Shown piece by piece: positions 1 to 35,471 of a stretch of DNA of 35,471 nucleotides. Both the position numbers and the translations under genes were made by a program. Each line of letters opens with the position of its first letter. The stretch's first letter is position 1. A model generated the notes under the pieces. The model had not been told where the DNA came from, did not search any database, and was given only the letters and a program-made list of their open reading frames with translations. This DNA comes from Clostridiaceae bacterium (lineage in GTDB: Bacteria > Bacillota > Clostridia > Saccharofermentanales > DTU023), in the NCBI GenBank assembly GCA_012838355.1, contig DUPJ01000152.1:1-35471 (forward strand), read 5' to 3'.

Positions 1-305
1 AGACGGCGCTCCCTGACTGCTCCGATCGGATCGGGCAGCCGGGCGACTTGTCTGACACCGGCACATACAGCGGCCAGCTTGTGCTCGTCAAGCACGAGGC
101 GTCGGATCAGGGGCTCGGCAACGCGGTCAGCGTGAGCCGATTCGATATCCTGTTCGTTCGACGCCCGGATTTCTCCTTGTGAAGTTTCGAGTTTCAAGGC
201 GACAGCCTGAAGCATTCGGTTTCGCTCCGTCTCGCTGGTTCCTGCCAGCAAACGCTGGTGCCGCTTTAAGTCTCCGTAGGCCTGCCTGTACGAGCTCTCT
301 TCCAT
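1..305 (-). CDS. proA: Glutamate-5-semialdehyde dehydrogenase (gamma-glutamyl phosphate reductase), N-terminal part, cut by window edge
   Basis: Translating the minus strand from the ATG at 303-305 gives 101 residues without a stop, running off the left edge. The protein starts MEESSYRQAYGDLK and contains the ProA N-terminal pattern: a helix with NRMLQAVALKLE, then a stretch ending in NEQDIESAHA, then RRLVLDEHKLAAVCAGVRQV and LPDPIG, which matches the family's DP(I/V)G block. ProA reduces gamma-glutamyl phosphate to glutamate-5-semialdehyde with NADPH in cytoplasmic proline synthesis. The catalytic cysteine region lies outside the window. An AGAGGG ribosome binding site sits about 8 bases upstream of the ATG. 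A longer open frame over the same bases is a shadow. Divergent from the ferritin gene. Confidence 0.85.
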   Translation of the reverse strand, partial: MEESSYRQAYGDLKRHQRLLAGTSETERNRMLQAVALKLETSQGEIRASNEQDIESAHADRVAEPLIRRLVLDEHKLAAVCAGVRQVARLPDPIGAVRERR

Positions 306-462
306 GTGCTTTTGCCCTCTGATCCATTTTTTTCACATTACATAAAATAATCTCGCATAGCAATAAAAGAATGCACTGAGATTCCTGTCGCACGGCGTTT
401 CAAAAACCGGTGCCAAAATCGCTCAACGGTAACATCAACGGGTGAATCGAAGCTCAAGAATA

Positions 463-471
463 TGCTAATAT
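463..471 (+). promoter_or_regulatory. Possible extended -10 promoter element of the ferritin gene
   Basis: TG at 463-464, one base, then TAATAT at 466-471 forms an extended -10 hexamer about 37 bases before the ferritin start. The -35 region (around 443-448) is weak. No Fur-box palindrome was recognised in 306-507, the intergenic stretch between proA and ferritin. Confidence 0.4.
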
Positions 472-507
472 GAGCCATTGACAGTTTCGAAAGGAGCAAT
501 TTATTTA

Positions 508-1023
508 ATGAATGCCAATGTCGCAAGATTAATGAACAAGCAAATCAATATGGAGTATTTCTCCGCGTTCCTCTATCTGGCCATGGCCGAGTGGCTGCTG
601 CAAAATGACTATGTCGGTGCATCGCACTGGATGTTCGTGCAGTATCGCGAAGAACTGAACCACGCCGAAGGAATCGTCCAGTATCTCCGGCGCGTCGGTG
701 AGCCGGTTGAACTTGAGGTCCTCGAAAAGCCGAAAAAAGATTTCGACTCGATCCTCAGTGTGTTTCAGGAAGCGCTCGCCCATGAAGAGCTGATCACGGC
801 CTCGATCAACGAAATCGTCACGGCGGCTATGGAAGCAAAAGACTACTCTTCTGTGAAGTTCCTTGACTGGTACGTGATGGAGCAGGTGGAAGAAGAGGAA
901 AACCAGAAGGACAATATCCTCGGTGTCGAATGTGCACACGGTCACGCGGCAGCGCTCATGCATTTCGATGCAAAACTCGGTACGCGCGTCTTTACGCCGG
1001 AACCGATTCCTTTTATCAACTGA
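508..1023 (+). CDS. ftnA: Bacterial non-heme ferritin
   Basis: This 171-residue protein is the usual size for a bacterial ferritin subunit and stores iron as a ferric mineral in a 24-subunit cytoplasmic shell. Ferroxidase-centre residues are in place: E16 (QINMEYFSAFLY), E49 and H52 (YREELNHAEG), E93 (AHEELITAS), and Q126 with E128-E130 (MEQVEEEENQ). The FtnA-like helix pattern and FLDWYVMEQ signature are clear. The start was set at the ATG at 508 because AAGGAG lies at 491-496, 11 bases upstream. The frame is open back to 478, but that extension has no better ribosome site. The gene is monocistronic: it has its own terminator and the next gene has separate upstream sequence. Confidence 0.93.
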   Translation: MNANVARLMNKQINMEYFSAFLYLAMAEWLLQNDYVGASHWMFVQYREELNHAEGIVQYLRRVGEPVELEVLEKPKKDFDSILSVFQEALAHEELITASINEIVTAAMEAKDYSSVKFLDWYVMEQVEEEENQKDNILGVECAHGHAAALMHFDAKLGTRVFTPEPIPFIN

Positions 1024-1045
1024 TCATTCACATTTGAATGTACTC

Positions 1046-1075
1046 AAAAACTCCGCTTCACGGCGGAGTTTTTTC
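1046..1075 (+). terminator. Rho-independent terminator after ferritin
   Basis: ACTCCGC (from 1050) pairs with GCGGAGT (1064-1070) around a six-base loop. The hairpin is flanked by five A and followed by six T, so the stem can extend through A-T pairs. It lies 26 bases after the ferritin stop. Confidence 0.9.
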
Positions 1076-1160
1076 TTGGGTGCAGTCAATGACGATCTTC
1101 GCTACAATGATCTCGTACTTTATATTATTTGAAAATTTTTATGTAATTTAAGGAGCCTAT

Positions 1161-3128
1161 ATGTCAACACCGAAAGCACCGATAAATGCCGTCAGAGCCC
1201 TTTCCATCGACGCCGTTCAGGCGGCCAACTCCGGACATCCCGGGATGCCGCTCGGCACCGCACCGATGGCGGTTGAACTGTTTGCCAATCACCTGAAACA
1301 CAATCCCGCCAATCCGGACTGGCCGAACCGCGACCGTTTCGTTTTGTCGGCGGGGCACGGCTCCATGCTGCTCTATTCCCTGCTCCATCTGTTCGGTTAC
1401 GGACTGACGCTGGACGATTTAAAGCAGTTCAGGCAGCTGGACAGCAAGACTCCGGGACATCCGGAGTACGGCCACACGATCGGTGTCGAAACGACCACCG
1501 GACCGCTCGGGCAAGGTCTCGCCACGGCCGTCGGCATGGCTATGGCCGAAGCGCACCTGGGCGCCGTTTACAACGAAGAGAACTTTCCTGTCGTTGACCA
1601 CCATACGTTCGTCATCTGCGGGGACGGCGACCTGATGGAAGGCGTCTCTGGTGAGGCCTCTTCGCTTGCCGGCCATTTGAAGCTTGGCAAGCTGATCGTG
1701 CTGTACGATTCGAACAGCATCACGATTGAAGGCGGCACCGATCTGGCCTTCAGCGAAGATGTAGCGAAACGGTATGAAGCATATGGCTGGCAGGTTCTGA
1801 CAGTTCATGACGGCGAAGACACAGCGGCAATCGGCAAGGCGATCGAAGCGGCGAAAGCAGAAACGGCCCGCCCCACCATGATCAAGGTGACGACCGTCAT
1901 TGGTTACGGCTCTCCGAAGGCCGGTACGGCAGCGACCCACGGATCGCCGCTCGGCGCAGACGGTGTGGCCGCGACGAAACGTGCACTCGGCATTGACAGT
2001 GATGAACCGTTCTTTGTCTCGGACGAGGCGAAACAGTGGTTTGCGGCAAGCCGGGAGGAACATGGCCAGGCGGAAGCTGTCTGGAACGATTTATTTGCCA
2101 GATACGAAGCGGCGCATCCCGACAAGGCGCGCGCGTACGTGGCTGCGCTGAAGAACGAACTGCCGGATCTTGATGATGAGGCCCTCTACAGCATTGGCGG
2201 CAAAGCGGCCACACGGCAGCTGTCCGGGCAGGTCCTGAATCACCTGGCGGGCAAAATCCCCTCCCTGATCGGCGGCAGCGCCGACCTGTCTCCGTCGAAC
2301 AACAGCGAGATCAAGGGCGCCGATTCCTTCACGGCGGACAACTACGCAGGACGCAACTTCCACTTCGGCGTGCGTGAATTCGCCATGGCTGCCGCCGGCA
2401 ACGGCATGGCACTGCACGGCGGCGTCCGCCCTTACGTGGCGACGTTCTTCATTTTCTCGGATTACATGAAGGCGGCCATGCGCCTGTCAGCCCTGATGAA
2501 GGCGCGCCTCATCTATATTCTGACGCATGACAGCATCGGTGTCGGTGAAGACGGCCCGACGCATGAGCCGATCGAACAGCTCGCCATGCTCCGTTCCCTC
2601 CCCGGCATGACCGTGTACCGACCGGCCGACGGCAAAGAAACGGCGGCCGCCTACCGTCATGCCCTCGAAAACGACGGACCGACCTGCCTCGTGCTGACAC
2701 GCCAGAGCCTGCCGGATATTAGCGGCAGCGTGGACGGCACGCTGAAGGGTGCCTATGTGATTTCGGACGACAAAGACCCCGACCTGATGCTCCTCGCGTC
2801 CGGTTCCGAAGTGTCGCTCTGTCTTGATGCGGCCGAACTGCTGCGCAAGGACGGCACAAAGGTGCGCGTCGTGTCGGTTCCCTCGATGGAAGTATTCGAA
2901 GCGCAGACTGACGAATATAAAGACTCCGTGATGCCGCCGTCGCTGACAAAGCGCTTTGCGGTGGAAGCCGCTGCCACCATGCCGTGGTACCGCTATGTCG
3001 GTCTGAACGGGGGCGTGCACGGCATTGACCGTTTCGGTGCCTCGGCGCCGGGCAACCTGCTCTTCGAAGCGTATGGATTCACGAAGGAAAATATTGCTGA
3101 CAAAGCCAGAGCCCTGCTGAAAAAATAA
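1161..3128 (+). CDS. tkt: Transketolase
   Basis: A 655-residue full-length transketolase, which moves two-carbon ketol units between pentose phosphate pathway sugars using thiamine diphosphate and a divalent metal. Visible features are H25 in [10 protein letters not shown]66 in [16 protein letters not shown] at 114-119, and the thiamine diphosphate motif starting GDGDLMEG at 154-161 and ending at N185. The pyrimidine domain has [18 protein letters not shown] and [16 protein letters not shown], followed by the C-terminal domain. AAGGAG at 1150-1155 is 5 bases before the ATG. An A+T-rich leader with TATATT at 1121-1126 may hold the promoter. The aldo-keto reductase gene begins 10 bases after the stop, so the two are probably co-transcribed. 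Confidence 0.97.
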
Positions 3129-3138
3129 GGACGGCACG

Positions 3139-4260
3139 ATGCAAAAAAGGCAGTTGACAAAAACCAATCTGGAAACATCACTGCTCGGCATGGGCTGCAT
3201 GCGCATGCCGGCTGACGGCGACGGCAAACTGCTTTTGCAGGATGCCGTCGCCCTGATACGCCATGCCATCGACGGCGGCATCTCCTACATCGATACGGCT
3301 TACAATTATCACCGCAAGGAGAGCGAGATCGCGGTCGGCATGGCGCTGCAGGACGGATACCGCGAAAGGGTCATCCTGACTACCAAGCTTCCGGGCTGGG
3401 AAGTTGAAACGGAAGATGACTTTGACCGCATTCTGAATGAGCAGCTGACCAAGCTGCAGACGGATCACGTCGATTACTATCTCGTGCATTCCCTCTACAG
3501 TGATCTCTGGCAGAAGCTCGGCAAACTGAATGTGCTCGCCTTTCTGGACCGCGCCAAAGCGGACGGACGGATACGCTATGCCGGTTTTTCCTTCCACGAC
3601 GAGCTGCCGGTGTTCAAGACCATCCTGAACGCGTACGACTGGGATGTCTGCCAGGTTCAGTACAACCTGCTGGACGTAAATTACCAGGCGGGGCAAGAGG
3701 GCATCAGGCTGGCCAAAGAAGCCGGCATCGATGTCATCGTGATGGAACCGCTCCGCGGCGGCCGCCTGGCAGACAAGATCCCGGCCGATATCCGCGCTGT
3801 CTGGGAAGCGGCACCGCAAAAACGCTCTCCCGTCGAATGGGCATTTCGCTTCGTCGCCGACCGTCCGGAAGTTAAAGTCATCCTGTCCGGCATGAACACA
3901 AAAGAACAGATTGACGATAACCTGCAGATCTTTGATCGCCTCACCCCGCTTACGGAGAAAGATCTGGCGGTGATCAAAGAAGTACAAACGCTCTACCGGA
4001 GCAAAATAAAGATTGGCTGCACCGGCTGCGAGTACTGTCTGCCCTGCCCCGAAGGCGTCAGTATTCCGCGCATTCTGGCACTGTACAACAACATCACCCT
4101 CTTCGACGATCTCGAAGGATCGCGCAAGGCGTACGCAGAGCTCATGGCCAAAGGGACCGACCAGTCGGCATGCATTGCCTGCGGCATTTGCGAAAGCAAA
4201 TGCCCGCAAAACCTTGCGATAATCGAGGGGCTGGCTGCGGCACACGCAGTACTGAGCTGA
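3139..4260 (+). CDS. Aldo/keto reductase with C-terminal 2x[4Fe-4S] ferredoxin-like domain
   Basis: 373 residues. The TIM-barrel aldo/keto reductase part carries the catalytic tetrad D52, Y57 (IDTAYNY), K83 (TTK) and H117 (LVHS). The C-terminal quarter has two iron-sulfur cysteine sets: C294, C297, C300 and C304 (GCTGCEYCLPCP), then C345, C348, C351 and C355 (CIACGICESKCP). This architecture is common in anaerobes. It implies electron transfer between the NAD(P)H-dependent carbonyl site and a ferredoxin-like partner, but the physiological substrate is unknown. The gene starts 10 bases after tkt with an AAGGA site overlapping the tkt stop, and the next gene follows after 12 bases. Confidence 0.92.
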   Translation: MQKRQLTKTNLETSLLGMGCMRMPADGDGKLLLQDAVALIRHAIDGGISYIDTAYNYHRKESEIAVGMALQDGYRERVILTTKLPGWEVETEDDFDRILNEQLTKLQTDHVDYYLVHSLYSDLWQKLGKLNVLAFLDRAKADGRIRYAGFSFHDELPVFKTILNAYDWDVCQVQYNLLDVNYQAGQEGIRLAKEAGIDVIVMEPLRGGRLADKIPADIRAVWEAAPQKRSPVEWAFRFVADRPEVKVILSGMNTKEQIDDNLQIFDRLTPLTEKDLAVIKEVQTLYRSKIKIGCTGCEYCLPCPEGVSIPRILALYNNITLFDDLEGSRKAYAELMAKGTDQSACIACGICESKCPQNLAIIEGLAAAHAVLS

Positions 4261-4272
4261 GGGAGAAAATCG

Positions 4273-5040
4273 ATGTCAGTCATGCCCGTCATTTTCCTGG
4301 GACACGGAAGCCCCATGGTCGCGATTGAGCAAAACGACATCACGAAAACCTGGGAGCGGATCGGCCGGAATATCCCCAAACCAAAGGCAATCCTGGCTAT
4401 TTCCGCGCACTGGTTTGGCAATTCAAACCGCGTTCAATCGGCAGAAAAACCGAACCAGATCTTCGACATGTACGGCTTTCCCCAGGCCCTGTATGAGGTT
4501 CGCTACGAACCAAAAGGCGACAAGACACTGAGCGAACGCGTCCAGACACTGCTGAAAGACGACATCCAAATCGACGACAGCTGGGGCATCGACCACGGCA
4601 CCTGGAGCGTCCTCGTTCACATGTTCCCCAATGCGGACATCCCGGTCGTTCAGCTCGCGATAAACATGGGGGCCCCGAGAACGACCCTGCTCGACATCGG
4701 CAGAAAACTGAAACCGCTCAGAGATGAAGGCTGCCTCGTCCTCGGCAGCGGCAATATCGTCCACAATCTGCGCCGCGTGGAATGGAACCGCACGGACGGC
4801 ACCGAGGCTGCCAACCGCTTCGATGACTGGGTGGAAGAACGGATTCGTGCCCGCGACTTCACCGCGCTGGCAGACTACCAGTCCCATCCGGACGGAAGCT
4901 ACGCCGTACCGACCACAGATCACTACATTCCGCTGCTTTACGTACTCGGCATGGTCGACAGTGAAGACCGTATTGACGTCGTCAACCGCGTCCGTCAGAT
5001 GGGCTCCCTGTCCATGACGGGATACGTGTTCAGCCGCTGA
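4273..5040 (+). CDS. LigB-like extradiol ring-cleavage dioxygenase family protein (YgiD/DODA type)
   Basis: 255 residues, typical for the single-domain class III extradiol dioxygenases related to E. coli YgiD and plant DOPA dioxygenase. Likely metal and catalytic histidines are H11 (LGHGSPM), H46 (ISAHWFG), H108 (GIDHGTW), H164 (GNIVHNL) and H217 (TTDHYIPLLYVLG). Family members bind Zn or Fe and open catechol rings, or act on related small molecules. The presence of the gene in an apparent anaerobe leaves the true reaction open. GGGAG at 4261-4265 is the ribosome site. It is the last gene of the tkt operon. Confidence 0.88.
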   Translation: MSVMPVIFLGHGSPMVAIEQNDITKTWERIGRNIPKPKAILAISAHWFGNSNRVQSAEKPNQIFDMYGFPQALYEVRYEPKGDKTLSERVQTLLKDDIQIDDSWGIDHGTWSVLVHMFPNADIPVVQLAINMGAPRTTLLDIGRKLKPLRDEGCLVLGSGNIVHNLRRVEWNRTDGTEAANRFDDWVEERIRARDFTALADYQSHPDGSYAVPTTDHYIPLLYVLGMVDSEDRIDVVNRVRQMGSLSMTGYVFSR

Positions 5041-5061
5041 CTGTACGATCGGTACGAGGCG

Positions 5062-5090
5062 TTGACAGGCGGACTTTTCGTTGCTACTAT
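5062..5090 (+). promoter_or_regulatory. Sigma-70-type promoter of tRNA-Thr
   Basis: A perfect -35 TTGACA (5062-5067) is separated by exactly 17 bases from TACTAT (5085-5090). The tRNA begins 13 bases after the -10, as expected for a stable RNA gene with a short leader. Confidence 0.85.
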
Positions 5091-5102
5091 AACTTCTGTC
5101 GC

Positions 5103-5177
5103 GCCGAAGTGGCTCAGTGGTAGAGCAATTCACTCGTAATGAATAGGTCGTGAGTTCGACTCTCACCTTCGGCTCCA
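5103..5177 (+). tRNA. tRNA-Thr, anticodon CGU
   Basis: A 75-base cloverleaf. The acceptor stem GCCGAAG (5103-5109) pairs with CTTCGGC (5167-5173). A D arm with GCTC/GAGC, the anticodon stem ATTCA/TGAAT around loop CTCGTAA (anticodon CGT, reading ACG), and a T arm with GTTCGA are present. The 3' CCA is encoded (5175-5177) after discriminator T. Confidence 0.96.
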
Positions 5178-5183
5178 AGACAA

Positions 5184-5218
5184 GAATGCCGGCAGTTGAA
5201 AAACTCCCGGCATTTTTT
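5184..5218 (+). terminator. Rho-independent terminator after tRNA-Thr
   Basis: AATGCCGG (5185-5192) pairs with CCGGCATT (5207-5214), and an inner AGTT/AACT pairing gives a compact hairpin. It is followed by T residues to 5218. Bases 5219-5345 between this hairpin and the end of the convergent reverse transcriptase gene hold nothing recognisable. Confidence 0.9.
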
Positions 5219-5345
5219 AATTCACAAATTTTGCTTTCTTGCGGTGCAGTTTCAATAAGGGGGCATTCGTCTTCCGCACTCGGACTTCAGAGCGAAGCTG
5301 ACCGCGTCCAGGTTGTCCGAACCAGCGTGAAATCGCAGGGTCTGA

Positions 5346-6416
5346 TCAAAGCCGCATAACAGTGCTGGGATTGCTGTCAATTTCCTGTTTTTTTAATACA
5401 AATCTGGACAATGCTCTTTCCCGCAAGCGATAGGTATGACCGAAACTCAAGTGAGCATGGTAACTTGCCAGAACACGTTGTATGTCTTCATAATCCATCA
5501 ATCCTGAGGCATATGCCGTGCACATATATTTCAATCTGCGGCGGTATTTGCATTTCGTGCTCTGCCTGACTCGCTTTACTATCTTGCCGGAATCGGTCAG
5601 AAAAACATGAAATCCCAGATAATTCACGCCCTGACGGAGCGGGAATATCTGCGTTTTATCGTTGAATTCCAGTTTCAGCTCCTCCCCTAAATAGGTGCGC
5701 AGGCGGACAAGGCCATTTTGCAGATAAGCTTTGTCCTCGTGAATGATCACGCAATCATCCATATAGCGGGAATAATACTTAATGCGCATATCCTCCTTGA
5801 TCAGCCGGTCAAATCCGTCAAGATAATAGATGGCAAACCATTGACTCGTCTGATTGCCAAGCGGAAGGCCACGTCCCGGCTCGGTTTCGTAACTGTCAAT
5901 AATCATAAACAGAAGGCTTAGCACATCATCATCTGCAATAACTCTTCGCAATTTTGCCTTAAGCACATCATGGCTGATATGATCAAAAAACTTTCGAACA
6001 TCACATTTCAGAACATAGCCTGCAGCCCCGTGCCGGTTGTAATACTCGCGCAGGAATCCTGATACCCGCGCAAGCGCAAAATGGTTTCCTTTGCCGATGC
6101 GGCAGGCGGCATTATCATAGATCAGTTTCTTATCGAGCAAAGGACCAAGTACTTCGTCGCAAAGGCAATGCTGAACAACACGGTCTTTATAGTGCAATGC
6201 ATGGATAAGCCGCTCCTTCGGCTCATGCACAAAGAAACGGTAATAACCGGAAATCGAGTATGTTTTCTGCTGCAATGAATCGGACAGACTGGACAAGCTG
6301 CCGGCAAGATCAAGTTCAAACTCAATGACCTCTTTCGTTGATCTCTTGCCTTTGCGTGCTGTCTTATGCGCCTGATAAAGATTCATGAAATCCCATATTC
6401 TCTCGTACTCACTCAC
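5346..6416 (-). CDS. Diversity-generating retroelement reverse transcriptase
   Basis: 356 residues. The reverse transcriptase motifs run in order: a basic N-terminal region, KCDVRKFFDHI with catalytic D139, LPLGNQTSQ at 184-192, YMDD at 218-221 with the other two catalytic Asp, and NYLGFHVF. GNQTSQ is diagnostic: DGR enzymes have an SQ here where group II intron and retroviral enzymes have other residues. There is no maturase X domain and no HNH endonuclease, and the size fits DGR enzymes. With Avd, such enzymes copy the template RNA and misincorporate opposite adenines. The start is GTG at 6416-6414, with AAGGA about 7 bases upstream; ATG at codon 11 is an alternative. It is the last gene of the operon. 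GC is low by hand count (29/60 at 5401-5460, 26/60 at 6121-6180). Confidence 0.95.
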   Translation of the reverse strand: MSEYERIWDFMNLYQAHKTARKGKRSTKEVIEFELDLAGSLSSLSDSLQQKTYSISGYYRFFVHEPKERLIHALHYKDRVVQHCLCDEVLGPLLDKKLIYDNAACRIGKGNHFALARVSGFLREYYNRHGAAGYVLKCDVRKFFDHISHDVLKAKLRRVIADDDVLSLLFMIIDSYETEPGRGLPLGNQTSQWFAIYYLDGFDRLIKEDMRIKYYSRYMDDCVIIHEDKAYLQNGLVRLRTYLGEELKLEFNDKTQIFPLRQGVNYLGFHVFLTDSGKIVKRVRQSTKCKYRRRLKYMCTAYASGLMDYEDIQRVLASYHAHLSFGHTYRLRERALSRFVLKKQEIDSNPSTVMRL

Positions 6417-6617
6417 GCATAGATCCTTAACGCATCAGCGGGGTGAAATGCCCCTGTGCACAAGGACACCCCACCGTAAGGACCGAAAACGAACGCGTAA
6501 GGTCCTGCCGCCGAAAAGTGTTCTCCCGATCCAAAAACCGGGAGGGAATTCGATTCCTTTGCTCTCTGCACGGGCCTCCGTACTTACGGTAAGGCTTCAG
6601 GCACACATGAGAGCAAT
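6417..6617 (-). ncRNA. Structured spacer of the DGR template RNA between template repeat and reverse transcriptase gene
   Basis: No plausible protein is encoded in these 201 bases, but they are rich in short inverted repeats: AGGACC (6479-6484) with GGTCCT (6501-6506), CTCCCG (6523-6528) with CGGGAG (6539-6544), GGAAT (6545-6549) with ATTCC (6553-6557), and GCCT-CCGTA (6574-6582) with TACGG-AGGC (6585-6595). The motif GTAAGG recurs three times. In the studied Bordetella phage DGR, the region 3' of the template repeat folds and is bound by the reverse transcriptase-Avd complex for priming. The same role is inferred here by position and structure. Confidence 0.6.
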
Positions 6618-6737
6618 GCGGGGCGAACGGCTTCATTAGTATTGTTGACATTATTGCCATTGTTGTTGACAGAGCCGTCCGTATTGACGTTTGCAGCATT
6701 GTTGTCATTATTGCCGGGCGACCGAAGCCACCACCAA
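6618..6737 (-). repeat. DGR template repeat (TR)
   Basis: 120 non-coding bases that align without gaps to the end of the TIR-receptor gene (7307-7426, offset 689). Read on the minus strand in the receptor's frame, it would encode the same WWLRSPG...EAVRPA frame, but 14 variable positions are AAC or AAT (Asn) codons, the typical adenine-loaded template design. It starts 36 bases after the Avd stop and is followed by the structured spacer. A 134-residue open frame across it is out of frame with the receptor and not credible as a gene. Confidence 0.95.
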
Positions 6738-6773
6738 ACCACCCATTCAATCGAATCCCCGGATTAAAGCCCG

Positions 6774-7163
6774 CTAAGACTGCAATCTCTTTCTGTCGCT
6801 GTTGATCCACGCACCGAGCAGATTTTGACAATCTGCGACCTGCCTTGATATCTGCTCGTATTGTTTTGCGAGGATACAGCCCTGTTCAAAAGCGAGTAGC
6901 GAAAAGTACCCGGAAATTTTCAAATCCGTCAGCGCCTTGTGCTGATATTCCAGTCTCTTTTCACATGCCGCAGCATTCTCTTTGGTAATGAACGTATCGT
7001 TCGCTCTATAAATGTTCTCGATAACACTGAGCGTCAAATTCTGCATGCGACTGACGAAAGTAAAGCGAAAGTGTTTTGGCGATTTTTGCGTAACCGCCAT
7101 AACATAAGCACACAAGTCCTTTGCTTTCGTAACGACGATTAATTCGCTTGGCTGCCTCTGCAT
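6774..7163 (-). CDS. avd: DGR accessory variability determinant (Avd-like four-helix bundle protein)
   Basis: 129 residues, start ATG at 7163-7161 with a GGGGGAGGAG ribosome site about 10 bases upstream. The frame is open further upstream through the receptor's 3' end, but that part is a shadow of the variable repeat. The protein is all-helical and basic, with the pattern FTFVSRMQNLTLSVIENIY, RLEYQHKALTDLK, FEQGCILAKQYEQI and LLGAWINSDRK shared by bacterial Avd/four-helix-bundle proteins found beside DGR reverse transcriptases. Avd forms a pentameric basic barrel that binds the reverse transcriptase and template RNA and is needed for mutagenic copying. Its place between target gene and template repeat fits this role. 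Confidence 0.9.
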   Translation of the reverse strand: MQRQPSELIVVTKAKDLCAYVMAVTQKSPKHFRFTFVSRMQNLTLSVIENIYRANDTFITKENAAACEKRLEYQHKALTDLKISGYFSLLAFEQGCILAKQYEQISRQVADCQNLLGAWINSDRKRLQS

Positions 7164-7188
7164 CCAAAAACGCTCCTCCCCCAAATTT

Positions 7189-7209
7189 CCGCCCCGCCTG
7201 CGGCGGGGC
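7189..7209 (-). promoter_or_regulatory. GC-rich hairpin downstream of the variable repeat
   Basis: CGCCCCGC (7189-7196) pairs perfectly with GCGGGGCG (7202-7209) around a five-base loop. It lies 97 bases beyond the 3' end of the variable repeat and 64 bases after the receptor stop. It has no T tract on the minus strand, so it is a poor intrinsic terminator. It may be a DGR-associated DNA hairpin/cruciform or an mRNA-stabilising stem. Confidence 0.55.
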
Positions 7210-7272
7210 GATAGCCCGCCAACTTGTGCACTAACCGCTAATTTTTGCGCTTGCGCACCTTGATTTGAAGAT

Positions 7273-9801
7273 TCATGATTGCAGATTTGAAACATCAATC
7301 CAAAAAGCGGGGCGAACGGCTTCATAAGTATTGTAGACACCATAGCCAAAGTTGTAGACGGAGCCGTCCGTACTGACGTATGCAGCAATGTTGCCACTAA
7401 AGCCGGGCGACCGAAGCCACCACCAACAGGTGCCACGATCCGATACATAGGCACCTTGCGCTGTGGCATACACCGTGGGAAATGCTTGCCGTGCATTCTT
7501 CGTTGGGAAATATTGTTCCGCCTCATCAATACTCATCAAAAATATCTGATCCGTTGTGTTGTTGCCACCTCTTGTTCCATATCTTGCATTGTTCGGATTC
7601 GCAAGTGTGACGGTTGGTATATACACCTGCTCTTCCGCGCTGAAGGCGGTGTTCATAAAGGTTTCATTAAGCCACTGGCGTATAGCGCTCGTCTCCCACG
7701 TCACTCCTGTGAGTTCCGGATGGTACTGTTTGCAATCCAAACCATATCTGCTGATCACCAGAACACGGTCGTTTTCCTTCGCCAAGACTTGCCATTCAAT
7801 CCCTTCCTTGCCATTGCCTGTATCATTGTCTTGCTCATACGCACCGAAGTATACCGTGTCACCAACTTCCGCTCCGGCAATGAGTGTAATTTGAATCTCG
7901 GCAAGTTTCGCCTGGCTGTCCTTGTATTCACCAAGTTCCGTCAGAAGCGCATAGGCATTGGCGAATTCTTCCGCCTCGATCAGCGACAGCGCTCTCTCAT
8001 ATATCAGTTGGGCGCTGTCCTTGTATTCACCAAGTTCTGTCAGAAGCGCATAGGCATTGTCGTAGTCTTCTGCTTCGATCAGCGCCAGTGCGTTGTTATA
8101 CTTGATCATTGGAAAGATGACGGTAATCAGAAGGACGGCAATCGCGGCTGCAATGGCAACAAGGGAGCCAGTCCAGGCAAGAATCCGCTTGTTTCGTTTC
8201 GCACGCCGTTCTGCAGCAATGCGATCCGCTTCTTCCTTTGCCTTTATTTCTTCAATTCTTGCCCGGCAGACATTGATCTGTTCATCGGCATCCTTCCAGC
8301 CGGAAATGGTCTCCAGTTGACGAATAACCGTAAAGTATCGCTCTACACTATTTCCGCCACGCACGCTTCCGCGCATGGCTTGTATGGCAGCCTGGTAAAC
8401 AGCATCTTTTCGGGCTATCTCCGCGTTCTCTTTGCATACCTGCTGCAATGCCAACGCATCTTTATACTCCGGGATCGACGCGAATGTATATGCCACAGCG
8501 TTGAACTCATTTTCCGAGTGCGCGCGATTCATCGCTGTCAGCGCTGTGGTGTATATGTTCTCTAAACGGGCATTTTCATTGCGCTCATTGATGTGATCGA
8601 TGTAACCAGTCAATTTCGTTCGCAAGGCATCATCGGCAAAACGTAACGCTATACCGTAATTGTTAAAATTATCAAAAGGCTCGGCACACTCCTTCAGATC
8701 GGCTTGTTTGTGAACTTGCAGTTCCGCCATCAGCTTGCCGAGATATGCCTGAGCATTCTCCGGATCCTGGTCAAGCACTTTCTCACAGTACGCATCAGCT
8801 TCGTCCCAGTTGCCGTATTCAAGGAACATGAAGGCGCGTTTCAGGAGCGGGTCGATGCTGCCACTGCCGTTGACCACAACCGTCTCACGTACGTTTGCGG
8901 GTGTGCTGTCGGCCGTAATCTTCTTGATGCCCCGGATCAGGTCCTGCATGAACCCGAGCTTCGAAATATCCTGCGCCTGAAGGTGCGAAAATTCCTCCGG
9001 AAGATCATACGGATCCATGTCGCGATAAGCCGGTATGAGTATCTTCTTTTCGCCGTTTCGGATGAGCGCGAGATAACGGCTCCATTCGTTCTTCACCCAG
9101 ACCGCATTGAAGTACTCCGGCTTCGTCGCCAGTACGACCATGACTTTTGCCGAATTCAAGGCAGCAAAGATATACGGCTCGTATGCGGTGCCGAGTTTGT
9201 CCTCCAGCGTGATGCGCGAGAAGAAGACCTTGAAGCCCTCATGGCTGAGCTGATGGTAAAGATCGTTCGCCAAAACCGAGTCCGGTGTTCGCCGGCCGTG
9301 CTCGTCCGTCTCCTTGTAGCAGATGAAGACATCAAACGGTTCCTCTTTCTGAGAAATGGCGAGAATCCCTTTCTGGATCGCATTGATCGTGCCGGCCTCT
9401 TCTACATATAGTTCGCGCTGGCCCGCATCGGCAAACTGAAGGGCTGATTTGTAATTGTCATCATCAAAGACTGAGGTGAACTGTGCGCGGTTGACGGTCG
9501 GCACACGACGGCGGCTTGCCGGATCCTCCACGTATTCAATCCCATAGCGGCAGAGCACAATGGACCAGTACGCTTCCGCATCGCTGCTGTCCTCAGTGAG
9601 GATCTGCTCGTAAATCCCCATCGCCTTGTCAAATTCATTGTTGCGGCGAAAATGGTTGGCCCGGTCATACAGATTCGCTCGCCGGTCATCGTCCAGTTTC
9701 GGCAGCGTCTGCTTCGTTCCGCAGCTGTCACAGACAGCAACCGTATCCCCCGGATTGAATTCCAGTGTGCCGCCGCACATCTTGCATTTGAATATCGTCA
9801 C
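7273..9801 (-). CDS. DGR target: zinc ribbon-TIR-transmembrane-DUF6273 (C-type-lectin-like) receptor
   Basis: 842 residues. In order: an N-terminal zinc ribbon (C6, C9, C24, C27); a TPR-like helical region around 42-90; a TIR domain around 154-300 beginning FDVFICYKETD, with E208 in GTAYEPYI at the position of the catalytic Glu of TIR NADases; further helical repeats (about 316-510); a basic stretch (RRAKRNKR, 532-539); a transmembrane helix at about 541-563; two 33-residue TPR/SEL-like repeats (569-630); and a DUF6273 formylglycine-enzyme/C-type-lectin-like domain from 645 to the end. The basic residues before the helix predict TIR inside and DUF6273 outside. Residues 793-832 are encoded by the variable repeat. 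The start is GTG, with GGGAGG 9 bases upstream. It is the third gene of the operon. The ligand and TIR activity are inferred, not shown. Confidence 0.93.
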   Translation of the reverse strand: MTIFKCKMCGGTLEFNPGDTVAVCDSCGTKQTLPKLDDDRRANLYDRANHFRRNNEFDKAMGIYEQILTEDSSDAEAYWSIVLCRYGIEYVEDPASRRRVPTVNRAQFTSVFDDDNYKSALQFADAGQRELYVEEAGTINAIQKGILAISQKEEPFDVFICYKETDEHGRRTPDSVLANDLYHQLSHEGFKVFFSRITLEDKLGTAYEPYIFAALNSAKVMVVLATKPEYFNAVWVKNEWSRYLALIRNGEKKILIPAYRDMDPYDLPEEFSHLQAQDISKLGFMQDLIRGIKKITADSTPANVRETVVVNGSGSIDPLLKRAFMFLEYGNWDEADAYCEKVLDQDPENAQAYLGKLMAELQVHKQADLKECAEPFDNFNNYGIALRFADDALRTKLTGYIDHINERNENARLENIYTTALTAMNRAHSENEFNAVAYTFASIPEYKDALALQQVCKENAEIARKDAVYQAAIQAMRGSVRGGNSVERYFTVIRQLETISGWKDADEQINVCRARIEEIKAKEEADRIAAERRAKRNKRILAWTGSLVAIAAAIAVLLITVIFPMIKYNNALALIEAEDYDNAYALLTELGEYKDSAQLIYERALSLIEAEEFANAYALLTELGEYKDSQAKLAEIQITLIAGAEVGDTVYFGAYEQDNDTGNGKEGIEWQVLAKENDRVLVISRYGLDCKQYHPELTGVTWETSAIRQWLNETFMNTAFSAEEQVYIPTVTLANPNNARYGTRGGNNTTDQIFLMSIDEAEQYFPTKNARQAFPTVYATAQGAYVSDRGTCWWWLRSPGFSGNIAAYVSTDGSVYNFGYGVYNTYEAVRPAFWIDVSNLQS
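7307..7426 (-). repeat. DGR variable repeat (VR) at the 3' end of the TIR-receptor gene
   Basis: 120 bases, identical to the template repeat except at 16 sites. Fifteen of these are adenines in the template (coding strand): examples are AAT to TTT, AAT to AGT, GAC to GGC, AAC to TAC and AAT to GGT. All fifteen are non-synonymous and change 12 residues. The remaining difference is a silent TCT to TCC. The last 19 coding-strand bases (7325-7307) are identical and GC-rich, as expected for the initiation-of-mutagenic-homing end. Only ten codons follow before the stop. Confidence 0.95.
7916..8059 (-). repeat. Pair of 45-bp direct repeats, 99 bp apart, in the receptor stalk
   Basis: Bases 7916-7960 and 8015-8059 match at 44 of 45 positions. 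They encode the two copies of NAYALLTELGEYKDS in the helical repeats just outside the transmembrane helix. The 99-base period equals one 33-residue repeat, so unequal crossover here would add or remove whole repeats without changing frame. Confidence 0.85.
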
Positions 9802-9836
9802 GTCTCACTGCCTCCCGATGGTTGTTTGGTTATCTC

Positions 9837-10535
9837 TTACTTCAGCATTTTGCACTTGATGTTCCGCTCACTCACCAGGCGGATCACTTCGTCCGCCGCT
9901 TGTGCGCTATTGTCGGCACCAGAGCGTATAACCGTTGTGAAGTAAGCGAATTTCTCGGCTATTTCGGATTCCAGGCCGGCAAGCGCATCATCTGACATGG
10001 GGTCACTGTAGCGGATCGCTTCGAACACCTTTTTCGCCGCTGACCTTGCCTCATCATTGTCGGCTTTTGCGATGAGACTCTCGGCATCAGCCGTGAGTAA
10101 TTTTATGAAAAAGGTCTTGGCCTTTACCTTTGCATCAACGTCACCGATCAGCGCTGCAGCGGCACCGGCATTGATAACCGCCAAGGCACTGAATCCGAGA
10201 ATCAGCAGGCAGGCGACGATGCCAACCCAAACAGGCAGATCGGGGATGGCCATGCTCGCAATACCGACAATCACCGAAACGATCAGCGTCAGATAGCTGA
10301 TCCGGATGAGCGGCAGATTGAGAAACACCTTGTCCAGCCGATCCGTTCTGAACGCAAAAAAGGCACACACAAGCTGACCGATCAGTGCCAGGGTAATAAG
10401 GGCATAGCCCGGCCAGAACGCGCCCCCAAACTTGTTCATGCCGGCAAGTTCAGTCGGCGTCAGGAAAACAATCAGGTTGAATATGGCCAGCAGAATGACC
10501 CAGGCAATCAGGTAAAATTTGAAATACTTCTTCAT
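9837..10535 (-). CDS. Four-helix membrane protein with cytoplasmic C-terminal domain, unknown function
   Basis: 232 residues, not recognised as a named family. There are four hydrophobic segments at roughly 7-27, 43-62, 78-96 and 102-130, followed by a hydrophilic, helical C-terminal half rich in Ala, Glu and Asp (about 133-232). The start has a good GAGGAGGG ribosome site. It begins 15 bases after the SPFH stop and ends 35 bases before the TIR-receptor gene, so it is almost certainly co-transcribed with both. This placement makes it a candidate membrane partner of the TIR receptor or the SPFH scaffold. Confidence 0.8.
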   Translation of the reverse strand: MKKYFKFYLIAWVILLAIFNLIVFLTPTELAGMNKFGGAFWPGYALITLALIGQLVCAFFAFRTDRLDKVFLNLPLIRISYLTLIVSVIVGIASMAIPDLPVWVGIVACLLILGFSALAVINAGAAAALIGDVDAKVKAKTFFIKLLTADAESLIAKADNDEARSAAKKVFEAIRYSDPMSDDALAGLESEIAEKFAYFTTVIRSGADNSAQAADEVIRLVSERNIKCKMLK

Positions 10536-10550
10536 CCGGACATCCCTCCT

Positions 10551-11802
10551 CTAAAGCTTTTCGCCGCACTCAAGGCAGAACTTAGCGCCGTCGGGAACGT
10601 CGTTCCCGCATTGCGGGCACGCTCTGACTAATCTATGACCGCACTCGGGACAAAATTTGCCCTTAATAACCATCTTCTTGCAGCCAGGACACAAAACCAT
10701 GTTGTCCGGTACCAGATTGACCTTTTCACCGCATTCGAGACAGAACTGGGCACCCTCCGGCAACACTGAACCGCATGATGGACATGCCGTTTTTTGTGTC
10801 TGCGCTGCCGGTTGTTCCGCCGTATTCAAGGCGTTATTGACCGCACCGCCGACGAGTCCGCCTACCGCGCCGCCAACACCGGCCATCGTGCCGAGTCCGA
10901 CCCCCATATTGGTGAACTGGCCGACCGCCTCATTCTGCGCCACCATCTCGGCAACGTCATAACCGCGTTCCTGCGCATACGTGTACCCTTCCTGCGCCCG
11001 TTTGGCAGCCTGTGCCTGCGAATCGATGATAACTTTCTGCGCATCGGTCTGCGCATAAATGATATCTGTCCGCTGACGCAGATTCGCTTCGGCAATATCC
11101 GCGTATTGTCGGAAATGCAGCTCCTTGAATTTCTCATACTGCCGGTCGCCATCCGGCTTGACGATCGTGGTGACGAAAAAACGCTCAAGCGAAACGCCGT
11201 AATCGGCAAAATCGGGCATCAGCAGCTTTTTGATGCTGTCTGAGAACAGCGTCAGATTCTCGTCAATTTCAAAAATATTGATCGCATTCGTTTTGATCAC
11301 CTGAGCCATATACGTTTTGACCCTTGTCATCAGGAATGCGCGAAACAGCGACACGAGCTTTTGCTGCCCGAGATAACTCTCGGTTCCGACCAGCTTCAAA
11401 AGCAGTCTGCGGCTGTCGTCCGCACGAAGGCTCATCTCGCCGGATGCCCCGATGGAAATCGGGAAACCATAAGTCGGTTCAACATACTGGATCTTTGAGT
11501 CGGTGCCCCACTTAAGCGACATCTGCTCCACCTTGTTGATGAAATAGACATGGCAGTGAAACGGCGTTTTGTCACCGGTTACCCGATGAAAAACTCTCCC
11601 AATAATGGGGATATTCTGCGTTTCCAGCGTGTGACGGCCCGGACCGAACAGATCCAAAGCCTGCCCGTTCATAAAAAAATATCGCTTCCTGGCTCTCATG
11701 AACGATCAGCTGCGTCAGACTATTGAAATTTTCACTGGGGTGTTTCCAGATAAAGGTCGTGTTATCGCCCTCATACTTGATGATGTCAGCTATTTGTGCC
11801 AT
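10551..11802 (-). CDS. SPFH-domain protein (YdjI / 'virion core protein' type) with C-terminal zinc ribbons, apparent frameshift
   Basis: The protein lies in two frames. The first, from the ATG at 11802 (GGAGGGGG upstream), gives 43 residues: MAQIADIIKYEG...TQLIVHESQEAIFF. The second continues MNGQALDLFGPGRHTLETQNIP to the stop. Together they match the normal family N-terminus without a gap. The switch falls in a run of seven A (11673-11679; seven T on the coding strand), and one base fewer would give an intact 416-residue protein. The SPFH domain covers about 30-250, then an Ala/Gln-rich helix, a Gly-rich segment, and several CxxC zinc ribbons (CPSCG, CLECG, CPGCK, CPECG, CPQCG, CLECG). B. 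subtilis YdjI belongs to a membrane-stress operon with PspA. First gene of the operon. The frameshift may be a sequencing error, slippage-corrected or real. Confidence 0.85.
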
Positions 11803-11842
11803 GAGTACCCCCTCCATACTGAAACATGACAGATATCACGTA

Positions 11843-11865
11843 AAGTGCACATAAAATATGCACTT
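11843..11865 (-). promoter_or_regulatory. Putative operator palindrome of the SPFH-TIR-DGR operon
   Basis: AAGTGCA (11843-11849) and TGCACTT (11859-11865) form a perfect 7-bp inverted repeat with a 9-base A+T spacer. It begins a few bases after the predicted transcription start and well before the first gene, a usual place for a repressor site. Confidence 0.5.
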
Positions 11866-11874
11866 GCTGAACAT

Positions 11875-11903
11875 ATTAAATAGATAACAGGACATAAAAG
11901 CAA
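11875..11903 (-). promoter_or_regulatory. Putative promoter of the SPFH-TIR-DGR operon
   Basis: On the minus strand, TTGCTT (11903-11898) is followed after 17 bases by TTTAAT (11880-11875), a good -10 match with a weak -35. The transcript would start near 11868 and could run through all five genes to 5346, since no terminator is seen between them. Confidence 0.5.
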
Positions 11904-11944
11904 GGGAAATGTCGGAAATTGCATAAGCAAAGCAGCGTCGACGT

Positions 11945-11964
11945 GTAACGTTGCGAAGCGTTAC
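11945..11964. repeat. Inverted repeat after the chromate transporter gene
   Basis: GTAACG (11945-11950) and CGTTAC (11959-11964) flank eight bases, directly after the stop at 11966. No T tract follows, so it is a weak terminator candidate. Confidence 0.4.
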
Positions 11965-11965
11965 T

Positions 11966-12529
11966 CTAAAACCGTACCCCTAAAAGATACAGCACCCCGG
12001 CCAGCGCACCGGTCGTCAGCATGACGGGCAGTGAACTCCACTTGAAGCGCTGCACAAGAAAGACGCCAAGCGCGATGATGATGGTCAAAATCAAACTGAT
12101 CCAGTCGAAGCCGCCGGTATCGGTCTGAAGTGTGAGCAGGAGGATGGATAAACCTGCCGAGGTGATCAGGGCGACCACGATCGGTCTCAGTGTCTGCAGA
12201 ACGCCTTTGACAAAGGAGAGTTCGGAATATTTTGCGTAGAGGTAGGCCAGGATCGAAATGATGATTGCAGCGGGCAGGACATTGCCGAAGGTCGCAACCA
12301 AAGCGCCGGTTATGCCGCCCACGCGGGTGCCGACAAAGGTCGCGGCATTGATCGCGATCGGTCCCGGTGTCATCTGGGAAATGGCGATCAGGTCGGCGAA
12401 TTCGGTGAGCGAGAGCCAGCCTTCCATTTCCACGATCCGGCTCTGGATCAGGGGCAGTGCCGCATAGCCTCCGCCAAAGCTGAAGAGCCCGATCTGAAAA
12501 AAGTTCCAGAACAACTCGAGATACATCAT
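11966..12529 (-). CDS. chrA: Chromate transporter subunit (CHR family, half-size)
   Basis: About 187 residues, one CHR domain with five or six membrane segments. Signatures are FSFGGGYAALPLIQ near the N-terminus and QMTPGPIAINAATFVG after it. Half-size CHR proteins work as pairs with the neighbouring subunit to expel chromate, probably by exchange with sulfate, although many family members have no tested substrate. The ATG at 12529 overlaps the TGA of the upstream half by one base; GTG at 12532 or ATG at 12526 are alternatives. Last gene of the long secA operon. Confidence 0.88.
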   Translation of the reverse strand: MMYLELFWNFFQIGLFSFGGGYAALPLIQSRIVEMEGWLSLTEFADLIAISQMTPGPIAINAATFVGTRVGGITGALVATFGNVLPAAIIISILAYLYAKYSELSFVKGVLQTLRPIVVALITSAGLSILLLTLQTDTGGFDWISLILTIIIALGVFLVQRFKWSSLPVMLTTGALAGVLYLLGVRF

Positions 12530-13107
12530 CACGGCGCACCCGCTCTTCTGAGTTCAAGCCAGGTCAGAAATGCGCCCAGAATCAGGGCGCTGAGGATCAG
12601 GTAGATCACGTTGATGTGGAAGAAAAAATGCAGGGCGAAGGCAATCGCCATGATGACGGGCGGCAAAATGCGGCGACGCTTCAGGATAAGCGTCTGCATG
12701 GACCAGATGGCGCTCCCGATGATGATGCTCACACCGACCATGAGGCCGCGAAAGATCGCCTGAATCAGCGCGGACGATTTGACGGCATCATAAACGAGCG
12801 TCAGGATCGACAAAATAATCAGAGGCGGAAGCACCGTCGCCAGCAGTGCAACCAGAGCTCCGGGAAACCCGAGCGTACGCCAGCCGATCAGCATCGAGCA
12901 GTTAACGGCCATGACGCCCGGCGTAGCCTGCGCAATGGCGACAATGTCGAGCATGCTCTCTTCGTCAATCCAGTTCAGCTTGCGTGCGAATCGGTCGGAC
13001 AGGAGCGGCACAATCACATAGCCGCCGCCGAACGTCATCGCGCTGATGCTGAAGGTGCCCAAAAAAAGCTTCGGCAGATCGGAATATGGCCGGCGCTTCG
13101 GCGTCAC
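12529..13107 (-). CDS. chrA: Chromate transporter subunit (CHR family, half-size)
   Basis: 192 residues, the partner half of the split chromate transporter. It carries MTFGGGYVIVPLL and QATPGVMAVNCSMLIG, the same two signatures as the other half, in a polytopic membrane protein ending in a short basic tail. The start is GTG at 13107, overlapping the nfo stop by four bases (GTGA), so it is translationally coupled to nfo. The two halves probably insert in opposite orientations, as described for paired short CHR proteins. Confidence 0.88.
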   Translation of the reverse strand: MTPKRRPYSDLPKLFLGTFSISAMTFGGGYVIVPLLSDRFARKLNWIDEESMLDIVAIAQATPGVMAVNCSMLIGWRTLGFPGALVALLATVLPPLIILSILTLVYDAVKSSALIQAIFRGLMVGVSIIIGSAIWSMQTLILKRRRILPPVIMAIAFALHFFFHINVIYLILSALILGAFLTWLELRRAGAP

Positions 13108-13940
13108 GAGAGATGCGCACGCAAGAGCGCGATTTCTTCTTTGTAGCCGTCCGGTTCGTTCGGCGTCTCGAGGTAAAACGGCAGATGACGAAGCTTCGGG
13201 TGGCGCATGACATTCAGAATGGCCTCCAGGCCGAGCTCGCCCTGACCGATTTTCTCGTGGCGGTCCTTGTGGCTGCCCCTGACATTCTTGCTGTCATTGA
13301 GATGAATCGCCTTCAGGCGCGACAGGCCGACCACTGCATCAAATTCGTCCAGAACACCATCCAGGTCACTTTTGATGTCGTAGCCGGCATCGTACAGATG
13401 GCACGTGTCGAGGCAGACGCCGATGTATTCGTTGTGGTTGGTTCGGTCAATAATACGGCGGAGCTCCTCGAAACGGCTGCCGATTTCACTGCCCTTGCCG
13501 CCCATGCCTTCAAGCAGGATCGTGGTCTTGTTGTCAGCCGTGATCAGCTGGTTCAGGAGCGCGGCAATCAGTTCTATGCCGGCATCGACACCCTGGCCGA
13601 CGTGACTGCCGGGATGAAAGTTGTACATGGTGCCCGGGAAATTCGAAAGGCGGACGAGATCGTCTGACATCGCCATGGCCGCAAAGTCGCGAATGCGCTC
13701 CTCTTTTGCGGCCGGGTTCAGGGTGTACGGCGCATGCGCCAGCGGCGGTCCGAAGTCATGCGCTTTTCGCAGTTCGTTGAAGCGCTTCGCATCGTCCGGA
13801 TCGATAGCCTTGGCCTTGCTGCCGCGCGGGTTTCTGGAGAAAAACTGAAACACGTTCGCACCGAGCGAGATTGCCTCCTCTGCCATTTTTTGAAAACCGT
13901 TCGAAACGGAGAGGTGACAACCCAGGTAGATATGACTCAT
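13104..13940 (-). CDS. nfo: Endonuclease IV (AP endonuclease)
   Basis: 278 residues, the family length. This zinc enzyme cuts DNA 5' to abasic sites in base excision repair. The metal ligands are visible: H69 (LAHAPY), H109 (NFHPGSH), E144 (LLEGMGGKG), D178 and H181 ([12 protein letters not shown]), H213 (IHLNDSK), D226 and H228 (DRHEKIGQG). It overlaps the secA stop by four bases (ATGA) and is itself overlapped by the chromate transporter, so the three are translationally coupled. Confidence 0.96.
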
Positions 13941-16741
13941 GAAGTACCCTCCTCATCTGAACGCAGATGGCATGCTTTGTATTTCTTGCCGCTGCCGCAC
14001 CAGCAGGGATCGTTTCGTCCCGGCGTCGCTCCGCGCCTGGCGGGCACATTGGCCGGCTTCTCGGCCGCTGCGGGCGCAGCTGCTTCGCCGGTGAATCCTT
14101 CGCTGCCGCGACCGGTCCGGATATTTTTCGGCCCGCTTTGCGGCCGCTTCGGTGCGTTGACGAGGCGGGCTCTGAGGATCAATCGGACGACATTCTCCTT
14201 GATCTCCGCCGTCATGCCTTCAAACATGGCGAGACCCTCGCGCTTGTACTCGATCACAGGATCCTTCTGCGCATAGCCCCGCATGCCGATGCTGTCACGC
14301 AGCTCGTCCATGGCATCGATCTGCTCCATCCAGTGGCGGTCAACCGTCTGGAGGAGAATGAAACGCTCGGCGGCGCGCAGCATCTCGTCTGAGCCGAGTT
14401 CCTCGGCTCTGGCTTCGAGCGCGGCCAGCGCTTCTTTTGCGAGCATCTCGTTCAGCGTGCTGCCGTCCAGATCGGGCGGCGGGTTCTTCAGGACAGAAAG
14501 TCCCTTGAGCGGCCCGAAGATATCCCGAATACGGGCATCGAGCGCCACCATATCCCATTTGTTGACATCCGGTTCGCCGGCAATGAAGTCGAGCAGCGTC
14601 TCTTCCATCTGCTCCGTGATCATGCGCTGGTAGTATTCGTGCAGATCGCGGCCTTCCAGCACTTCCTTGCGCTGTGCGTAAATCAGGTTGCGCTGCTGAT
14701 TCATTACGTCGTCATATTCCAGCACGTGCTTCCGGATGGAGAAGTTCCTCGCCTCCACTCGTTTTTGTGCCGTCTCGATGGCACGTGACAGCATGGCGTG
14801 CTCGATTTCCATGTCTTCCTGAACCCCGATCGCGGAAAACATCCGGTCGATCCGGTCACCGCCGAACAGGCGCATGAGATCGTCTTCAAGCGACAGGTAG
14901 AACCGGCTTTTGCCAGGGTCACCCTGACGGCCGGCACGGCCGCGCAGCTGGTTGTCAATGCGTCTCGACTCATGGCGCTCCGTACCGACAATGTAGAGGC
15001 CGCCCGCTTCCAGAACCGCCTTTCGCTCATCCAGAATGGACGCTTCGAATGATTGTTTTAATGCGGCGAACGTATGCCTCGCCTCAAGGATGGCCTCATC
15101 GTCCGTTTCATTCAGGGCTGTCGACTGCTCAACCAGTTCTTCGTCATAGCCACGCTTGCGCATTTCCTGCTTGGCCAGAAATTCCGGGTTGCCGCCGAGA
15201 ATAATGTCGGTTCCGCGCCCGGCCATGTTGGTCGCAATCGTTACCGCGCCGAGCCGGCCGGCCTGCGCGACAATTTCAGCCTCGCGTTCGTGGTGCTTGG
15301 CATTCAGCACGTTATGGCGGATGCCGGACTGCGTAAACAGCTGCGATAAAAGCTCGGACGTCTCAACGGATACCGTACCGACCAGAACCGGCTGTCCCTT
15401 CTCGTGCGCACGCGCCACTTCCGATACGATGGCGGCAAATTTGCCGCGCTGTGTCTTGTACACCGCATCCGGCTGGTCGTCGCGGATCATGGGCATGTTG
15501 GTCGGAATCGTGACCACATCCAGCTTGTAGATTTCGCGGAATTCATCTTCTTCAGTCAATGCCGTACCGGTCATGCCGGACAGTTTCCTGTACATGCGGA
15601 AGAAATTCTGGAACGTGATCGTCGCGAGCGTCTGGTTTTCCTTTTCGATCTTGACGCCTTCTTTGGCCTCAATCGCCTGATGCAAGCCGTTGCTGTAGCG
15701 TCTGCCCTGCATCAGCCGTCCTGTGAAGTCGTCGACGATAATGACTTCGCCGTCCTTCACGACGTAATCCTGATCCCGGAACATCGTGCCGTATGCTTTC
15801 AGCGCATTGTTGATATGGTGATTGATCTCGTGGTTTTGCTCGTCCGAGAGGTTTTCGATGCCGAAGAAACGCTCCACCTTCGCCACGCCCCGCGGCGTAA
15901 GGGTCGCTGACTTCGCCTTTTCATCGACGACATAATCGGAGTCACCATAGATCTGAACCATTTCTTCGTCTGTGCGCACGGGGCCTGTTTCGACGATCCG
16001 CTTCATCTTCAGCGAGCGCGCGATCTGGTCGGCTTTTCCGTACATGTCGCTCGACTCGCTGCCCTGTCCCGATATGATCAAAGGCGTTCTGGCCTCGTCG
16101 ACCAGAATCGAGTCAACCTCGTCGACGATGGCAAACGAGAGCTCGCGCTGCATCCGGTCCTCGATGCTGTGCACCATATTGTCCCTGAGATAGTCGAAGC
16201 CAAGCTCGTTATTCGTTCCATAGAGCAGATCGCTTTTGTATGCGGCCCGCTTGTCGGCATTCGACATGCCGTGCACGACAAGCCCGACCGACAAACCGAG
16301 ATAGCGGTATATTTTGCCCATCCACTCGCTGTCGCGTTTGGCCAGATAATCGTTCACGGTCACGACATGCACGCCCTCGCCTGTCAGGGCGTTCAGATAC
16401 ACGGGCAGGGTCGCCACCAGCGTCTTTCCTTCACCCGTTTTCATCTCCGCGATGCGGCCCTGATGCAGCACAATGCCGCCTTCGACCTGGACCGGGAAAT
16501 GCTTCATCCCGAGGACGCGCCAGGCAGCCTCCCGGACGGCGGCAAACGCCTCCGGAAGCAGGTCGTCCATCGCTTCACCGGCGGCAAGCCGCTCCCGGAA
16601 AAGGGCCGTTCTGCCCTTCAGATCTTCTTCACTCAAGCGGCTGTACTCCTCTTCCAGAGCGAGCACCGCCTGCACCTGCGGCTTGATACGCTTCAACTCA
16701 CGTTCGGAGTAGGTGCCGAAAAATTTATTCAGAAATCCCAT
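13937..16741 (-). CDS. secA: Preprotein translocase ATPase SecA
   Basis: 934 residues, full length. SecA pushes unfolded preproteins through SecYEG using ATP. Walker A is GEGKT at 103-107, with VNDYLAKRD, the [19 protein letters not shown] helicase block, GRTDIILGG-type and GRAGRQGD motifs following. The C-terminal zinc-binding tail has C913, C915, C924 and H925 ([13 protein letters not shown]), which binds SecB or ribosomes in other bacteria. AAAGGA about 8 bases upstream fixes the ATG at 16741. It begins 38 bases after the TadE-like gene, and no terminator separates them. Confidence 0.98.
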
Positions 16742-16779
16742 TGGATCATCCTTTCACAAGTTCACGGACCATAATACCC

Positions 16780-17778
16780 CTAGTTTTGGGGCTCATTCAA
16801 GTCAGCGTACCGTCCGCTCGCCCCGTGACGCGCGATCTCCAGAGTCACCCCGCGAAGGGAAAGGCGAAGCGTCGCCTCAGCAAAAAATTCACTGTCGGCA
16901 TATGCCGGTACATTCTCCGGCACGATCAGAAGCAGCTTGCGGCTGCCGATGTCGCCCGGGAGAATCGTGTGATCCCCCCAGGTGATGCCGTTAAAGCCGG
17001 ACAGCACCTGCCCGTGCTGTTCAATCTGCATCAGAGCCGATACCGCACTGGCATAGCTTGGCGCCGTCAGGTCCATGCTCTTGATCGAGACAATCTCACT
17101 GCCGTTGCGGGCGGCGACGACGGGAAAGGAGAACGGCAGATTGGCACCGTACAGTTCGCGAAATTTGGCGCCGCGGTCAAAATTGGAAAGCGACCAGATC
17201 GGGTCGTAAGAATTTTCCTCTTCCTCAGGGATTTCACCATCTTCACGCTTGACGCCCAGGGCATCGGTCCAGAGCGGTACCAGCGACTTTACCGTCACCG
17301 TACGCGAAAAAAAGGCCGTATTCACCTGATAGCTGAGGTAAAGGTGAAGGCCGCTGCCCTCATCCTGCCAGAACAGCCCGAGCCGTTTTTCGAACGGCGG
17401 GAACGAAAACCCCGATGTGGCGCCCGCTTCATCGAGCCAGAAATTGAGACGCCCGTGAATAAACCGGCCGAAGAGAAGCGATGAGGACACATCCGCAGTC
17501 ATCGCGAGCAGCTGATCTGCCAGCGCTTCGCCCGGCAGCCATTCGCCCAAAGACTCGGCAATATCCCCGGCACCGATACCCTCCAGCACAGCATCGCCGA
17601 GCGGGATCAGGAGCGCTGTCTCCTCCGCCGTCTGATCGAGCGCGTAAGCGACGATCGTCTCATATCGCACACTGCGGATCTGTGCCAGAAAAAAGGACGC
17701 CAGAAGCAAAATGACGGGAAGCACCAGAGCCGCCTCCAGCATGAGGCCGCCGTCTTCTCGTCTCAGCCGTCTAGTCAA
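16780..17778 (-). CDS. TadE-like membrane-anchored pseudopilin-type protein
   Basis: 332 residues. A short basic N-terminus (MTRRLRREDGG) precedes a hydrophobic segment LMLEAALVLPVILLLASFF (about 12-30), with Glu15 placed as in TadE-type prepilins. A large, probably extracytoplasmic domain without a recognised fold follows. Proteins of this type accompany Flp/Tad pili and related secretion systems. The start is uncertain: TTG at 17778 overlaps the upstream gene by 8 bases, while the first ATG (17742) would remove the basic leader. The stop overlaps a small CCCC/GGGG inverted repeat (16777-16791). Confidence 0.75.
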   Translation of the reverse strand: MTRRLRREDGGLMLEAALVLPVILLLASFFLAQIRSVRYETIVAYALDQTAEETALLIPLGDAVLEGIGAGDIAESLGEWLPGEALADQLLAMTADVSSSLLFGRFIHGRLNFWLDEAGATSGFSFPPFEKRLGLFWQDEGSGLHLYLSYQVNTAFFSRTVTVKSLVPLWTDALGVKREDGEIPEEEENSYDPIWSLSNFDRGAKFRELYGANLPFSFPVVAARNGSEIVSIKSMDLTAPSYASAVSALMQIEQHGQVLSGFNGITWGDHTILPGDIGSRKLLLIVPENVPAYADSEFFAEATLRLSLRGVTLEIARHGASGRYADLNEPQN

Positions 17779-19105
17779 GGCCGCGGTACGAGCCGTTCAG
17801 AGCAATCTCATGTCGATCCGATGCGTACGTGACCTGCACACCAGTGTAGTGCGGTCCGGGACAGACGGCGGCTATCCGTTCGTACATGCGGTCGGTCAGG
17901 CGCTTTTCCGGCTGTACGAGAAGGAGCATGCGCAGATAATCGGGGTAGTAAAGTTCAAGTGAAGTCCGCGGCCAGAGTCGCACGGCGAAGCCTTTCTGCA
18001 GACGCGCAACATCGCCTTTTGCTTCCGACACGGCATCGTAGAGCATAAAGAGATACGTCAGCGACTCCGGCGAGATCACCACGGTGCCGAAGCTGACGAC
18101 GGTAATGACGCCGGAGACGATCGCAGCTCTTGTTCTGTAGGAACCGTGCCTGGATGTATCGGTGAAATTGTTGGCAAGCAGGATCACGGTCCGGATCGCC
18201 CGAATCGCATTGGCCGTCCTGTTCTTCGCCTGCAGCGGCGTTCCGCCCATCAGTATTTGCTCCACCTCAAGCCGCCGATTTTCGGGAAATTGCGCCAGCG
18301 GACGCCCGTCCGGCGTCGTCAGCTCGATTCGCCGAATGCCTTTGTACAGGATGGGTGTCTGATGGTGGAAGTGAGAAAGTGCATATTCGCTGAGGTAGAG
18401 CCGGTCAAAGACCCCGTAATCCGTGATGGAAAAGAGGCGGTCGACCGCGGCACCCAGATTCGTCAGGTGTTCCGGATTGAACAGGTCGGCGTCTCCCCCT
18501 TCACCCGGCTGGTACAGATCGGCCGGCATCAGATCGGTGACAATCCCTTCATACAAAGACGCGATCTCCTTGTCGATCAGGGTCTCCAGCTCAGATCGCT
18601 GCGCACTGTCAGGCAGATCAATGTCGTTTATCAGACGGTCGTACGGCGCTGACACATCATAGGTATTCGTCAGGCTGCGGATGTTTGACTCCAGTGAATC
18701 AAGCGGAACCTGACCGCCGCTCGCCGTGTCGGTGTGCCGCATCAAGACCTCACTGAGCACCTGAAGCGGTGCTCGCAATTTCATATATCTCAATATTTCG
18801 CTCTGCAGGCAATCCTTCAGCTGACTGTCTCCCGTCACGCGCACGAGACCTGAGCCGTACGACATGCCAAGCGTCGCCGCCTTTGCTTTGGAACCATCCA
18901 TCGGACCGGCAAACAGTCCGAACATCTGCTGCAGGTCGCGCCCGTACCCGGCCAGTTCAGCTTCAACCCCGGCCGCGGCCGTTCTAACGAGTTCCCAATC
19001 CTGCCTGGCTTTTGCTGCAAAGGTAAAAAGCTCTGCCAGAAAAACCAGCAGCACCGGCACGATCAGGGCTGCAGCCAGGCTGATCGTGCCGTCCTTCCGC
19101 TTCAT
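17771..19105 (-). CDS. DUF5702/TadG-like membrane protein
   Basis: 444 residues. MKRKDGTISLAAALIVPVLLVFLAELF is a TadG-type N-terminus: a charged leader, Gly, then a membrane helix at about 8-28. The following 400 residues are mostly helical, with a second hydrophobic segment near 325-350 (AAIVSGVITVVSFGTVVIS). The layout fits the clostridial DUF5702 family found in Tad-like gene sets; the function is not known. It is overlapped by four bases by the small upstream gene and by eight bases by the TadE-like gene, so the three are translationally coupled. Confidence 0.72.
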   Translation of the reverse strand: MKRKDGTISLAAALIVPVLLVFLAELFTFAAKARQDWELVRTAAAGVEAELAGYGRDLQQMFGLFAGPMDGSKAKAATLGMSYGSGLVRVTGDSQLKDCLQSEILRYMKLRAPLQVLSEVLMRHTDTASGGQVPLDSLESNIRSLTNTYDVSAPYDRLINDIDLPDSAQRSELETLIDKEIASLYEGIVTDLMPADLYQPGEGGDADLFNPEHLTNLGAAVDRLFSITDYGVFDRLYLSEYALSHFHHQTPILYKGIRRIELTTPDGRPLAQFPENRRLEVEQILMGGTPLQAKNRTANAIRAIRTVILLANNFTDTSRHGSYRTRAAIVSGVITVVSFGTVVISPESLTYLFMLYDAVSEAKGDVARLQKGFAVRLWPRTSLELYYPDYLRMLLLVQPEKRLTDRMYERIAAVCPGPHYTGVQVTYASDRHEIALNGSYRGLD

Positions 19106-19380
19106 TGGCCGACAAGCCGGGAGAGCGGCTGCCAGGCATCCTGAACGAGATCAATGATCTCGATCATCAGCTGCGGCGAGGCCTGTACTGAGGAAAGACC
19201 GTCGGTGCCGGCCACCAGCGTGTAGAATGTGGGCGGATTAATCTGCCCTTTCGTGATCTGAAGCGTCTCTTTTGTCTGCCGTATGCTTTCGAGTCCCGTC
19301 TCCGGGCCAAATCGGACAGGCTGCAAAAGAATCACAAGTGTCAGCGGCACGGTCACCATCGCTTCTAATGAAAAAGCCAT
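19102..19380 (-). CDS. Small pilin-like membrane protein
   Basis: 92 residues from the ATG at 19380, chosen because AAGGAGG lies just upstream; the frame is open 39 bases further. It begins MAFSLEAMVTVPLTLVILLQPVRF, a class-III-type prepilin N-terminus with a Glu (E6) at the head of a hydrophobic helix, followed by about 68 hydrophilic residues. It overlaps the DUF5702 gene by ATGA. It probably belongs with the two larger TadE/TadG-like proteins as a minor pilin; this is inference from shape and context. Confidence 0.7.
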   Translation of the reverse strand: MAFSLEAMVTVPLTLVILLQPVRFGPETGLESIRQTKETLQITKGQINPPTFYTLVAGTDGLSSVQASPQLMIEIIDLVQDAWQPLSRLVGQ

Positions 19381-19467
19381 ATCGCATCCTCCTTGCCGAT
19401 ACGATACGGCGTTTGCCAAAGGCTCCCGTTCAGATTCGCCGGTCAGCGTTCGACGAGCGGCAACGGT

Positions 19468-20142
19468 TCAGTCGTGCGGAGCATTCAGGAAGGGGTTGTA
19501 TTGCAGTTCGCGCCCGCACATGGATGCGGGGCCGTGACCGGCGAGCAGCACCAGATCCGCCGGCAGAGACTTGAGCAGCGTTTTTAGCGCGCGCAGGCTC
19601 TCGGCCATCTGCGCCTGATCACCGCCTGCGAGGTCCGTGCGGCCGATACTGCCCGGAAAAAGCGTATCACCCGTGATCAGCGCCAGCGGCTTTTGTGCAT
19701 CAGTCTGTTGCAGCAGCAGACAGCTGCTGCCCGGCGTATGTCCGGGGGTATGGATAACCTTCAAGGTGAGGGTATCGCCCAGCGCAATAGAATCCCCATC
19801 GCCGAACAGATGCGAAGCCGGTGCCGGCACCAGCGGACGGCCAAACAGCACGGAACCGTTCAGGAGCGGATCCGCCAGTGTGGCCGCATCCGCTTCATGC
19901 AGATAAAGCGGTATCGCCATGGCGTCGCGATACTCGTCAATCGCCCAGAAATGATCGCTGTGTGCATGCGTCAGCAGAAGCATGTCCGGCACCACGCCTT
20001 CCGGCAAATGACGCTCGTCAACCGACGGGTCGATCAGACAGACGAAATCCTTGTCGCGAACGAAATAGACGCTGGCGTGTCGGCCCGCGTCCGCGTATTT
20101 GAAGAGGATATTGTCGACAAGCGGTATCCAGCCCGATCTCAT
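19468..20142 (-). CDS. Metallo-beta-lactamase-fold hydrolase (glyoxalase II-like)
   Basis: 224 residues. It has the zinc-site motifs THAHSDH (58-64), TPGHTPGS with H135, GDTLF with D159, and GHGP with H203. FPGSIGRTD is typical of the hydroxyacylglutathione-hydrolase-like branch. These enzymes hydrolyse thioesters such as S-lactoyl conjugates, but many bacterial members have unknown substrates. It overlaps the methylglyoxal-synthase-like gene by four bases (ATGA), so the pair is co-translated, which hints at a link to 2-oxoaldehyde chemistry or its sensing. Confidence 0.88.
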   Translation of the reverse strand: MRSGWIPLVDNILFKYADAGRHASVYFVRDKDFVCLIDPSVDERHLPEGVVPDMLLLTHAHSDHFWAIDEYRDAMAIPLYLHEADAATLADPLLNGSVLFGRPLVPAPASHLFGDGDSIALGDTLTLKVIHTPGHTPGSSCLLLQQTDAQKPLALITGDTLFPGSIGRTDLAGGDQAQMAESLRALKTLLKSLPADLVLLAGHGPASMCGRELQYNPFLNAPHD

Positions 20143-20528
20143 CGGATCAGTTCACGCCAGTCGAGATCGCCGCGATCGATCGCCAGAACGAGAATCTCAG
20201 CCGTTGCGATGTTGGTCGCAAACGGTATGGAGTTCGTATCACAGGCTCTCAGCAGCTGATTCGGCGAATCGTACGTGAGCAGACCGGGATCTCTCAGATA
20301 GATCACGGCATCAATCTCGTTATAACTCGCTCTGGCTGCAAGCTGTCCAATCGTGCCTGATATCTCGGTGGGAAACGAAATAAGGGTCAATCCGGCTGCC
20401 TGCTCAATCATGCGGGAGGTATTAAAAATTGAAAACAGCGAATGTTTACTAAGAATCTGTCGATAGGCAATACAAAAGTTCACCAATAACTCGTTCTTTC
20501 TGTTGTCAGCCATTAATACAATATTCAT
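20139..20528 (-). CDS. Degenerate methylglyoxal-synthase-like protein
   Basis: 129 residues, aligning along the full length with clostridial methylglyoxal synthase: MNI(V)L at the start, NELLVNFCIAY, ISKH-like helix, NEIDAVIYLRDP, LLRACD, IPFATNIATAEILVLAIDRGDLDWREL at the end. The residues that bind phosphate and catalyse the reaction in that enzyme are replaced. The AHD motif reads ADN, the TGTTG loop reads IFNTS, GGDQQ with the catalytic Asp reads GTIGQ, and the PHxPD loop is shortened and has lost its His. It is therefore likely inactive as a synthase and may bind a ligand or act as a regulator. The gene could also be decaying, but the frame is intact. Confidence 0.78.
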   Translation of the reverse strand: MNIVLMADNRKNELLVNFCIAYRQILSKHSLFSIFNTSRMIEQAAGLTLISFPTEISGTIGQLAARASYNEIDAVIYLRDPGLLTYDSPNQLLRACDTNSIPFATNIATAEILVLAIDRGDLDWRELIR

Positions 20529-20562
20529 AAATCAACAAACCCCTGTCGCACGAACTCAGGAT

Positions 20563-20591
20563 ATTATAGCCGACCGAAGGCAAACTCACAA
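20563..20591 (-). promoter_or_regulatory. Promoter of the methylglyoxal-synthase-like / MBL / tad-like / secA operon
   Basis: On the minus strand, TTGTGA (20591-20586) is followed after 17 bases by a perfect TATAAT (20568-20563), 35 bases before the first start codon. No clear terminator was found from here to 11966, so this may drive much of the run through secA. Confidence 0.7.
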
Positions 20592-20738
20592 CAGCAAATT
20601 TCACATACATGCCTTTTTTCTACCTGGATTTATAGCTAATTTGTCAGATATGTGCCTTTGTATGACAACTCATGCTGACAATATCACCGGGAAATTACTC
20701 GTTTGGTCTGTATCGTCAAGCCAGGAGCGTGAAATAAC

Positions 20739-21218
20739 ATGTCATGTTGCGTCAACTTCACAAATGATGTCCCGCTGATCTCAACGGCTGACAATCTGCT
20801 TACCCTGATCTTGCTGCTGATGGCTCTAAATGATCGCGCCGAGCACCAAATCCCTGACGATCTTCAGATCTGCCTTTTTCTGATTGCCCTGCCGCGCAGG
20901 CTGCTTGCCGGTGTCCCCTTCCTTCACGCGTGGCCGATCCTGTTCATGATCGTTTTACTTTATGCCGTCTCGGCTGCCGGGTATCGCCGCGGCCATATCC
21001 TGATCGGCATGGGTGACGTGAAGCTTATCGCCGTCATGTACCTCTGGATCGATGTTGCGCTGCTTCCAGTTCTGGCTTTCGCCAGCATAGCGGCGGCCAT
21101 GTTTGCGCTGATTCGAAATGCATTCATTGAACCGGCCAGAACACACATCTGCCTGGTGCCGTTTCTCTTTCTGGCTGTTTGTTTTTACCGCCTAGCCATG
21201 CGCACAGGTCTGCTATAA
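20739..21218 (+). CDS. A24-family prepilin peptidase (TadV/CpaA-like)
   Basis: 159 residues with about five membrane segments. The two aspartates of this aspartic-protease family are present: D32 in LNDRAEHQIPDDL and D93 in GMGDVKL (90-96). Short A24 enzymes without the N-methylation domain process Flp/Tad prepilins. It lies near the three TadE/TadG-like genes but on the opposite strand, so it is probably their processing enzyme. AGGAG at 20723-20727 is 11 bases before the ATG. The 210-base stretch 20529-20738 separating it from the divergent operon holds the opposing promoter; no strong plus-strand promoter was found. Confidence 0.83.
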   Translation: MSCCVNFTNDVPLISTADNLLTLILLLMALNDRAEHQIPDDLQICLFLIALPRRLLAGVPFLHAWPILFMIVLLYAVSAAGYRRGHILIGMGDVKLIAVMYLWIDVALLPVLAFASIAAAMFALIRNAFIEPARTHICLVPFLFLAVCFYRLAMRTGLL

Positions 21219-21226
21219 TCACTGCC

Positions 21227-22255
21227 ATGGCAGCGTCAGGCAAAACGAAATTCCGCCTCTATGCGCCCGGCCGGCGCCTGCGCATGTTCGACATGTCCGA
21301 ACGGCGGCGGCTGACGGGCAGCACCGGCATCGCCGCGCTGTTCGCAGCTGCGGCGCTGGTCCTTTTCCGTTTTGCCATGTCCGTCTGGCCGAGCACGACA
21401 TTCGCCTCGGATGCCCTCTGGTCCACAGCCCTGAAACACCTCATTATCATTTGCCTCATCCCGCTGCTGGCTTCCGGCCTGATGCAGTTTGCAAAAAAAC
21501 CATCCGCGCGTTTTGTGCTTGGCTCCGGGCATAAATCCGCTTACATTCCGCTGTCGATTCTGACCGGCGTCGCACTGGCACTGATGACAAGCGGTGCCTC
21601 CCTCCTGATGTCACGCGTGTTTCCCGATCTGACCTTCGCCGTCGTACCGCCTCTGTTAACGGATGCCATCGTCCCCCTGAAATCCACCCTGCCCGCACAT
21701 CTTCTCGTCATCGTTTTGGGCGTCGTGCTTTCATCGGCCACGCTGACGCTGCTCACGTTCGGTTATGTCGCGCCGTGCCTCGATATCGGCTGGCACCGTC
21801 TGCGTGCCGTGCTCGGCAGCGCCTGTTTCTTTGCGCTTCTGTTCGCTTCGACGGACCTCTTGCCTGCGATGCTCGCGGTTGGCTTTTGTCTTGCACTGAT
21901 CCGCCTGAACACGGATTCACTCTATGCTGCCATCGCCGCCCTGTCAGCTTATCTGCTCGCCGGCTTCTTCCGCTCAACTATTTTGCAGCAGCTGTCCCTC
22001 ATCTTTTTCGGGCAGATCCGGCTCGATGCCGAAAACACTTATCAGCTGGCGCTCATTATTCTTCTTTCCGGCGCTGCGCTGTGCGTGCCCTCATTCGTGT
22101 TCCTGAGCGGCATGTGGAACGATCAGCATAAGGAGCGCCTGCGCGAAGCCCTCTCCGCTGTCGGCGACAAGCCGCTGCCGCAGGAACCGGACCGGCCGCT
22201 CGACCTGCCCTTTCTGCTGTCACTTGCCCTGTTGGCCGGAGCACTCCTCATCTGA
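21227..22255 (+). CDS. Polytopic membrane protein of unknown function
   Basis: 342 residues from the ATG at 21227; an in-frame start at 21179 would overlap the peptidase gene. A basic N-terminus (SGKTKFRLYAPGRRLR) is followed by about eight membrane segments and a hydrophilic tail ending in one more hydrophobic segment. The middle section (GYVAPCLDIGWHRLRAVLGSAC then FFALLFAS and LYAAIAALSAYLLAGFF) resembles the CPBP/CAAX-protease fold in spacing. It lacks the EExxxR and His catalytic residues of that family, so any such link would be to a non-enzymatic relative. TATAAT at the end of the peptidase gene (around 21214) could be a promoter element, but no -35 is obvious. Confidence 0.7.
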   Translation: MAASGKTKFRLYAPGRRLRMFDMSERRRLTGSTGIAALFAAAALVLFRFAMSVWPSTTFASDALWSTALKHLIIICLIPLLASGLMQFAKKPSARFVLGSGHKSAYIPLSILTGVALALMTSGASLLMSRVFPDLTFAVVPPLLTDAIVPLKSTLPAHLLVIVLGVVLSSATLTLLTFGYVAPCLDIGWHRLRAVLGSACFFALLFASTDLLPAMLAVGFCLALIRLNTDSLYAAIAALSAYLLAGFFRSTILQQLSLIFFGQIRLDAENTYQLALIILLSGAALCVPSFVFLSGMWNDQHKERLREALSAVGDKPLPQEPDRPLDLPFLLSLALLAGALLI

Positions 22256-22293
22256 AGTGCAAACAACGCGATGATCCGCAGAATGCTCCCAGC

Positions 22294-22322
22294 TTGCGGG
22301 CAAATAGTTTTTGGTATTTAAT
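22294..22322 (+). promoter_or_regulatory. Putative promoter of the TspO-like gene
   Basis: TTGCGG (22294-22299) is followed after 17 bases by TTTAAT (22317-22322), 28 bases before the start codon. Confidence 0.4.
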
Positions 22323-22350
22323 CACGATCAGTACCTGTTTGGAGGAGCTC

Positions 22351-23139
22351 ATGGATCGCACGAAGAAAGCCTGGATCAACGCCGTCATTTTCGCCATCAC
22401 CCTTGTCGTCAACACACTGGGTGCACTCGGCGTCATCAATGGTCTGTCGCAAAAAGAAATATCGGACCGCTACGTCACCCTGATCACGCCAAGCCCCGCG
22501 ACTTTCAGTATCTGGAGCGTGATATATACGCTGCTGCTTGCTGCGGTCATCGTCATGATCGTCAAGAAGACCGACGTCTATTACCAGAAGGCCGTCGATG
22601 AGATCAGTTTCCTATTTCGCCTCTCCAGCATTTTCAACATCTTGTGGATCGTCACCTTTTCGTATGTCCTGGTGGAAATCTCGGTGCTGTTTATTGTGGC
22701 ATTCGTTGTCACGCTGGCGATGCTGAATCGCAAGCTTCTCAAGATTCACGAGAACAAACGATGGCTTCTGCCGGCTGCCTTCGGCATATACAACGGCTGG
22801 CTTTTCATCGCGACGGTGGTCAATATCGCCGCCGCCCTCGTCAAAGTTGAATGGAACCGTTTTGGGCTGAGTGAAGAACTGTGGGCTGTCATAATTCTGG
22901 CGGTCGCTTTGGTTCTCGTGATTCTCGTACTCCTCCGGCTCAAGAACGCTGCCTTCCCCCTGCCGGTGGCCTGGGCCTACTTCGGCATCTATCAGTTCCT
23001 GAATGCACCGGAAGGTTTCGAGGGACAGTACAGCACGGCAAAGGCAGCCGCCCTGGCCGGTATGGCCATTCTCATCGGTGCGGCGGCGATACAACTGTAT
23101 CGCAATCACTTCCGCATTCTGCCTGCGGATAGTAAATAA
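22351..23139 (+). CDS. TspO/MBR-family tryptophan-rich sensory protein homologue
   Basis: 262 residues, longer than the classical 150-170-residue TspO core. It shows the family signature TPSPATFSIWSVIYTLL near 46-62, NILWIVTFSY in the third helix, FGIYNGWLFIATVVNI and WAYFGIYQ further on, and about seven membrane helices in all. Bacterial TspO binds porphyrins and related ligands and influences stress responses; the longer Bacillota form is uncharacterised. GGAGGAG (22341-22347) directly precedes the ATG. A GCAGC-AACG-GCTGC hairpin follows the stop, but it has no T tract. Confidence 0.82.
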   Translation: MDRTKKAWINAVIFAITLVVNTLGALGVINGLSQKEISDRYVTLITPSPATFSIWSVIYTLLLAAVIVMIVKKTDVYYQKAVDEISFLFRLSSIFNILWIVTFSYVLVEISVLFIVAFVVTLAMLNRKLLKIHENKRWLLPAAFGIYNGWLFIATVVNIAAALVKVEWNRFGLSEELWAVIILAVALVLVILVLLRLKNAAFPLPVAWAYFGIYQFLNAPEGFEGQYSTAKAAALAGMAILIGAAAIQLYRNHFRILPADSK

Positions 23140-23232
23140 TGCGCGCAGCAACGGCTGCCGCACGAATACCGAACATGCCACGGTTTGGAAAAGTTATCGG
23201 CATTCACGTCTTGCCATGCCATTCATGGCGCT

Positions 23233-23318
23233 GCACGTTAAAAAGAACGAGAACAAACCATGATTTAACGTGCGAAATACCATAAAAAAGATGCAGGAGT
23301 TCAGGCAAACTTCCTGCA
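23233..23318 (+). promoter_or_regulatory. Structured 5' leader of the GGDEF gene (two hairpins)
   Basis: GCACGTTAAA (23233-23242) pairs with TTTAACGTGC (23264-23273) over a 21-base loop. TGCAGGA-GTT (23292-23301) pairs with AAC-TCCTGCA (23308-23318) just ahead of the ribosome site AAGGA (23322-23326). Neither is followed by a T tract. No known riboswitch consensus was recognised. The rest of 23140-23340 shows nothing else. Confidence 0.5.
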
Positions 23319-23340
23319 GACAAGGAAAGCGCGGATAGAC

Positions 23341-24441
23341 TTGAACGATTTGTTGCTCAACTACATTGCTGTAGACGTGATCTGCACGTTCGCGCTGGTA
23401 CTGCTGGCGCTGGAGTCCATGCGCAATGTATTGTTCAGTGTCAACATGAAAAAACAATTTGCCCTGGCCGCTTTGATTGGGATACTCGTCATGGCGGCAG
23501 AGCTGGGCAGCATCATCTTTGAAAACATCTGGACTGCACACCGAGGCCCCGCGCTTGCCGCGAATGTGATCGGCTTTTCGCTCTCACCCTTTATTGCAAT
23601 TATTTTGGCGAAAGCGTTCTCAGTTGGCAGAGGCAGGATCGGATCACTTCTGACGATCCCGGCCTGGATTAATGCGATTCTGGCAGCAAGCTCACCCTGG
23701 ACCGGACTAATCTTCAGCATAAACAGCGATGTCTATGAACGCGGACCGCTGTTCGGCGTCTATGTGGCTGCATATCTGAGTGCCTACATCGTCCTCATAA
23801 TCAGCTCGTTCAAGGCCATGGAATACTACCAGTGCGTGACCAAAAGCACGTTCATCCTGTTGGTTTTCTTCAGCATAGCCGGCACAACAGTACAGTTGAT
23901 CTGGCCGAACCTGCATGCTTCGATGCTTTGCATAACATTGAGTCTACTTTTGTTTTATGCTCACTTCTGCATGCTGACGCAGACACAGGATGGTCTGACA
24001 GGATTGCTGAACCGCAACGTCTACGACCGCTGGAACAAGCATCGGCATCACGGCAGCGGCATCGTCATTATGTTTGATCTCGACGGATTCAAAATGACGA
24101 ATGATCTCTACGGTCACCATTGGGGTGATGCATGCCTGCAAAATACAGGAAGGCTGATCCGGGATTGCTTTCAAAAACTGGGCGTTTGCTACCGCGTCGG
24201 CGGAGACGAATTCTGCGTTGTCTGCCACAATGCAGATGAGCGCTACATCATGGGTGCGCTCCAGCTGTTTCACGAGGGAATCGACACACTCAGACAGCAA
24301 AACAGCCAGCATGGTGTCATGCCGACGGTTTCAACCGGGCATGCCCGCTTTGACGGTACGGCAAACGCTTATCAGGCCGCTGTCAGAGAGGCGGATGAAC
24401 GTTTGTACGAGACCAAGCGGGAACGAAAAACATCGCCCTGA
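23341..24441 (+). CDS. Seven-helix membrane diguanylate cyclase (GGDEF domain)
   Basis: 366 residues from a TTG start at 23341. AAGGA lies 14 bases upstream, which is rather far, so a later ATG near codon 27 is possible. Seven hydrophobic segments (about 5-215) form a 7TM-type sensor. A GGDEF domain follows (about 220-366) with DGLTGLLNRNVYDR, FDLDGFKMTNDLYGHHWGD and an intact GGDEF at 287-291. Intact A-sites make cyclic-di-GMP from two GTP. The RxxD product-inhibition site normally found just before GGDEF is absent (Q and G at those positions), so feedback control is probably missing. The signal sensed is unknown. Confidence 0.88.
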   Translation: MNDLLLNYIAVDVICTFALVLLALESMRNVLFSVNMKKQFALAALIGILVMAAELGSIIFENIWTAHRGPALAANVIGFSLSPFIAIILAKAFSVGRGRIGSLLTIPAWINAILAASSPWTGLIFSINSDVYERGPLFGVYVAAYLSAYIVLIISSFKAMEYYQCVTKSTFILLVFFSIAGTTVQLIWPNLHASMLCITLSLLLFYAHFCMLTQTQDGLTGLLNRNVYDRWNKHRHHGSGIVIMFDLDGFKMTNDLYGHHWGDACLQNTGRLIRDCFQKLGVCYRVGGDEFCVVCHNADERYIMGALQLFHEGIDTLRQQNSQHGVMPTVSTGHARFDGTANAYQAAVREADERLYETKRERKTSP

Positions 24442-24655
24442 CATAATCGTGCAAGCAGCCGGCGCAGCCGGTTCCGCCATCACATGTCAAGTACCATTTT
24501 TAATGCGCCGAATCGTTCGGGCATGCCGGCTTCAGTAACGGCTGCGCCCTGCGTACCCTGCGATGCGGCCAATTGCGGCTCTGCAACATGACAATGCCCT
24601 TAATCGGACAGTGCCTTTCAGCCTGTCCAATCCTGTGTGTGAACGGAGAAACAGC

Positions 24656-25909
24656 ATGGTGCAGATAAAACGACGCAAGGAGCGGGATTTGGCTACGATC
24701 GCCGCGATTGTAAAATATATTCTGATCGTGGCGGTGACGGTGGCATTGGTCTACGGCGGCCTGCGGGCATTTCTTTTTCTGATGCCGATTTTTATCGGGC
24801 TTGTGCTGGCACGAACAGCAATCACGGGTTCGGAGCTGGTCCTCCAGGGTGTTGGCTGGCTGAAACGAAAAACTGTGGCTGAGGCGACACCGATGTCGGG
24901 CGGCAAGGCAAAGAAACGAGTGGCTGTGTTCCTCTATGTGCTGCTGTTCCTCATCGTAATGTTTTTGCTGTATCTGCTGGTCAGCACCTTTGTTGTATTT
25001 TTGAGCCGCATAGCCGACGAGCTTCCTGATATCGTCGGCGATGCCAATCTGATCGAAACGATCACATCCTGGGTAAAAGGGATTGCATCTCGCAGCGGCG
25101 GCCTGATCAGCGAAACGTCGGTTGTGTCGTTGTCGCGCACCTTGAACCGTCTGCAGTCACAGGCGATGGAACAGCTGCCGGACCTGCTCGGAAAAGTGCT
25201 CGGTTTTATCACCGGTGTTTTCGGACGCCTGCCGCTGACCCTTCTCGTGATTCTGGTCACGATCATGTCAGGATTCTACTTCATTAAGCGCTCGGGCAAT
25301 TTGTACGGATTCTTCCTGCGCATCGTGCCCGATCGCAAGATCGTCCGCACCTCGTTCAAAACGGCCTCCAACGTCACGCAATCCGTATTTCGCCTTTTCG
25401 GCGGCTACATCGTGCTGATGATCGCTGAATTCATTCAGGCGGTGATCGGATTCATGCTCATCGGCGTGCCGAATGCCGCAGCCTGGGCACTCGTGGTAGC
25501 CATCGTCGACCTGATGCCTGTCCTGGGCAGTGCGGCCGTAATTTTGCCGATGTCTGCCTACTATTTTCTGTCCGGCGCAACACTGCAGGGTGTTTCCCTC
25601 ATCATCCTGTTCGTTGTGATGACCGTTGTGCGCAATCTGATTGAGCCCCCGATCATCGGCAACGCCATGCGCCTCCACCCGATCGTCACCATCCTCGCGA
25701 TGATTGTCGGCATTGCAGTCATGGGCATTGCAGGTCTTCTGATCGCACCGGTCGTGCTGGTGATCGTCAGGGAAATTTACATCCAGTTCGATCTGGAGTC
25801 GACACTGCGCCGCGGACTGGGAGAATTGCTGAAAACGAATGAACCGCCGGAAGACGATACGCCGGAAGACGTCGTCGTCGATATTGCGATTCCGCCGACA
25901 GTGCGCTGA
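24656..25909 (+). CDS. AI-2E family transporter (YtvI-like permease)
   Basis: 417 residues from the ATG at 24656, chosen for GGAG at 24645-24648; the open frame reaches further back without a ribosome site. The pattern is two paired N-terminal helices, a soluble middle segment (about 120-190), then a run of helices with GGYIVLMIAEFIQAVIGFMLIGVPNA, VDLMPVLGSAAVILP and RNLIEPPIIGNAMRLHP, all typical of this family. Related Bacillota proteins include sporulation-linked YtvI; the substrate is unknown. The acidic C-terminal tail (PPEDDTPEDVV) is variable. It ends one base before the convergent mltG stop. The 214 bases before it (24442-24655) show no clear terminator or promoter. Confidence 0.87.
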   Translation: MVQIKRRKERDLATIAAIVKYILIVAVTVALVYGGLRAFLFLMPIFIGLVLARTAITGSELVLQGVGWLKRKTVAEATPMSGGKAKKRVAVFLYVLLFLIVMFLLYLLVSTFVVFLSRIADELPDIVGDANLIETITSWVKGIASRSGGLISETSVVSLSRTLNRLQSQAMEQLPDLLGKVLGFITGVFGRLPLTLLVILVTIMSGFYFIKRSGNLYGFFLRIVPDRKIVRTSFKTASNVTQSVFRLFGGYIVLMIAEFIQAVIGFMLIGVPNAAAWALVVAIVDLMPVLGSAAVILPMSAYYFLSGATLQGVSLIILFVVMTVVRNLIEPPIIGNAMRLHPIVTILAMIVGIAVMGIAGLLIAPVVLVIVREIYIQFDLESTLRRGLGELLKTNEPPEDDTPEDVVVDIAIPPTVR

Positions 25910-25910
25910 C

Positions 25911-27059
25911 TCAGGGATTCAGGGACTGTTCGTAGTACATGGCAGATTTCTGCTCGTGCTCTGCGGCAGTCATGGAAAAGTCGTTCGTGCCGTCGCCTTT
26001 GGCCACAAAATAGAGATATGAGTTTGCCCCTGGCCAGGTGGATTCGGTGGCCGGCCAAAGCACGCCTTCGATGGCCGAAGTACCGGGCGAATTGATCGGT
26101 CCGGGCGGAAGGCTTGAGCCCTGAGCATACGTGTTGTAAGGATTGTCCGAGAAACGCACCAGATCGTCATTGCGCACCCACAGCACCGGTTCCTCATTCA
26201 GCTCCAGGCGCAGATAGTTGATGGTCGCGCACGACTGGAGCATCATGCCCTGGTTAATGCGGTTCAGGAACACACGTGCAATCTCATCCATCTCCGGCAC
26301 CGGGCCTTCCATCTGCACCACCGACGCCAAAGTGATCGCATCATCAAGCGTGAGGCCGCGCGCTGCAGCACGCTCCATATAGCCGCCTGACTTCAGTTTT
26401 GCATCTGTATTGCGTAAAAACGTGCGGATGATCTGCTCTTCAGTCGCATTGACGTCGAACTGGTATGTATCCGGCCAGAGATAGCCTTGCAGCGGCCACT
26501 CGCGTTCCGGTGTCACTTCAATCTGCGTGATGAATGAGTACTCGGCAAACAGACCGGGGCGACGCATCAGCTCATCGAGGATGGCTTCATTGAACCGCAT
26601 CCCGTTCTCGCGCAGCCGTTCCTTCACCTGCAGGTAGGTCATGCCTTCCGGGAATGTGATCCGCACCGGTTCCGGCTGATACGTCAGAACGAGCATCATC
26701 TCGTCGTAGCTCATGTCCGGCAGGAGATAGTGGGTTCCGCTCTGGTACCGGCCGTCGTAACCATTGAATTTGGACAGGAGCAGGAAGGCGAACTCATTGC
26801 CGATCAGCTTCTGCTCCTTCAAAATGGCGGCGATATCCTTGACTTCAGACTGTCGCGGTATGAAGATCTCGACCGCATCCTCCGTCTCGGCTGTGATCGG
26901 TGACTTGCCGCCGCGGGCAATCAGCTCGGTCAGATTGCCGAGCCGCACCTTCTGATTTTCAACAAATGAAAACCCGCTGAAATAGCCAAAAACGGTCGCA
27001 CCGATCAGCAAAATGATGATCAGCAGGACCGTGAGAGTTTTTCCGAGTCTTGATCTCAT
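25911..27059 (-). CDS. mltG: Endolytic transglycosylase MltG
   Basis: 382 residues. An N-terminal membrane anchor (about 8-30) is followed by a LysM-like segment and the YceG domain. The catalytic Glu is E251 in LASVVQMEGPVPEM, followed by VFLNRINQGMMLQS and YNTYAQGSSLPPGPINSPG, all family signatures. MltG cuts nascent peptidoglycan strands at the outer membrane face and sets glycan length. It overlaps the typA stop by four bases (ATGA), an unusual partner for this gene, so its expression follows typA. Confidence 0.95.
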   Translation of the reverse strand: MRSRLGKTLTVLLIIILLIGATVFGYFSGFSFVENQKVRLGNLTELIARGGKSPITAETEDAVEIFIPRQSEVKDIAAILKEQKLIGNEFAFLLLSKFNGYDGRYQSGTHYLLPDMSYDEMMLVLTYQPEPVRITFPEGMTYLQVKERLRENGMRFNEAILDELMRRPGLFAEYSFITQIEVTPEREWPLQGYLWPDTYQFDVNATEEQIIRTFLRNTDAKLKSGGYMERAAARGLTLDDAITLASVVQMEGPVPEMDEIARVFLNRINQGMMLQSCATINYLRLELNEEPVLWVRNDDLVRFSDNPYNTYAQGSSLPPGPINSPGTSAIEGVLWPATESTWPGANSYLYFVAKGDGTNDFSMTAAEHEQKSAMYYEQSLNP

Positions 27060-28903
27060 GTGTCGTCGTCGCTCTTTTGCCTCGATATTGCCCGCTGTCT
27101 GGCGCCTGTGTCAAGTATACGCTTGCGCAGACGATACGTCACAGGCGTGATCTCGATCAATTCGTCGTCCGCAATGAAATCCATCGCCTGCTCCAGTGAA
27201 AGATGGCGCGGCGGGGCCAGCCGGAGAGCGTCGTCCGCACCGGCCGCGCGGATATTCGTGACGTGCTTTTTGCGGCAGACATTGAGCGAAATATCGTCGG
27301 TTCGTGCACTTTGACCGACGATCATGCCCTCGTAGACGAGTGTGCCGGGATCGATGAACAGCTCTCCCCTGGCCTGACTCTGGAAGAGGCCGTAGCGCGT
27401 CGCCTCGCCCGTTTCGCTCGCCACCAGCGCGCCGCTTGAGCGCGTTTCAATCGTGCCTTTGAACGGTATGTAACCGCCCAGAACGGCATTCAGAACGCCG
27501 GTACCCTTGGTATCGGACATGAATTCCGAGCCGTAGCCGATCAGTCCGCGGGACGGAATCGAAAATTCCAGCCGCACGAGATCATGCTCGGGCGGCAGCA
27601 TATTCAAAAGCTCACCGCGGCGCTTTCCCAGCCGTTCAATGACAAGTCCCATGTGTTCAGTCGGCACGTCAATCACAAGGGATTCCTCGGGTTCCATCAG
27701 CACGCCGTTCTCTTCCTTGAAGATGACTCTGGCTCGCGAGACCATGAAGGCATACCCTTCGCGGCGCAGTGTTTCGATCAGGACCGACAGGTGCAGTTCT
27801 CCGCGCCCCTTGACGACAAAGCGGTCACTGCTGTCCGTTTCTTCAACCACCAGAGACACGTTGGTTTCCATTTCGCGAAACAGGCGATCGCGCAGCTGCC
27901 GCGAGGTGACATACGTGCTCTCGTCGCCGGCATAAACGGAATCGTTCACCTGAAATGTCATGGCAATTGTCGGTTCGTCGATCGAAGTAAACGGCAAAAC
28001 GGAAGGTGAGTCTGCCGCTGACACCGTATCTCCGATGAGCACATCGGACAGGCCCGCGACGGCCACAATCTGGCCGGCTTCCGCCTTGTCAACCGGTTCG
28101 CGGGCCAGGCCCGCAAAACGCAGCAGTGTGGTAATTTTTCCGTATTCATAGGCGCCGCCCGGCTTGGCAAAGGCGACCGTCTGATTCTTTTGCATGACGC
28201 CGCGTTCAATGCGTCCCACAGCCAGCCGGCCAAGATACGAATCGTAATCAATGTTCGACACCAGCATTTGCAGCGCTCCCGAAGGATCACCGTCCGGTGC
28301 CGGAATCACTTGCCGAATTGCGTCAAGCAAGGGCCTGACAGTCCCTTCCAGGAGTCGTTCGGTCGCTACCGGCAGAGCGGGCAGCTCGGCGAACATGGCC
28401 TGATGGCGGGCCGAACCGTAGATGACGGGGAAATCAATCTGATCTTCATCGGCGCCGAGGCGGATAAAGAGGTCCAGCACAAGATCCTGAACCACAAGCG
28501 GTCTGGCATCGGGACGGTCAATCTTGTTGACCAGAACGAGCGGTGTCAGTTTATGCTCGAGCGCTTTTTTCAGCACGAACGCCGTTTGCGGCATCGGGCC
28601 TTCGGCAGCGTCCACGACGAGAAGAACGCCGTCAACCATGCGCAGCACACGCTCGACTTCGCCGCCGAAATCGTGATGTCCCGGCGTATCCACAATGTTG
28701 ATAATCGTGTCGCCGTCAACAATGGATGTATTCTTGGACATGATCGTGATGCCGCGCTCGCGCTCCAGCTGATTGCTGTCCATCACCTGATCAACCGGAT
28801 TCTGATTGTTCCGGTACAGTCCCGCATGGCGCAGCAATGCGTCAACTACCGTTGTCTTGCCATGGTCTACATGCGCAATGATCGCAATATTTCGAATGTT
28901 CAC
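27056..28903 (-). CDS. typA: Ribosome-associated GTPase TypA/BipA
   Basis: 615 residues. It is a translational GTPase with G1 AHVDHGKTT (10-18), the ERERGITI switch, G3 DTPGHHDF and G4 [10 protein letters not shown], followed by EF-G-like domains and the TypA-specific C-terminus ([26 protein letters not shown]). TypA helps ribosome assembly and stress adaptation. The start is GTG at 28903, overlapping the der stop by four bases (GTGA). Confidence 0.97.
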
Positions 28904-30270
28904 GTGTTCCGTTTCCGGCGCCGGCTCATGTCCCGGCGCAGCGTATCATCTTCTTCACCGCGTCCGCGATAGATGAAGCGGACGGGTGTGCCTTCAAAAC
29001 CGAAGCTTTCGCGCAGGCGGTTTTCCAGATAGCGCGTGTAGGAAAAATGCGTCAGTTTTGTGTCGTTCACAAACAGAATAAATGTCGGCGGCGCTGTGGC
29101 CACCTGTGTCAGATAGTATATTTTCAGGTGCCGCCCCTTGTCCTGAGGCGTCGGCTGCATCGTGACCGCATCGGATATCCAGGTATTTAAAACGCCCGTT
29201 CCGATTTTCTTGTGCGCCGCCGCTTTGCAGGCGGCAGCCAGCGGCAGCAGCTTTTGAACGCCGGCACCTGTCTTTGCCGACACGAAGACGCTCGGTGCGT
29301 AAGACATAAAGGGGAATCGGCGGCGGATCGTCTCGCGCATGGCGTTGATGCTCGTCTCATCCTTGTCCACCGCATCCCACTTATTGATCACCAGAATCGT
29401 CGCCTTGCCGGCTTCATGCGCCAGGCCCGCCACCTTTGTGTCCTGAGCGGTCACGCCTTCGACGCCGTCTATGATGAGGAGACACACATCGGCCCGCTCG
29501 ATCGCGCCGAGCGCTCGAATCATGGCATATTTTTCGATGCCGCGTTCAATTTGGCCGCGCTTCTTCAGGCCGGCGGTATCAATCAGCAGAAAGGGCTGCC
29601 CATCATGCTCCATCGCCTCATCGATGGCGTCCCGCGTGGTGCCGGCAACGGCCGACACGATCGTCCGGTTTTCACCGAGCAGGCGATTCACGAGTGATGA
29701 TTTTCCCGCATTTGGCTTGCCGATGACGGCGATCTTCGTGATCTCCTCATCCTCTGCTTCCGTTTCGACCGGCGGCAGGTGTGAAAGCACAGCGTCCATC
29801 ACCTCAGAGAGCCCCAAGCGGTGCGAAGCCGACATGGCATAGACCTGGCCGAGGCCAAGCGCATAAAATTCGTATACGCCGGGCGGATCAGCACCCACCT
29901 GATCACTCTTGTTAACCGCCAGCACAACGTGCTTGCCGGCTTCGCGCAGCATCTGTGCGATATCCTCGTCAGCCGGATTCAAGCCTTCCTTCAGATCGGT
30001 CATGAAGATGACGACGTCCGCCATTTCGATCGCGATCTCGGCCTGGAGACGCATGTGCTTTGCGATTTCATCAGCACTTTCCGGCTCGATACCGCCCGTA
30101 TCGATCAGCCAGAATGTGCGTCCGATCCACTCAACCTGCTGCATCAGCCGGTCGCGCGTCGCACCCGGCGTCGGATCGACAATCGAAATCCGTTCGCCGG
30201 CAATGATATTGAAAAAAGACGATTTGCCGACGTTCGGCCGGCCGATTACGGCCACAATGGGAAGACTCAT
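28900..30270 (-). CDS. der: Ribosome biogenesis GTPase Der (EngA)
   Basis: 456 residues, with the two tandem G domains unique to this family: GRPNVGKS (10-17) with DPTPGATRD and DTGGIE, and GKPNAGKS (about 183-190) with AGTTRD and DTAGLKK. A KH-like C-terminal domain with [24 protein letters not shown] follows. Der matures the 50S subunit. The start at 30270 was chosen because AAGG is 7 bases upstream and the protein begins as in homologues; a longer open frame (to 30453) is a shadow of the upstream gene. It overlaps DUF512 by four bases. Confidence 0.97.
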
Positions 30271-31631
30271 ATCATCACCTTGCTTTTTGAAAGCCCTTCG
30301 AACAGCCCCGACGCTGTCTCGGAAACAACCGTTACCTCTGCGGACAGCGCTCGCCTGAGATCCGTCACCGTGAGATCGTCCAGAAACAGTTCTGTGCCGC
30401 GCTTGAGCATATTGTCCGGTATAAGAATATGCTTTTGACCTGCCGTTTTCCATGCGGCAAACAAAGCGGCAAGCTGATCCGAAATGTCCTGTCCCGTCAA
30501 GAGGCCGGCAACGGTAATCGTTTCACCGAAAAAATGGTTTTCGATGGCAGCGACTGTTACACGCGTATTGAAACGCCGGGACAGACGCGTTTCATATGCC
30601 TTCAGCACTGGCCCGGCAAGCGTGCCGGTGACGAGAACGGTATCGTCGAACGGATTCGCTGCAGGCATCGCCTTTGGGAAATCGGTTTCGAACTCATCCC
30701 GGAAAAGCGCAGCCATGCCGACGCCGTTTTCCAGCTGACTCATGGATTCATATGCTTCGGCCGGGGGCAGTGAAACATTGCCTTTGAGATAGAACTCATC
30801 GGCCAGATAAAACAGACGTTCGCCCCGCGCCGCCAGCATGGCCGCCTGCCGTCTGTGCACGGAGTCAATCAGGGTACGGCACTCATCCGGTGTATGCGAC
30901 CGCAGTGCGAACAGACGATTCTCATCGCGATAGCGCGTCAGCCCAACCGGAACACAGGCAATCGAGCGCACGAATTCGTTTAGTCCGGCCAGATCGTCGA
31001 AGGTGCGTTCAAGATGCGCACCGTCATTCAGGCCGGGGCAAAGCACAATCTGCACATTGACGTCGATTCCAGCCTCTGTCAGGCGTCTCAGAGACGGCAT
31101 GATGTCGCCGGCCGCGCGGTTTCTCATCATCTTTCGGCGGAGGGCCGGCTCGGTGGCGTGCACCGAAACATTTACCGGTGAAAAACGAAGTTCGATCAGA
31201 CGGTCCAGCTCCGCATCAGAGAGATTCGTCATGGTGATATAGTTGCCGTGCAGAAAGGACAGCCGCATATCATCGTCTTTGAAGTAAAGACTCTCCCGCA
31301 TGCCGGACGGCAGCTGATCGATGAAGCAGAATACACAGCGGTTGTGACAATGCGTGAAGCACTCGCCCGGCACGATCTCAAGATCAAGACCGAGCGGCTC
31401 ATCCTCATCCTTCTCCACGTCAATTTCGAACAGACCTTCCGTTTCGTGCCAGAACAGCAGCGTCAGATCGGCTGCACCCTCACACATGCGAAACGTGAAC
31501 AGATCCGGCATGGCCTTGCCGTTCACCATGACCAGCCGCGATCCTTCGGGCAGGTCAAAGCCGGCAGCGATCCCGTCAGGATCGACGCCGGTCACTTTCA
31601 GTCCCTGATGCTGATCTGCCCTGTGTTCCAT
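30267..31631 (-). CDS. DUF512 family protein (PDZ-like plus radical-SAM-like iron-sulfur domain)
   Basis: 454 residues. The N-terminus (about 10-60) is PDZ-like (GLKVTGVDPDGIAAGFDLPEGSRLVMVNGKA). A CHNRCVFCFIDQLP segment follows, with C95, C99 and C102 spaced as in radical SAM enzymes and an extra C91. The C-terminal half matches DUF512 (VLVTGTLAGPVLKAY, FFGETITVAGLLTGQD, ILIPDNMLKRG). The reaction is unknown. Pairing with der is common in Clostridia and suggests a role near ribosome or RNA maturation; this is inference. Confidence 0.88.
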   Translation of the reverse strand: MEHRADQHQGLKVTGVDPDGIAAGFDLPEGSRLVMVNGKAMPDLFTFRMCEGAADLTLLFWHETEGLFEIDVEKDEDEPLGLDLEIVPGECFTHCHNRCVFCFIDQLPSGMRESLYFKDDDMRLSFLHGNYITMTNLSDAELDRLIELRFSPVNVSVHATEPALRRKMMRNRAAGDIMPSLRRLTEAGIDVNVQIVLCPGLNDGAHLERTFDDLAGLNEFVRSIACVPVGLTRYRDENRLFALRSHTPDECRTLIDSVHRRQAAMLAARGERLFYLADEFYLKGNVSLPPAEAYESMSQLENGVGMAALFRDEFETDFPKAMPAANPFDDTVLVTGTLAGPVLKAYETRLSRRFNTRVTVAAIENHFFGETITVAGLLTGQDISDQLAALFAAWKTAGQKHILIPDNMLKRGTELFLDDLTVTDLRRALSAEVTVVSETASGLFEGLSKSKVMI

Positions 31632-31666
31632 TCAGTCAACCCATTTCCGCGTGTCCTGATTCAGGC

Positions 31667-31700
31667 AAATAAAAAGCAACGTGTCTGACGCGTTGCCTTT
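31667..31700 (-). terminator. Rho-independent terminator after rpmF
   Basis: On the minus strand, GCAACG (31696-31691) pairs with CGTTGC (31681-31676) around a nine-base loop, extended by AAAG/CTTT pairs. TTTTTATTTG follows. It separates rpmF from DUF512. Confidence 0.85.
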
Positions 31701-31721
31701 CAAACCAGATTCGGATATTTA

Positions 31722-31904
31722 TCACGCGCCTTCAGTCGCAACAACTTCACGCCCTTTGTAATAACCACACTGTTTGCAGACGTGATGCGCAAGCTTCAGT
31801 GTCTTGCACTGCGGGCATGTTGTCAGGCCCGGAGTCTGAACCTTATAGTGAGAACGGCCACGGCGACTTCTTGCCTTGGACCATTTCCGTTTCGGTACGG
31901 CCAT
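31722..31904 (-). CDS. rpmF: 50S ribosomal protein L32
   Basis: 60 residues beginning MAVPKRKWSKARSRRGRSHY. It has a complete zinc site C30, C33, C43 and C46 (CPQC, CKQC), the zinc-dependent form of L32. GAGGAGG precedes the ATG. The DUF177 (YceD) gene that usually precedes rpmF in Bacillota is not adjacent here; the gene has its own strong promoter, a leader hairpin and a terminator. Confidence 0.97.
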   Translation of the reverse strand: MAVPKRKWSKARSRRGRSHYKVQTPGLTTCPQCKTLKLAHHVCKQCGYYKGREVVATEGA

Positions 31905-31936
31905 ATCGGTTTCCTCCTCGTTACGATCATTTCATC

Positions 31937-31957
31937 AAAACGGCCGCCTGAGCGGCC
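31937..31957 (-). terminator. Terminator-like hairpin in the rpmF leader
   Basis: GGCCGC (31942-31947) and GCGGCC (31952-31957) flank the tetraloop CTGA. On the minus strand the hairpin is followed by four T. It lies between the rpmF promoter and the ribosome site, so it may attenuate L32 synthesis. Confidence 0.5.
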
Positions 31958-31977
31958 AGTTAAAAGACGCGAAGAGT

Positions 31978-32006
31978 ATTATCGTTCATTTATGGCGCAA
32001 TGTCAA
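31978..32006 (-). promoter_or_regulatory. Promoter of rpmF
   Basis: On the minus strand, a perfect TTGACA (32006-32001) is followed after exactly 17 bases by GATAAT (31983-31978). The transcript would start near 31970, giving a leader of about 66 bases. Confidence 0.8.
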
Positions 32007-32033
32007 TGTCACCCGCATATTCGGACGAATGCC

Positions 32034-32345
32034 TCAATCTGAAAGCGGCGCGTTTACCTTTCGCCTGTGAAATGCCGAAGGTACGAGCCGATATGCAGTC
32101 TTCCCCTCCGCTCTGGTCGTATAGCGCGTGGCGACCCTCATCTGGCAGCCGGGACAGAACACCGCACCCGGATCGAGCGAGAAGTCGACGGTGCCATCCA
32201 CGATGCGGTCACTGAACATTTTTACCAGATTGCTCTCCCCAACCTTCCGGTACGTGGCAATCGGGTGCGAGCAGCGGGCGCAGCTGATCAGCAGCAGGTG
32301 GCTCCCCCGCACCTTTCTCGCTCTGGGATTCAAATAGACAGTCAT
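32034..32345 (-). CDS. Small zinc-ribbon protein, unknown function
   Basis: 103 residues with two CxxC pairs, C22/C25 (SCARCSHPIATYRKVG) and C64/C67 (FCPGCQMR), separated by SNLVKMFSDRIVDG. This arrangement recurs in small conserved proteins of anaerobic Bacillota that have no assigned role. The N-terminus is basic (NPRARKVRGSH), so nucleic-acid binding is possible. It overlaps the upstream 116-residue gene by four bases (ATGA). Confidence 0.7.
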   Translation of the reverse strand: MTVYLNPRARKVRGSHLLLISCARCSHPIATYRKVGESNLVKMFSDRIVDGTVDFSLDPGAVFCPGCQMRVATRYTTRAEGKTAYRLVPSAFHRRKVNAPLSD

Positions 32346-32692
32346 CGCTCTTCCCCGTCTGGCCGCATCCGGTCCAAAACAAACGAAATGGCCTGGATTC
32401 GCCTGACGGCCAGCGTCTTCTGAGGTGTGCCGGGACGAAGTTTCGGCAAAATTGCGTCAATCCGCCGCATTACCGCGTCCAGTACGGCACGCGCTGACTC
32501 CAGAGAGCCGGCGCCGTACTCAGCAGCATGATCAGAGCTCTTTTCAAGCAGAGCGAGCGCTATGCGAAAGGCAGAGGTTTCGGCTGACAAACGCCGGTAC
32601 AAAGCGGTGTCTTCTTTCAGGCGGGCACGCGATTTTTCGCTCTTGCTCAGCATGGACAAAATCGTTTGTCTTTTATCGTCACATGCAGTCAT
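32342..32692 (-). CDS. Hypothetical helical protein
   Basis: 116 residues, not recognised. It is predicted almost entirely helical and charged (KSEKSRARLKEDTALYRRL, LEKSSDHAAEY, AVRRIQAISFVLDRM), without membrane segments or cysteine motifs. It is judged real because it is tightly packed in the operon: it overlaps the zinc-ribbon gene by ATGA and starts 24 bases after the DUF1934 stop. Confidence 0.6.
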   Translation of the reverse strand: MTACDDKRQTILSMLSKSEKSRARLKEDTALYRRLSAETSAFRIALALLEKSSDHAAEYGAGSLESARAVLDAVMRRIDAILPKLRPGTPQKTLAVRRIQAISFVLDRMRPDGEER

Positions 32693-32716
32693 GTGTCAGC
32701 CGCAGCTAACAACGCG

Positions 32717-33172
32717 CTAGCCGGGCATATGCCATTCACTCGCACGCACGACGAGCGACAGGTTTGTCGAAATAACCTGGCTCTTGTCGAATGCCAGTGA
32801 ATAGGCGAGCGACACATTGCCGCCCTCGGCATTGAGCCGACCGCGCGCTTCACTCGTTGTGAGCTGAAAATTGAGCGTGCCGTAAGGCATCGCGATCTGG
32901 CTCAGATGATTTTGACCTTCGCGAAACACGATGTCCATCTCAATCTCACCGCGACGCTCAAGCCGCACGGCACCGGATGGCGCGAGCGAGATCTTCGTCT
33001 TCGTGCCGGCCATGCCGGTCGCCTCGCTCTCATCATAGCGAATCGCCCAGGTTCCGTTTTGTTCCGACAGCTGGCCTTCCGTGGTCAGGTGAATGGATGG
33101 CATGCGCTCGCCGTTCGTCCATTGCGTACTGGTCAGCTGAATAATGACGGGTTTGTCCACGCCGTAAATCAT
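32717..33172 (-). CDS. DUF1934 (YwiB-like) beta-barrel protein
   Basis: 151 residues from the ATG at 33172, which overlaps the murI stop as ATGA; a start two codons earlier is possible. The alternating-strand pattern of the calycin-like DUF1934 family is visible: VIIQLTSTQW near the start, then TEGQLSEQNGTWAIRYDESE, LERRGEIEMDIVFREGQ, MPYGTLNFQLTTSEA and a long C-terminal strand pair. The function is unknown. Family members often lie next to argS or cell-wall genes in Bacillota. Confidence 0.85.
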   Translation of the reverse strand: MIYGVDKPVIIQLTSTQWTNGERMPSIHLTTEGQLSEQNGTWAIRYDESEATGMAGTKTKISLAPSGAVRLERRGEIEMDIVFREGQNHLSQIAMPYGTLNFQLTTSEARGRLNAEGGNVSLAYSLAFDKSQVISTNLSLVVRASEWHMPG

Positions 33173-33996
33173 ATGCATTCAATATCTTTCAAGTGTATTT
33201 GCGTCGTATTGGTCGCTGCTTCTCCGAGAAAACTCACAGCGGCATCGACGAATGTGTCCAGTGCATCGGTGCAGTAAAATATGCGGCTGCCCCCGGTATC
33301 TTCGTGTCGCATGTCACTTCGCGCCAGTGCCTCTGCAACAACTCTGCTGAGAGCCGGGCCGCTTTCAAGCACGGTGGCCTGCGGCAGATACGCTTCAATC
33401 AGCGGCTTCAGAAGCGGATAATGCGTACAGCCGAGCAAAACGGCATCCGGCGTATTCTGCCTCCACACGCTGAGGTAATGATCGACTGCGGCTTCGGCCA
33501 GCTGATCATGCCAGATGCCCTCCTCCACCAGATTAACAAAAAGCGGACAGGCAATCTGTTCCACCTGAATCGTTTCGCCGGCACGCCTCGCAATGGCCTC
33601 CGGATACTGACGGCTCGCTACCGTCCGGCGCGTGGCCAGCACGCCGATTCTGGCATGCTCACGCCCCTTCAGAAAGGCAGACACATCTTCGACGAGGGGC
33701 GATATCACCTCGAAGACGGGAATATCCCCGGCCAGCTCCTCGATACGGGCCATGGCGACCGCACTGACGGTGTTGCAGGCCACAATCAGAGCCTTGACGT
33801 TCTGGCGGAGCAGAAATCTGGTTGTCTGTTCGGCGTATTGCGTCACAGAGCCCGACGATTTGTTGCCGTACGGTGCGCGCGCCGTGTCTCCGAAATAGAT
33901 GTAATTCTCATTCGGCAGTTCGGCGGACAGCGCTTTCAGAACGGTCAGTCCGCCGATACCGGAGTCAAACAGGCCGATCGGGCGTGCATCGCTCAA
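33169..33996 (-). CDS. murI: Glutamate racemase
   Basis: 275 residues. It interconverts L- and D-glutamate for peptidoglycan. The catalytic cysteines are C74 (IVACNTVSA) and C190 ([10 protein letters not shown]), with D11/S12 ([11 protein letters not shown]), the PYG motif (ARAPYGNKS) and H192. The start is TTG at 33996, overlapping the proS stop by four bases (TTGA), which ties its translation to proS. Confidence 0.96.
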
Positions 33997-35426
33997 TACG
34001 CTTTACCCCAGATGACCAGGTGATTCGCCGGCTCACCGCAGACCACACATGTCCGGCCATCCAGCTTGTCCGTTTCGACGAGACAGCGGGAGGTCGCCTG
34101 CGTTTCATCTTTCACCTTCGCTTCACAGTCTTCGGAACCGCACCAGTATGCGTGAACGAATCCCGGTTTGCCGGCAATGAGATCGGTGAAGGTGACCCAA
34201 TCGGCTGCCTCATACTGACTCTTATTCAATAGTTCTGTGGCTTCACTCAGCATGCTGCTGTGTATCGCCTCGAGCAGCCGGCCGGCTGCCTCGGCAATGT
34301 TGTCGAGCGGCAGCACCTGTTTCTCGCCGGTATCACGCCGCACGGCAAGGCACGCGTTGTTCTCGATGTCGCGCGGACCGATTTCCAGGCGCAGCGGCAC
34401 CCCTTTCATTTCGTGCTCGGCAAATTTCCAGCCGGGCATCTTGTCTGTGTCGTCGATCTTCACCCGATAGTCCGAGAGACTTTCTTTCAGGGCATGGGCC
34501 GCGTCCAGTACGCCAGGCTTGTGCATCGCAACCGGCACGATCACGATCTGAACGGGGGCAATGCGAGGCGGCAGACGAAGTCCGTCGTCGTCGCCGTGCA
34601 CCATGATCAGGCCGCCGATCGATCGCGTGGAAATCCCCCACGACGTCTGATGAACATATTTCAGCTCATTGTTCCTGTCGGTAAAAGTAATGTCGAACGC
34701 CTTGGCAAATCCGTCGCCGAAATAATGGCTGGTCGCCGCCTGCAGCGCTTTGCCGTCATGCATCATCGCTTCGACCGTGTACGTTTCCCTGGCTCCGGCA
34801 AATTTTTCCTTGTCGGACTTTCGTCCCTTGATCACGGGGATGGCCATCACGTCGCGGTAGAGATCCTCGTACATATTGAGAATCCTGAGTGTCTCCTCGC
34901 GCGCTTCCGCCTCATCGGCATGTGCCGTGTGGCCTTCCTGCCAGAAAAACTCCGTCGTGCGCAAAAACGGGCGCGTCGATTTTTCCCAGCGAACGACAGA
35001 ACACCACTGGTTATAAAGTTTGGGCAAGTCGCGCCAGGACTCGATCGTCTCGGCATAGTGCGCGCAAAACAGCGTTTCGGACGTCGGCCGGATCACGAGG
35101 CGCTCGCTCAGGACTTCGTCTCCGCCCTGTGTCACCCACGCCACCTCAGGCGCAAAGCCTTCGACATGATCTTTTTCCTTTTGCAGAAGCGATTCCGGGA
35201 TAAAGAGCGGCATCGCCACATTCTCATGTCCCGTCGCTTTCAGCATCCGGTCAAATTCAGCCTGAAGCCGTTCCCAGATGGCGAAACCATAGGGTCGCAG
35301 AATCATGCAGCCGCGCACGGGCGAATACGATATCAGCTCGGCTTTGACGACGATGTCGGTATACCATTGCGAGAAATCAACATCACGTGACGTAATCTGT
35401 TCAACACGTTTTTCTTTTTTTGTCAT
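33993..35426 (-). CDS. proS: Prolyl-tRNA synthetase, archaeal/eukaryotic-like (type 3)
   Basis: 477 residues, the short form without the bacterial editing insert. Class II motif 2 is [16 protein letters not shown]; the anticodon-binding domain and a Cys-rich C-terminal zinc domain follow ([21 protein letters not shown]), and the chain ends in Tyr (WGKAY) as in this subclass. It charges tRNA-Pro. AAAGGG lies about 9 bases upstream of the ATG at 35426. Confidence 0.97.
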
Positions 35427-35448
35427 CGAATCAGCCCTTTATCCGGAA

Positions 35449-35466
35449 GGGCGCCGTCCGGCGCCC
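35449..35466. repeat. GC-rich inverted repeat upstream of proS
   Basis: GGGCGCC (35449-35455) and GGCGCCC (35460-35466) flank a four-base loop just before proS at the window edge. On the minus strand only two T follow. It may be the terminator of an upstream gene or the end of a leader that lies outside the window. Confidence 0.5.
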
Positions 35467-35471
35467 GTTCC

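Follow-up and report, generated by a model that had tools for sequence, protein, structure and literature searches.

An apparently intact diversity-generating retroelement serving a membrane-spanning TIR protein in a clostridial draft genome

Diversity-generating retroelements (DGRs) rewrite a variable repeat (VR) in a target gene from a template repeat (TR). The locus described here raises the question of whether such an element can renew the ligand site of a bacterial receptor that signals through a TIR domain. The window (the whole stretch analysed, 35,471 nucleotides of contig DUPJ01000152.1) was examined for the parts of the element, for the domains and family of its target, and for related loci.

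Parts of the retroelement

The first-pass annotation had described a complete DGR on one strand, and this was confirmed: target, Avd, TR, spacer and reverse transcriptase (RT) all lie on the (-) strand in the order claimed. The features of the locus are as follows.

5103..5177, (+): tRNA-Thr(CGT), bordering the variable block
5346..6416, (-): DGR RT, 356 aa, GTG start, LGNQTSQ and YMDD
6417..6614, (-): structured spacer RNA between TR and RT, folded with the last TR bases
6615..6737, (-): TR, 36 adenines
6774..7163, (-): avd accessory gene, 129 aa, ATG start, profile matches
7190..7258, (-): two hairpins predicted by folding, between the target stop and avd
7304..7426, (-): VR, close to the 3' end of the target gene
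7273..9801, (-): DGR target gene, 842 aa, GTG start
9837..10535, (-): 232-aa protein with four predicted transmembrane (TM) segments, upstream of the target, a recurrent neighbour of the TIR family
10551..11817, (-): SPFH/Band_7_1 and zinc-ribbon protein, frame shift near 11695 in the assembly

The unit is compact, comprising five genes and one template. The RT, Avd and target reading frames are all open; that of the SPFH gene is broken.

The hallmark motifs of DGR RTs are (I/V/L)GxxxSQ and YxDD, and the GNQTSQ and YMDD motifs noted earlier were read directly in the sequence. The best PHROG match of the RT was 'Reverse transcriptase' (1.9e-118), and its best match among solved structures was 8ub7 ('Reverse transcriptase', 9.6e-44), which we take to be the BPP-1 DGR enzyme. 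Every NCBIfam match of the RT was below cut-off, with a group II intron RT at the top. The Avd-like protein was recognized by the PHROG profile 'Avd protein of DGR' (9e-23), and its matches to bAvd and DivGenRetAVD (Pfam, NCBIfam) were below their cut-offs.

The TR and VR align without gaps over 123 nt (86% identity, 17 mismatches). All mismatches except one T>C fall at template adenines (16 of 17; 11 A>T and 5 A>G), as expected of a DGR; the binomial P for this adenine bias is 3.6e-8, or 1.1e-7 when an edge mismatch is excluded. The template was searched against the 2.06-Mb draft genome at E 0.001 and matched itself and this VR, with no second VR elsewhere. 19 of the 40 TR codons are variable, and a stop codon can be reached from none of them. 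Following established DGR biology, the RT and Avd would copy the TR RNA with errors at adenines and the mutated cDNA would replace the VR in the target gene, so that about 19 residues would be randomized (about 4e19 sequences, without stops) while the TIR half stayed constant.

An orthologous DGR was found at locus L104 (Avd 77%, RT 60% identity), with its parts in the same order as in the window and with TR/VR mutations of its own (of 23 mismatches, 21 are at A and two are G>T). The structured spacer proposed at first pass was upheld by its RNA fold (z = -2.9) and is kept in L104, with columns on average 82% identical in an alignment of 234 columns that includes the TR end. Among 68 predicted pairs, ten show compensatory changes on both sides and none is broken (two sequences, without a shuffle control). 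The hairpins between target and avd gave z -2.2 (7 of 200 shuffles equally good), and the matching interval of L104 also folds into hairpins (z -2.8). An Rfam scan of positions 5000-12000 matched the tRNA alone.

RT searches covered overlapping sets of 118, 188, 391, 11, 32 and 295 genomes. The search for further DGRs with TIR-bearing targets, suggested by the first-pass annotation, returned as close kin with the same type of Avd only L104 and a third DGR, L129, both with cut targets. An Avd relic is also present at L088, one of the 33 loci of the TIR family described below. The L129 TR/VR mismatches are at A in 12 of 12 cases; its target is cut, and its genome gave no target match at 1e-8. 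The L104 target is cut by the contig end before any TIR. In L117, a TIR gene from the genome of L104 that is likewise cut, no TM segment is seen. Its contig ends in 77 nt that equal an internal stretch of L104, but the preceding sequences differ, so the two genes may be paralogs. Because the L104 and L129 targets are cut, TIR, TM segment and DGR were found in one piece in the window alone. DGRs from relatives, partly inspected by eye, seem to adjoin surface or tail-type proteins.

The target protein and its TIR family

The target is laid out as zinc ribbon, TPR, TIR (158-281), TPR, TM segment (548-566), two TPR-like repeats and DUF6273 (677-836), and the VR lies within DUF6273. TIR_2 (2.4e-12), TPR_19, TPR_14 and DUF6273 were above their Pfam cut-offs, in agreement with the TIR domain reported at first pass. 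The zinc ribbon claimed alongside it is supported by cysteines 6, 9, 24 and 27, but the Pfam zinc-ribbon models were below cut-off. A PDB sequence search with the TIR returned two TIR chains at 4e-5 and 0.006. TIR NADases carry a catalytic glutamate four residues after a conserved tryptophan. At the level of this residue alone the target TIR would qualify (W235/E239), and both positions are nearly invariant among 17 aligned family proteins (L085 was dropped from this alignment because of a stop in the stretch used).

The TM helix claimed earlier was recovered as a single strong segment, flanked on the N side by R532, R533, K535, R536, K538 and R539 and on the C side by K567 and then acids. Hydropathy and this charge bias together suggest a single-pass, N-in/C-out protein, with a cytoplasmic TIR and a varied face exposed outside the cell.

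The VR of a DGR typically lies in a C-type-lectin or Ig-like fold. DUF6273 has been described as a C-lectin (PMC10743442). A predicted model of the domain (pLDDT 95) gave one significant PDB match in Foldseek, 9qa6, and none to known DGR targets; a PDB sequence search with the domain gave matches at chance level only. In 15 related DUF6273 domains with no adjoining RT, the mean entropy was 2.75 bits at the positions of mutable codons and 0.69 bits elsewhere (L092 was dropped for a stop; L085 is also absent). Judged by the entropy of these alignments, the mutable codons sit on a naturally variable face of DUF6273. The contrast recurs (2.91 versus 0.98) in 20 DUF6273 domains whose loci gave no TIR match. 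It is thus a property of the fold and not of this receptor, and its value as a trace of earlier DGR activity is weakened.

The TIR half is shared by a family found in 33 loci, most of them clostridial. Its C-terminal domains are exchangeable: RCC1, WG or RHS repeats take the place of DUF6273 in relatives. Identity in the TIR half is 85-88% in the six closest loci, and its changes concentrate at third codon positions (five genes compared). Across the family, conservation is highest in the TIR half and lowest in the C-terminal part. No TM segment was predicted for 12 of 42 family members, of which two are cut and one has only 321 aa (TIR matches under 200 residues were left out). No RT was matched in the available stretches of the 33 relative loci, some of them short or truncated by a contig edge, and RTs at 1e-25 were present in one of 32 genomes of relatives, which has two at 34% identity. 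The TIR family therefore works without a DGR.

Neighbours were counted from 35 eligible loci (the 33 relatives, L117 and the window). The TIR-half match covered at least 200 residues in 27; six of these were dropped for having less than 3.5 kb of upstream sequence. In the remaining 21 loci, an SPFH gene lies upstream of the TIR gene in 13 and a membrane gene in 12.

Published systems and the receptor reading

With PADLOC, the target TIR matched PDC-S66 (4e-5) and ThsB (0.008), both weakly. The similarity to Thoeris proteins (ThsB, ThcB4) is likewise weak: the NCBIfam model ThcB4 (NF058526) scored 8e-7, with 28 bits against a curated cut-off of 220, far short of a Thoeris assignment, and no partner gene was noticed beside it among the frames scanned.

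The first-pass annotation regarded a target with a TIR domain and a TM helix as unusual. This should be softened, as TIR-bearing targets have been published in cyanobacteria (PMC7517822) and Thiohalocapsa (PMC10907252). Cyanobacterial DGR variable proteins include TIR-like domains and, as here, are multidomain with a varied C-terminal domain; unlike the window target, they are mostly predicted to be cytosolic, with TIR among the less common features (PMC7517822). The Thiohalocapsa PB-PSB1 DGR 2 target (CHAT, TIR and CLec) also combines a TIR with a varied lectin-like domain and was suggested to be the sensor of a conflict system (PMC10907252). It is predicted to be cytoplasmic, and its locus includes a CHAT domain and a Trypco2 adaptor, whereas the window target has one TM helix, a predicted TIR-inside/VR-outside arrangement, an SPFH neighbour and DUF6273; in other Thiohalocapsa targets (DGR 9 target 1 and the second target of DGR 3) the CLec is in the periplasm (PMC10907252). 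STAND NTPase-FGS proteins beside DGRs join N-terminal TIR or other effectors to a varied domain, as here (PMC8195603; similarly PMC10907252), and the TIR-NTPase-FGS proteins were likened to hypermutating immune receptors (PMC8195603). Effector and varied domain are linked by a central NTPase in these proteins, but by TPR repeats and a TM helix in the window target. Phage tentaclins and other DUF6273 targets carry the VR on a surface beta-hairpin of the domain that is varied here too; tentaclins are phage proteins, and the main text of that report does not mention TIR (PMC10743442). The published passages searched contained neither a single-pass TIR-inside/VR-outside DGR target nor an SPFH linkage. 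Since TIR-bearing targets and the likening to immune receptors are already published, what is new here is the single-pass, SPFH-linked TIR form.

A receptor that changes its own ligand site had been proposed for this locus. The anatomy and the orthologous DGR uphold a DGR acting on a single-TM TIR protein, complete and apparently intact, but the receptor role is one that we infer. It would fit the charge bias, the placement of mutable codons on a variable DUF6273 face, and the constant TIR half with exchanged C-terminal domains. With the N-terminus cytoplasmic and DUF6273 outside, ligand binding at DUF6273 would be signalled by way of the TM helix to the TIR domain, and the TIR domain would probably act together with the SPFH and four-helix membrane proteins encoded alongside. 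The protein would most likely serve to recognize variable surface threats (phages, competitors, toxins) and to answer them with a self-limiting or stress response driven by the TIR. On balance, we consider it probable that an intact DGR diversifies the outside DUF6273 of a TIR receptor that converts threat recognition into a TIR response. The published proposals consulted deal mainly with conflict systems of multicellular bacteria, with targets that are often cytoplasmic (PMC10907252, PMC8195603). If correct, the receptor reading would link targeted hypermutation to TIR signalling across a single membrane helix, giving bacteria an equivalent of a diversified cell-surface receptor, and would carry the DGR conflict-receptor idea into a further lineage and onto the cell surface; relatives sharing the TIR chassis with no adjoining DGR are the natural comparison. 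Only tentatively would we go further, to a (probably gut) clostridium with an anticipatory, antibody-like receptor, in which the DGR renews outside surfaces on a constant TIR chassis with an SPFH scaffold, DGR-free relatives being fixed or formerly diversified versions as the DGR comes and goes.

We know of no DGR at the PspA-YdjGHI system of B. subtilis, on which the strongest alternative is modelled. In that system an SPFH protein is encoded with anchoring membrane proteins, like the window neighbours, and PspA stands where the window has the TIR protein (PMC8581546). The DGR would then be real and the TIR protein an envelope-stress or housekeeping receptor, its TIR an adaptor and its DUF6273 tuning recognition of cell-wall or host glycans. 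The recurrent SPFH and membrane neighbours, the RCC1, WG or RHS repeats of relatives at the DUF6273 position and the precedent of YdjI, an SPFH protein that recruits PspA and depends on partners in the membrane (PMC8581546), all favour it. We nevertheless find it rather unlikely: a PspA-like match was absent among 16 window frames scanned with Pfam, and huge random diversity is arguably better suited to an arms race than to recognition of a fixed signal.

That the DGR is decaying or recently dead, its parts intact in appearance and no longer used, is improbable. Decay does occur at L088, where an Avd relic of about 30 codons adjoins a DUF6273 gene, and the broken SPFH frame and the single off-adenine difference could be read similarly; but one such difference in 17 is few, the three DGR frames are open and the spacer RNA is maintained by compensatory changes.

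Still more doubtful is an adhesin or phage decoy, in which the varied outside domain would chiefly bind particles or cells and the TIR half would be incidental. Membrane-bound DGR targets are common, most cellular target clusters combining a TM segment or signal peptide with binding domains (PMC8144416), and the by-eye impression of relatives' DGRs points the same way. An incidental TIR half predicts the opposite of the conservation seen, with the TIR half highest and the C-terminal part lowest.

Genomic slot and origin

Although the draft genome consists of 183 contigs, a metagenome assembly chimera or a chance repeat is hardly credible: synteny of both flanks with a same-genus genome (G001) rules out the former, the adenine bias (P about 1e-7) rules out the latter, and L104 repeats the order of the DGR parts. 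A recent phage origin of the DGR was also rejected: in scans that reach close relatives only, the target query matched no viral contig and the RT query just three, which share 36% identity with it. A second copy of the tRNA 3' end, as an integration scar, was not found within the window. In G001 the DGR/TIR block is absent from its slot and the tRNA-Thr lies on the opposite strand relative to the window; the slot has therefore been rearranged.

The retroelement and related cassettes

A complete diversity-generating retroelement (DGR) had been proposed at 5346–9801 in the first-pass annotation. By every feature testable here the system is a DGR: the adenine bias between template repeat (TR) and variable repeat (VR), the reverse transcriptase (RT) motifs and the accessory protein (Avd) were all found, and all on the minus strand.

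Features of the retroelement and its upstream neighbours
5346–6416, minus strand: RT, 356 amino acids, GTG start, with LGNQTSQ and YMDD read in the sequence
6417–6614, minus strand: spacer
6615–6737, minus strand: TR, from the direct-repeat search
6774–7163, minus strand: Avd, 129 amino acids, ATG at 7163
7273–9801, minus strand: target gene, 842 amino acids
7304–7426, minus strand: VR, from the direct-repeat search
9837–10535, minus strand: membrane gene, 232 amino acids, four predicted transmembrane (TM) segments
10551–11817, minus strand: SPFH gene

The direct-repeat search returned one pair, with TR and VR 86% identical over 123 nt. The 17 mismatches, read from TR to VR in the coding direction, were 11 A>T, five A>G and one T>C; 16 thus fell on a template A, a base making up 36 of the 123 template positions (P = 3.6e-8; 1.1e-7 without the edge mismatch). 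The mutable template codons were AAY in most cases. 19 of the 40 VR codons can be changed, none of them into a stop, which allows about 3.7e19 different proteins. At E 0.001 the TR matched only itself and this VR in the draft genome (2.06 Mb, 183 contigs).

The RT matched RVT_1 (Pfam) and the PHROG reverse transcriptase family (1.9e-118). Its best solved structure was 8ub7 (9.6e-44; nine entries, listed only as reverse transcriptase), which we take to be the BPP-1 DGR enzyme. In NCBIfam the group II intron RT (1e-27), Drt3a and other models were matched, all below cut-off, and in PADLOC many general RT models were matched. Avd matched the PHROG family 'Avd protein of DGR' (9e-23) and, below cut-off, the bAvd and DivGenRetAVD models. 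Two hairpins were predicted between the target stop and Avd (7 of 200 shuffles folded equally well); the stretch from the TR end to the RT gave a folding z of −2.9 (1 of 200 shuffles equally good).

An RT match at 1e-60 was found in 14 of 391 same-class genomes, the window's own included. The nearest relative, locus L104 from another family, is an orthologous cassette (Avd 77%, RT 60%, DUF6273 55% identical). Its TR/VR pair is 127 nt long and 82% identical, with 21 of 23 mismatches at a template A (eight to G, seven to T, six to C) and two G>T. The two spacers have a mean column identity of 82%, and their common fold of 68 pairs, ten of them with both partners substituted and none disrupted, was derived from the same two sequences on which it is judged, with no control; it supports, and does not prove, conservation of the spacer RNA. 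The L104 contig ends within the target. The same genome carries a TIR-family gene at another contig end (L117), with SPFH, membrane and DUF4365 genes upstream; the final 77 bases of L117 are identical to an internal stretch of L104, and physical linkage of the two is plausible. No TM helix was predicted in the visible part of the L117 TIR gene. The DUF4365 gene (L117:9681–10214) is flanked by the membrane and TIR genes.

A third cassette, L129 (Avd 62%, RT 54%), had 12 of 12 mismatches at A and a target cut short by the contig; no target match was found in its genome at 1e-8. A MutS domain I gene lies between its TR and RT (L129:1526–2101). The other DGRs inspected in relatives appear, as judged by eye, to adjoin tail-type or surface proteins.

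The target protein and the face addressed by the template

The target had been described as a TIR-domain protein with a TM helix, and both elements were recovered.

Features of the target protein
Cysteines 6, 9, 24 and 27: candidate zinc ribbon (zinc-ribbon Pfam models below cut-off only)
Both sides of TIR_2: TPR (Pfam)
Residues 158–281: TIR_2 (2.4e-12)
Residues 548–566: predicted TM helix, the single strong hydrophobic segment
Between TM helix and DUF6273: two TPR-like repeats
Residues 677–836: DUF6273 (3.5e-29)

The helix is preceded by R532, R533, K535, R536, K538 and R539 and followed by a single lysine and then acidic residues; from hydropathy and this charge distribution the TIR half should lie inside and DUF6273 outside. 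The TPR-like repeats (window 7915–8100) are encoded by 87 nt units that are 86% identical, lie at a distance of 99 nt and seem to stem from a rather recent duplication.

The full-chain AlphaFold model had a mean pLDDT of 80 and a pTM of 0.37 and therefore does not give the domain arrangement. DUF6273 predicted alone reached a pLDDT of 95 and a pTM of 0.91, with the VR within the last strands. Foldseek with this model gave one significant solved relative, 9qa6, a Thomasclavelia IgA peptidase entry; with the full target model it gave several phage DUF6273 proteins. DUF6273 is called C-lectin-like in the accessible part of PMC10743442.

Residue entropy at the 40 VR codons was calculated over 15 related DUF6273 domains without an adjoining RT, including L088, which has an Avd relic. 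The 19 codons whose first or second template base is A averaged 2.75 bits and the other 21 averaged 0.69 (P = 1e-7, indicative as the aligned rows are related). In a control set of 20 DUF6273 domains, taken from loci where no TIR was matched, the values were 2.91 versus 0.98 bits. Since the contrast is also present there, the face addressed by the TR is the one that varies across the fold family, and the contrast speaks for a putative binding face. Past DGR action in the relatives is unsupported as its source, the contrast recurring in loci without a TIR match.

The receptor reading and known TIR systems

The best reading of the target, and a reasonably probable one, is a receptor at the cell surface whose TIR domain is cytoplasmic; the full immune reading of the system is doubtful. 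The accessible parts of the literature report DGR targets with TIR domains in cyanobacteria (PMC7517822) and a TIR-bearing target of Thiohalocapsa DGR 2 (PMC10907252), the latter predicted to be cytoplasmic, in contrast to the window target with its predicted single TM helix. NTPase-FGS proteins, often found beside DGRs, carry an N-terminal TIR among several effectors and have been likened to hypermutating immune receptors (PMC8195603, in part), so the immune-receptor idea is already published. Our confidence in the receptor reading was lowered slightly because that comparison is in print and because the window is the only locus in which TIR, TM and DGR were seen together. Cellular DGR targets are commonly membrane-bound according to the global survey PMC8144416, in whose accessible main text the word TIR is absent. 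DUF6273 together with TIR was not found in the literature searched, mostly open-access main texts.

The target family and its neighbourhood

Relatives of the target were found at 33 loci in one collection scan. By title, 16 are Clostridia or Clostridiales, 13 bear a family or genus name that we take to be clostridial, and four are Ca. Howiella, Bacillota, a deltaproteobacterium and a planctomycete. The stretches available for these loci, some of them short, contained no match to the RT at 1e-4 and no adenine-biased repeat pair except a back-to-back tandem in L074; RTs at 1e-25 were found in one of their 32 genomes (two RTs, 34% identity). Within this common target family the DGR is therefore a rare addition. 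Avd was matched in L088 only, as a relic of about 30 codons (L088:2263–2352) adjoining a DUF6273 gene whose visible part has no TIR match; together they are a decayed DGR.

The first 300 target residues are 85–88% identical in the six closest loci. In five genes aligned without gaps, 155–187 of 300 third codon positions differ, versus 22–85 at the other positions; because of this concentration the TIR half is considered strongly constrained, not freshly spread. W235 and E239 hardly vary among 17 aligned sequences; E239, four residues after W235, presumably occupies the position of the catalytic glutamate of TIR NADases. Of the 42 family proteins, 30 have one or more predicted TM segments; contig ends truncate five of the set. 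Past the shared chassis, the nine proteins scanned included RCC1 (L079), WG (L081), RHS repeats (L069) and DUF6273 (L073, L074 and L076), so that C-terminal domains are exchangeable on a constant TIR chassis. The first three fusions lie at L079:3313–5787, L081:6001–8379 and L069:465–3359.

Neighbours were counted in 21 loci for which 3.5 kb or more of upstream sequence was available; L117 and the window are among them. SPFH was matched upstream on the same strand in 13 and the membrane gene in 12; SPFH lay downstream in three further loci, and five had neither neighbour. The SPFH protein combines Band_7_1 with zinc ribbons and, we assume, resembles B. subtilis YdjI. YdjI depends on membrane partners (PMC8581546, in part). 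The window SPFH frame shifts at about 11695, which may reflect an error of assembly or a genuine lesion.

The SPFH/zinc-ribbon and four-helix membrane gene pair (window 9837–11817) is found again upstream of other TIR genes, for the most part in clostridial genomes. Together with the TIR gene the pair resembles a three-gene system that does not depend on DGRs, of which no account was found in the literature searched; SPFH, TIR domain and zinc ribbon co-occurred only in PMC7159879, with SPFH merely in a reference title.

The same-genus genome G001 keeps both flanks (transketolase–AKR–LigB and chromate transporter–xylose-isomerase-like–SecA). Its slot lacks the block (window 5178–11960) and holds a DUF5050 gene and tRNA-Thr on the opposite strand; at E 0.001 the rest of G001 matched neither target nor RT. 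The block is therefore an island, whose extent we infer to be about 6.8 kb.
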